DNA from: Dichomitus squalens LYAD-421 SS1
Taxonomy: Eukaryota; Basidiomycota; Agaricomycetes; Polyporales; Polyporaceae
Assembly: GCF_000275845.1 (NCBI RefSeq)
Contig: NW_006766898.1
Span: 562,751-626,750, forward strand
Direction of reading: 5' to 3'
DNA length: 64,000 bases
In this document: positions 1-64,000 of the stretch, piece after piece
How positions within the stretch are numbered: position 1 is the first letter of the stretch
Layout of the letters: each line of letters opens with the position of its first letter
Position numbers and translations under genes: made by a program
The notes under the pieces: generated by a model
Seen by the model: only the letters and a program-made list of their open reading frames with translations
Databases searched by the model: none
What the model was told of the DNA's origin: nothing

Positions 1-946
1 ACCTATCGTCTATGACATCCGCGCGAAGCCTCGGAACATTGCTTCCCTCACAGGCACCAAAGGCGCGTCTGATAACAAGTTGTGGACTACCTTTCCGACT
101 TACCCTTGCCTCGTGTATTTAGACTTACAAATGGTCAACATTACGTGCCGTGTGCTCTCCCGACCGAATATTTCGGCACTGCCAACAATCTACCGAGAGC
201 TAGGCACTGATTATGACGAGCGCGTCTTGCCTTCCATCGTCAACGAGGTCCTCAAAAGCGTAGTCGCCCAGTTCAACGCCAGTCAAATCATCACACAGCG
301 TGAACAGGTACGCTACACGTTATACATCTCCGGCTCCTCGTGGCCCTTACACGCTGCCGCGGCGCCACATAGGTGTCAAGATTGGTCCGAGAGAACCTTA
401 CCCGCCGCGCGTTACGCTTCAATATCGTTCTCGACGACGTCTCGATCACGCATGTTGCCTTCTCTCCCGAGTTCACCCACGCCGTCGAGGCGAAACAGGT
501 CGGTCGCTTGTTCTTGACCTTTCTGCGGGGGCGTTACTCATTACGTCTATACAGGTCGCCCAACAAACTGCGCTCCGTGCTGCCTTCCTAGTCGATCAGG
601 CAATTCAGGAGAAGCAGGTGCGTACGGATTGCCTCGCAGAGCAAGGATCACGTCAGACCTGACGCCCTTTCCCAGTCTATCATCGTCCGGGCCCAGGGTG
701 AGGCGCGCAGTGCCGAGCTCATCGGCGAAGCCGTTCGCCAGAACAAGGGCTTCCTGCAGCTCCGTAAGCTCGAAGCTGCCCGCGATATTGCGACTCTCTT
801 GGCCGCGTCTGACAACCGTGTGATGCTCGACTCGCAGGCTTTGCTCTTGAATGGTACGTGGACAACAGTGAATGTCGCCGAAACAATCTCTGATGTATAC
901 TCTAGTGGCGGATGACGCAAAGGATCTGCTCTCTCTGAAAAAGTAA
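1..946 (+). CDS. phb2: Prohibitin-2, 3' part (5' end outside window)
   Basis: Inner-membrane mitochondrial scaffold protein that forms ring complexes with prohibitin-1. The visible exons are 1-62, 123-307, 373-498, 555-617, 676-853 and 906-946. They encode the second half of the SPFH/PHB domain and the C-terminal coiled coil. Diagnostic stretches are [50 protein letters not shown] and HAVEAKQ, which match PHB2 rather than PHB1. The last exon is only 41 nt and ends in a Lys-Lys tail. The intron at 63-122 must start with GC rather than GT to keep the frame (AAAG|GC...TTTAG|AC). The N-terminal membrane anchor lies upstream of the window. MSH5 follows 354 bp downstream on the same strand. Identification is firm. 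Confidence 0.93.
63..122 (+). other. Probable GC-AG intron in phb2
   Basis: The conserved PHB2 reading T-K-D-L-Q-M requires the exon to end AAAG at 62 and resume with ACTTACAA at 123. The intron then begins GCGCGT and ends TTTAG, 60 nt in all. The only nearby GT (67-68) would shift the frame. Confidence 0.6.
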
Positions 947-1300
947 TCGCTTCTATGTCTGGTCTGTACTTAGGGTATCTCGATACTATTCGCGCCGCTC
1001 TGCCGAGTGCTGCCTCCCCTCCCTTATACAAGCTCCCTTCCCCGCGTGTCTTTTGGCACTGAGGTCGCATGTTGAACACCCACGAAACGCCGATTTAACT
1101 CAAGCCGACTGACTGCCGTTAGGTGTTTCTCGGCCTTACGGCATTGTCTCCGTTTTTGTTCGATGGTTCTAGCGCTGCTCACAGACTTGCGGTGTCCGCG
1201 CGGGCACGTGACTGGGCATGATGAGACGCGACGCGTTTGGGCTGCCCATCGTCTTCCTTCCATTCTTCTTTCACCAGCGCATGCACCTGCTAGAAAAACG
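947..1300. other. Intergenic, phb2 to msh5
   Basis: No conserved coding sequence is seen. The stretch contains the phb2 3' end and the msh5 leader. There is no clear TATA box. Confidence 0.5.
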
Positions 1301-4300
1301 ATGCCTCGACTTACAAAATCCAAGCGCCTGAGCGTTCCACACACAAGTGCGCTTGAAGAAGAGCTCGAAGAAGAGACCACAGCGCTAGAAGCGAGTCAGA
1401 CGGACGACACGCTGCCGCGGAAGAGGGTCCGATGGGAGGGAAGTGTAGACACTCCCGAGGAAGAGGAAGATCAGGAGGTGGAGGAAGAGTCCTCGTCGAG
1501 CGGTACCGCCGAGAAGGCAAGTAACTGCGCGACACATTCATGTCGCATAGGACTTATGGGAGGAACCAGGTCTGCCTAGCAGCCACGTGCCAATCGTAGG
1601 TCTTACTCACTTGACATGGAGAGGATGTATGACGCTCATGGATCAATCAGTGGCCGAGTTGCGTGCGCATACTATGATCCAGTGAAGTGTACGGTTCTTG
1701 TTTTCGACGACTCCCCCGAGGACCATCACCTCGACCTGACAAAGGCTTGTAAGTGCTCTCAAGTCCTTCTCGAATATCACTCCGTAACGAATGTCGCGTT
1801 TGCGTAGTGTTGGAGAAAGCAGGCCCTGATGTGGTCCTTACCAGCTCTAAGGCAGATGACAACTTCATCGAAGTACTTCGTAATCATGGTACACATCTCG
1901 ATTTCACATATAAACAAGCGCATATACTCACCTTTTCGCCTAGTTGATGGCTCCAGAGGCACTTTCCAAGTCCGACCACATAAGGATTTCATTCCTCTGA
2001 AAGGCCGCGACCGGCTTCTCTCTCTCCGTCTTCTCTCACAGCTGCCCGTCTACCAAAACGATCAGGACACAACATCGGAGCTTGGCTCCATATCCGAGCC
2101 TAGAAATGCCTACGATTTTATGCGACGTCGAAGAGAAACTGGGGGCGACCCAATGCTGCAGAAATGGAACGCTTCGGTCCGGCTCGCGAACTTCGCCTCA
2201 GTGGAAAACTCGCCTCTATGTGTGAGCGTTTCGCCTTGTCAATGCGAGGTACGCATGATTTACGACGTGTAGCTCGGCTCAATTGGTGCACTGCTCGACT
2301 ACCTTGCTCGAGCTCGCGCCGTTTCAGATCTTGAGGACGAAGGCATCAACGGACTGGAGATCCGCAGCATCGAGCCACTCCTTCTCACAGACACCATGCA
2401 AATCAACATGGACGCTCTTTTCTCCTTGCAGATCTTCGAGGACGAGAACCACGCATCTATACACTCCGACAAGACGAAGGAGGGACTCTCCTTGTTCGGC
2501 ATCCTCAATAACACGAAGACAACATTAGGTCGAGCGCTGATGCGCGAATGGTTCCTTCGGCCGTCCATGTCTCTCGAGGTGATCAATGCTCGTCACGACG
2601 CGGTGGAATGCTTCCTCCGCCCCGAGAACATAACGACAAGGAATGCCATGCAAGGACATTTGAACGGCACGAAGAACGTTCCAAGGATCCTGGGGGCCAT
2701 CAGAACGGGAAAAGCCAAGGTGTCCGACTGGCAGGCACTGGTGAAGGTAAGCACCATCTCCGCACTCGCAACACTGAGCCTTCCCTCACGAGATGGATAG
2801 TTTGCGTTCCACGCGTTGCTTTTGCGTGACGCCCTATCAGAGCTGAAGCATGCCGGTAGCGTCATGATAGTCCGGAAGGCAGGTCCCCGTATTGACAAGA
2901 CGGACTTATGCTAATCACCTCGAGCAGCTTATCAAAGCGTTGGATGTGTCTAATTTTCGACAGCTAGGGAGCGCCGTCAACGAAATAGTACTCAGAACCA
3001 TCGTGCATGCGGCGAACACTTATGCATAATTGTGCAGATTGACTGGGAGGAGAGCACGAATACGGGTCGTGTCTGCGTTCGCCCGCGGATTGACGAAGAA
3101 CTTGACAACTTGAAGCATATTTACAATGGCATTGACTCGGTCCTGGTACGTGCTGCAGAACGAGATGGTTGTTTATATTGTGATTAGTCGTTTTCCCTAG
3201 TCGAAAGTGGCAGTCCAAGTCTCTGCTACCATCCTTCCTGACTATACGCCTTCCTTGAACGTGGTGTACTTTCCACAGCTTGGTGCGGAAGCTTTTGTAT
3301 TCGTGCGCCGTTGTTCGCTTGCTAACCACTGTCGCAGGCTTCCTGATCTGTGTTCCTATGAAAGAGGAATGGAAGACCGATGCTGGGATTACTGTACTCG
3401 ACGGTTGGAACTTCCAGGTAATCATTATGCCACGACTCAGATTGGTATGCACGGGCTCAACCACATTGATCAGTTCTCTTCGGAGTTCGTCTTCATAGCA
3501 ATTGGTGGGGGAAGCGAACTTCTGACTACGATCTCATAGGTCTCATGTCTACTTCAAATCTCAAGAAATGCATGGTGCATGGGATTTGCCTTCATGATGC
3601 GACACTCGCGCTGATGCACCGAAACAGACATGGACGTCCACATAGGCGATCTTCATCCGGCCATAGTGGGTGAGTCTTCTGCAATCTCTGCGCGATACCT
3701 ACTCGATTGACACGTACGCGAGATCGTGAAATCGAGATTGTGCAAGCTCTACAAGAGAAGATACTTGTCTACGACGAAATCATAGGCCATGCATGCGACG
3801 TCTGTGCCGAATTAGACTGTCTCGTATCCTTCGCGTTGGCCGCGCGCTCCTATGACTACCGAAGACCGTATATGTCCACGGAGAACATCATCGATATCAA
3901 ACAAGGCAGGCAAGTTTGAACGTCTCTGCATCCTGTCGATACCTCTAATGTTTCTTCAATGTAGACATCCCATGCAAGAATTTGCCGTCCCTACGTTCGT
4001 ACCGAACGACACATATCTGGTCGGTGGCGCCGGTATCGGAGTCACCTTCCCAGACGATGAGACGGAGACAGAGTCACAAGAAGAGCCACACAATGTCAAG
4101 AACAGCGTGATGGTGTGTACGGGTGCCAATGCCTGCGGAAAGGTGCGCGTTACTTTACCTCGCAGGACGTCCGCACTAAGCAGGAGGCATACAGAGTGTG
4201 TACCTGAAACAAGTACGTGATCCTCTCAACAATGTCAGTATGCGGTGAAATCCGAAGTCTTGGTGTAGGTCGCCCTGATCCAGTACATGGCTCAAGTATG

Positions 4301-5509
4301 TGCTCAGATACGCTGCCCTTGTACATGCCAATCGATTCCTACCTAACCACAGATTGGATGGCAAGTACTGCTCGCCAGGATGAAGTCATAGGCTTAGCCT
4401 TCACCGTAGTTTTGTTCCTGCCGAGTCCGCTATCCTCGGAGTCGTCGACAAAAGTGAGTACCATCATTATGACCAGGCAGACATGAGCTCTATTCTCACC
4501 TGGTCTATCTGGGGAGTCTTTACTCGGGTGCAAACTCGAGAATCGGTGTCCAGGGTAAAGGGTCGAGAGCGCTTCATCAAAACTGGGCAGCTACTGAAGC
4601 GTAGTATCCCATGACGCAGGTGCAATCAGCCTTCATGATCGATCTAAATCAAGTGTCCCTTGCTTTGCGCAACTCGACAGCACGCTCCTTGTTGATCCTG
4701 GACGAATTCGGGAAAGGTACCCTTCCAACAGGCTGGTATTCACATGTTTCCCACCTTTCACGGAGCTGACAATCTATGCGATCCTTGCGGGCATATCTCT
4801 TCTACTGCGCGACCCCTTGACGTCGATCTAGATGGCGCCGGTCTCTTCTGCGGAATGCTGAAACACCTACTGGAACGTGGCTCGTCGTGCCCGAAGACCA
4901 TTGCGACCACGCACTTCCACGACATCTTCCACAACAACCTTTTCAGCCCCTGTCGAGTCCCTGTCACATTTGTTCACATGCAAGTGATGTTTTCACTCAA
5001 TCAGGGCCCCGGTGCTTTGGAGTCTAGAGAGCCCAGTGCATTTATTGAATACGAAGACGATGGGAGTCAAACTCGAATGGGGCCGGACGACAAAATCGTG
5101 TATCTATACAAGTACGCTCACTGCGTCCATTCGATCTGCCATTCATCCACCAATATTCGTACAGGGTTGTCAACGGGTACTCCCTTCATTCACATGCGAT
5201 AACCTGCGCAGAGCTATCCGGAGTGCCGAAGCGAGTGACTTCCAGGGCACAATATGTCAAGTAAGCAGTTGACCGGCCTCCACCGACTGGTGTCGTACCT
5301 GAATTTTCTCGTGCAGTGAGCTTCTAGCTCGACACGAGGTGTGTCAGCTCTTGGACGAAGATATGAGAGACGAAGAACGTCGGGAGCTCGCGGACGCCGA
5401 AGAGATCTGCCGCAAATTCCTAGCTTGGGATCCTACGCTACCGAGGGGAGGCGAACGGCCAACCCCTATCAGAGATGAGCTAGCTGTGATGCTTGATCGG
5501 GATACATAA
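1301..5509 (+). CDS. msh5: MutS homolog 5, meiotic crossover protein
   Basis: MSH5 pairs with MSH4 in the nucleus to stabilise recombination intermediates during meiosis and lacks the mismatch-recognition domain of MSH2/3/6. The start at 1301 opens an acidic leader ([12 protein letters not shown]) followed by many short exons. Recognisable blocks are the lever domain around 2396-2747 ([37 protein letters not shown]), the Walker A around 4111-4230 (GANACGK joined across an intron to SVYLKQ), the Walker B plus DE motif at about 4695 ([11 protein letters not shown]), and the switch region ([17 protein letters not shown]) near 4890. The last exon ends [14 protein letters not shown] then TAA. Not every exon boundary was resolved, so the internal model is approximate. 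The family is certain; MSH5 rather than MSH4 is chosen because of the [23 protein letters not shown] block. Confidence 0.88.
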
Positions 5510-5601
5510 GTATCATGACTTGTTGCAGGAAATGGTGATACCAAGTGTACTCTACTACTTAAGTCTGACAAGTGATACAGATGCCCCGAGCTCCGTCATG
5601 C

Positions 5602-7242
5602 CTAAATAGAAGCCAGGGCGGCGATCTCGTCCTCTTCTAGCATCTCTCCCTCGCTCTCTGTTACCGAATCGTCCTCTGATGGATCGCTCTCGCTTGAGTA
5701 GGTGCTATCAGAATCTGACGACGAGTTCTCTGAGACAGCTTCCTCTAAGGAGTCCTCAGGAGGGTACAGGATGTCCAGGTCGCTCCTATATACTCCCCAC
5801 GCGGTGTGCGTGATGCTGAGGCCGGGTATAGCATGGATGGATGGAAGCTCCTCCTCAGGGACTCCGGGTGGAAAAAGCTCTGGTAGCTGCCGAACTGCAT
5901 TCAGGGAGCGGTCTAGGAGACGAACGTTCCACCGCAGGTCGCTCGCACTCCTTCTCTGTCTGCATCTCTCCAGAAAGTCCTGGCGTATGTGGCCGGCCGG
6001 GGAGTTGAACCAAATGTCAACGTATGTCAGCGTTGGATGGCTGGGGAGCAAGTCCAGGACGGAGGTATCATATTCTTGGAAGACGAGGTGCTGAAGTATA
6101 GGGCAGAGATGGATGTAGTCGACGTAAGGTCGCCAAGGTGTCTTGTGCCAGCGGGTGGCCATGTCTAAATGATCGCGGAACTCCAGGTACGTGATCGACC
6201 TTCCGAATTGCTGGAGGAGCCTGCCCTGATTGTCGATCGCCATTGGCATGATGAGCCGCTTGAGGCGGGGCAGTCTCCAGTTGGCGAATCGTTGAGAGTG
6301 ATCGCTGCCTCGAGGGACGACGTACTGGCATGATATATCGAGCTCTTCTAGAGCGGCTAGCTCTACGCTCTTCAAAGACTCGTCATGATCGATGTTGATG
6401 GTGAGCGTGGTAAGGAGCGGTGCGGTAGAGACACAAGCGATTGGCCATGTAAAGTGAGGGGTACCTCCCTGAGGCCATTGTTCGAACCGCACGAGCGTCC
6501 GAGACAAGGCTCGAATGGCAGCAGTGAGTGCCGTCGGAAATGCATACAAGGCTACTCGCCGCAAGTCATCCTCCATTGCGAAGAGGCTGTCGGTGAAGGC
6601 AAGAGCACGCAACTCGGTGCACTGCGTAAGGATATAGATAAGATCGCCTACGACAAGGTCCCGTATTTCCTTTGTCGCTGGACAGTCGACGACGATCTTT
6701 CTCACTAGACGGCATATATTCGGGTGTGTTCGTAAAGTGCTTGCGAACGAGCGGACCTGAGTCGGGTGGCGGAAAGACACTTCCTCGTATAGAAAGGGCA
6801 GCGTGGCGGAGTGCCAACGACGGCTGACTCTCGCCAATGTCATTTTGGCGGCGATAGCCTGTATCCACGGAGTACAAGATCCACGAGTGGCTATGGGGTC
6901 TAGAAGGGCGTTTGGCGGAATTGTATACCGAAAGATGGTATGAAGAAGCTCCACGGGCAGATCGTCAGTCGTCCCGACTTGATGCCGAATCCATCTAGAA
7001 GCTGTCTCCTTGCAGTTTACCTGTGTACAGTCAGCATCGTGTTACGAGCAGATGATTGAGCAGATACTCACGCATATCCTCGAGAGCATACGCTCCATTC
7101 GCAGCGCTTCCAAACGCTGTGCTTCGAGCTGTTGTTCCTTCCAATTCCGTAGACCTATGAGCTCTTTCAGGAGATCGGACAGTGGTTGGCCTTCCTCGAG
7201 CAATGCAAAGACGTGTTGGTCATTAATTTCTGCTTCGGGCAT
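5602..7242 (-). CDS. F-box protein with leucine-rich-like C-terminal region
   Basis: Probable substrate receptor of an SCF ubiquitin ligase; target unknown. Exon 1 (7242 down to 7072) begins MPEAEINDQHVFALLEEGQP and continues into a Leu/Glu/Arg-rich segment that should form a coiled coil. A 51-nt intron leads into exon 2, where DDLPVELLHTIFRYTIPP is the F-box core with the usual L-P-x-E-L-L-x-x-I-F pattern. The next 350 residues are irregular Leu-rich repeats of the type seen in many basidiomycete F-box proteins. The C-terminus is a Ser/Asp/Glu-rich acidic tail (SENSSSDSDSTYSSESDPSE). An in-frame ATG further upstream exists only if the upstream region is coding, which seems unlikely. Neighbours are msh5 (convergent, 92 bp) and terpene synthase A (same strand). 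Confidence 0.75.
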
Positions 7243-7811
7243 GTTGGATTTTATGGGGATGGTGGATTCCGAGGACTGCCAGACGTCTTCCTGATCTGCC
7301 GAGCGTGAGTGTGCTTGGTCAGTTGTTGAGCTGCGCCGGGCTTCACACACGATTGGTGTGTAGGCAAATTTAGACCGTCGTGGTTGCGGAGTCAAAGGCA
7401 AATGAGAGAATGACACTTCGTGCACAGCCTCATGCGAAACATCCGTCTTATCGGGGAGGATGATATGCCGTACACGGCGCCGCCAAAAAAGGAAAATCAA
7501 TCAAGTAACTTCGTTTAACGTTCAGTAACTCGCGGCATAGCCCGCCATTTGTTGATATAATAAGTCGTTAGCTCAAAGTGATAATCGTTGGCAATGCGAA
7601 CGAGATGAAGCGACTTCAAGTAAATTAGGTCGGTGCGCTACGTCCAATTGAGTAGAGAAAGTCACGCGGTGGCAGGGAACCGGGAAAATCGATACAATGT
7701 TCGAATTCCTACCACCTTGACGGTTGTGATTGATCTCTCACATCTCAACCAGATACCATCCCCATATCTACACTAATTACACTAATTGCAGATTCCCATT
7801 CCACCAAAACC
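7243..7811. other. Intergenic, F-box gene to terpene synthase A
   Basis: About 570 bp of AT-richer DNA. It should hold the promoter of the F-box gene and the 3' end of synthase A. No coding or RNA feature is recognised. Confidence 0.5.
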
Positions 7812-9099
7812 TCATGGATTAAACCCCAACTCGGCAAGACGGTATCTAGGCGTTCTGATGGAGAACTCCAGGTAGCACTGGAGGCATTCACACATCCCAT
7901 GTGCACTCAGTCAAATTTTCAAATCATAGTATGTCACAACTGACCTGGAGATATTTGTGCCAAAGCGCCGACAGCTCATGGTCGTCGGCAACGACTCTCT
8001 CAATTCTCTCAGCGGAGTCGAGAACTTCTTCCGTCAGATGTCGTAGGACTTCTAGAGGAGATACACGTTCTGCATCCGCTCGCAGATGGACGTAATTGCT
8101 CTTCTCTCCGGCAATTTCCTCTTTATAAAATGAGAGACTGCTATGTCGGTCAGTTATGTCGCGAAATACGATATGCATTCTACGATGCCCACATGTCACT
8201 AATTCGTAACATCTTGCGAGTCAGTGGTGATTGCACGGTTCAGGGTATCGATGGACTCACTTTGTTCCCAAGGTCCAGTGCTCGATGTCACTGGATAATA
8301 CATTGGGGGTTGGCCACTGAAGATTACGGGCATGTCAAGATTAATCTCGAGACTTACGGTAGGATTTGCAGATAGGTATCCGCTTTCTCCCGCCAACTCC
8401 TTGCAAACATGAAGTGCGTATATTGAGGTCCGCCACCGGCCCTTGTCCGGAGATAATATGGGTAGCGTGTAGCCCATGGCGCGATACGCAAACCGCTCGT
8501 GGCAAACTCGATGTGTGTGGCCGAGAGGGCGTCCACCGTACCCGTGATGATCGCGTCGGCACCAACGTCAGTCCAATACATGTGTGCCTCCTTCAAAAGA
8601 CTAGCGAGCCGGTCGAAGATCGGATGCACCTGCGGCTCTCCCTTAACCAAGCGACAGGCGAACTGTGACACGGCATCGGAATCCTGGCCTCCTACGTCTT
8701 CGCCGTACAGCATGCAGGCCGTATAGAGCGCAATGTAATCACGATGCTCGGCGGGGACATGGCAGTATGCCGTTTCCGTGTACGAGCAGCTAGTCTCCAC
8801 TATATTCGCGACCATATGTGCATCGATGTCGAGGGCCCAGCTGTCGATCTCAGCTGCAAGTTTCGCACGCAATTCAAAGTCGCGGGGTGTTTGAGGTGGC
8901 TTGTAGTTGGAGCAGTATAACAACTTCCGTACGGTCTCTTGGACATCGGCAATCCGGATATTTGAAGTACCCTGAAAGTAAGGTCAGACGTTGCACTGCC
9001 GGGAGAAGTAAGCATGGTAGGGTTTACGGAGACGTAGTCCACATCATTGCACGATACACCGGAAGGGCTTGTTGTGTCATCCGAACAGATACTAGTCAT
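7812..9099 (-). CDS. TRI5-type sesquiterpene synthase A
   Basis: Class I terpene cyclase of the trichodiene-synthase fold, expected to cyclise farnesyl diphosphate in the cytosol; product unknown. Exons on the minus strand are 9099-9058, 8971-8358, 8290-8261, 8193-8198 (6 nt), 8137-7945 and 7877-7812, giving about 316 residues. The Asp-rich region reads CMLYGEDVGG, where the paralogs have ADD or VDD, so the first Asp is Glu. The NSE motif N-D-I-L-S-F-Y-K-E-E is complete only if the 6-nt exon TGACAT is used. The C-terminal R-Y pair (PRYRLAELG) is present. The middle exon DIEHWTLGTN closely matches paralog C. All introns but one have ordinary GT-AG ends; intron 4 begins GTGGGC. It stands alone, about 32 kb from the B-C-D group. 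It is not evidence for trichothecene synthesis. Confidence 0.85.
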
Positions 9100-10608
9100 G
9101 ATTTAGTCAGCAGTAGCAAAGGCTGAGCATAAAGACCCTTCGACAAACCTAGAGCTTAGCCTATGAGCGTATTTCGCCGAAGCGAAATGTTGGGTGGTCG
9201 ATAATCGAGATGCGAGTGGAGCGAGCATATTAGCGGGCAGGTGCGATGTACTCAGGAGAGGCTGAAATGTCATTGTTTATGCCGACCCACCTTTATACTT
9301 GCTCGGCCTCAGTGGTCCTCGAAGTCTTCCGATGATATCGCATTCCCAGGCACTGTTGGATGCCTTTCATGAAAAAAGGTAAGGGGTTTTCCGGGAGCGA
9401 TTCATGGAACCTGTGCATTGCAATGCGGAGTTGTAGCCAGCCAGGCGCCATCCGATCAACGGAGTGTATGGGCCAAGGCTGTCGAACACTGGTTTTGAAA
9501 CAGCTGACATTGCCATGAGAACCAGGATGCTCTTGCATCCGTTTTCCCTGCTAGCACGTCCTTGAACCCTTTGAGTAACCCACTTTAATATGCAGAAGTC
9601 AATTGTGCGTTAGAAGACAGCGATGGTCTCGAATACAATGAGTTGCCTGAGGTCTTTTATTGTCATTTATTTCGACCATCAGATATAGCGTGACGTACAC
9701 TGAGGAGCGCCGACCGGTCTCACGCAGGAGGTGAACATCAGAGAGAATGAATTTGAAACTGGGTCAGATCCGCTTGCATGATGAACAAGACGGAGTCTTA
9801 GGTTGGTTCCTAAATCGACCGGTGCCGTGACGGACTATCGGGGCACAGCTGGAAGGCCGGACGATGTCCGCAGAGTGGTACGAAAAAGGAACAACTGTAT
9901 GAGTAGCGCTCCAGTATGAGCATCTCGGTTACGGGTTGTCGTTTCGACCCTGAACTTCGTTGCCGAGAGCTGCTTCTCCGTCTTCTTTGTGGAACCCGGA
10001 GCCGCAAGTCGCTCGAACCATTCCGACGTGCGGGAAGAATGGAACGCTCTGGAGGCAGAATGGCAAGACATGCGGTACACCTCAAGCATGTGGTCATCGG
10101 GCGAATGCATGTTGGAGAACACATCCCTACTTGGGAGCAGGCAGGCCACAAAGTAGGCAAGCCTATCCACATCGGCCTTCAGGTTCATGTCAGACGAGGG
10201 AAACGGGTGGGGCACAGCTGACTCTCCCTGGCTTCCTGTGGAAGGTCTTCTACCCGCTGTGGCCCAGATGCCCGCCACCACACATGACAAGGCGATGTTC
10301 ATGACTGGTCGTACCGTGCCCATCTCGAGTCCTATCACTCATGCTGATGTTCATAGACGGTGTAAGTTAGGTACCTGTCATTCTGGAAGTCAGCCTCTGA
10401 ACACCGGAGGGGAGGGGAGAACTCAGACGTATTCGCTTCATCTCGTCTTTCGTTCTTCATGGAACTGACTATGACGAGGATCTCCGCGCGAACTAGTACT
10501 CAACGGCGGGTTAGGCAGCCCTTCGGTCTATGATCAACTGCATGACAGATGCATGTGATATAATCAACTGCTGTACAGAGTCGTCCGATATACTCTTTCC
10601 TCGTTCGC
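9100..10608. other. Intergenic, 1.5 kb without a recognisable gene
   Basis: Several ORFs of 80-170 codons occur on both strands, the longest on the minus strand at 9835-10338. None shows a domain, a signal peptide or consistent intron signals. This stretch should hold the promoter of synthase A and the 3' flank of the peptidase. Confidence 0.4.
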
Positions 10609-13385
10609 TCATTTGCTCGAATACTTCCCAAGCCACCGGAAGACTTCGTAGTGCCACTTCAGACTATCAAACACCTTCAGCATCGGCCCTATGGCGTACA
10701 CAACAATCACAGATGCTTACCTGTTTTGGTGGTTCAGCACCCAGTGGTTCTCGTCAGGGAAGATGACCAATCGGCTAGGGACGCCGCGCCTGTTGCACGC
10801 CCGTGAGCCCCCAGTGCTGAGCTTCTATGAATGGATGACGTACTGTTGGAGGGCATGGAAGGCGCCAATCCCGTCCGTCTCGGGGAGGCGGTAGTCCTTG
10901 CTCCCGTGAATGACGAGCATTGGCGTCTCCCACTTGTCCACGAAGTTGATCGGGTCGAATTTCTTGATCACCTCCTGTGCACGAGGCTCCCAAGGGCGCC
11001 CTCCCCACTCGTAGTTGAAGAAGAAGAGCTCGTCAGTGGAGTAGCCGTGGTACTGAGCGCCGAACGCCTGAATGGAACTAAAATAAGTATGTCGCAACAG
11101 AAGGGGGCTTTGATGCCTTACCCCGTCATGGCAGACCAGCGCCTTGAAGTTGAAGCCGAACTCGGGATGGCCTTGGATCCAGCTGGAGCGATGTGAACAC
11201 CCGTGTCCTCAAAGGCAGTACCCAACGGACGTACTTGATAGCGTAGCCGCCGTAGCTGGCACCGGCAGCGACTGCACGGTCGGGGTCAACTTCAGGATAG
11301 TTGTCAAGGACGTACTTCCAGCCCTTCTGGAGGTCTGTTGACAGGACATAAGCGGACATGCGAAATCTCACAGGAATGCTAGGCACCCACCAACGAACGG
11401 CTTTCCTCCCCAGTCCTCCGCAATGGCATCGGTGAATGCTAGAGACACATATATGAGAACGACAGAAACCATGGAGAACAGGGACCGAGTACCTTGGCCA
11501 AACCCAGTAGAACCAGTCGGATTGATCGCAACGACGACATATCCCTGCTGGGCGAAGACTCGACGCGCACAATGAGAACTCGCGGTACTCTCCCTCGCAC
11601 GAATAACAGCGACTCACCGTTCAAGTTCCATCTGTTCGACCACGCATCCTCCCAAGCACCCTCCGGACCACCGTGGATCGCCAGCAGGACCGGCCACTTC
11701 TTCTTCTCGCCCTCCTTGAACCCAGGCGGCTTCAGCAGCCACCCGTGCACCTCCTTCCCCTCCGCGCCCTCGAACCAGAAGTCGCTGCCCTCGTCCAATG
11801 ACTTGCTCTTTAGCGCGCTCGCCGCGAAGCGCGTCAGCTGCTCGACCGCAGGCTTCCCGCTCTCGTTGAGCCCGCGCAGTACGAAGACGTCGTTCGGGCT
11901 CGTGAGCGACGAGCGCGTGAACACGAGCCGGCCGTCAGAGCGCGGCTGGATCGCGGACGCAGAACCAGTCGACGTGATCTCGTGCAGGACACGGAACTCC
12001 GCAGAGAGCGCGGGGTCGCTCGAGGAGTGAGACGGCGTCTCGGGGACAGGCAAGGAGAAGATCTTGCCGCGCGCATGGTCGTTGGCAGTGAAGAACACGG
12101 TCTTGTCGTCGTGCGCAAACTGCCATGCACGCTGTCAGCGCAAGTGAAGGCGACAATGATAGCAGCTACGCACCGCAATGCTACCGACGGAACGGTCCCA
12201 GTGCTCGGTCAAGGTGTACTGCACGTCCTTCTTGAGGTCGTAGATCACGAGCTTCGCACTGTAGGACGTCAGCGGGGCATACCACGGTGGACTTCACTGG
12301 GAACGTACCGATCGCTCTCGTGGCCATCGCGGTCCAGCTGCGTCCAAGCGGCCTTGTCTCCAGCCGTGTTGAACACAGGGCTGTGAGTCGCCCCATGTTC
12401 CCCCGAGGTGAGCTCGCGTGGCGTTGCCAGGCCGTGTATGTGGACGATGTATATCTGAGATGCAATTCATCAAGTTGCTCGAACGAATACTATGCAGGAA
12501 TTACGTTTTGTTTGGTGTGCCAGGCCTTCGGAAGCTGAGGATCCTTGGTGGTATATATGACATGAGTGTCGGACACGTCAAAGTCATCGGTGCCTCCGAA
12601 CGGCTCCACAGGAGCATGCTAGCGGAAATTGAGCCTACACACACTGGGGCGAGGCGGACGAGATTTACGTGGTTGGTGTCCTTCAGCAGGTTCACAAAGT
12701 CGCTGCCCAGAGCCCACTTCCCGTCCGCGCCCTTGCTGAGCTGAACGCTGAACAGGGACGGTCTCTTCGGGCCGACCCAGGTGTCCCAATGCCGCTCGAA
12801 TGTCTCGTCGTAGACGAACGCAGTATCGCCCCGGTTCTCCCAAGCCTCGTCGTTCTCCTTCACCTTCTTCAACTCACCGTCCTTGTGCACGTAGTCCGAG
12901 AACACGAGAATGCCCGCCTTGGCCGAGAAGCGGAAGTTGGTCGCGGAGTCGGTGGGAAACTTGCCGATGTGCTGAGGAGAGTCGGGGAGGCTGAGACCGG
13001 CAGGCGTCTCGACCTTGACAGAGATCGCGTAGAGGTTGATGACCTTGTCCTTGTCGGAGCCCTCGGCGACGGCGTGAGCAAGAGTACGGTTGTCCAGCCA
13101 GAACGCCTCGCCGCCGCTCGCTAGAGGGAATACGATGGGAGTGATGGAAGTCTCGACGGCGGCGATATGGATCGCCTTGCTATTCCTGATGGGGCTTATA
13201 GCTCGACGCCCCAAGAAGCTGCAGAGCACTCACTTCTTATCTTTCAAGGTGTACTGAGACACCGGCACAAACACAAGATCTCCGGCCTCATTGGCAGTTC
13301 CCGTTCCGGGCCTAGGGAGCTGGACGAGATCGATGGGCGAGAAAACGTCCGGGCTATCCTTGAAGACGGCTTCGGGCGTTGTCAT
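10609..13385 (-). CDS. S9 prolyl-oligopeptidase family dipeptidyl peptidase (DPP5 type)
   Basis: Serine peptidase releasing dipeptides from peptide N-termini. Multi-exon gene. The N-terminal beta-propeller half starts [20 protein letters not shown], and the catalytic half follows from [18 protein letters not shown]. The catalytic triad is visible: Ser in [12 protein letters not shown], Asp in [12 protein letters not shown], and His in [13 protein letters not shown]. The last two exons are short and end [11 protein letters not shown] then TGA at 10609. The chosen start at 13385 lacks a clear signal peptide. An in-frame ATG at 13472 would add 29 residues with a weakly hydrophobic stretch, so secretion is undecided. 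The first intron joins LKDK to [11 protein letters not shown]. The family is firm; the exact exon model is partly inferred. Confidence 0.85.
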
Positions 13386-14734
13386 GCTGGTGGTGGAGTT
13401 GAGGTGCGACTGTAGTGGGACTTGTGCTGCGAGCCCCAGAACGGATACGGGGAAACCTGGAGTAACCCACATCGTGGGGACTTGACCTCGAAGGCGTTAT
13501 GAAGCGTCAGAACCAAGATAACGTGGGGGTTATCGATGCGGTCGTCGATCGTGGGGGACAGCGCGAAAGGGGGTATTTCGGTGTGAGACCAGCGTGATCT
13601 CACGTCTGCGTCGACATCATCCCCGCCGCATACGCCATATGGCGACCCTCATGCCTCCCACAACCGTCTCATTTGGCGCAATCACAGTGGTTGCTGTCGG
13701 AGCATCTGATGAGCGCGATGGGTGTTCGCTACTTACGATCTGGTGAGTATCAAGTACGTACGAAGTAGTCCAGTACTTATGAAAAACGTCGAGGGCAGTC
13801 TGTTGAGCTTTGTCTCAGTACGACTCACGGTATACGTCATCCTCACTCTATGGGGTGCAGCAAATCTTTGAGTCATGCCATTGCCCTGAGTCATTCCGGT
13901 GTCCATTGGGAAAATGCGTGGATGGAAGGAAACCAGTCGTGGTCTCTGAGGGTAAATATGGGTCCTTCGATGTTCCGCGTGTAGTGGGCAAAGTCGTCAT
14001 GCCGGGAATGTTCTCGCCCATATAAAAACATGCTACCTTTTCCTTCCGATAATTCTTCTGAGACCGGGTGTGAAAATTACGAGCGAGGAATAACAACAGT
14101 TGACCAGTACTCAGATATCGCTATATCAAATGTCAGCATTGAGGTGTCAAACAGACCTCAATCCGAGTGATCTGCTTCCTACGCTGTTGTCTGACAAGCA
14201 CAGTTGCTGCGAAGCAGTTGAGATGAGTGCTTGATCGAACCACGCTGCCCCGATGCTTATATTTTCCACCCCAGTTCAGCGCAAGGCTTAGTGGCCGGAT
14301 TAGGCCCGGGCAGTATGACCTTGTCCTGGTTGGAGACTAATGATTCCATGAGTGAATCCGTCCTCCTACGCACAGTCGTAGTGCTATTATCATGAGCAGA
14401 CCACTCGCGCTACTGAGACCATTATGAAACTCGTGGCCTCCGGACGCACTGTATGATCTGCATGACCTCTCGTGATTGAAAAAAAGGTAAAACGGGACCA
14501 GGAGGTAGCAATGTTCCACTCTGGGCGACACGTTTCAAGGACAAAAGGCGACTTCGTCTGTGCATCAAGCCGGCGCGCCATTGCTGCGTGCTATCGTGGT
14601 GTCACTCCTTGTGTATGAGCATAGGGGGTGACGGAATGTGTGGATGCTGTTACGTGAAGCGCAAGAAGTCGTTGTAACTCGGTCTGTACAGGTACATGTA
14701 TGCCCCATAGATACATGGGCGTCGACCACGAACA
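13386..14734. other. Intergenic, peptidase to small mitochondrial gene
   Basis: About 1.3 kb with only short unsupported ORFs. It contains the peptidase promoter. No RNA gene or repeat is recognised. Confidence 0.45.
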
Positions 14735-15167
14735 TCAGCGGTCCTTGAGGTACTCGAGGACCTTCAGCACTTTGAGATCATCTCCGCTCGCGGCAGTCCG
14801 CCGTGCCAAGGCCTCTGTGAAATCCGTATCAGCCAGATGTAGAAGACATGGATCCAAGACGGAAGCCAATGATCCGCGAAGGGCGCGTACCACTATCTGA
14901 GCCTGTCCGGGATATGGCGAAGTAATGCGGTCCCCATCCATGCAGAGTCAGAGGAACGCCTTCCGCAGCATTCACCTCCGTATGCCAACCTAAGCTCTGC
15001 GCAAGCTCTTGGTCAATATAGAGCGTGCGGTTATCGAGTACCACTCTGAATTCCTTCGCTGGGCTAGACGTGGCGATACTGCCGGCTAGCCGCGTCGCGG
15101 ATTGAACACGGAATTGTCCTGGGCAAGACCTTAAGGCACGAGATAGCGTAGCACGGCAGAGTAACAT
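14735..15167 (-). CDS. Small hypothetical protein, probably mitochondrial
   Basis: Two exons, 15167-14891 and 14814-14735, are separated by a 76-nt intron with GTACGC donor, a CTGAT branch-like site and CACAG acceptor. They join in phase and give 118 residues. The N-terminus (MLLCRATLSRALRSCPGQF) has Arg, Ser, Leu and no acid, as expected of a mitochondrial targeting peptide. The rest has a short beta-rich part (KEFRVVLDNRTLYIDQELA) and a Lys/Leu-rich helical end (DLKVLKVLEYLKDR). I do not recognise the family. Support is the clean splice and the continuous codon quality, so the gene is likely real but unproven. Confidence 0.5.
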
Positions 15168-17252
15168 GGCAGAACTTGATTTGGAGATGTGTCCAGTAGC
15201 GTTACCTAGAGGTCAGTACCAGTTGGCCGAGATGACAGCTCGAAACCAAAGTAAGGCGCTACAGCTGGTTGCGAAATTTATGCCCGACCAACTCCGACGC
15301 AGTTTCGACCAGGGAAAAATCGAAAAAATCGAAAAAATCAAACAATTCATGCACTCGCGATTCTGCTCCCCTGTGTTCTATAAACTTTGCATAACCCCTA
15401 TAGCAGCGAGTACGAGACCTCACGAAACTTGAGTGGAGAGCGTAGGACTCCTGGTTCCCGACTTGTGCCCTTCGAGGGAAATCAATAGAAGCTCCCTATG
15501 GGCGATGAGGCCCAGTGAGAACCCCGTCTGTTTCCTACTATTCTGGTCTTTTTCAGCCGATTGCTGTCTGGCGTAAAGACAGAAACATGTAACAATCGCT
15601 AGAAATCGGTATCAATCGATGGAAAACGGTGGCAAAAGGCACAAAAAGCTATTTGCCGTCGATCGACTTTTCACGTCTATTTGCATCTTTTCCCCCCGAT
15701 ATTGGTATGTTCCGGTCTATTCAACGTCTGACAACCATATTGGGACAAATTACGACAGTACTGAGAAGTTCATATGCTTTATCCGGTTCTAGATCGAGCA
15801 TGGACGAGGATATTTATAGGTGGCTACTCTACGGTACAATTCTCGGATTACATATCAGTACGCTACTCCCCGCACCCGTGCGGCGTGCCAAGCCCACGTT
15901 CAGTGACCTATCACAAAGTACTGCTGCGTTGCCTCATGTGCTCTTTGCTTCCTGTGCAGTAACCTCGTATGCGACTTACCTGTATGCTGTGCGACAGCGA
16001 CTAGCCCACTCACTTGTATGTGACGTGTACAGACAGCGATGCCCCACCTGTTAGCCTCACGATGAGTGAGTGTACCTAAGGACAGGAAGGGATGGTGAGA
16101 GAAGGGAAGAAAGGGTGCCCAGACAGGAGAACGGCCATTGCCCACCTTATAAAGAGTGTCGCGAACACGGATGGCGTCATGGACGAAGGAGCCGGGGACG
16201 AGATCGAAGACCAGGTAAGAATGGATATGGTCGGATATCCGTTGGTCGGCACACAGGCAGACATATATATAATGGACATGGATGCAACAGTATATACGTC
16301 GAACACCCATTTAGTACTATCGATCGACGTCAAACGGCCCATTGTATATATAAAACTAGCCAATCGATGTATGAAATGAGCGCGTTAAACGCCGAGCTGT
16401 CATCCGAAATCGCTCAGAAAAGACGGCATTAGATAGCAATAGCCAGCAATCGTTGGCAATAGACGGGGTTTTCACTGGGGATGAGGTTTCTCACTCAGGC
16501 ATCTGCGCACCGCCTTGCAACGTCACTTATGAAAGTATATGGCTCATTTATAGTAAGTTTTGTGGGTTTATAGGAAGATGTTACACATTCTCGGCCAGAG
16601 CAGTAGGCAGTCTGCCTCCTGGCTCTTGCCAGCGCATCAAGCGCCGGAAGAGGTTCAGGCATCGGCGTATCTTCGTGACTCTTGTGCGCTTCAATGTCGT
16701 CTCCCCACTCTCATATCTGTAATAGAGTGTCTATATAGGCTCATGATACCTTTTCAGAACCAACTTCGTCAGCAGACACCTCATCAACTCTTATGCAACG
16801 CCGGTAGAGGCAGCGTTCAAGTAGCACCTAGTTCCGATTTTCTGGAGGCACCCTTTCCACACAACTGTCTTCAATAGACTGTATGGTCTATCGAAACTGT
16901 CTTTGGAATTCATTCCAGTCCAGATTTTGTCTCTTCTGCTCTTGAGAGCCTGTCCGTTCGCTCCGGCCTACCTGCCCAAAGTAGCGCCCATGAGGTCCTT
17001 GTAAGGTGCCTTCTGCGAACATCGTGGATCACCTTCGTTCATCATGTTTCAGGCTCTTATAGAGCTAGAAGGGTCGAATACCTTGTAAACTAGGTGCTCG
17101 ATAGTGCAGGGCGATTTATGGAATTTGTTTCATTTTACGATGCAGAAAGTGCACGAGCGTCAGTCGGAGACGGCTGGCATAAATTCCGCAACCAGCTGTA
17201 AGAGTCAATAAACCCTGACCGTCACTACCATACGCTCTACAGTACTCCTGTT
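15168..17252. other. Intergenic, 2.1 kb AT-richer region
   Basis: No gene is supportable. There is a short run of AAAAAATCG-like repeats at about 15310-15345 and AT-rich tracts near 16260-16370 (TATATATAAT). Several short ORFs on both strands look random. The proximal end should contain the promoter of the Doc/Fic-type gene at 17253. Confidence 0.45.
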
Positions 17253-17783
17253 ATGGCTTCCCAAGCTGCTCGCCTTGCCCGTATCTTCACTCCAGAATAT
17301 GCCCGTCGAGTCAACGCACAGATAGTACATCCTGCTCAGGCGACGGTTGTGAAGCCCAACGAGCTTGAGTCAGCTCTGGCTCGGCCAGTCAACGTAGCTA
17401 GATACGAACCTGATCGCCCAGCGGAATACCTCGCCGCGACTCTTTCGTACGGAGTCATCAAAGGTACATTAGCTGATCACTCAGTAAAGCGTAGGACGCG
17501 CCCGCTGATTTGACCCTCTAGGCCATCCATTCTTTGACGGGAACAAGCGAACCGGTATGTGTCCTCACGATGAGGGGCAACAAACGTCCTCGTTAACATT
17601 TGATAATGGCTAGCCTTCTTCCTTGCAAACGAGTACTTGCGCGCACAGGGCCTTCCTGGCCTACTTGACAGCTGCGAGGACGACCAGAGCCTGTTCGATG
17701 TTGCTGACCAACACGTCAATGCCGCAGCTGGGCAACTAGACGTAGAAGGGCTCGTCAGCAGATCACAGCACGCAAAGAACTGA
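17253..17783 (+). CDS. Doc/Fic-fold family protein
   Basis: Fic-fold proteins transfer AMP or phosphate to protein hydroxyls; the Doc branch is best known from bacterial toxin-antitoxin pairs. Exons are 17253-17463, 17522-17554 and 17614-17783, with clean GT-AG introns of 58 and 59 nt, giving 137 residues. The catalytic loop G-HPFFDGNKRT is built across exons 1-3 and matches the Doc form of the HPFx(D/E)GN(K/G)R signature. The stretch ELESALARPVNVARYEP upstream also matches Doc-type proteins, as does the downstream helix FFLANEYLRAQGLPGLLD. No antitoxin-like partner is adjacent. Two spliceosomal introns show that it is a settled eukaryotic gene. The host role is unknown; an old transfer from bacteria is possible. 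Confidence 0.8.
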
Positions 17784-18068
17784 GATGATCAGAACAGAAT
17801 GTACTATTATTCAGACCATGTGTTTTGAGAGGGCAGTTGAACTAGTGAAGAGGCTGCAACAGGTACACTATACTCCGAGAGGAGAGGAATATCCAACAAT
17901 AGCCCAAGTACACGTACACTACGCGACGCATACAGCGCAAACACTAATTGTCCGATCAGGGAGATTGTCCGAGGTGCGATATGTGTCCGCAATGATCACC
18001 ACGATGTAGTCCGTAACTATGTATGCGGTCCGTCAGCAAGCAGTCCGAGCGTGTCCACGCGAAATCGA

Positions 18069-18676
18069 TTAGGCAGAGCCAGTGGCATTATATACGATAG
18101 GCACGGAGGCGAGACTGAACTTCCTCCCAACGGGACCCTGCAAGGAAGCGCATCAGTACATGTCCGGCTCGACGGTCGCGCGCTTCCCGACGCAGCGCAG
18201 CGACGGTGGCGTAGGAAGCGTTTACAATAAAGGAAGAGAGTACTCACATCAGCAGCGCACCCGTCCCACTCCTCAATAACCGCGAGTTGCCACGTCTGGT
18301 CGCTCGCGCTCTGGCCCGCGCCGAACCCGCCTTGTGGCTGCGAGAAGTTGGGCATTACCAACTGTGGCGGCGCGGGGTTCTGCGGGTAGGGGACTGCGGG
18401 ATAGTTTGGCGCGTCGAAGCGCCCGAAGAAATACCCGCCCATGAAGACGTCCGAGGGCTGGACGGACGTCGGCACGTCCGTGACGAGGAAGACATTGTAC
18501 GCATACGAGGACGTGCAGTAGTCGCCGCGAATTTCGTACGAGAAGTTGAAGGATGCGCCGGGAGCGATATGCGTGCCCGGCTGGGGGAGCATGATGTCCC
18601 CGGGCGCGGCGAGCCCGCGCGACGCGAGGGTGAGGGCCGTGAGAGCAGTGGCGAGGGCGGAGGTAGAGAGCTTCAT
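18069..18676 (-). CDS. Small secreted protein
   Basis: Two exons, 18676-18248 and 18137-18069, with a 110-nt intron, encode 165 residues. The N-terminus is a clear signal peptide (MKLSTSALATALTALTLASRGLAA). The mature part contains MLPQPGTHIAPGASFNFSYE, a stretch typical of basidiomycete small secreted proteins with a beta-sandwich look, then DYCTSSYAYNVFLVTD and a Pro-rich loop. The C-terminus ends SVPIVYNATGSA, with one N-glycosylation sequon (NAT). Three Cys are present, the third (WDGCAAD) close to the splice. No catalytic motif is visible. It is probably extracellular or wall-associated; function unknown. Confidence 0.7.
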
Positions 18677-19741
18677 GATATGCGTTGTGGAGGAGGTGGA
18701 GCGGATCGGTGTTCAGAATTCTCTGGTAGGCGTTAGTAGCAGTGAGCCTTTTGAAGGGAAGGGCAAGGGGAGATGACGGATGAAACGGCAAGAAGCGGAG
18801 CCACCAACAGAGCGCAGGGATTTATACGTGCCACTTTACCTGTAGTCGATACCGGATGCAAACGTCCGCGATTCATTCCTTCCGTCACGCGCGCGCGAAG
18901 ATCAGACATGTGTGGTGCCGTCGTTTTGGCTGGAGTGCGGCATCAACAGCCTAGGATCACCGAAGGCCGCACCAGAACTCACTTTGGCCGAGCTCCACGG
19001 TCGACTCCGGTGGACTGTGGTACGTTAACTTGGAAGCTGAAGGCAGTGCGACCGGAGCCCGGCGGACAGGCCCGGACGCGCGGTCCGAATATACCCTTTC
19101 AGCCTGGGTCAAGGCCCATGTTGCCAGATTCCGCAGGACAGAACGAGCGTTCTATCGAACCTTGCCGGAATGCTGCTTGTCTGAAGACAATCCTCGAGTT
19201 CCTCGCCACAAGGCCCGTCATAAAAATAACGGAACTCGGGACTCGAAGGAGCAGAGACCTCAAGCTTGCAGCGCGGCACAGAAGGCGGACTCCACCGGGA
19301 AGCGACCATGACCAGATCCTGTCAATGTCAGCAACGGAGATGCAGCACACCTAATTGACAACTATCCGGCCAATGTCCGACCTAGACGTCGTCGCGCTCC
19401 GATGTCATTCGCTGTTGTTGAACGCGAAGAGTCATCATATTGGGCGGGTTTAGGCCGTCTAGCGGAGGAAGACTCACCCGACATCGTGATCGTGTCGGGT
19501 TCACTGCCTCGCGGTTGAAAAGCGGCGCATCTGCAGTCTCACGCTGGGAGCTTCTGGCCTGAACTTTGTCCGCTGACACGAGGCCACGAGGCTTCCGAAA
19601 GAGTGCTCCAGAACGCGAGAATACCGCGAAGTCGGCGATTAGCGCCGGCGTCGTAGCGGAGTAGCGATGCGAAGGCTGAAAGACAGAATACATTGCGATG
19701 CGCAAGTCCACAAACCGAATGCTGACTGAGAAAGACAGGTA
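18677..19741. other. Intergenic, secreted-protein promoter and rpt5 3' flank
   Basis: About 1.06 kb. ORFs at 18773-19354 overlap on both strands and show no domain. No repeat or RNA gene is seen. Confidence 0.45.
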
Positions 19742-21486
19742 CTACGTGAAATAATTGAGCGGATTCTTCTTCTTGCTCTGCACTACAGACAGAATCAGGG
19801 AATCAGCATATGGAGCACAGGCACGAGGCAGTGCAACGAGGCCACACAAATCAATGCGACTTACCTTCTGCAATACCACTGAGGAAGTGCTCGTGGCTCA
19901 ACTTCGTGGCACCTTCTCGTAGCGCGATCATACCGGCCTCAACGCAAACTGCCTTGAGCTGAGCGCCGTTGAACTCGTCTGTACTCCTCGCGAGCTCCTC
20001 AAAGTTGACATCCGAAGAAACAGCCATTTTCCGGGAGTGTATCTCAAGGATGCGCGCACGGGCGGTCTCGTTCGGCAACGGGAACTCGATCTTCCTGTCC
20101 AGACGACCGGACCGGAGCAGAGCGGGGTCAAGGATGTCGATACGGTTCGTAGCCGCGATAACCTGAACATCACGCGTGAAGACGTGAAGCACGTTAGAGA
20201 GAGTTTCGAGGGAAGGTGCGTACCTTGATTCGCTCGTCACTGCTGAAACCGTCAAGCTGGTTCAGGAGCTCAAGCATCGTCCGCTGTACCTCACGGTCAC
20301 CGCTCTTCTCGGAATCGAACCGTTTGGTACCAATGGCGTCCAACTCGTCAATGAAGATGATAGCTGGCGCTTTCTCCTTCGCGAGCTCGAACGCGTCCCG
20401 AACGAGCTTAGCACCGTCACCAATGAACATTTGCACCAGTGATGGACCAGCAAGCTTTAAATAGCAAGCGTTCGTTTGGGCTGCACATGCTCGTGCCATG
20501 AGAGTCTTGCCGGTGCCTGAAAATAGGTCAGCTCTGCGCGCGGGGTGTGCGTTCTGGCATGCACGGACCTGGAGGACCATACATCAGGCAACCTTTCGGT
20601 GGCTTAATGCCAAGCGTCTTGAACTTGTCCGCCTGCTCCATGGGCAAGACAATAGCCTCGACCAGCTCCTCGATCTGCTTCTCCAAACCACCGATGTCGG
20701 TGTAGGTCTCCGTCGGCCGCTCATCGACCTCCATTGCCTTGACACGCGAGTCGAACTCAGCGGGAAGCGTATCGAGTATGAGATACGAGTCCTTGTTGAC
20801 CCCGACAAGGTCTCCGGGTTTGAGCTTCTCGGCCGGGACAAGACCGATTAGAGGGAGAAAAACAGTTTGTCGTGTTGAGGTCTTGATGACGGCGCACTTG
20901 CCTTTGCGCATAGAGTCCAGGTCACGGTTGGCACCGTCCTCTTCGCCTTCGGGGTCGACATCTAGGATCTACGATACATCAGCATGGCCCTCCCAAAGAC
21001 TCGCGCCACCAACCCGAAGATACGGATATAAGAGGTGTCGGGAGCTCGCGTCCTCACAGCAGCAGTGGCGGAAATGCTCACCTCTACGACGTTCCCGACT
21101 AGATAGGGCAAAACCTTGTTCTGCTTGATCTTCTCGCCATTCTCCCTTATCTTCTCCTTCATGACACTCTGTTCGTGCTGGAGACGGAGGGTCTCTGAGC
21201 GCATAACCTTCGATTCGTGAAATGTTTAGAGTTCGGGCTGCGCTTGACTGTATGGGCAACGCACCTTGAGGTCATTGTCAATGAGCCGTATCCTCGTCAA
21301 AATCTCGTCCGTTGAAAGATTCATTATCTCCTCCGGAATATCGTCCCAAGTCTCCTCAGCTGGTTTGTCTGGGGTGGTGTCCATTGCTGCATCCTGGGCA
21401 GCGGGGACTGGTACAGAAGACGAAGGGGTGTTGTCAGGCTTGCTGCTGGTGTTGTCAGGTACATCGGGAGGTTGTGCTGAAGACAT
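19742..21486 (-). CDS. rpt5: 26S proteasome regulatory ATPase RPT5 (subunit 6A)
   Basis: AAA+ ATPase of the 19S base ring that unfolds substrates and opens the 20S gate. The start at 21486 opens [19 protein letters not shown] coiled coil follows ([17 protein letters not shown], then [20 protein letters not shown]), then an OB domain. The AAA domain holds Walker A in [11 protein letters not shown] split across an intron, Walker [12 protein letters not shown], and the arginine-finger and sensor region [22 protein letters not shown]. The final exon is tiny and ends PLNYFT with TAG at 19742. The last three residues Y-F-T differ from the strict HbYX tail, but RPT5 proteins commonly end this way (for example YYA or YFA). 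There are several 50-90 nt introns. It is divergent from eaf6, sharing a 438-bp spacer. Confidence 0.95.
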
Positions 21487-21924
21487 GGTTGACAAACACG
21501 AAGGACGACGGAAGACGGAGGTGCACGTCGCCTGCGCTGCTTGGCTCAGCTGCTCTCGCGGCGTACGCGTCCCGTGACATGCCGTCACGCGTCTGGGTCA
21601 CGCTCTGTCATCCCACTTGGTGGTGTCCGACCGGCGTTGCGTCTGCATAATGCCCTTCCAAGTTCCCCGAAAACGCCTCCCAAGCATACGTCCGCGATTT
21701 GATTGTACATGGTGCTTTGTTATGTGCATACCATTTCTTGTCAACTTGGAGCCCATACTGGACTCTCCGCTACGTTGACAACAGGGAAACTGACCAGAGT
21801 TCGGACACATAGCTGCACGTGACCAGACAGACACCAATATTGTCGCGTCGCGGTTAACTCTCCTTTGGTCCTCCTCGCCCACTCCCGTCGTCTTCTCAGG
21901 CTTCCTTGCGCACCCGCATCCTCA
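21487..21924. promoter_or_regulatory. Shared spacer between divergent rpt5 and eaf6
   Basis: 438 bp lies between the two start codons, so it must hold both promoters. No TATA box stands out. Two divergent nuclear-complex genes share it. Confidence 0.5.
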
Positions 21925-22589
21925 ATGTCGAACGATACGCCATCTGCAGAAGACAAGGCCAGATACGACGCTGCGCGGAAGGAGCTCAACCTCGCCTTGG
22001 CGAAGAAGAGAACGCTGGACAAACAGCTCGCAAGTCCTTCTCCTCTCATGTCCTCCCTCGGCACTGACGACGAATGTGTAAAGTCTCAACTCGAGGTGCA
22101 GATATATAATCTAGAGACATCCTATCTCACAGAGACTGCTGCCCATAGTGGAGGGAACATCATCCATGGCTTCGATGGCTATCTCAAGAACCAGCCTAGC
22201 GGAAGGAGGAAGTACGAGATCAGCGAGCAGGACCGCATATTCTCCGTGAGCAGCCTGACATACAAGAAGGTATGTCACGCGCCACTTCCCCCTTCAAATG
22301 ACCCAATCCTGGGCAGGCGTTGGAGTTATCCGGGGAAGGAGAGGAGTCGACTGCGACAGGGGAGGACCAGTCAAGAATGTCAACGCCTGGCCTTACCACT
22401 ATCAGCGTACCTCCTGCACCTCGAACAGAGGTGCTCTCGGCTGCCCAGCAAAAGAAGAATCGCGATAGGGAGTATCAGCGGAAGAAACGGGCGGCGCAGC
22501 GGAGAAGTACCACGACCCCCGCCAGCGACGACGAGAGCGTGTCCGGTCGAAAGCCCAGCAAAAGGGCACGTCTGGCTGACGACGATTAG
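21925..22589 (+). CDS. eaf6: NuA4 histone acetyltransferase subunit EAF6
   Basis: Small subunit of NuA4 and related MYST acetyltransferase complexes in the nucleus. It starts MSNDTPSAEDKARYDAARKE, with an N-terminal coiled coil followed by the family signature GNIIHGFDGYLKN and RRKYEISEQDRIFSVSSLTY. A short intron at about 22269-22317 joins YKK to ALELSGEGEE. The C-terminal part is low complexity and basic (QKKNRDREYQRKKRAAQRR), ending in a DDD tail. ORF extension upstream to 21865 is possible but lacks conservation. It is tail-to-tail with rrp40 (150 bp). Confidence 0.88.
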
Positions 22590-22738
22590 GTGAGTAGAGG
22601 TACCGCGATGCCTAGTCCGTGGACTCATGGCTTCACATTCAGAGCGAGACAGCCTCATGCTCATGACATGTACCATCAGCCTGAGACTGCCTATCACGGT
22701 GTCCGTGTATTATAGTGTATCGCATACCCGTACATCTA

Positions 22739-23612
22739 CTATACATCTAATGTGCTCAAGAACTTCTTCGCTGCTGCTTCGTCCATGCCGCCACCATCCG
22801 GATCTACGGCCTCAATACATCGCGCGATGGCGATAACTTGTCTGGGGTCCTTCGCGCTAATCCACACCCTCCCATTCATGCCGATTGCTGATTCAAGGGG
22901 GAAGCGCGAGCCAAGCAAGGGGAACAAGAAGTGATTTGGGTCCAACAACCTGTTCCGTCGAGACGTGAGTGAGGTGTTGGACAGAAAGGAACCAGTGGAC
23001 GCGCACATTCGACACATCTTGAGACTGCATTGTACAAGGAATCCGCCTTTCAACTCACCGTGCCCTTCCGCCTTCCGGGTTTGTGCGTCGAAACACTCCA
23101 GCTCGGGTTCCATGTCCTTGTGTGCCAGAGATACGCGGGCAAATAGTAAGGAACCAACCTGCGATATACCATACAATGATTCAGCAATCACGTTGAGTTG
23201 AGGTAGTTGTGGCTCACCTTCAGATTTGGTCGGTTACGTTTTGTGGCGCCCTCGAATGCGAGGCCGTCCAACGTCGCCGTGTGCGAAGACCCGATGTCCA
23301 CCTTCCAGTTCTCACCGCTCCGACCGACGACGACGCCCACGACTGACTCTTGTGGTGCGGGGACATACTACCTTGCCACCTATGAGCGAAACGATGCGCA
23401 TACATGCACACGCAAGCTGCTGCTACACTCACCCGACGGGAATTGCCCTCTATCCACCACCGGCTGCGATTTGTGGTATGATGAACTTCTCCTGCACGCG
23501 TGGAAATGACCAAAGGCTGTCCATTGAGAGACGATTGCCGCAAAAGTCCCGGTCCGAGCTTGAGGTTGACGTGCTGAGCAGGGACGAGCTCTCCAGGCAG
23601 GACGGAAGACAT
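22739..23612 (-). CDS. rrp40: RNA exosome subunit RRP40
   Basis: S1/KH cap protein of the nuclear and cytoplasmic RNA exosome. The start at 23612 gives MSSVLPGELVPAQHVNLKLG. An S1-type domain follows, whose exon at about 23220-23335 reads VVVGRSGENWKVDIGSSHTA and then LAFEGATKRNRPNLK, the highly conserved RRP40 block. Next come SLLFARVSLAHKDMEPELEC and the KH part with the invariant GMNGRVWI. The C-terminus ends AAAKKFLSTLDV then TAG. There are three or four short introns. It is divergent from vps37 with 137 bp between start codons. Identification is firm. Confidence 0.93.
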
Positions 23613-23749
23613 GATCGTCAAGCGCGAAGCAGCTGAGGGGGCGCGGAGCGCGTCCCGGAACCGCGCCCTCGGCTTCATCAACGACCACCACAATACCACT
23701 CATCGTCCTTCTTGTCGACACACCTGTGCATCTCAATCACCAACTAATA
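23613..23749. promoter_or_regulatory. Shared 137-bp promoter of rrp40 and vps37
   Basis: The start codons of two divergent housekeeping genes lie 137 bp apart, so any core promoters here must overlap or be bidirectional. No TATA box is evident. Confidence 0.5.
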
Positions 23750-24532
23750 ATGGAGCACCACGCGAATGTACCTGTTCAGACACGACTGACGGCTGAGTTC
23801 CCCGAACTGGCTCATCTATCGTGAGGCTACCGACCCCTGGCTCATGTCGTCCGCTCACGCGGTCCCCACGGAACATGTAGGAGAGAGGATCTGGAAGACC
23901 TTTTGACCGATCCGCAGTACTTTCAGGCTATCTTCCACACATTACCACAAGTGAAACTGCTGTACCAAGGCCAGGCTGACCTAGGCTCAGCCAACGAATC
24001 AATAGCCAGTACGTCTTCCCGATGCTCCGTCTCTGCGGTCTGCAACGAGCCTGCCAGAGAACAACTTGGCACTCCAGGACCCTCTCTACAGGCTACGTAG
24101 CGAGACACAAGAGGCCTTCGATAGGGCAAAACATCTCGAAGCCCGGTGGAAAGAGGTGGAGAAACGGCAGCGCGAGGTCTACCAGGTCCGTCCCGTCCTC
24201 CGTCCTTCGCACTGCGGCTCCGGTAGCCATCGGTACAACACGCTCACGCCACAAAATCCCCATCGTGCCGTGCGCCGTCACTGCAGCGCTTCGATCCGCA
24301 ATTCCTGCTCATGCGGCTCAGGCACGCGACGACCGCGCAGGACGATCTGTCCGAAGCGCGCGCGAACGCGTTTGTGCAGGGTTCCGTCGCGGACGCGGAT
24401 GCGACGAACCTGTCGAACAAGGACATCGACGACTTCGTGCGCGAGTTCCGCGAGCTCCGGAAGGTGTACCACAAGCGGGTGATGTGGGGCGATAGGTGGC
24501 AGGCCGGGGAGGTGGCCTGGCGCGACGACTGA
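23750..24532 (+). CDS. vps37: ESCRT-I subunit VPS37 (Mod(r) domain)
   Basis: Component of ESCRT-I, which sorts ubiquitinated cargo into multivesicular bodies at endosomes. Four exons start with MEHHANVPVQTRLTAEFPEL. The second exon has REDLEDLLTDPQYFQAIFHT, a typical VPS37 opening. A long helical Mod(r) region follows (SETQEAFDRAKHLEARWKEV, then FDPQFLLMRLRHATTAQDDL and ARANAFVQGSVADADATN). The C-terminus KVYHKRVMWGDRWQAGEVAW ends with TGA at 24532. The FDPQ block and the Mod(r) helices make the call solid. Confidence 0.88.
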
Positions 24533-25161
24533 CGAGGCGGGGTCCGGGAAAACTCGCTGCAGGCTCAACCTTCGTGCATTCTATACTCTATTTTTGTTGA
24601 GGTTGCTTATACATCTATTGTATCATAGCGGACAAACACCATGCAGGTACCCCAGGGGCTGTGCAGAAACATATTCAGATACCCTTCAACAGACGTCATC
24701 CGCCTCTCCATCAATTCCCCGCAGGCATGTTCAACGCTTCCAAGCGCGAAGACGGCAACACTCGTCTAATTATAGTGGCAAACTAAGAGCTCTCCAACCA
24801 ATTGGTGGACCCTGAGAGAGGAAGATTCTCGGGAAGTCCGCACATCCTCAATCCGCCTGACCACATTCGGAAGAGCTCTGCAACAATCTCGCTTCAAGTC
24901 GTCTGCGAGCCTACCGTTCACTTTCTCCGTTCGCTCCCTCGACCCTCAGTCCGAGCATTGACACTCGGCTCGGCTGACTGTTGAGGAATCGCTAGGTTGA
25001 CTTGTGCCTGGATTCTCGTCGTTCGCGCCAGTTCGAGCACCCAGGGACGACATATCGACCAGCGCTGGCAGTCATTCCGGGCTGCACTCGGGTATAAAAA
25101 GGCTTGGCGCGATGTAGGGTCCGCAGCGAAGTCGGCATTCTCATATCACGTCTTGGGCACC
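24533..25161. promoter_or_regulatory. Promoter region of AA9 LPMO gene 1
   Basis: 629 bp without coding sequence. A TATA box (GGTATAAAAAGG) lies at about 25091-25102, some 65 bp before the ATG at 25162. Confidence 0.6.
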
Positions 25162-26777
25162 ATGAGGTCCTGTGCTTCTCTCTTCGCCTCAGTGGCACTC
25201 GCTACGTCTGCGCTCGCGCACACCATCTTCCAGGTATGCTTGGACGCCGCTCATCTGACCTCCATGCGTCTCGAGATTCGTTTCAATGCTGATCCGGATA
25301 TATTTCGTCTTATTCAGGAAATGTATGTGAACGGCGTCGACCAGGGTCACATCACAGGTATCCGCGTTCCGGATTACGATGGAGTATGTAGTTGCCAGTG
25401 AATCTGAGCTGTTAGTCCAGAAAGAGTTGACGATCTGGCCGTTTCAGCCGATTACAGACGTGACCTCGAACGACCTTATTTGCAATGGCGGCATCAACCC
25501 ATACCACCAGCCTATCTCGACTGCGATCATCAGCACCCTCGCCGGCGCACAAGTCACTGCTGAATGGCACCACAGTCAGTACTGCAGATCTTAACCGCTA
25601 GCAGTGTCTCATGTGCTGACATGATCTGCAGCCCTTGCCGGTGCGGACCCTAGTGACCCTGCGGATCCTATCGACCCTAGCCACAAGGGTGAGTGCGCTC
25701 ACTGAACTACTCTGATTCCCCTAGTTGATCTCCCTTCTAGGACCCGTAATTGCATACCTGTTAGTGCCGCCGTCTTCACCGGACCTTGCTCCATGTTCAC
25801 GAGGCATTGCAGCGCGAAGGTTGACAATGCAACCGATTTAACTGTTACTGGCCTTCAGTGGTTCAAAGTTCGTGCATCCGGCAACATCACCCAGTGGGGC
25901 AAGCGACTTACGGTCTGTTCAGATCTACGAGGATGGCATGGACAGTGACCAGTCGTGGGGAGTTGACCGCCTGATCGCAAACAAGGGCAAGGTGTCCTTC
26001 TCGATCCCAAGCTGCATCACGGCTGGCCAATACCTTCTCCGGGTCGAAATCATTGGTATGCTGCAAATGCATACACAAAATGTGTCGTGCTAAATCACTC
26101 TCACAGCTCTTCACGCTGCCTCAAGTTACCCCGGTGCGCAGTTCTACGTAAGACACTCTACGTGTTCTGGTCATTGGAGTACGAAATACAAACGTTGCTT
26201 TCGTAGATGGAATGCGCTCAGCTCCAGATCACCGGCGGAGGCAATACGCAACCTGCGACTGTCAACTTCCCTGGCGCATACTCGGGCACTGACCCCGGAA
26301 TCAAGATCGACATCTACCAAACGCTTCCTTCCTACACCGTCCCGGGTATGTGTTATGTTGTTGAAACATACCCAAATCATAGTACAAATCTTCACAATTC
26401 CTTGCAGGCCCGCCCGTCTTCACTTGCGACGGTTCATCTGCTCCCGCACCGACCTCCGCCCCCGCTCCGACTTCCGCCCCCGCCCCGCCTCCTTCGACGT
26501 CAGCATCTGTCCCCCCGGCCACTTCAAGCGCTCCGGCCTCGAGCGGTAGCGTTGCGCACTATGGCCAGTGCGGTGGTTTGACGTGAGTGTCCGTACCTGC
26601 ACGCTCTTCATAAGTTGGCTAATCATCCGTTCCTGCAGCTACTCTGGGCCGACTACATGTGCGGCACCGTACTCTTGCGTGAAGTCAAGCGACTACGTGA
26701 GTCTCCCGAGCTTTTCGTCACTGCAAGAGGTCCTCCGTCTGACATACTTCCGTCTCTAGTACAGCCAGTGCCTGTAG
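25162..26777 (+). CDS. AA9 lytic polysaccharide monooxygenase with CBM1
   Basis: Copper enzyme that cleaves cellulose oxidatively, secreted. The signal peptide [19 protein letters not shown] ends just before HTIF, so the mature protein starts with the His of the copper brace. Nine or more short exons follow. [32 protein letters not shown] and VTAEWHH (second brace His), LQWFKIYEDG, then [16 protein letters not shown], which carries the axial Tyr. A Pro/Ala/Ser/Thr linker ([16 protein letters not shown]) leads to a CBM1 with [24 protein letters not shown] and YYSQCL spread over three exons. The stop is at 26777. It is in tandem with a second AA9 gene. Confidence 0.92.
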
Positions 26778-27350
26778 TAACTCGTCCGGGTCCTATTGTG
26801 GTGACCTGTAGGCTAGAAGTATTGTCAAGATTATGCGTTCACGGTTATGACATCGAATTTCTCGTGTCCGTCTATGTTCGTTGCCGATACCAATATGCTC
26901 TCCGACTGTGCCGAGGGACGACTCCGCGCCTGTTCCAGTCGTCACTTAATCCACAGAGTCTGCGCATCAATCTCGCTGTCGCTAGCCCGCAGAGACTTCT
27001 CTCCGATGAGGTTCAATGCCAAGAGCTTCCTGCTCGTGGCCCGTGCTGCTCTTCCTCCATCCCACGGCTCACAATCTGCCTGTTTTGGGATTCCAGTGTG
27101 AGTCTCGTGTCCTTATGCAGCCCTGTTCGTAGACTTCGGCTTGTCGCCTGATGCAACAAAGGCACGATTTGACAACTCCGCTCTCCGAGGATTACAATGA
27201 CTTCACAGTATGCCGGTCCCTGTCCTACGGACAACATGCCAAACTGCATCGCCAGCAGGGAATGCGTAGAAAGGCCCGCACGTAATTCCGGCCAGCATTT
27301 AAAGGGCACTATTCCACTGGCCATCGATAGCAAACGATCCGCTCCTCAAG
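26778..27350. promoter_or_regulatory. Spacer between tandem AA9 genes
   Basis: 573 bp. A TTTAAAG element at about 27299 lies some 50 bp before the next ATG and may serve as the TATA box. No coding sequence is seen. Confidence 0.45.
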
Positions 27351-28591
27351 ATGCAGCCATCATTCCTGCACCTCGCTTCTCTCATCCTTGCCGCCAGCTC
27401 GGTGTCTGCCAGGACCGTATTCTCGGTATGCACTACGCAACATCAGAAGTTAGAAGGGTTTTCTGATTGAAGGTCGTTTGTAGGCTATTGCTGTCAATGG
27501 CGTCGAGCAGGGTCATGGTGTCGCTGTTCGTGTTCCCACCTCAAACACTGTCAGTGATTCCCACATGGATCGGGTTATGGAAGGAACACTCTGACTCAAG
27601 TTTGTAGGCTATCACCGACGTCGCCTCTAACGACGTTATTTGCAACACCAACTTCATCCAGCCCATGTCGAATGTTGTTGCTTCCGTGCCCGCTGGCGGT
27701 GTCGTGGCTGCGGAGTTCCACCATACCTCAGCTGGCTACACCGGCCCCGACCCAGCAGATCCCCTAGACCCCGAAGAGAAGGGTGAGTACTCGGCGCAAT
27801 GCATTGCAGATGATCTCATCAACACCGACCATAGGACCAGTTCTGGCGTACTTGTGAGTCCAATGAATTGCGTAGTAAATGTCTTTGGTTTTGACCCATC
27901 CCAGAGCTGCCATCCCTGACGCCACTCAAGCCGAAGTTACTGGCTTACAGTGGTTCAAGGTTAGTTCCATAGTGTTAGCCATTCACCATGACATCCTCAT
28001 TTGTACGCCATAGATTTTCGAGGAAGGGTTGAACACTACCACTCACCAATGGGGCTCTGACCTCCTGTTCATCAACAAGGGATATGTGAACACCACTATC
28101 CCGTCTTGCGTCAAGGCTGGCCAGTACCTTCTCCGTGTGGAGTACATTTGTTGGTATCACTCGATCATGGAGTGTGGCTCTGGCTGACACAGTGTTTACA
28201 ACGCAGCACTAATACAGGCTGCCCAGTACCCTGGTGCCCAACTTTTCGTAAGTCGAGTCGTATGCACAGACATACTCATCTATACTCATTCATACTAGAT
28301 GAGTTGTGCCCAGATTGAGGTTACCGAAGGCGGCGATGCCACACCGGAGACAGTCAGCTTCCCCGGCGCGTACACTCGTAAGTCCCATGCTCGAATCCAG
28401 TGACTCGTTCTGAAACTATGTGATTATCTGATGACCTGTGCATTACCAGCGACGAGCGTCGTGACTGACCTTGACAATATATCCAGCTATACCGCTCCTG
28501 GTAAGTTTAGTTCACATCGCCGATCTTTCGTTGTTGCTGATATCCAAGCTCACAAATCGCTTGGAAGGACCTGCGGTCTTCACTTGCTGAA
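27351..28591 (+). CDS. AA9-like secreted protein with Arg in place of catalytic His1
   Basis: AA9 fold, secreted, no CBM. The signal peptide [20 protein letters not shown] is followed by RTVFS, so the mature N-terminus is Arg rather than His. Otherwise the AA9 blocks are kept: [82 protein letters not shown], and [17 protein letters not shown]. The axial Tyr of active AA9s is Phe here (LF before MSCAQ). The reading frame is open across about ten exons, with good GT-AG sites and a TGA at 28591, so it is not a decayed gene. AA9 homologs with N-terminal Arg that lack the histidine brace are known from other Agaricomycetes; copper oxidation of glucans is then unlikely. It probably arose by tandem duplication of gene 1 or its relative. 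Confidence 0.88.
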
Positions 28592-28854
28592 GTAGTAGAA
28601 TAAGGGAAACGCCTACATGGGCAATGCTTAAAAGGGACCCAATGGTACCACCCATGAGAAAAATGCTATACGATCTATGCACGAATTGTCAGCTAGTGGG
28701 TCCAGGCTGCTGAAGCTACATTTCCACCGCCTGGAACGTTGGGATCATCTTTCAGCGTCGTTAGCTGCCCGGGACTGGGAGCCGCTTCCCTGAGCGCGGC
28801 TGCGCTCACTAGACCGAGGCCATGCCTTCAAGCAGTATCCGTCAGGTTGAGAAT

Positions 28855-30455
28855 CTAGTATTTCAGCCAGGAGCTCACCTCATCTTCCTCGGACAGTGTT
28901 AATTCTTCTTCATTAATGATATGCTGGCTTAGTCCGCGACTCAGCTCCTGCCACGGCCAGTCTCCTACCCCATTGCTCGATTTCCATGCCTTGGACAGAG
29001 CCCACCTCTCCCCCTCGGCAAATCTCCCATCAGCATGCCAGTAGTGTCCGGGGAAGAGAACCCCTAGGGCTAAGAACAGATACCGTAACGACTGCACGGC
29101 ATGTGTCAACGACATAGCGCTAGGGTCGAGATCAAGTACGCTCGCGCTATCCTGAAACTGCGCTACGTGTTCATCGAGAGCATTTGGCGAGACGGCAATA
29201 CGTAGGACAAGGCGAAGATGTGTGAGACGCAGGTGCTGAAATTCTGAGAGCAGTGTTTCCTGAGACATCCTCAAGAATGAATTGACCTTTTCGAGACGAG
29301 CTGTCAGATGGGGACTCACTACTAGTAGGTACCATATATCTTGTAAGGTCCTACCCTGCGCGCTTAGGAGAGATGTGTCGTAGGGAACGAAGAGGACGAG
29401 GTGCGAGAGGTGTGAGATAGACCCTTCCCTAGGAAATATTTCCTGGAGCTGGGTCGTGCCTTAGAGAGCAAATTCCTGTACGTTCATGGAGAGCCTCAGG
29501 TGCACCGGTGCATTTTGAAAAAGACTATCTGCGAGGAGGTCGTTCCAGAGTCTGGCAGGGGAGTTATCGACGACGAGGTGGCGGACGGGGCATTTGAGAC
29601 CTAGACCATACAGCGTTTCCGTCCTACAGGCGACCCAGTCTAGATATCTCCAAGACCGGCGCTCCTGAACTTCGAGATTGCGCTCCCGTGTATTGATGAA
29701 ATACTGGTCGGCGTACCCATCAAGCCGGGCGTCGCAAGAAAGGGTGACCAGATTAGGGAACAGCCGCATGAGACACTCGAGCTCAGGAAGTTCCCGCATT
29801 TTGTCCAGTACTAGCGAGAGGACAGCAGTGAATGGGATGATATGGGGCAAGGGCTGTCTGACAGTTCGCAACTTGGCTAGCGCGAGATGTTCCAAGGTGG
29901 ATGCGAACCTGGCCATGCAAGTCGTCACAGATGCAGGAGTCCAGAAGCCGCCGGGTAAGTCTGCGATGGAGAGAGTTCTGAGGGAAGACTGTATCGTACG
30001 TATCCAGGAAGGCGCATCGCTGTGAATGGATCTGAGCGAGAGAGTCCGGAGACCTCGTAGCCTTGCGATCGCAGACAGGACGCTAGGATCACGAAGGAAG
30101 TATTGTTCGTTGATGGCAAGCTGAAGCCATCGAGGGTAGTCGTGTGCTCCAAAAGCGCTACGAATTGGCCCGTTATCACGGCCATGAACTCCCGGCTGGG
30201 AATTGGCAAGGAGCTAACGCGCGCGGAGACGTCAAGGGCGTGGATGTGAGGCGCACGCCGAGCTGGGTCGGCGAATACAAAGGCATGTAGCTTCTGAACG
30301 GTATGTTCGCTGTAGATGACGATTAGGCTCATGGAAAGAGCGACCTCGACAGCCAGCGGATGTAGAGTAGAGCAAGTGACCGAGAATGATAGAACGTCAG
30401 GGCGCTCCGTCAAGGAACTACATATCAAGCCCAAGACATCGAAGTTGAGGAGCAT
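28855..30455 (-). pseudogene. Broken F-box protein gene
   Basis: The open stretch at 30455 begins MLLNFDVLGLICSSLTERPD and VLSFSVTCSTLHPLAVEVAL, an F-box-like helix pair. At about 30113-30120 the reading frame must change: before it TTTLDGFSL, after it INEQYFLRDPSVLSAIARLR and GLRTLSLRSIHSDAP, which reads as the expected Leu-rich continuation. A single missing base explains it. Downstream the frame stays open until an in-frame TAA at 29461-29463, after which coding-like sequence resumes in the same frame and ends LSEEDEVSSWLKY at 28855. Neither break has intron signals at a usable distance. This could also be assembly error for the frameshift, but two lesions argue for a pseudogene. Confidence 0.65.
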
Positions 30456-30819
30456 CTGCGATGGTTGAGAGCATTGAGCACGAAGATACCCAAGAAGACG
30501 AGTTTACCGTACGTTGTGAGGGAGAAATGGGATTTGCAACGGGGAGATGAAAGAGCACTGCACAAGTATAAGTGGTATGAAGTAGTGCAGGAGTGGTTCG
30601 TGGTAAGTAAGATCAGGAAGCGCTTATGCTCAGGTTATATATTCCGCCGAGACCGGCCCGCCTTACAATCTGAGCGCTAGATGTCCAGAATGACGCATGA
30701 GGCGGAAGGCACATCGGGGACGTCGCAAACATCCCCCACAAGCCACTGCCATGCTGTATTAACCTGTGGGTTTGAAAGAATCAACAACCTCGCTAGCACA
30801 TCTTCCCCCCACAATCGCG
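30456..30819. other. Intergenic spacer before nca2
   Basis: 364 bp. It holds the nca2 leader and the upstream flank of the broken F-box gene. A weak TTATATATTCC-like element occurs near 30635. No coding feature is supported. Confidence 0.4.
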
Positions 30820-33147
30820 ATGTCGACTTTTGTGTCCCACGTCGTCGCGGACCTCGCCCAAAAGGCCCTTCCGACAAGCGCAGCGTCCGCCAGCACCGAA
30901 CGCGTCCAAATCGCTTCATCCCAATCTAAGGAGGTTCTGCGCACCGTCTTCGTCAAGCTAGAGCAATCACAGTCTCCACAGGACATTCGGGAATGCATCG
31001 ACACGCTCCAGAATCTCGAATATCACCAACAGCTGCTCTCAGCTGAGCTGGTGGACGGAGAAGAGCAGTCTCTCCGACGCGCCATCCTCGGCAGGCTTGC
31101 GCTGGGACTGTACGGACAGGCGTTGACCACGTTCTTGGACGAAGCGAGCGAAGCAGAGGCGGAACGGCAGTGGTGGAGTGATATTGTACGGTCGCGGAGA
31201 CGAGCTGCGACGTACCTCCTGCAAAGTACGCTCCGCAACGATTCACATTATGATGCGTTCTGACGACAGATGCAGCACTTCCACTCCGCATTGTGGATGT
31301 GTCCAATGTGGTCTTGTCCACACTACGGACACGGAATATTCCCATCCACCTATCCGTGCTGAAGCCCTCCTCTCTTCGCCAACTCTTTCCGCCAACCAGC
31401 ACCCTCCGCCCGAATACACTGACTCTTGCGCTATTTCCCCATCTGCACCACGAACCATACTCCATCTCGCTCACCGGCGCCTTTCACCCGCTTTCCGCCA
31501 TTTCCATTTCTTCGTCACCTACTCGAACAGCGACGTCTGCATACAGCGCCTGCACACAAACGCTGTATGGTGTCGCCCGTGTCTGTGGCACCCTCGCAAC
31601 CCTCCCCCTAGAGCTTGCACGGAGCGAATGCTCTTTCAAGCGCAAGGAGCTCACGCGCATACGCGACGAGCGCGCCGAAGTCCTCGGGTACCTTGTCGGG
31701 CTGCGCGACAGGATCTCCGACGCACTCGAGACGGTCGACGGCGACGCAGCGCTGTTCGAGCTAGCGCAATTCGTGCATTACCTGCAGGCGGTCGTCAGCG
31801 GGCAGGAGTCTGCGCCGTACAGCGATGACGTCTCGCCGGGACGCGTGCTCGAGTCGCTGTCTTTGCTCGCAAACTTGACGCTCCCCTCCCATGCCTCTCT
31901 GCACAGCGCGGAGATCAAGACGGGAAAGCTCAGACGCCCCTCGTGGCTCACGCTCACCTGGCCCCAGCTCGTGCTCCTTCCTCCGCTGGCCTTGTATGGA
32001 ATCCGCACAGCATACGCGTCGCGCGCGACATTGGAGGAGCTTGCGCGAGACGCACTCGAGACGATGAAGGGGTTCTGGGAAGACTGGATCCTCGAGCCCC
32101 TCCGCGGAATCGTGCGCACCGTCCGTGCGGGTCGGGATGACGGCGTCATCGTCACCAAGGAGAGCGTCCGCGCCGACCTCGATGTAAGTTCAGACCCTAT
32201 CAGAAGCACGCTGGTATTGACGGCGATCCAGTCGCTAGAACGGATGACGCTCGCCCTGGCGCAGGACAAGCTGCACTACTCTTCCCCGCAGCTCGAGGCG
32301 CTCTCGCGGCAGGTGCAGATGGGCGACCTGACGGCGGTGATGCAGATATACGAGGAAGACATCAAGTCCCCGCTCAGGTCCGCGGTGCAAGGCACGCTCC
32401 TCCGGTCCTTGTTCGTCCAGGTCCAGAAGGCGAAGGTGCGCTTCCCGTCTTCCCCGCCACGCTTGTCGCGGGCTTCTCGATGATGATTGATGAATGGACG
32501 GCTGACGTCGACGGGGCTGTCCTATCGTGTACGAGCAGGTCGATATTGATATGGCGCTGTCCGGAATCGACAAGCTGCTCAAGAGCCAGGAGCTCACGTT
32601 TGCGTTCGTAGGCGTAGCGCCTGCGCTGGCCATCGTTTATGCCGCCGGCAGCTACCTGCAGCGTCTGTGGTCCGGCGGGAAGGGTCGCGGGCGGTATGGG
32701 GGCAAGGCGAAGCGCATGGGTGTTTGGGCTGCCGTGAGGTCCGTCGTCTCTCATCTTTCTTCGATGCCACGGTGCCGCCGAAAACGCTCTGTACTCGTAC
32801 TGATGATACTCATGACCGTTGTATGTAGGCGCGTCGACCGCCTGCTCACCGCCCAACCCAAACCACACTCGTCCCACACTCGACCGCATCGGGTCGCGGC
32901 CTTGCAGAAGTCTCCCGCGACGGCCGTCTCGCCGCTCACGTCAGGCCTTCTCCTGCTTTCTGTCACACAGCTGAGGAAGTACGCGGAGACGACGCTGCCG
33001 GCGAACTCTCGTCTACGCGAGGGCTTCTTGGAAGACGTGACGGATTTGGAGGACCCGGGTCTGGGCCGTGCGGACAAGCTGAGGGTGGTAGATCGGATGT
33101 GGCGGTCGTGGGGCGAGCCCTTGGGCTGGAATAGGGTAGCAGATTAA
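30820..33147 (+). CDS. nca2: NCA2, nuclear control of ATPase protein 2
   Basis: Mitochondrial membrane protein needed for expression of the mitochondrial ATP6/ATP8 transcript in yeast. The start at 30820 gives MSTFVSHVVADLAQKALPTS. A long middle part (about 31290-32185) contains the family blocks RPSWLTLTWPQLVLLPPLAL (a membrane segment), then FWEDWILEPLRGIVRTVRAG. Next come SLERMTLALAQDKL, the signature YEEDIKSPLRSAVQGTLLRS, LFVQVQKAKVDIDMALSGID and KLLKSQELTFAFVGVAPALA, a second membrane segment. The C-terminal exon has VSPLTSGLLLLSVTQLRKYA and ends PLGWNRVAD with TAA at 33147. There are four or five introns. Identification is firm. Confidence 0.92.
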
Positions 33148-34852
33148 TGAATGGCGACCGTCTTCTCGCAGTAAGCGTAATTGCGAGGGGCGGGGGAGTT
33201 CTGACGAACGGCGGGGATACCGCCGGGCGTACTTGTGACCGCGGCAAGAAACAAGACCCAGGGACGCAAGCGTGCTCACAGGGCGGCAGGTTTGCAACCC
33301 GCACCCCAGCCTTCGATGGCCAAGGGTGGGCGGACGGTCGCAACGGACAGGTTCTGAGCCCCGCTACCCATCTGGGTACCCACCGCATTCTCCCTTCGTT
33401 TTCTGCTCCCCCTTGCACCGCTCTTCATTGCTTCTCCCCCAAACAATCCCTCTGGTTAGCACGAGCCCTAGACTCACATACGTGCAGCGTCACCATCACC
33501 CCCCTTTCACGTCGACGGTATGTATTCAGGCCCACCACGAGGCTCGGCCTCGCAGGGCAATCGAGGGGATCTAAAGGAAGGAGCGTAATTGCGCCGACCC
33601 GTGGGGATAGGGCGGGGTCGCCCTTGAATAGATATTCGGACCGAAATCCGCAAGTCCGATCGTGTGACGAGCGAGCGAGCGCGAATGGTCGATGGATTGC
33701 CGCTTGCAACGTATATACTTACAGTACCGCGCGCTCTAGCCACCTGTGGCTGGGACTGATAGCCTCGTGTCTCGTCTATTCGGTTGCGCGGTGTGTCCCG
33801 ACTCTCGATCGTGTGCCACTTGGCTCCAACTCTTGGATCTCGGCAAGCATGGCGTACTACTCAACGCTCAGCGTTCCAGCGAGCAGACACGGCGATTCCA
33901 ACGCAGTCCTCTGTATACCGGGCACAGGTTCGCTCAGAGGACAAATCCAACAAGCTTCAGGTGACCGAGCGTCGTCGACGCCTTGACACATCACAGACAC
34001 ATCCTGTCCGGAACGTCGGTCGAGTGGTCCGGAGAAAGTGCACGATCCCGTCGCTGGGGAGGCACCCTCTTCCCAAGAGAAGGATTGGCCACTCCGACGG
34101 CGGACGCGACCCTGCATTGTGAGAAGACGGCGTGAGGGGCTCTGGGGGTGCTGGTCGCGGGCTATTTCCAGATCGGTCGGTGGAGGGGTGGGAAGGGTGT
34201 GGGGAAAGAAGCAGGATGGAAGGCTTCGCTGGAGTTGGGCGATGCCACGATGATGCCGGATTGGGCCCCGCGAAGGGCCCATGTGAGGCTTTCCCCACAC
34301 TACCCCCGTCCTCTCCTGCCCCGCCTGCCGTTTTGGCCTGTGAGCAGTACGCAGCTGACGCAGCCGCGTCTGTCATGCGCTGCCTATCAAGCCGGCACTC
34401 GAACGCAAATAAAGCTTACTGCGAACGGGCCCCTCCTCGCAGGCCGTCTGCCTCGATCGACCTCTCCAGCCTCGGACACCCTCTTCACGCCTCCTCGCCC
34501 TTGTGCAACTTCACGACTCGACCGCGGTTCGTTCTTGCTGCAGGAGAACCGCTGCATCACGCCGACGGACGCATTCACCGACTACTCCGATCGTGCTTAC
34601 TCAACCGTGGTGCCCTCGATCCCGACCGGCGGCACCGAGCCACATCGCGCCCGCTGACGAGTACAGGACGGCCATCCACTGTTGATTCATATTGCTCGCC
34701 TCCGACGGCATTCGTTTGTCGTCGACATCCCACGGCATCTCCTCCTTCACGCTCCCGCCATATAAGCTTCCCCCTCACACATACCCCGCTAACAGTACTT
34801 CTTCCTAGTCGTGCGCCCCTCGCTCTAATACCACCTTTCGGCAATCGTTGAA
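33148..34852. promoter_or_regulatory. Intergenic, 1.7 kb upstream of the SH3-protein gene
   Basis: GC-rich DNA with several long but overlapping ORFs on both strands and no domain in any of them. A CCATATAAGC element at about 34757-34766 lies some 90 bp before the ATG at 34853 and is a likely TATA box. Confidence 0.45.
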
Positions 34853-36090
34853 ATGCCGGCCCCCACCGAGGTTTCCCCCCGAGGCTCGCCCTCGGCCATG
34901 TACACCCTCCCAAACGTCGCCACACACGATCTCCAGCGCGGATCCCCCACACCCAAGTTCGAGATTGAGCGGCCGCGGCGCCGCTCGCCCTCGCCCGTCC
35001 CCGCCAGCCCCACGCCCTCCTCGTCCAAGTCCATGTACGCGCCGCCACCCCTCACCTGGCGCAACGCCGCCCAAGACGCCATGGCGGGCATCTACTACAC
35101 CAAGGACGCGTTCCCGTCCTCGAGCTTCCTGCCCCCGCCCTTCTCGCGCGAGCGCGTGGCCGTGGACGCGGGCGACCGCGTCGAGCTCCTCGAGGAGATC
35201 GACGAGTACGCGGTGCGCGTCCGCGTCCTCCGCACGGGCGCCGTCGGCCTCATCCCCGCGTGGAACACCGAGGGCGCGCTCGAACGCCTGACGAGGATGA
35301 ACACCGCGTTCAACGAGGCGGTACGTTATCTCCCCCCCCTCCCCCTCCCCTTCGCTTCGCACGTTCGTTCTGACGCACGCGTTGTTCCCAGGCAACCTGC
35401 CCCGTGGAGGCCCGCGCCCTGCGCCGCCGCGATAGCGGCTCCTCCTCAGGCTCCGCCGCCAGCTGGGACGACGCCGCGAGCGCGCCCGCCGACGGCTGCT
35501 CGCTGACGCACGTCCACTCGCGCTGCATCCCGTTCGCGACGCGCGTCCGCTTCCCCGACTACTACGGCGCCCCCAGCGCGTACAGCGACGACGACGACGG
35601 ATCCGACGAATCCGACGCATCCGACGCGGACACGCCCGCTGGGTCTCCCCGGGAGTACGAGCGCGGGCGTCCGCTGCGGCAGTCGTCGCAGCCCGCCGTG
35701 TTCGAAGCCCTGCCGCGGACGCTCGAGAAGGGCGGGATCTCGGCGTCGGTCGGGACGGCGGCCCGGTCGCGCTCGGGCGGCAGGAAGTCTGTGAACTTCG
35801 CAGGCGGGGAGCGCCCGCAGGTCGTGTTCCGGTACCCGTCGGAGGAGGCGGTGGGTTCGCTGTTGGGGGAGGAGACGGAGGCGGAGCCCGAGCGCGGACA
35901 CGGCGAGGAGGGCGAGGAGGAGTGGTGGTGGCAGGGGTGGGAAGAGGCGCGCGAGGAGTCTGCTGGTGAGAAGGGAGGAGAGGGAGAGGGGAAGGACGCG
36001 GAGGCGAGCGACGAGACGGCGGCGGCGGAACAGGGGACCGTCGACTTTGACGAGGTCTTCCCGTTCGCGTTTGACGAGGCTGGGCTTTGA
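34853..36090 (+). CDS. SH3-domain protein with RVxF-like PP1 docking motif
   Basis: Exons 34853-35320 and 35392-36090 with a 71-nt intron encode 388 residues. An N-terminal Pro/Ser-rich part is followed by an SH3-like core at residues 90-145 (DAGDRVELLEEIDEYAVRVR, then TGAVGLIPAWNTEGALERL and TRMNTAFNEA). The second half has an acidic Ser/Asp run (SDDDDGSDESDASDAD), then RKSVNFAGG at about residue 287, which fits an RVxF protein-phosphatase-1 docking site, then QVVFRYPSEE and a very acidic tail. The combination of SH3 plus R/K-V-x-F resembles Tea4/Bud14 polarity factors that recruit PP1 to growth sites; this assignment is inference. A long minus-strand ORF across the same DNA is a codon-bias shadow. 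Confidence 0.7.
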
Positions 36091-36786
36091 CGATGGTGTC
36101 TATGCAGGCTCGCCCTCTACAGCTGGCAGGGCTACCGGAGGGCGGGCAGGTGAGACGGGAAGTGGCAAAAAGGCGGCAGGACGCTGGCCAGATAGCACTC
36201 GCACACATAGTAGGTAGGATTTCGCGTAGGGATTGGGCTCGGACGACGGATACCGGACACTCACCCAGGCTCGCTGTAATTGTCGCTGCACGGCTAGCGT
36301 TGTTGTATAGTATCTGTAACGCATAGCAAACATTCTGTTTAATGTCCGAAATCAGCGGGGCGCGTGAGCGACTTGGGTTCCCGATGACGAAGGCGTGTTT
36401 GCGAACGCACTTCGGACGCGGACGAACCAGACTACTATACTGGCAGGAAGGCGGACCGGGATCGTTCGTTGCGTAGAATTCGCATTACGAGGACGATACG
36501 ACGGCCGCGGAGCGACGGACCCGTCGGCCAAGGCTGCGATTGGCTGCGATTGGCTGCGATTGGCTGCGAGGAGGATTGGGAGCCATGATGCGCAGCACGT
36601 GATCGCGTCTTGGAGTATGACGTCGTGGTGTCGCGCGCGCCCCTGGACGGACACGCTGCCCGACATCCACCGTCGTCCGCGATCTCTGACGCCCCAACGC
36701 TCTTATATACACTCGGCAGCTGACCGGGCACATCCCATTCCTTATCTTCTGCTTCTTCATCCACGCGAATAGCTGAGCCCAGCACC
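36091..36786. promoter_or_regulatory. Promoter of phosphate carrier with clustered CCAAT boxes
   Basis: 696 bp without a gene. Three perfect 10-bp units GGCTGCGATT (36532-36561) and a partial fourth give ATTGG (inverse CCAAT) at 36539, 36549, 36559 and again at 36575, about 210-250 bp before the ATG. A TTATATACAC element lies at about 36703. Confidence 0.6.
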
Positions 36787-38208
36787 ATGGCAGACTCACA
36801 GACAAAAGCTGCCGGCAAGCAGCCGTATGTCCTCCCCCAATTCACGCCGAAAGACTACTCGACTTTCTTCTTGGCCGGGGCGCTATGCGCAACGTGAGTG
36901 CGGGTATCTGCATGCACGAGACACTCACTGACACTGACGTCGTCCGAAGGCTCACACACGGTGCGATGACTCGTGAGTGGCCGTCTCTCTTTCTGTCGCG
37001 TCTCCGTTATTCCCGGACGCTGAGCACGGCCGCCGCCCAGCCATCGACGTCGTCAAGACGCGCATCCAGGTCGACCCCGAGATGGCGCGCATGTCCCTGC
37101 TGTCCGGCGGGAGGCGGATCGTCGCGCAGGAGGGCGCGTCCGCGTTGCTCACCGGGTTCGGCCCCACCGCCGTCGGCTACTTCGTGCAGGGCGGCGCCAA
37201 GTTCTTCGGGTACGAGTTCTGGAAGAAGCAGTTCGCGTCGCTGGCTGGCGAACAGGACACCGCGGTCAAGTACCGCACTGCGATATACCTCGGGGCGTCG
37301 AGCGTCGGAGAGTAAGTCGTAGCAGTGGAACGCGAGCGGGCGTGGCACTTACCGGGAACTTGAATGCAGGTTCTTCGCCGATATCCTCCTCACGCCCCTC
37401 GAAGCCACGCGGATACGGCTCGTCTCCCAGCGGGGCTATGCCACCGGTCTCACAACGGGCTTCGCGCGATTGGCCAGAGAAGAGGGCGTGGCGGGGCTCT
37501 ACGCGGGCTTCCTGCCCATTCTCTGCAAGTACGTCCCGCACGCACGCCTCGCCCCCCCACACGCACCGCGCCTAACCCTGACACGACGGCTGCCCGCAGA
37601 CAGATCCCGTACGCGATCGGTCAGTTCACAGTGAACGAGTTCTGCCACGAGCTCGTCTTCCGCAACATGTCGGAGGAGACCAAGCGCTCCCTGAGCCAGC
37701 CCGCGAAGTACGCGATCAGCCTCGGAAGCGGCGTCGTCGCCGGCTTCGCTGCTGCCATCCTCAGCCAGGTCCGTGACCCCTTCCCCGCGACGTCCCCCGC
37801 GGGAGAAGCGCGTCGCTATTCTCGATATCAGAACGGGTGCTGACGACCACCGAACTCCGTGCGCCTGTGTATCGCGTGCCACACGTGCAGCCCGCGGACA
37901 CGCTCCTCTCGCAGATCAACAAGGGCCACGGGCCTGAGGGCTCCATGCCACACCGCCTGCGCGTGCTCGCCCAGCAATCGGGATTCCGTGGGCTTTTCGC
38001 AGGGCTGGGCCCGCGCATGATCATGACCGCTGGCCTGGTCGCCGGTCAGTTCCTCCTGTACGGAGCGATCAAAGACGGTGAGTTGGTGCTTTCGCGTTAT
38101 CGCGGAGACGCGCGTGTGCAGACGCTGACGGGCGTGCGGTTTGCATAATTAGCTCTAGGAGCGCCGCCTGGCTTGGAGATCCACAAAGAGAATGAGAGGA
38201 AGATCTAG
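36787..38208 (+). CDS. mir1: Mitochondrial phosphate carrier
   Basis: Imports phosphate across the inner mitochondrial membrane for ATP synthesis. The start at 36787 opens MADSQTKAAGKQPYVLPQFT and continues PKDYSTFFLAGALCATLTHG. Three mitochondrial carrier repeats are visible. The first signature P-I-D-V-V-K-T-R-I-Q is completed across an intron (C|CC codon). The second reads LLTPLEATRIRLVSQ. The third reads LSQPADTLLSQINKG, again across an intron. Typical phosphate-carrier blocks include GFGPTAVGYFVQGGAKFFGY, EFWKKQF and LCKQIPYAIGQFTVNEF. The last exon ends LEIHKENERKI with TAG at 38208. About seven short introns occur. Confidence 0.94.
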
Positions 38209-41200
38209 GGGCGGAGATTGCGAGATCTGGGCAGACGCCGTATGTAGATGTACTCAGAGAGATCTTGTGTTGGACTCGTACGAGACGATACCAGATTATG
38301 TATGAGCTTACCTGGCAGACGGGAAATGCCCATGCAACAACCTGTCGCGAAGAGTCGTGAGCGTTCGTCGAAGAGCAGGTTTGTTACGCTAGCGGTTGGA
38401 AGGACATTGATTGAGGCAGGAGAGGTCCAACCCCATATCGTGCCGATGTGGCAAGAACGCGGCAGCTCACGACCGGCTAATCCCGGTTGGTCCGGCCTCT
38501 CCCGAGACTAGGATCGCAGGGTTTGCGTCGTCTTCTGCACCTCTTGCGGCCCATGGTGCATGATCTTTCTACGAGCATCGAACGACTGGTATACATCCAA
38601 AGCCCGGTATCGATCTTCAATGTGGCCATCGATGCGGTGAACTGAGCTCCGCTTTGACAGAGTAAAGCATCTATGACATGCAAGGAGAAACCTCGTGCGT
38701 CTCCTGTCGTTCCTAGCCGCGAAATTGGCTTCGCAGGCATGCGCGTCGCCGAGCTTCTTGTCGGAGGAGGGCCCGTCGATCTCCAGGTGAGCACATTGGC
38801 GCCTCTTCACGCAGGCAAGTCATTAGGCCTTCATTGTGCCGTGAGTGCACTTGTTCAAACCGCGCGGCCTTCCCAGCTCGATGTCATATTTCTCCGGAGG
38901 CAGTCGATTGCGTGCGTCCATCGTTCAAGTCCCCGTATAGGTATGACGATACCGTGCAATGCACGTATCGCGGCGCCTGCGCGCGTTTGTCACCGGGGCC
39001 TTCTCTTCCTCAATCTCCTTTTCATATCGGTGTTTGATTTGACTGATCTGGTGAAAGAGCGCAGTTGTGATGGGTTGTCTCGCGTTCTGCAATCCTAAGA
39101 CTGGCGTCAGGTATTTTCGCATTGCAATATCTCGGTTTCTCCTACTTTTACCAATGTGTAATACCCAGGAAGGAACTGCATCCGCCTCTACCACAATGGT
39201 AGGAGGTGGGGAAGATCGCTGGCGCTGAATACATCAACGTAGGTACGTAGGTAGAGCCAGCGTATGCTCAGCGAAGAGGAGAGCACTTCAATGCCTCGCC
39301 GCAAAACACAATCTTTATCTCTTTCCCGCCGCACAACGGCCGTCAGTCTTTGTGGCTCGCTCGGCGCTAGCTCTTGCCACGAGACAGTGTGCACAGCTCC
39401 CTCTTGGGCTGCCGGTACCAAGAGTCCTAATCTCGTGGCCAGAAGCGAACAACTTTCTGACAAATAGCGATATCGGTGGGGCGGCTACAGACCTTCCTCG
39501 AGCTGTGATGGCCCCGCCGGCCGAGCCATGAAGCGCTGGAGTGTGTATGGACAGCTACTATTCTCTCAACGCTTCACGAAAAACGCTGTTAGTTTTGTGC
39601 TTCAATTTTCATCACATGCTGACACTTCTTGATTGTCCATCGCACATCGACTACCACGTCGCAGCGTGTGGTTTCGGGCAGTTGGACGGCGAAACGGGCA
39701 TGCATGAAAGGAGTTAGGCAACCCATACGCTTTCTATCGATGCTGCTGCGCGGAAATTCTCGAGTGAGAGCTCCGAAAGGGCGGATGCGTACCACGGCAG
39801 GACGTTGCTACGGATCTATGGCTTGGCCTACGACTTCAACGAGCACTGCTCCCTCACGACAAAGTACTGGGACAGGTGTTTTGCGACGTCTGATTGGCTC
39901 GTCACACTTATGACGACGAACAATCCAGGTCCTAATCAAGTCCGGGAGCAGAGCCACCCTTCCACCTTGCCAGTCAAACTGCTTGTTTTGAACCTTGAGA
40001 CTTTCACAGAAGTCGGTGTGTTCTGTTGAATGCGATTTGGTCGGAACACACGTCATGTATGTGGGCATCGGTCTATCGCCGATGCCCGCGTACTCCGCGG
40101 GAGCTAGAGAACCCTTCAGTTCTGGGCAGAGCGCTCTATACATCGAGCAGAAGCCCGCCATGGTTCTACGTCCTTCTGAATCGCTGGGACGCTCATGTAT
40201 CGGTCTGTACAGCGGCCGCCGGCTCGAGCGACTATTGGAACAGTCGGTTATGGGCGTCCTGTGTCCCGAAATAGCTGGTATCGTATCGTTGCCATTCTGA
40301 CAGAAGCTCAATGCGTGACAGTTCAGGGTCAAGCATGGGACGTCGCAGCGGGAAGGAGCGAAATGCATATAGCATACAAGAGGACGCAGCCTGCAAGTGA
40401 CGGCGACTTGCGTTGACGGAGTTTGGGTACGTCGCGGCTATTTCCGATTTCAAGGGTAACTACCGCCGCCCGCCACTGCGCTTATACGAGGCTACCGCTG
40501 CCAACGGCGTTGTCACTGTCCTTTTGATGAAAGGTGATACAATTGCATGATCCCAGGGTATGTCCTAGGAAGTATTTGAGTTGTTTGCTAACCATCGCGC
40601 GACGCTAGAATACACATGACAAGTACTCAGCTACGTCACTAGTACCAGTGTCACTTTCTTCAAGGCAGACACACCACGACGATCTCTAGAGCTTCGGCGA
40701 CATCAATCTTGGAGATCGTAGCCTATACATACCGAAGTAGAACTCCGATCAATACGCCCTCCTACCGGCTCAAGACGCGCAAATTCTCTTCCATTTCTGT
40801 CGTGCGTCCAGAGGCGCTTGACATGGCGCCTGCCAAGCGGATCGCAACGACATCCTGCGGCAGTTACGACGCTGAGCGGTGCACTTCCTCTGCTGGCGGT
40901 TGCTGCTGACAGACAGCGTCAGATACGCATTCACTGACCTGTCCCCGAGGGTGATACATAGCTGTAACGACAAGCTGCTCTGAACGAGCGGCAGCACGCT
41001 ACGAACGGCATAGTACGAGCACTCCAGTTCTGTTGCCAGCATACAGTAGTGCTCACCACCAACTCGCTTCCAGAACTGTCACGGGGGCCGGGGTCGTAGA
41101 CCTCCGTCGTCGCGGGCTCAAGGGCGTTTACCTATGCAATCGAATCTCTATGCGAACCTGGGGTTCAATGGCGTGGTATGAACTACGAGTCTGGCAGTAC

Positions 41201-41314
41201 AACTGCTGCCGTGATGATCAGGCCATTGTAGGTGACCTGGGACACTATATAAGACCCATTGCTTGCTAACTCAATAGATCAGATTCCTCATCCTCCTCTC
41301 CAGGTTCAGTCAAC
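38209..41314. other. Gene-poor 3.1 kb stretch upstream of terpene synthase B
   Basis: No conserved coding sequence was found on either strand. The longest ORFs (minus strand 39808-40368, plus strand 38673-39098) show no domain and have no matching splice signals. The distal end holds a TATATAAG box at 41246-41253, 62-69 bp before the start of synthase B. Confidence 0.45.
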
Positions 41315-42720
41315 ATGTTTACTTTCCTCAACGACCCCACTTTTCCCTCACTCAGCGAGGCGCACAAGCCGTTTGTCAATGAGACGGTCATGGACGTATG
41401 CGGTGTTACGTGAGTACTAGCTTCTACTGCGACGTGTAGTACCATTCTCAATCGGTTTGCCCAGACGGCCTTTTGCCGTTAGCAAACTCAGGCATAACGG
41501 CGATGTAGACATCTTAGTAGGTAGTTTGGCAATTATGTGATATTCGACGCTAACGTTCGAAACCAGGGCAGCGACGTAGACCCTATCATGGCCACCAAAG
41601 CTCTTGTGCGGGACTTCCTCGACCGACTTCCCTACACTGCCCCCTGCGTCCCGGCAGACTCGGAGCTTAGGCACGAGGTCGCAGACCTGATTGCCTCCTG
41701 GAACGCTGGCCTCAGCTGGAAGTATATCGAAGGCCTTACAGAAACCAGCTGCTCCATTGCCGAGTCAGCTTATGCACACACTAGCCACGAGCACCAGCGC
41801 ATGGTCGCCATCTACACGGCATGCCTCACCTTGGCTGACGATCTCGGGCACCACAATATGGAGGCGCTTGGGCAATTCGTTGGGCGATTCACTCGTGGGG
41901 AGCCGCAGCTGCATCCTGCCTTGGATTGCCTGGTCAAGCTACTCGGTACCCTACACGAGTTCTGTCCCCGCATCAACGCCGACGCAATCATCGCCAGCAC
42001 CGTTGATTCGGTGAGCGCGATGTACGTCGAGGTCCTTTCGCAAGGCGATGTCATCTCTCCCTTCGCGACGAAGTACCCCTTCTACTTTCGCCTCAAGACC
42101 GGTATCGCGCCGGCTTACGCTCACCTGAACTTCACGAAGAGCTGGGGGGACGACGTTGGAACTTACTATCTGCAGCTTCTTCCGTGAGAAAGCCTACTAT
42201 TCATGCTATCAGGTCTCGCAACTTACGATTCGATCAGTGAGACCGAGCTTGTGGTAGTCGGTTTCAAGTGAGTCCTTCCCTAAATGTAACTGGATAAGCG
42301 CCGAGAGCTGATAAATCTCTTGTCTGTAATCCAGCGATATGTATGTGATCCCATCCCATCCCTCTACTGCATGAGCTCAAACGACGACGTAGAATTTCGT
42401 TCTATAAGGAAACGCTCGCAGGGGAAACAGATAATTACGTCAATATGCGCGCGGCCGTGGAACAGAAACAAGCAATTTCGGTCCTCCGGCAAGTCATCGC
42501 GGAGAATTTGGACTCGGTGTACAAATTGAGGCAAATGGCTGCCCCTCAGCCAGGTCTCACGGAAATTTACCTTGGTTTCTTGATGGTCGGTAACGCAAAG
42601 AGTTGTGCAGTTGATATATTGGCTAATGGTTTGATGCATTTGCAGGGCTACGTGGAGTTCCATTTCAAGGCACGCCGATACCGGTTGCACGAGATCGTAG
42701 CGGAGGTGGACGAGCAATGA
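41315..42720 (+). CDS. TRI5-type sesquiterpene synthase B
   Basis: Class I terpene cyclase of the trichodiene-synthase fold. Modelled exons are 41315-41395, 41567-42183, 42238-42267, 42335-42340 (6 nt), 42393-42585 and 42646-42720, giving 333 residues. The Asp-rich motif is LADDLGHHN. The NSE motif is N-D-I-I-S-F-Y-K-E; its N is split over an intron and D comes wholly from the microexon CGATAT. The C-terminal R-R-Y-R-L pair is present, followed by a longer acidic tail than in the other paralogs. The exon-3 peptide is ETELVVVGFN, unlike the EHWTLGTN of A and C. The first intron (171 nt) is longer than the others and exon 1 (MFTFLNDPTFPSLSEAHKPF...) is less certain. A TATATAAG box sits about 65 bp upstream. 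Confidence 0.85.
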
Positions 42721-44167
42721 GAAGTCTACATAAGGGTTACGTTCAGTGGCGGAGCTCTGCTTCGCGAGTCGTATGGCCAACTCGGACTTCAAACTCTGCT
42801 TTGTATATGTATCCTAGCTCTGCAAACTATTCATCACAACCAACAATTCGATGAACCTCCACGATGTAGACGTTCCGAATCATCAGCTTGTCATTCCCTT
42901 TCCCACCATCTTGCACCAACTGAGGTTCCTCGCAGGAGGAGAGAGCCCAAAAGGCTTGTTCTGATTCTAATGCCTGTCAGTTACGCAATGCACAGGCTCT
43001 GCTACGGTGACAGCTTCCAACAATTTGACAATGGATCGCACTATACACCCGATTACTTATGATGTCGCTGAAGCAAGTGTTCTCAAATCACTGATTGATT
43101 CCGGCTAGTGGCAGCTGTCTTCAGACAGCCAGTGGCCCTGTGGAATCGTGTCTCGGGCATATGTAAGCTCGTAAGCAAGCAACTGGCGCGGCCGCTTCAA
43201 GGATGGAACATTCGGGCGGCACAAATGATCTCTGCGTGTATGACGCAATGGTAAAACCGATTAGAGATAGCGTCCATGCAGGACACTCCATTGACAACTA
43301 GCTGGCACATGTCACACAGACAAATGCAGGCTCTCGGAACCTCAGGCTTCAGAATACCGCAAATGCAACAGAAAGCGCCGGGTCCCAGCAAGACGGCTAC
43401 CGCCTGGAATCGAGAAGGTGTTGTGAATTCTCTGGGCCTTACGACCCTGTGACACACATCAGCACGCGCCGGTGTTGATATGATTTCGAACTGTCCTGGA
43501 AATGACCACAGATTCACGCAAAGGGATTACAAGCGCTCGTTGTCGTGCCGACGCGCCTAGAGGACACCGGATACAGAGATCTTATGATCGGGAGGTGGAA
43601 CGCTGGCACAGCACTGGCCGAGAATATGGCTCTTCAGTTCACCGACAACGACGGGAGGAAAGGTATGTTATTCAAATTCGTCGGCGTATGGCTCGATACC
43701 ACATGCCAATGTGTCTCAGATCGTACGACACTCCAGTCCTGGGCTCGGAGGCTCCTCGTTCAATCGCCGGATCAGGTCACTGCTCCGAGTCCCGAACCAG
43801 TGTTCCTGGCAGCAGCAGCAGCATCGTCACAGGCTATGCGAGTCTTTTTGAGAAGGAGGCAGTTTACGTCAGATGCGTGCAACGCCAACCGCGACGCTGT
43901 ATGCAGCCGACCGGTGTCGGGTTTTGTGGGCAGACAAGTCAGGTTGCGCCGGATGTAAGCTCCACTTATGGGATCAGGTCGAACTCTTGTAGTGCACGGT
44001 CGTGAGCTCCAGGAAGTGTCAACACTGTCGCATTTCCAGAAGCGTTCTTGGTACGACGACGGGTCGGACTTCGGTAGGCTATATAACCCCACTGGTCGTC
44101 TCGGTCTACGCAAGCTAATTACCTCACCCAGCAATCGCCAGGATCTCTTATTCCCATGCTCGCCGTG
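42721..44167. other. Intergenic, synthase B to synthase C
   Basis: About 1.45 kb without a recognisable gene. ORFs at 43502-44005 lack any domain. A CTATATAACC element at 44079-44088, about 85 bp before the synthase C start, is a likely TATA box. Confidence 0.45.
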
Positions 44168-45398
44168 ATGTCTCCAATCAGTAGTAATCTTGCTACAGTC
44201 GACGAAGTTGGTGTGATCCTGTGCCCACCATCATCTTCCGCTGACCCAGTCTACTGTTTCAGATTGTCCCAGATCCCCATGTCGAGATCAAGACCCTCAT
44301 CCGTGGTTTCCTGGACGCTAGCAACTACCAGTCGCCTAGAAGCCCCCATGACGCCGAGCTTCGCAGAAAGCTCGCGGAGGAGCTGACATCCTGGCCAGCT
44401 GACATCAAGCCTGCCCTCATCGCCAAAATCATGGACGGCAGCTGCGTCTACGCCGAAACCACATACGGCCACACGACCCACGAGCACCGGTACTTCATCG
44501 CACTCTACACAGCGTGCCTCATGTATGTCGACGATCTCGGTGAACGCGACCTCGATGCCGTCATGCGGTTCACCGGTCGCTTCGCGAGAGGTGAAAAGCA
44601 GCCGGACAAAATCCTCCAGCGTCTCGCGCAACTCCTCGGGTCCGCCCACGATCTATGGACTCAATTCGGCGCAGATGCTATCATCTCCGGAACGCTTGAT
44701 GCGGTCACAGCCATGTACATCGAGTTCACCACGAAAGATATGGTGGTGAAGCCGTCGGCGACTCGCTTCCCCTACTATCTTCGCACGAGGGCTGGACTCG
44801 GTCCGCCGTACATCCATTTCATCTTCATGAAGGAGTGGCGTGCGACACCGGAGTCGTATCTGCAGGTGCTTCCGTAAGTGGCTGTTCTCGCGCGCGTCCA
44901 CCGTCTGTTAATTAATGCACCACGTCAGGGACATGGAACACTGGACGCTGGGCACCAAGTACGTGGGTCGCTGCTGTTTCTGACTCATTCTGACTGCTTC
45001 ACGGCGGTTTCTATTACAGCGATATGTGTGTATCTTTTGCAATCCGTTACGATGCCCTCGGAAGTAGCTGACGCTCCTCCCCGCAGTCTTTCCTTCTACA
45101 AGGAGGAGCTAGCGGGGGAGACCAATAACTACGTCCATCTCCGTGCGAGCGCGGAGCGGACATCAACGGAAGAGGTTTTACGTCGACTGGTTGAAGAAGT
45201 TCTGGACAGCGCACGTCGCATGGACGCCTTGACGTACGAGGATTCGAAGTTGACTGCCCTATGGCGGACGTACATGCAAGTGCGTATAACATCAGCGAGT
45301 CTGAGTCTGATGACTGACCTAATTTGCTATAGGGATACCTAGAGTTTTCACTCAGTGCGAAACGCTACCGGCTTGCCGAGTTGGGTTATCAGCCTTGA
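44168..45398 (+). CDS. TRI5-type sesquiterpene synthase C
   Basis: Same fold and exon plan as B and D. Exons are 44168-44206, 44263-44873, 44929-44958, 45020-45025 (6 nt), 45087-45279 and 45333-45398, giving 314 residues. The start at 44168 (MSPISSNLATVDE) makes a 13-codon first exon like that of D; an in-frame ATG at 44156 is the alternative. Motifs are MYVDDLGERD for the Asp-rich region, N-D-I-L-S-F-Y-K-E-E for NSE through microexon CGATAT, and KRYRLAELG at the C-terminus. Exon 3 encodes DMEHWTLGTN, nearly the same as in A, so A and C look like the closest intact pair. Intron 1 begins GTTGGT, a weak donor. Confidence 0.87.
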
Positions 45399-46080
45399 TA
45401 TGCGGCGTCGGCTAAGAGAAGTGGCAGCCGGAGGGGCGATGTTACCGAACGAGTCTTCAAGTCATTCCGCAGCTCTTTCTTTCTTGAGCATTAACAGTGC
45501 CAAAAATTGTAGACTTGTCTCCCTGGCATCCCGTGTAAACCGACTACTCAGGCTGGAGCAACGGGGCCGGAGTTACAAATGACGCTCATGTGCTGATAGT
45601 TCTCATGTCCCGTCTTTTCTCCGTGGAATGTGTCCGCCCTCATCGGCTTCACATTCATCACTTATATCCGTTCTCCTGCCCTCTGGGGCCGCTGAGTCCA
45701 CGGTCCGCGGAACTGGGAGATAACTCATGAAGCTGCGCGCTGACTGTCCGTTCTCGCTATCAAAGCCTCCAGATGCATCTGTAGTGGACGTCTCATGACA
45801 GCCTTCCATTCAAACCCCTTCCAGGGCTTGACCGCCAGTGCAGAGTCCCTCGGCGTCTGATGTTTGGCAATTGAGACCATGTAGCGTCGGGAATAGTGTC
45901 AACTGGACGGCGCCCGTGATTGATTATTGGACTATAAAAGTCACGTAGCCCCAAAATCCCCGACACAACCGCAATTCCTGGGCATCCCGCACCTCACTAA
46001 TCCCTTACAGGTGCATTATGCATCCTACCCGCTGCGGTATATCTCACTGACTGTCCACCGCTAGTCTGGCCATCCCAAAC
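45399..46080. promoter_or_regulatory. Spacer and promoter of synthase D
   Basis: 682 bp, no gene. A TATAAAAG box lies at 45933-45940, 148 bp before the start. A CCAAT-type ATTGG lies just upstream at 45926. Confidence 0.5.
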
Positions 46081-47332
46081 ATGCCCTACGCTGCTCTCGA
46101 GGACACAAACGTCACTAGCGTGAGTCTGACGATATTATCTTCGTCGTTGCCATGTGTATGTCTGACTCGTGTTGCCTTTTCAACAGAGTAACGCCGTCAG
46201 AGAGATTCTGAGCGATCTCCTCAAACGGGGCATAGTCAACCATGAACTTTCCTCAACTCCCCGACACAGGGATGATCATCTCTATGATGATATCATCGAG
46301 GAAGTGGCCGACATCTTCGCCGCCGCCGGAGACGACAAGATATTCGTCGAGAGGTTCAGTCGTACCGGCTGTGACCTGGCTCAGATCACATACGGGCACA
46401 CAAGCACCGAACACCAGCACTACATTGCCCTCTACACCGTGTGCCTCCTCTACGCAGACGACCTGGGCATCCGACACCTCGACGCTTTGACCCAGTTCGC
46501 CCGTCGCTTCTCCACAGGAGAGAAACAGCTAAACCCCGTCTTGGATAAACTCACCGAGCTTATGAGGCAGGCATATGACCTCTGGCCACAAGTCGGAGCT
46601 GACGCCATCGTGTCCGGAACTCTCGAGGCGGTATCGGCCATGTACATCGAGTGCACGAGCGGGGATATGAAGATCACCCCGCAGGCGACATTGTGGCCGA
46701 ATTATTTCCGGAACAGGTCGGGGATATGCCCTCCGTACGCTCACTTCAACTTCATGAAGAACTGGCGGTCGGCTCCGGATTCGTATCTGCAACTGCTACC
46801 GTGAGTCTCTTGCGAGTTCAGATTGCTGTCTGTGTTGAGAAGATGTTCTAGGTACCTTGAGTTCTACATCGTTGCAGCTAAGTGAGTGAGCTGTTGTAGG
46901 CATTTACAAGAATTATCACCTGACATGCAGCATCAAATCTATCCAACCAGCGATGTGTGAGTATAAGAATCCACTTTGCATTCGGGAAAAAGCCGTCTCA
47001 CGCACCGCCACGATAGCCTGTCGTTCTACAAGGAACAACTAGCTGGAGAGACAAAGAACTACATCCATATCCGGGCTACGACAGATCAAATGACGCCTGT
47101 CGACATGCTGCGCCGGGTCGCGGACGAAGTCCTCGCTTGTGGTGAACGAGTCGAACTACTCATCGGGGACGATGCGCAGTTGATGGGAATATGGCGGTCG
47201 TTTGAACACGTGCGTATACGGAAGCTGATGTAACACTGCAGGCATAGTTGCTCATGCAATTGACAGGGTGTGTTGGAGTTTCACGTGAAGACGCAACGTT
47301 ACCAGCTCGCGGGACTGACCTTCGGGTCGTGA
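46081..47332 (+). CDS. TRI5-type sesquiterpene synthase D
   Basis: Intact terpene cyclase, 315 residues. Exons are 46081-46119, 46187-46800, 46852-46881, 46951-46956 (6 nt), 47017-47209 and 47267-47332. Every junction is GT-AG and in phase. The Asp-rich motif is LYADDLGIRH; a WPNYFRNRSGICPPYAHFNF block precedes the end of exon 2; exon 3 encodes YLEFYIVAA; the NSE motif N-D-V-L-S-F-Y-K-E needs microexon CGATGT; the C-terminus has QRYQLAGL. From about 46262 onward it is almost identical, introns included, to the inverted pseudogene E, and the identity runs about 68 bp past the stop codon. Upstream of that the two are clearly related but diverged. Product unknown. Confidence 0.9.
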
Positions 47333-47400
47333 GCTATTTGCTGGCATATGTATGCAGCGTGTATTCCGTCATTCGTCAATGAAGGCAACACACGTACTTC
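46262..47400 (+). repeat. Inverted repeat arm 1 (synthase D side)
   Basis: Near-identical to the reverse complement of 61311-62450 or so, through exons, introns and about 68 bp of 3' flank. The match ends in AAGGCAACACA. Small differences include an 8-bp gap and scattered substitutions. Confidence 0.85.
46951..46956 (+). other. 6-nt microexon encoding part of the NSE motif (synthase D)
   Basis: Sequence CGATGT between a CCAACCAG acceptor and a GTGAGT donor. It completes N, gives D and starts V of N-D-V-L-S. Equivalents are CGATAT at 42335-42340 (B) and 45020-45025 (C), TGACAT at 8193-8198 minus (A), and CGATGT at 61746-61751 minus (E). Confidence 0.75.
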
Positions 47401-48094
47401 CAAGATCTAGCAGGCTCAGAACTATTCATGAAGATTTATCCGACGAAATGGTTCATCAGATTGAGATAGACTCGCGGTGATTTGTTTTGAACATCCTGGC
47501 AACCCTTTCGTGGGACAACTGGCCTGATAATCGGTGTGAAGTGCAGCCTACGGACTCCACATCGTCAGCAAAGCTGGCATGTTCGCTAGAGATGCTCTAT
47601 ACCAGCATATATTCCAAAGGAAGATGAGGAGAATAACAATATGTGAACTAGGACATTGGACAGTACATTAGTTTTCTGCCGACAGTCCGCCCACGCCGCC
47701 TGCAAGCGCAGCGTTGCCAGTCGAGTACAAACTTAGGAAGCAAACGAGATGACACGATGAGTGGTCACTAGGATGGAGAGGAGGGTAACGGAGTATGTGA
47801 AACAACGAAGGTGAGGAGAGATGAGGGATAACTAGATGCTGAGGGATAGACGTAGAACTACTAGTGGATCCGTCTGCGAGTCGGACGCCCCAATGACACC
47901 AATGAAGACGATGTTGTATTGTCCATAAGCACAGAAGGGATGAGAGAGCGGACGAGGTATGTATGCAACAACACAAGTACAAGACAATGAAGCGATGCAG
48001 GTCTACAAAACGATAACGGGGAGTGCAAAGCCAAACGACATTATAACATGAAGACAGACAAATGCGACGGAGTAAGTTGGAACAAAACTAGACA
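47333..48094. other. Intergenic, synthase D to RasGEF
   Basis: 762 bp. The first 68 bp belong to the repeat shared with E. The remainder holds no recognisable gene and should contain the RasGEF 3' end. Confidence 0.45.
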
Positions 48095-51000
48095 TTATGA
48101 AGCCGCTGCAGAGGGAGCCACGGACGATTGTGACCGACTCGCCCACGCGAAGAGTTGTCGCGGCACATCGCTGCTCGGAGGTGCCTCGGCAGACTGTTTC
48201 GGCTCGACGAGAAGACTGCGTCGATAGAGATCCTGCAGGTCTCCTTGTCGCTGGGACTTTTCAAAGGCGTCGCGCAGGTACACTTGGACCTCAGGAATCT
48301 CCTTCAGGTTATAGGGAACCTGGAAACGTTGCATATCTACGGGCGACAGCGTTAGCGACGAGCGACAGACCACTATCTGCAAGATTACCGTACCTTGTAC
48401 GATACGCGCGAGCTTGTGGTATTTGTTGAAGTTGAGGAGCTTCTTCTCAGGCGCCTTCGGTGACGTCCTGTGCGAAGGATTCCCTTCGCGGCAGAACGTT
48501 ATATCTGTCAAGTAGAGGCCTGGGTGACCGCGCGTCTCAGCATGAAAGTCGACCACAAGCGGCGCGGGACCAAACTCACCAAGGAAAGGCACCGCAGGTG
48601 GCGCGGTGTTCCGCAAGCGCGAGCGGTATTCATGGTAATTCCGCGCGTGGTCAGCAAGCTTCCGGAGCGCCTCCAGCTGCAGCTTGCTCTTCTGAGACAG
48701 ACCCTGAATGACATCACCAGTCAGCGTGCGCCCGACGCGAATCCATCTTCAGAACTCACCATCCAAGTCTGGTGCAGCCTCGCGATCGTCGACGAGTCGA
48801 GCGCGGCAAGGATGGACCGCGGCGTCGAGTAGTTCCTCAGCGAGACGCACCGGTCGCCGAGCTTGATGAAGAACTTCACGAGCGCCGTCCGCTTCTTCGT
48901 GTCCGGCTCGTTCAGGATGCTCTCCGCCACCCAGCCCGTGATCGCCGTGCTGAGCGACGTCACCGCCTTCACGCCCGCGTTCGGCGCCGCGCCCTCCTTC
49001 TTCGCGCTCGCGCCCGTCTCCAGCACCTCCTCCGGCTGGATCGCGCAGTACAGGAAGCACTCCATGACCGTCATCTGCCGCGCGAGCTCGAGCGGGTCAA
49101 AGTCCGTGATCGCGACCGCGGCAAAGTGCCGCGAGCGCAGCGCAGACAGCACCGTCTTCGTCATGATCGGCCGCGGGACCTCCGAGATCGGCCCGGGCAG
49201 CATGGGCGGGTTGAGCGGCATGCCCGCGTCGCGCGCCCTGTCGCGGTCCGCGCGCGGGCTCAGCGTGTCCGCGCTCCCCGCCGACACGCGCTGGTGGACG
49301 AGCTCGAGGATGCGCTGGGACGGCCCGGGGAACATCGCGGATAGCGCGTCCTTGATGAACGAGACCAGCGTCGGGACGACGACCGCGTCCGTCGCGTGCC
49401 GCCAGTACGTCTCCACCCACGTCTTGATGAAGTTGCTCACGCGCAGGCGCACGGGGAGGCCCTTGCGCTGCTGCCACAGGCGCAGGTCGGCGTCCGCGAG
49501 CCCTGGCGGCGGGAGGATGTTGTAGCGCGCGATGACCGCGTCGAGGAGCTCCGCCGGGGTCGTGAACAGGCGGAAGGTCATGAAGAACACCGCCGCGAAC
49601 GGCGGCTCGACGAGCGCGTCGTGGGGCGTCATGCGTTCCACCAGCGCCTCGAGCGTCGCGCCCACGAGCTGCCCGTCCGAGTTGTACGCGACGTCTTCGG
49701 GGGCATGGTCGTGAGGGAACGTCCACGGCAGCACCGCCGCGCCAAACGGGTGGGCCCCAGAAACGGCCGGGAGCTCCCCGCTGAGGAGCTGCTGCTCGAA
49801 CGACGTCGTGCTCGGAGCGGCGCCGTGGCGTTGGCTGCCCTCCCACGTCGTCCTATCGTCCTCCGTGGGTGCGTACGAGTTTAGCGACATCGCATCCGAA
49901 CGAAGCGTCGCCCTGTCGAGCGACGGGCGCGGCTCCGGCAGGGGCTTCTCTGCAAGAATGGGGGAGACGACGCTCGGCGTCACCGGCGTAGGCAGCTCGC
50001 TCTCGACGCCTCCATCCCCATCTGCACCAAGTGAGGGCGAGGGCGGAAGCGACGGAGGCTCCTCGATGACAGGAATGGCCTCGCCCTTCACCCTCAGCGT
50101 ATGCTCCTCCCCGTCCACGCCCTGCGCCTGGATCGTCAGGTCCTCCTCCTCCCCATCGCCCTCGCCCTCCACATACAGCCCGCGCACCGCCTGCAAACTG
50201 CTCTCCCTGCGTATCCTCGGCCCGCCGCTGCCTCCTCCGCTCTTCGTCCCGCTCCTCGCACTCGCCGTCGACGCGCTGTGCGCATGCCCGTGCCCGAACT
50301 TCCTTGGGGTGTACACCCCGCCCTCCGGGTCCCCGGGCGCAGGCAGCACGAACACGAACGGGCGCTCGCCCGCCGACGCCGCGCGCTGCACGCAGCGCTT
50401 CACCGCGTTCACGCAGTCCGAGCCCGCCCTGAGCGCGTCCGTCGCGCACCGCAGCAGGCCCTCCTTCTCCGCCTCCTCCGACACGCCGTCCGCAGGCGGC
50501 GCGGTGAGCACGCGCACCGAGTCCGCGAGCGTGCTCGCGACGGCGTACAGGCCCTCCTTCGCCGCGCGCACGCCCTCCGCGCGCGCGGGCGGCATGTCCG
50601 GGTGGCGCAGGACGGCGTCGACGAGCGTGAGCAGCCGGCAGACGACGTCGACGACCTCGCGCACGAGGTCGTACATGTGGCCCGTGCTCGCCGCGTGCGA
50701 GCGGCGCGAGTGCGAGTGCGCGTGCCCGATGAACGCCGCGATCGTGGACAGGAAGCTGTCGTGCGTGTACCGCAGCGCGTCCGTGAGCTCCGCGGCCGTC
50801 GCGGGCCCCGAGGGGAAGACGGGCGTCGCGGGCGTGCCGACCGAGTCGCTCGAGAACGACGACGACGATGACGACGACGAGTAGTTGCTGCTCACCGAGT
50901 CCTGCATCGGCCGGTGGTGCTGCCGCGGCGTGCTCTCGCTGAACACCCTCCGCGCGGGCGACGCGAGCTGCTGCTCGGACAGCTTCCGTTGCGGGATCCT

Positions 51001-53503
51001 CAGGGTTCCGGCGGGCACAGGTGGGTAGTCGGCTCCCATCGCAGCCCGTTTCGGGATCTTGAGGTCGCCCAAGCTCTTCGGCCTCGACGGCGTATTCGCG
51101 GCGTCTGTCATCCGCCTCGCCCTCGTCGCGATGCCGTTGCTAGTCCGGCCGGGCGTCGCGAAGTGGTCCTCGCCCATCTCGCCCGCTCCCCAGCGCCCCT
51201 GCCCCTGCGAAGACTCCGCGTCGGCACTGCGCACGGGACGCGCTGCGGCCGCCGAGGGCAGGTTCACGCCGCACTGCACGGCGACGGCAAGGAAGCCGCG
51301 CACGTGCGCGAACAGCTGCCCCGCAAGGCGCACCATTCCCTGCACCTCCATGTCGCGCGTCTCCTCGGAGATGCCGGCCGTCCCTTCGTCGGACGCGCGC
51401 TTCGCCTGCGAGACGAGCGACGCGAGGTCGGAGAGGATGCGTTTGCGCTCCTGCGCGAGCACGCCGTGCTGCTTCAGCACGGGCGCGTCCCGCGAGAGGC
51501 AGCCGATCTCGGACAGGAGGGCGCGGACGCACGATATGATGCACGCGGTTGCGGGCTGGAAGTGGTGTACGCGATTCATGCGCACGGCGTTTTGAAGCAG
51601 AGAGAGTGCGCGGAGGAGGGGCAGCATGAGCGGGGGGCAGTACATGTCGATGGTGGGGCCAAACGAGTCCGCTGCTGTTGGCCGGTGGTTGTTGCGGGGG
51701 AAGGTGGCTTTGCCTTTCTGTGAGACGTTGCTCGCCCAGGACGTCGTCGACGACACGGACATGTTGTGTTTGTGGCCGGGTCGAGAGTTCTACAGGGCGG
51801 GAAACCTCATGGTCAGTATTTTTGTCCGCGGGCGTTTAGGATGGCCATGCTTCCAATAGCATTGCACGTAAAGTTAGATGGTAACAACCCGACGCCGCCG
51901 CCGTGGCAGAAGTCCGTGTAAGAAGCCCACAGACGACCGTGCAGAACATGCTCATGATTCACAGGGCTGACATGCGATCCCGATGAACACTGGACTTGTG
52001 ATTGCATCGGGATGCTTGTTGTGCCTCCGTCTTCGATGACCTCATAAAGCATCATGCAGACAACGCCGCAATCGAAGTCGGAGCAAACGAATGATGATAT
52101 GACCCCCCACAACAGGTGGACCATCCAGTTCCACTCTCCCGGCATTCTCAGCGGATTGGATGGTCCGAAACCGGAAGACTTGACTCAAAACTGCAAAGAT
52201 GCCGGAAATCTTGTCCGGACATCCCAACCCCACTTTACCTGAGGCAAGATCAAAACCCAGATAGCTGAGCTCCAGAAAGCCGACGGTCTGTTAGCTACTC
52301 AGCAGCGATGTGGGCATGCACAGTAGGGAAAATGGGCTTGGACCCGAAGTGCGGACGCTCGAAGACAAAACGGGCCTCAAAATCCGGACATTTCGGGTCT
52401 CCCGCTCCACGACAGGATCTGGCTTCGCCACCGATCCTCTGCTGATGAGGGGCGTAGCAACACGAAATATTCCCCAGAAGCTCGTGTTCCCGCCCAGTGA
52501 GCGCGGCCAACTAACGCGGAAAGGTTCTGATCCGCTGGATAGAGAATCAAACTTTTCATACGCAATCGGCATATGCCCAGACATGTGCGGAGTTTGGCGC
52601 CGGGCATTCAAACACACGGTAGACAACGCAAGATCTGCCCGGCGAGAAGTCGATGAGGGGAGACATAGGAGAAGGCGGCGTTTCCGGGAAGAAAAACACC
52701 GTTCACCAAGGGTAGGCAGTTGCCTACTGCAGCTCATCGTCGTCGACCGCAGACGCCGTGACAGCTGCACGGTCGACCCGCATTCTCAACACGGCTTCAG
52801 CGACGGCGGCAATGACAGATCCAGCAAATTCAACAACAAGCACGACGTCACGACGAGCGATCGCACGCATCGAGAACGGAAAGAAGAAACCGGTAAGGAC
52901 ACACACCTTCGCGCCCGGGAGCTCTTCCTCCGTGAGCAGCCCGACCTCGGCGGTGACATAGTTGCTCGGGAACCAGCCCCGCCTGCCGTCAAGCTCGCCG
53001 TCCCACCAGCCGCTCTGGTCGCGGTTGAGGACGTGGATGACCTGGCCCGCGCGGAAGCTGAGGCAGGTCGCGTTCGGCTGCTGGGGAGAAAAGTCGTGCA
53101 TGGCGAGCACGTAGTCGTCCGTGCTGCCGCCGCCGATGGCCTCGTCTTCGGAGCCGGAGTCGGTCATCATCGTCCACGCGGAGGGGCCGCTTGGGCGGGC
53201 AGAAGAAGTAGACGAAGACGCGGGGGCGGACGCGGATGTTGGAGTAGATGGGCCAGGACGGCGGGGGGAGCGGGCGGAAAGGTGTGATGCGCTCGAGGGA
53301 GCACGGGATGCTGCAGAGGTGGGGGAGGATGCGGAGGAGGGGCTGCGGAGGCGACTGGTGAAGCTAGCGTTGCTGCGGGCGGAGAGGGGGGTGCGGGGCA
53401 GCCCTGGGCTTAGGCCATCGCGGGAGGAGTGTGTTCGGCTGGAGGAAGGGTTGGCAGAGGCGGTTATTGAGGTGTCGATTCTGAGATGTGTGGTGGGAGG
53501 CAT
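48095..53503 (-). CDS. SH3-domain Ras guanine nucleotide exchange factor (CDC25-like)
   Basis: Activates Ras by GDP-GTP exchange at the membrane. The first exon (53503 down to 52907) is Ser-rich and then carries an SH3 domain: DDYVLAMHDFSPQQPNATCL, GQVIHVLNRDQSGWWDGELD and RRGWFPSNYV. A 1117-bp intron follows (52906-51790), far longer than any other here. The main exon continues NSRPGHKHNMSVSS, with DMYCPPLMLPLLRALSLLQN, a poly-Ser tract, the RasGEF-N domain (LVGATLEALVERMTPHDALV, FFMTFRLFTTPAELLDAVIA) and the start of the catalytic domain (LELARQMTVMECFLYCAIQP). Three or four C-terminal exons finish it (FLGLYLTDITFCREGNPSH, NFNKYHKLARIVQ, IPEVQVYLRDAF). A single gene is inferred from domain order. 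Confidence 0.85.
51790..52906 (-). other. Unusually long intron (1117 bp) in the RasGEF gene
   Basis: The donor GTGTGT follows the SH3 exon codons for P-G-A-K, and the acceptor CCCTGTAG precedes N-S-R-P-G-H-K. Other introns of the gene are about 50-90 nt. The interior has ORFs on both strands without a domain and no obvious terminal repeats, so it may hold an eroded insertion. Confidence 0.5.
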
Positions 53504-55278
53504 TCCTCATACGCGGGCGAGTGGTGATGAGAGTAGCGATGGGTGAATGCGAGTACTTGCCGGTCGAATGCAGTGTGTTGGATAGCCGGGATGTGGAAAG
53601 CAAGGCGAGAGCGGGGGCAGAGAGACAGAGGAGCAAGCGAGGACGGACGAAAGGGGGGAAGCCGGGCGTAACAAGTCGTGAAATAAGAGGGCGGGGATAG
53701 ATGGCGAGTGTCGGGGGAGGGAAGCAGGCCGGGAGAGACGGAAGGGGACTCGGAAGAGGACACAAGCGGCCTCAGTCGGACGCGGCCTCAGGACCAGGTT
53801 CGGTTTCCGTCACCCCCGCGTGACATCCTCTGTGACACACGCGTATCCCGCGACTCTCGCGTCCCAAGTCGTGTGCCAGTGCCCATCGTCGTCGACTGGC
53901 CCCCAAGTATGTATGTGTTCCTGCCGTCTTCCCCCCCGCACTCCTCTCGTCGCGTGTCCGACTTCCAATATTTACAGCCCGGCTGGCCTCCCGATCTTCC
54001 TATCCCAATCTAGTCTGGTCCGCGCGCTAGGTCCCATATGGTCAAGCACCCTCAACCTTGGACTTGTTCAACATCAGCAGGCACTGCCATATTCCGCTCC
54101 TTCAAAGAGCCAAAATTGCCGGTTCCCGATTTCTGCCCCCCCATTGATATTGGCTGCGCTCAAGACAGGGTCTCCGCTCTCTCGGATGCTGATTCGAGGA
54201 GTAACTGTTGCCGCCATGATCGATCCGCACAATCTCTCAGCCCGTCGAGCCAAGGCTTGCGTAAACGCAGTTCGTTGTGCTGCTGGTGCAATCCCATCTT
54301 TCTGCATCCGAAAAACTTTCACCTGACATACATGCTCACGCCGCCGCCTGCTCTTTTGTTTCCTCTCGCTTTCCCGGGCCGATACATATCATGCAATGAT
54401 GTTTGACCATCCGAGTCAAATGTCTCCCCGATGTGTGAGCTTAGCCTAACCAGTTCCATCTCTTGCTTCCCCGACTTTCTTCTGACCGAGCAACGCTTCC
54501 ATATTCCGCTTACCACAACATTCGCCCGCGCATATAGCGGAAGCATACGAGTTCACCGCAAGATGATCCGCGGTGCTCATGCATCAGGGAAGGTCAGAGT
54601 GATCAATTCTAACAATGTTCCCAGTTTCGTCTCAACGCCAGACTGGCATTCGGATGCACTCGCCAAGGGGGCACTTCGAGCAATTCATGGCAGAATCATC
54701 GATTTCGACTCCGAAATCAGCATTCCCTCCACTTCTGCTTTGACGAGCCATGACATACGCCCCTAATCACGTGGAAAATGATTGCGGGGCGAAGCGAGGT
54801 CTCTTGCGCTCCAGGTTTCTGATTCTGTGCACAATCAGCCCAGAATGCCAGAATGGGACCGGAATAAACGTCAAATGCGTTCGCTCTGACCTCGCCAACT
54901 AAATGGCAGCACTGAGACCTGTTTGCTCTCTCTAGCTACATAGTTCTGAGCCTTCCGCTCTGGTCCTTCGCTTCAGTCCAGGGATCTGCGTCACTTACGG
55001 GACGTGTACGTACTAATAGAACACGTCTTCTATCGCAAACCACACTCGACAGTACCCGCCTGTCCATCGATCCGCCTTATCGTCTCGACTCCTCTCCTGA
55101 ACGCCGCACTCCCTTCCGCTAGCGCTCAACGTTATCGCTCGAGGACGGTCCCACTCGCCGGGTCTCCCAGCTCTCTCCGCAGACCATCGACGTGCGGTCC
55201 CAGCCAGAGCTGCATCTCCTCGCCTCCTCTTCCTTCTGCCTTCTTTCACTGCTGAGCTTATACCAACTGTCAGCGCAT
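53504..55278. other. Intergenic, 1.8 kb between divergent RasGEF and nickel transporter
   Basis: Both genes start here and face outward. The first 300 bp next to RasGEF are G-rich; beyond that the DNA is mixed. ORFs such as 54431-54766 show no domain and no splice partners. No repeat or RNA gene is recognised. Confidence 0.45.
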
Positions 55279-58042
55279 ATGATGACCACGCCCCGGCGCT
55301 CAGGTAAACCCGCGCGTCTCAGGCTCACGCTCTTTGGCCGCTCCGTCCTGCTGCTCACCGCCGAGCTTCTCGCGAACGCCGTCTGCTGGGCCGTCTCTGC
55401 TGTCCTGTTCGGCCGGAGGCCCGAGACGCGCCCGGTCCTCTCGCTCGCGCTCCTAGCCTGGGTTAGTGCGGTCGCATATCGCCACTTCCAATTCGAGCTC
55501 GTCTGAAACCAGTATTTATGAACGTCTTCGATGCCGCTCTATCGCGCCTATCGAACGCTACAGACAATCGGTCTCAGACACGGTACGTGCTGCATGCTCT
55601 TCGCCCAAATCAGGAATAGGATGGTCGCAGTAGGCTCCGCCTCGTCGCGCGGGGGCTGGAGGCAGAGCACGCTCTCCGGTGCAGCCGCGCCTACCTGCCT
55701 TATCCGTATACGCCGGCTACAAACGAAGTTACCGCGAGAGAACCGGGCTCGAACGCAGCTGCTTAACCTTTCCGACTCCCACCGGCTACTAAGTTCACTT
55801 TTAGCTCATCCTCCGCGCCCACGTCGGACTGCAGGACAGACCCCACGCTGACAGCCCCCCCCCCGTCCCACCACCCCACAGCGCTCGATGCGGACCACAT
55901 CAGGTATGCCGCCCGCAATCTCCCCGTACGTCTTCCCCATCCGTCCGTCCGTCACGCCCCGCGCGCGCGCGCGCGAAGGCGGGGAAGCTCACCGGCCTAC
56001 TTAGGTTCTGTCGCTCCCCACAAGACGGCTGCTGACACGGCTGCGATGCCCTGCGCGCGCACGGAAGCGCGATCGATAACGCGACGAGGAGCCTGATCGG
56101 CATGGGCCAGCTCCCCGTCACCTGCGGCCTCTTCTTCTCGCTCGGGCACAGCACGATTGTGGTCGCGGTGGTGAGTGCCCCGGTCCTTCTCGAGGTCTCT
56201 GTGCGGGCTTCGTGCGTGCGCCCGCGGGCCTTGGACAGACTTGGGATCGGCTCCTCTCGAGACTTGCGCTTTGTTCAGGAGCCGGGAGGTCGCGTATCCG
56301 CTGCTGCGTCGACGAGCGGGCGCTTGCCAGGGCTACCGACCTCCGCCTTCCATTCTCGGACCGAGGCGCGCTGGACGACCGCCGTCCCCCATCTGTGGTT
56401 ATCTCATCCCGTTCTATACAGAAAATCGCGCCCGTTTTGCCACACCATCAGCTTACTCCCTTTCCTTCTCGTCGCAACAGAACGTAGCCATCGCGATCAG
56501 CACAGACGTCTACGACCGAATGCAACGCGTGGGAGAGGTGGGAGGTATCGTAGGTAACGCTCCCCGCCGGCACCCTTCGTCGGCAGGCTACGAGCTCACA
56601 TTGCGTCTGACATAACCCCCTCCATTCACGGGGGCCAATTCCCCCGGGACAGGCTCCGCCGTCAGCGCGTCGTTCTTGTTCGTCGTCGGGCTCGCGAACT
56701 CCATAATCCTGTATAGGATCCTGCGCAAACGTCATCAGGTAGCTCCCCCCGTTCGCCGACGTCATCGTCGTCGGCTTCGTCTCGGTCTCGCGCCGTTCTG
56801 ACCGTGTGGCTCGCTGCAGATCAGACGGCTCCGGGCAGAACGCGCAGCCCAAGGCGCAGAAGGCCATGGCGGCGACGCCGTGCTCGATGAAGAACCGGAG
56901 GACGACGGGTCGCACCAGAACACCCTCATGATGAAGCTCCTCGGCCCCGTCGTGACGTTCGTCGACCGTCCGTGGAAGATGTACCCCGTCGGCGTCCTAT
57001 TCGGCTTCGGTGTGTACCCCACGTTCCGCCGTCCCCATCGCGGGCCACTGGCAGGTGAACCGCGGCTCACGCACGCCGTCCCGCAGGGTTCGACACCGCA
57101 TCCTCCATCGCCCTCCTCGCCGTCTCGGCCATCGCGAAGCGCGGCCCTGACGGCCAGCAGATCAATCCTGCGGACATCGTCGTCCTCCCGGTGCGTGTTC
57201 GCCCCCAAGTTCGAGGACCGAGGGCGGCGGAGCCCCAGAGCCGTACCTCGTCTGCACCCACATCCTAATCTCTGCGCAGCTGCTGTTCACAGTCGGCATG
57301 ACGCTCATCGACTCCCTCGATTCCGTCATCATGCTCTATTCGTACGCGGGTTTCCCGGAGCGATCCTTCGCGCTCTTCGAGCGGCGCTCCGCCCCTAGCG
57401 ACCCCACCCTCCCACACACGGCTCTGTCAAACAAGCCGGACGCGGACGATGCAGCCGTGCAGGTACTACCGCGCGAACCAGCCGCGCAGACCGCGCTCGT
57501 CGTAGACAGCAAGGCCAGAGACGAGAAGCCGGCCACGGTCGGTGTCGCAGCGGACGGCGTCGCAGCGGACGGCGTCGACGGCGCGGATATGCCGCAGCGC
57601 CGGGCGATGCGCGTGAAGCGCAACACGATGTCGAACCTGAGCATCCTTCTCACGATTATGAGCATCTTGGTCGCGTTCAGGTGAGGGGACGTGCTTGCAG
57701 CTCGTCGGACTCGGGGTTGAACGGAACACCGCAGCATCTCGTTGATCACGACCATGGGCCTCATCGGCGACAACTGCACCCCGTGCCGAAGCGCTGCGAA
57801 CGCACCGGATGGCGGGGGACTCGCAGGAAGATGGTGGAGAGGATGGGCGAAGGTAGGCCTTGCACATGTGCGATGCACCCACGGGACACCGCTGACGGTG
57901 AGGCTGGGCCAAGGCTAACGACAACAGCGGATACATCGGAGCTGCCATTGTTGGAACGTTCGTCTTGGTCGTCAGCAGCTGGTATGGGTTGCGTTTCCTG
58001 CACGGCAAGCGGCAAGCGCAAAAGAACCGGGCACAACAATAG
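55279..58042 (+). CDS. Nickel/cobalt transporter of the NiCoT (HoxN) family
   Basis: Plasma-membrane uptake of Ni2+ or Co2+, in fungi usually to supply urease. The start at 55279 gives MMTTPRRSGKPARLRLTLFG and a first membrane segment. The family signature H-x4-D-H (R-H-A-L-D-A-D-H-I) is built across an intron of about 295 nt. Further blocks are LPVTCGLFFSLGHSTIVV, VGLANSIILYRILRKRH, LGPVVTFVDRPWKMYPVGVL, FGFDTASSIALLAVSAIA, and LFTVGMTLIDSLDSVIMLYS|YAGF. A long hydrophilic loop (residues about 300-380) contains a VAADGVAADGVDG repeat. The last segments are SILLTIMSILVAF and AIVGTFVLVVSSWYGLRFL. It ends with TAG at 58042. At least nine exons occur; the boundaries of some are approximate. Confidence 0.88.
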
Positions 58043-58147
58043 GAATGTGGAACTTAACGAACGCAAACAACCAGTAGTCGTCACGATAGCAGTTTCACGC
58101 CATGTGTCTACCATACAATCAGGGCAATGTATCACAAATCGCTTCCG

Positions 58148-59552
58148 TCATGCATCATCTACCATTGTTGGAGGACCAAACATGAATCTGACTGTCTTGT
58201 CGTTCCTTCCGAGCAGCGTCGAATCCGACTTGTTGAAGTTCATGATGTCTTCTTCTCCCCTAGTTGCGCTCTCGCGATTTCTCGGCGTGTGTTCCGTCTC
58301 CCGCATGACAATTTTCAGTCGAATGAGCTGGTCGGCTTTGTACGGTACTGGCGGGGGTCGAGGAAGCGCCTGCTGCCCCGCGCTGTGCGAGAGATGTGGT
58401 GAGGGAGAGGAAGGGGTGCGGGGTGACGTGTTCGCGGTGGGGGTTTGTGCCGCAGCTATGAGAAGATCGATGAGGGCGTGGGCGATCTCCTCGATGTCTT
58501 CGATGTGCGCCTGGAACTGCCTCCCCCACTCCCCTGACGCACTCAGCGTGGCAGCTATTTGATGGGCGGTATTGTGTCCTGGCCGTTCCGGTGACGTCCC
58601 ACGCTCGAAGGACGAAAGCAAGGCAGCGAGGTACAGACAGCCGAGAGCCACGACGTGTGGAGGGTACTGAAGATTGACTAGCGTTCGGAAGCTGTGCATA
58701 GTCAATACACACATCGTGGCAGCAAGTGCGGAAGCCTACCTATCAGTGGCCAGTCGATATGCCAATTTGGCTAACTTCCTCGTCGCTGTGAGAAAGCGTT
58801 AGGAGGCTTTATTGAGGAGGTAGTCTGACCACCGACCTCCAAATGCACGGCTGATTTTGATGACGTAGGGGAATGGTAAGCGAGCGTTAAAATTGAAGCA
58901 GATGGTTTCAACCACAAGTCGCTCAATGGCAAGCAATCTTTGCCTATCTTGCTCCATAACCTATCCCCTTGTGAGCTATCAGAGGCCCAAGATAGGAATG
59001 TGCACGCACATTGGGGTCAATGTCAATCTCGCCACCCATAGCCTTCGCCTTGGCGGCTCGTTCCGGAAAGCGCGCTCCATATGACGCTACGAGCACATCT
59101 CGAGTTTTCTTCAACGTGTCATGGATTTTGCATGAAACGAACAGCGCCGCTAAGCACACGTCCTAAATCATGTCATGAGTACACGCGGTTCCGAATGCTC
59201 GAGCGGGACCCATACGTGGTACGCGAAGTCTTTGCGGGGAAAGAATAGGTGGAAACGGTGGTAGAGGTTCTGAGCAGTAGCAATAGTCTTCCTTGGACTG
59301 CCGCCTTGGTAAGCTCAGCTTCAAAAGGCACAACTTTGAGTGGACAGAGACTCACAAGCCGATATCTGAGCCGACGGTTTCGATAAAGCCACACGCCTGC
59401 TGCCTAGCCTTCTCCTCTTGTGTCACCGATAACTTGCCTCTCTGCTTCTCCGATAATCTCTCTACCTCTTGAGGAGTAAAATACGGAAGGTAGTACTTGA
59501 AGTAGTTTGCAGGGATGAGCGAGGGTGGGTCGCCACGATAGTCTATGGCCAT
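58148..59552 (-). CDS. ctk2: Cyclin of the CTD kinase complex (CTK2-like)
   Basis: Cyclin subunit partnering a CDK that phosphorylates Ser2 of the RNA polymerase II C-terminal domain. The start at 59552 gives MAIDYRGDPPSLIPANYFKY, then YYLPYFTPQEVERLSEKQRG, a block characteristic of this cyclin branch. The cyclin box continues over short exons: FIETVGSDIG, TIATAQNLYHRFHLFFPRK, VCLAALFVSCKIHDTLKKTR, MEQDRQRLLAIERLVVETIC. The last exon has LQYPPHVVALGCLYLAALLS, then IEDIEEIAHALIDLLIAA, and a Ser/Pro-rich end. The stop is at 58148, 105 bp from the convergent nickel transporter. Only 27 bp separate its ATG from that of PIG-U. CTK2 rather than cyclin L or K is inferred. Confidence 0.82.
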
Positions 59553-59579
59553 GGTCGAGGTCCCAAGTCAGGAAGGGTG
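59553..59579. promoter_or_regulatory. 27-bp gap between divergent start codons
   Basis: The ATG of the minus-strand cyclin (59552) and that of the plus-strand PIG-U gene (59580) are separated by 27 bp. Each promoter must therefore lie inside or beyond the other gene's 5' coding region. Confidence 0.7.
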
Positions 59580-61256
59580 ATGGGCGCCTGCATCATACGC
59601 GACTTGCTCCTGGCTCCGTTCATGGACGACCCGTCTCTGCTTGCTCTCGTTGCCGTCCGAGTCGCGCTTGCCTTCGCCCCAGTACCTGAGACCTTCAAAT
59701 ATGATCAGCAGCTCTCGTCACCACTGACAGCCTACTCACGGTGTGCGCAAGGTATCGCGTTAGGTTCTTTGGGTTGCTAATGCGCGCGTGCAGTACGCGA
59801 GGGTATCTACCTGTTCGATCATGGCGTCGACCCATATTCAGGAGGGTCATTCAGACATGTACGTGAATACAGTCTGCTCCGGCTTTCAACGCTTACGCTG
59901 CACGCAGTCCCCTCTGTTGCTATCGCTCTTCTCGACAGCGTTACCGTTGACGCGCTACACGTCGCCAGTCTTGTGGACTGCTGCAGACGTCCTTGCTGCC
60001 TGGGCACTCGCACGAATATGGAGGCTTAGGACAGGAGCAAAGTACACTAAGAGGGACAAGCAGGTCATCGCACTGTACGTCCATGTGTCTAATCATGCCG
60101 CGGTTCGTTCATCCAGCCACCCACAGCTATCTATTCAACCCGTATATTCTCCTCCCCAGTTTGGCGCTCTCGACCTCCTCCATAGAAAACTCCTTGACCC
60201 TCCTCTCCCTGATGTTTGCGTCTCGGGGTGAGTGTTGACCGGCCCCGTTCTTTGCTTACCAGTCAGACTTGACATTGCATCCTAGGCCGAGCATCGGCAT
60301 CGCTCTTCGTCTTTGCCATCCTCATCCATATATCTCTACCGTCTCTGCTGCTCCTCGTTCCTATTCTTCTCTTGAGCATTTCGAGGCCTGTCTCGAGTCT
60401 CACGGTGCCCCACCCATTTGCCGGAGATCCAAAGGGAGCGCTGCCATTGCTGGGCGAGTTCCTTGGATATACTGCGCTGCTTTCCTTCGCGTCGACATTA
60501 GTGTGCGGGAATTGGTCTTGGATAGAGAAGACATGGGGAGCTTTGTAAGGCATGCTTTCACAATCCAGCGCTTATATTTGTTGATGGTCGGCACTATAGC
60601 ATCACCCTTCCAGACCTCACGCCCAATCCTGGTTTGTGGTGGTATTTCTTCACGGAAATGTTCGACCACTTCCGTCCGTTCTTCCTCTTGGTCTTTACGG
60701 TACGTTCCCAACACTCTAATCTCCCGACCGCACTCTGACGTGAAAGTGTAGGTCCATTTGCTCATATATATCGCCCCGATATGCATCAAGTTCCAGTATG
60801 TCCATATTGAAAAAATCGAGCTCCTCATGTCTTGATTCGCTAGCAGGCATGATATGCTTTATGCCGTGTTCCTTCTCGTTGGCATCCTCGCGGTTTTCAA
60901 GCCATACCCCACGCTCTCCGACCCCGGGCTCTTCATCTCCATGTTTAGCCTATTCCCAGAGACTTACCCATGTAAGAGCGATTCGTCTCAGCTCTTCATC
61001 GTGACTCAACTATTGCTATACTCCAGACCTTCGTCACCCGATTGTGACGGGATTAATCCACCTGCATGCGTCACTCCTGCTTCCCCTTTTCAACAGCCTC
61101 TGGCTGCGGCAAGGGACAGGGAATGCTAACTTTTTCTATGCGTCTACCCTTGTGTTCGGCATGGGCAACGGTGCCGCCCTTCTGGATGCAGTGTGGGCAG
61201 GCCTCCGAGTAGCGATTGGCAAGCTGGATGATGGCTACGAGGTGGTACAGGAATGA
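59580..61256 (+). CDS. gab1: GPI transamidase subunit PIG-U (Cdc91/Gab1)
   Basis: Multi-pass ER membrane subunit of the GPI transamidase. The start at 59580 gives MGACIIRDLLLAPFMDDPSL, then VREGIYLFDHGVDPYSGGSF, the hallmark PIG-U block shared with PIG-M type proteins. Membrane segments follow over several exons: SPLLLSLFSTALPL, YLFNPYILLPSLALSTSSIE, LFVFAILIHISLPSLLLLVP, GALPLLGEFLGYTALLSF. The second signature, LTPNPGLWWYFFTEMFDHFR, is clear at about 60612-60671, followed by FFLLVFTVHLLIYIAPICI and FKPYPTLSDPGLFISMFSLF. The C-terminus has FYASTLVFGMGNGAALLDAV and ends EVVQE with TGA at 61256. The terpene synthase E pseudogene is convergent, 113 bp away. Confidence 0.92.
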
Positions 61257-61310
61257 TCCTTGTGTTTTCTCCTCACGCGATAGCTCTGCTTGATGGTAGC
61301 ATTCGAAGAT

Positions 61311-62450
61311 GTGTTGCCTTCATTGACGAATGACGGAATACACGCTGCATACATATGCCAGCAAATAGCTCACGACCCGAAGGTCAGTCCCGCGAGCTGG
61401 TAACGTTGCGTCTTCACGTGAAACCCCAACACACCCTGTCAATTGCATGAGCAACTATGCCTGCAGTGTTACATCAGCTTCCGTATACGCAAGTGTTCGA
61501 ACGACCGCCATATTCTCATCAACTGCGCATCGTCCCCGATGAGTAGTTCGACTCGTTCACCACAAGCGAGGACTTCGTCCGCGACCCGGCGCAGCATGTC
61601 GACAGGCGTCATTTGATCTGTCGTAGCCCGGATATGGATGTAGTTCTTTGTCTCTCCAGCTAGTTGTTCCTTGTAGAACGACAGGCTATCGTGGCGGTGC
61701 GTGAGACGGCTTTTTCCCGAATGCAAAGTGGATTCTTATACTCACACATCGCTGGTTGGATAGATTTGATGCTGCATGTCAGGTGATAATTCTTGTAAAT
61801 GCCTACAACAGTTCACTCACTTAGCTGCAACGATGTAGAACTCAAGGTACCTAGAACATCTTCTCAACACAGACAGCAATGTGAACTCGCAAGAGACTCA
61901 CGGTAGCAGTTGCAGATACGAATCCGGAGCCGACCGCCAGTTCTTCACGAAGTTGAAGTGAGCGTACGGAGGGCAAATCCCCGACCTGTTCCGGAAATAA
62001 TTCGGCCACAATGTCGCCTGCGGGGTGATCTTCATATCCCCGCTCGTGCACTCGATGTACATGGCCGATACCGCCTCGAGAGTTCCGGAAACGATGGCGT
62101 CAGCTCCGACTTGTGGCCAGAGGTCATATGCCTGCCTCATAAGCTCGGTGAGTTTATTCAAGACGGGGTTTAGCTGTTTCTCTCCTGTGGAGAAGCGACG
62201 GGAGAACTGGGTTAAAGCGTCGAGGTGTCGGATGCCCAGGTCGTCCGCGTAGAGGAGGCACACGGTGTAGAGGGCAATGTAGTGCTGGTGTTCGGTGCTT
62301 GTGTGCCCGTATGTGATCTGAGCAGCCGGTACGACTGAACCTCTCGACGAATATCTTGTCGTCTCCGGCGGCGGCGAAGAGGTCGGCCACTTCCTTGATG
62401 ATATCATCATAGAGATGATCATCCTTGTGTCGCAGAATTGAGTGACGTGC
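61311..62450 (-). repeat. Inverted repeat arm 2 (synthase E side)
   Basis: Reverse-complement partner of 46262-47400. The boundary near 61311 is sharp: the shared sequence ends at TGTGTTGCCTT, about 55 bp from the PIG-U stop. Confidence 0.85.
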
Positions 62451-62629
62451 GTGTTTATTGGCCATGCCCCGTTTCAGGAAGTCGCTTAGAATATCCCTGA
62501 CGTCGTGATGAGGTTCGGCGACACTCTGTTGAGGCACGGCGCTTGTGTCAGGAATACACACGGCGACGAAGAAATGATCTTCGAACTCACGCTAGTAATG
62601 TTTTTGCCCGCTGGAGCAGCGTATGTCAT
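61370..62629 (-). pseudogene. Terpene synthase E, broken inverted copy of D
   Basis: Same exon plan as D on the opposite strand, with a start-like ATG at 62629 and stop at 61370. Two lesions are seen. First, at about 62320-62327 eight bases present in D (GTGACCTG) are missing between short GGCT/GCT repeats, shifting the frame inside exon 2 just after the ERFSRTGC block and before the Asp-rich motif. Second, the intron-5 donor is changed: D has CAC|GTGCGT, E reads CAC|TTGCGT (position 61492), so that intron could not be spliced normally. The microexon CGATGT at 61746-61751 and other sites are intact. The promoter keeps a TATATAAAT box at 62777-62785. The decay looks recent because the rest is nearly identical to D. 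Confidence 0.85.
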
Positions 62630-62809
62630 GGATGGGAACGTCGGCCTAGCCGTAGACAATCGGTGGATTTGGTCCTGAAAGGGATACAGTGACTATGATG
62701 TGAGATGGTGAAACGTAGGATGCCCGGTACTCGCGGTTGTCTGTGCGATGTTAGTGTTGGTGGAGCCACAAGGTTCATTTATATAATTCCAGGGTACACC
62801 ATAGGCGCC

Positions 62810-62928
62810 TAGTCTCGTGACCAGACGTTCGGAGCTTTGAGCGGAAATGAAAAAAATCGGGACTTTCCGCGCTCCTGAACGTCTGGTGGATCCACCCCCG
62901 TGACTCCCCGCTCGGTGACCTGTGTGAC
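62810..62928 (+). repeat. Left terminal inverted repeat
   Basis: Begins TAGTCTCGTGACCAGACG. It matches the reverse complement of 63784-63902 except one T/C change after the run of seven A. It contains an internal inverted pair, CCAGACGTTC near 62821 and GAACGTCTGG near 62877. Confidence 0.9.
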
Positions 62929-62929
62929 A

Positions 62930-63555
62930 TACCAACGCCCCGTTAAGGTAATCCGACAAAGTCGGAGGGCGCCCTCGGTGCGCAATGCGGCTGCACGCTG
63001 TCCTAGTTACAAGCTTGCATACCTCCTGTACTGTGCACAATGGCTCGAGCTCTCGGTCAACAATCTCCTCCACGCACTCCAGGGCAAACTTCTCGAGAGC
63101 CTTCCTAGCGCCCTGGGGCCGTACATGATGGTGTCGTGAGGAGGATGCGCGAGGGACCTTGTACCAGCGCTCGAGAATGCGGGGAAGCTCCTCGCTGCCC
63201 ATAAGAGCACTCCGCTCGTACTGGACCTTAGGGTCTGAGATACATGGGGAGATTCATATCTGGAGTCCATAAAAGCCAAAATCGACTTAACGCAGTCGAC
63301 AACGCTGGTGCGCGTGCGGGAAACCGAGAACACAAGGCGCTCGCGCATGACCCGGGTGTTGTGGCGGTATATCGGCGGGATGGGAGTCTCGGGGGCAGCT
63401 TCGATCGGATTCCAGTCAGACGCGTCGGAAAGCCGGTCGCTGCTGCACTCGGACGGAGCGTAGTCTTCGTCCTCCTCCTCATCTTTGAAAAGAGCTCCCC
63501 ATCTGTTGTGGAGCTCATCGGGTTCTGCCTCGGGTCCGCGAGGGTCCATAGGCAC
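62930..63555 (-). pseudogene. Decayed transposon ORF (DUF6589-like N-terminal part)
   Basis: Starts MPMDPRGPEAEPDELHNRWG at 63555, with an acidic segment KDEEEDEDYAPSE and then RTSVVDCVKSILAFMDS. At about 63258-63264 the frame shifts to read DMNLPMYL, and at about 63232-63240 it shifts again to PKVQYERSALMGSEELPRI, then RPQGARKALEKFALECVEEI and VDRELEPL, after which it runs into the repeat. This arrangement matches the N-terminal part of basidiomycete transposon proteins annotated with DUF6589, from memory and not checked. It is truncated and frameshifted. Confidence 0.5.
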
Positions 63556-63783
63556 GCACTAGAAGAGTTCCTCTGTCTGCCCATATGAGAGACAGAGGAT
63601 AACAGACGAATTGAGTATGGGGGACGTATAGCAACTGCTCGCGAGAGTCAGAGAGATGTACCGGTTACGGGAGTATCGACATCGAGCAGACGGTAGGCTC
63701 GGCGCAGCTCAAAGACGTCGCGAGATAAGCAGGCAGGCGCGCGCGACAAGACAGCTCGGACACGTCGGGAGAGAGGCAGGAAA

Positions 63784-63902
63784 GTCACACAGGTCACCGA
63801 GCGGGGAGTCACGGGGGTGGATCCACCAGACGTTCAGGAGCGCGGAAAGTCCCGGTTTTTTTCATTTCCGCTCAAAGCTCCGAACGTCTGGTCACGAGAC
63901 TA
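63784..63902 (-). repeat. Right terminal inverted repeat
   Basis: Reverse-complement partner of the left repeat, ending GGTCACGAGACTA at 63902. Directly followed by the second copy of the 9-bp target duplication. Confidence 0.9.
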
Positions 63903-63911
63903 ATAGGCGCC

Positions 63912-64000
63912 ATACAATTGCTGCTAATTTGCCGGACTCTTCGTGGTCTCACTTGCTACCAAAGCTGTTGTGGCAGCCACTGGACGCGGAAGGACACTGC
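63912..64000. other. Flank beyond the transposon
   Basis: 89 bp to the window end, no feature recognised. Confidence 0.4.

Follow-up and report, generated by a model that had tools for sequence, protein, structure and literature searches.

The window analysed here, a 64,000-nt stretch of the genome of Dichomitus squalens LYAD-421 SS1 (Polyporaceae, Polyporales), contains four TRI5-like genes (A to D) and a broken near-copy of gene D (gene E; Table 1). The models of genes A to D run from ATG to stop without interruption, and TRI5 (PF06330) is the sole Pfam family that the four scanned proteins match at E <= 0.001 (70.0, 58.4, 64.2, and 39.3 bits for A, B, C, and D, respectively, with a cut-off of 25.2). 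Residues 76-320 of the gene C product (245 residues) are identical to the public protein P0062 from the same strain. In a search of the 40.3-Mb genome, the matches listed included one TRI5-type gene outside the window, which is a lower bound. This sixth gene (F) lies on another contig (L026), and its product is identical over 298 residues to the public protein P0050, also from D. squalens LYAD-421 SS1. The aspartate-rich motif at the DDxxD/E position reads DDLGH in B, DDLGE in C, DDLGI in D, and EDVGG in A, and the relaxed forms DDLGE, DDLGG, and DDLPG are tabulated for active members in Table 2 of PMC10608071. Genes A to D are TRI5-family class I sesquiterpene synthases of a polyporoid mushroom, with their activity being predicted. 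The window's end is also the end of its contig. A Pfam scan of ten large open reading frames of the window for context gave three matches, NCA2, RasGEF, and SH3 (31293-32483, 48721-51762, 52724-53503), none of them an obvious terpene-tailoring enzyme.

Table 1. Positions of the TRI5-type genes of the window and of the exons and introns around their NSE motif; the gene F microexon is numbered on contig L026.
Feature	Position	Strand	Description
Gene A, TRI5-like, 326 aa	7812..9099	-	Gene model and Pfam TRI5
Gene B, TRI5-like, 333 aa	41315..42720	+	Gene model and Pfam TRI5
Gene C, TRI5-like, 320 aa	44156..45398	+	Gene model and Pfam TRI5
Gene D, TRI5-like sesquiterpene synthase (predicted), six exons, 315 aa	46081..47332	+	Gene model and Pfam TRI5
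Gene E, broken near-copy of D	61370..62630, ends approximate	-	Comparison with D
Gene A microexon TGACAT	8198-8193	-	Introns of 62 and 55 nt
Gene B microexon CGATAT	42335-42340	+	Introns of 67 and 52 nt
Gene C microexon CGATAT	45020-45025	+	Introns of 61 and 61 nt
Gene D 30-nt exon	46852..46881	+	5' of the microexon
Gene D upstream intron	46882-46950	+	69 nt
Gene D microexon CGATGT	46951..46956	+	Last base of Asn, Asp, and first two bases of Val in NDVLSFYKE; splice context CAG-CGATGT-GTGAGT
Gene D downstream intron	46957-47016	+	60 nt
Gene D 193-nt exon	47017..47209	+	3' of the microexon
Gene E microexon CGATGT	61751-61746	-	In the broken near-copy of D; introns of 69 and 60 nt
Gene F microexon CGACCT	L026 1812-1817

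The exons around the NSE motif measure 30, 6, and 193 nt in all five TRI5 genes of the window. The first-pass annotation had described exactly this arrangement in A to E, and the ranges it gave for D (46852-47209), C (44929-45279), B (42238-42585), and A (8290-7945) are exact to the nucleotide; none was offered for E. All ten introns flanking the microexons of genes A to E are of the GT-AG type and 52-69 nt long. Gene F, with exons of 602, 30, 6, 193, and 66 nt downstream of an unmodelled start, repeats the layout with GT-AG introns on both sides, bringing the total to six of six genes. The donors that follow the microexon are GTGGGC in A, GTATGT in B, GTGTGT in C, and GTGAGT in D, and a CTNAY branch-like site is present in nine of the ten flanking introns of A to D and F, which all measure 52-69 nt, the downstream intron of gene B having none. 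In gene D, the intron before the microexon contains a TGACAT that might pass for a second candidate exon; it was rejected, since it lacks a preceding AG and belongs to a branch-like CTGAC. A microexon-like CCCAG-CGATGC-GAGG without a GT donor occurs in the corresponding intron of gene F (L026, approximately 1772-1786) and is either a relic or a chance occurrence.

The 30-nt exon has AA as its last two bases, and the 193-nt exon opens with the third base of a codon; the 6 nt thus provide the last base of Asn, the whole Asp codon, and two bases of the next codon. An earlier reading of these 6 nt as supplying the rest of Asn and all of Asp was correct on both residues and left out the two bases of the following one. 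The microexon sequences vary at wobble positions and always encode Asn-Asp-(I/V/L), and the pattern NDxxSxxxE arises only with the 6 nt included, giving NDILSFYKE in A and C, NDIISFYKE in B, NDVLSFYKE in D, and NDLLSFYKE in F. When a close relative, P0051, is aligned with trichodiene synthase (1jfa), the motif Asn falls on N225, and CLM1 and SydA align at the NSE motif as well. N225, S229, and E233 of trichodiene synthase are Mg-binding residues. Structures of the mutants N225D and N225D/S229T are listed in the PDB. The predicted structure of P0051 (mean pLDDT 89.7) has the class I terpene synthase fold, with SydA, CLM1, and trichodiene synthase as the closest solved folds, and Asn235 lies within a single helix (221-245). 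In A to E, a transcript without the 6 nt would stay in frame and encode a protein two residues shorter, with an additional change of Asn to Lys in gene B; the frame is likewise kept in gene F, and hence in all five genes tested for this (A to D and F). The expectation that skipping would be in frame, cost exactly two residues, and spoil the motif was therefore borne out in the five window genes. Judging from the structural model, a two-residue loss inside the helix would rotate the remainder by approximately 200 degrees and would probably be fatal to the enzyme.

How many independent cases the window offers depends on gene E. It shares 96.3% identity with D over 1.2 kb, introns included, but its large exon has an 8-nt deletion and its last donor reads TT instead of GT. 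As a near-identical and broken gene, it is not an independent case. The proteins of A, B, C, D, and F are only 39-54% identical to one another, and the window therefore represents four diverged lineages; the claim that all five paralogs share the microexon holds for the layout, but the fifth is a broken copy of the fourth. Gene E is inverted relative to D, lies approximately 14 kb from it, and is a recent near-copy. The public model resembling it, P0002, begins in the shifted frame and runs past the defective donor.

DNA was read in one genome, and other species were judged from public protein models. Protein searches, some of them restricted in scoring to the candidates with the most words in common, yielded 136 distinct public proteins. 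The near set (n = 89) comprises 62 models that cover the motif and 27 that do not. ND is present in 38 of the 62, exactly two residues are missing in 16, and eight are otherwise disrupted at the same spot. In the distant set (n = 47), 42 models cover the motif and five do not; 41 of the 42 are intact, one (P0135) is disrupted in another way, and none has the two-residue deletion. The difference in this deletion between the near and the distant set (16/62 vs. 0/42, Fisher p 0.00014) treats kin as independent and spans different annotators, and is only suggestive. Within an alignment of 61 near-family proteins and the five genes, 16 of the 20 internal two-residue gaps fall on the microexon site, and three of the five twelve-residue gaps, the length encoded by 30 + 6 nt, fall on the 30-nt and 6-nt exons (P0084 and five distant rows being left out of the gap count). 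Overlooking a 6-nt exon would produce exactly such a scar, and we therefore read the 16 deletions as probable footprints of the microexon. By name, the footprint rows come from 12 species, such as Ganoderma leucocontextum and Epithele typhae (both Polyporales).

In a tree built without P0084 and rows shorter than 230 aa, one clade of 66 rows (support 100/99) contains the 16 footprint rows, seven of the eight disrupted near-family rows (the eighth being P0084), and all five genes read from DNA. If the root lies outside this clade, its first split sets gene F and three relatives apart from the remaining 62 rows. The microexon is verified from DNA on both sides of the split, and the layout would therefore be at least as old as the clade. 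This position, together with the sharing of the layout by such diverged proteins, supports the first-pass view that the microexon is old. Outside the 66-row clade, the protein models suggest that the layout is lacking. The footprint labels are not clustered on the tree beyond shuffling (198 of 500 shuffles were as low), which is what scattered annotation errors would give. The public protein P0054, named as Tulasnella sp. 403, groups with P0053 of Grifola frondosa and gene F in the polyporoid clade (100/99). We take this to be far from the expected position of Tulasnella, and it presumably reflects contamination or horizontal transfer.

Tiny exons are easily invented by eye, and the flanking exons could be joined at other sites, with the 6-mer a chance match. 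We consider this extremely improbable. When the sequence separating the 30-nt exon from the 193-nt exon was subjected to 5000 dinucleotide shuffles, AG-YGAYNT-GT with introns of 45 nt or more on both sides appeared in four (A), eight (B), six (C), four (D), and eight (F) of them, a chance of approximately 0.1% per gene across five diverged genes. A search of all GT-AG paths of one to three introns (each at least 40 nt) for those restoring [ND]DxxSFYKE in frame returned 21 paths (A, 4; B, 2; C, 1; D, 6; F, 2; E, 6), every one of which uses the 6 nt. Transcripts joining the flanking exons elsewhere and still encoding a functional motif had been named beforehand as what would speak against the microexon, and among these paths none of the six genes offers one. 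In addition, the public models of C (P0062) and F (P0050) include the microexon. The 16 deletions, for their part, could in principle be genuine skipped isoforms or losses and not missed exons, in which case the trait would be patchy and some natural copies would be inactive. That exactly this deletion recurs in so many near-family models favours such true exon-less variants, but tree neighbours differ in it (P0058 is intact and P0060 deleted, and P0005/P0006 and P0064/P0070 form further pairs), and the deletions are scattered over the tree and confined to one site, as missed exons would give. Moreover, the D. squalens model P0072 lacks the exon, although the DNA of the nearly identical gene A has it. 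Real loss is thus very unlikely as the general explanation.

Whether inclusion of the 6 nt is regulated is a separate question. The first-pass annotation proposed an on/off switch, in which regulated inclusion would yield either an active synthase or a full-length dead protein. Skipping is in frame in every gene tested and intron retention is not, and two small exons elsewhere provide precedents: the 9-bp mini-exon of plant invertase is described as alternatively spliced in cold-stressed potato (PMC3340406), and the 20-nt Xlr2 microexon of Trichoderma virens as glucose-dependent (PMC11121469), as far as the available portions of these papers go. Papers on cDNAs of such genes, in the parts accessible, also mention immature or incorrectly spliced transcripts, among them Masunaga et al. 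(PMC9948225), who report some incorrectly spliced cDNAs; splicing here may therefore not be tight. However, the 6-nt length alone makes in-frame skipping expected, the donors of A to D give no sign of a weak site, and for the exon to be skipped, 123-135 nt would have to be removed as one intron, about double the usual length. With short flanking introns that nearly all carry a CTNAY site, the proposed switch found no support in the gene structure, and we regard it as unlikely. An equally low probability attaches to its broader form, a clade-wide tuning of microexon inclusion by growth conditions that would shift production from active synthase to full-length dead protein.

We consider it very probable that the microexon is obligatory, constitutively spliced, and required for a working enzyme, in a manner comparable to the plant invertase mini-exon. 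According to this model, two short introns lying 6 nt apart would cut the NSE motif and leave the microexon between them. As 6 nt are too few for the factors of both splice sites to bind at once, the two introns would probably be spliced out in succession through ordinary intron definition. Inclusion would be constitutive and needed for an active enzyme, and skipping, if it occurs, would be an occasional error giving a full-length protein with an NSE helix two residues short, which is probably inactive. Retaining either intron would lead to an early stop, and conceptual retention of either one does give a stop in all five genes tested (A to D and F). The ancestor of a polyporoid synthase clade would already have had the intron pair. 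A Trametes versicolor protein, P0027, has DDLPG and NDLLSFYKE and thus the residues that the microexon encodes; the tables of PMC10608071 list TvSTS-16 with the same two motifs, and we match P0027 to TvSTS-16 on this basis. The accessible text of Masunaga et al. describes full-length cDNAs obtained by RT-PCR and lists what TvSTS-14 and TvSTS-16 produce in yeast (PMC9948225).

Introns also cut the NSE motif in a second terpene synthase family of the same genome. The 24 exon matches to PF19086 resolve into 13 loci, all of which were examined (L001-L008, L028, L030, L031, L029, and L032). The motif region could be read in all but L029 and L032. In nine of the 13, a phase 0 intron interrupts the motif precisely at the boundary of its Asn and Asp codons (AAY/GT...AG/GAY); in two more, L006 and L031, an acceptor immediately precedes the Asp codon. 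The first microexon intron of the TRI5 genes sits one base earlier (AA/Y). The PF19086 synthases thus resemble the TRI5 genes in having the same motif cut by an intron, one base off, but differ in that the intron is single and in phase 0, with no microexon seen. Either the NSE motif attracts introns, or an old intron shifted its position by a single base and was joined by a newly gained one 6 nt further downstream.

Microexons coding part of a catalytic motif are already known as a kind. As described in the parts of PMC3340406 and PMC4579127 available, the 9-bp mini-exon of plant acid invertases and fructosyltransferases (DPN of NDPNG) is likewise conserved across its family, placed in the middle of an essential motif, and skipped in frame. 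It differs in belonging to an unrelated enzyme family in another kingdom, in being 9 instead of 6 nt long, and in the skipping in the cold reported for potato. Homology of these synthases to GH32 invertases did not emerge from the Pfam scan at E <= 0.001, in which TRI5 was the sole match, and the resemblance is one of arrangement, not kinship. The Xlr2 microexon, as presented in the accessible part of PMC11121469, is also a short exon of a filamentous fungus that is conserved within its genus and missed by most gene models, but it measures 20 nt, belongs to a transcription factor of an ascomycete, and has a glucose dependence established by RNA-seq. Closer in phylogeny are the P450 genes of Phanerochaete chrysosporium, a white-rot polypore, for which predicted exons down to 6 bp, short introns, and roles in secondary metabolism are described in PMC1184071; the available text of that paper states no tie to one catalytic motif or to a fixed position among paralogs. 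Longiborneol synthase (CLM1), SydA, trichodiene synthase, TvSTS-14, TvSTS-16, and GS11330 share the family, the fold, and ND[ILV]xSFYKE (tables of PMC10608071), and differ in that the literature covered, part of it as partial text, mentions no microexon for them; the words "exon" and "intron" are absent from the main text of PMC10608071. Among open-licence literature, in part seen as partial texts, we found no report of a microexon in the TRI5 NSE motif, which is weak evidence of absence.

The microexon is thus a real, conserved, and useful feature of gene structure that codes for part of a catalytic motif. Its practical consequences lie in annotation: the motif is broken at the microexon site in 24 of the 62 near-family public models that cover it, approximately two in five. 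The first-pass annotation expected gene predictors usually to miss the exon; they often do, but not usually, with 38 models intact. In P0072, the 30-nt exon is missing as well as the 6-nt one. Such broken models give the enzymes the appearance of inactivity in databases, and synthetic genes designed from them would probably fail. The fixed 30/6/193 layout offers annotators of polypore genomes a simple check. Should inclusion prove to be tuned across the clade, unlikely as this is, these genes would be a fungal parallel to the mini-exon of plant invertases, with splicing alone controlling enzyme activity. They also offer a compact and clean system in which to ask how a spliceosome working on short introns deals with an exon too short for both of its sites to be bound together, and why two terpene synthase families of the same genome both have introns in the NSE motif.
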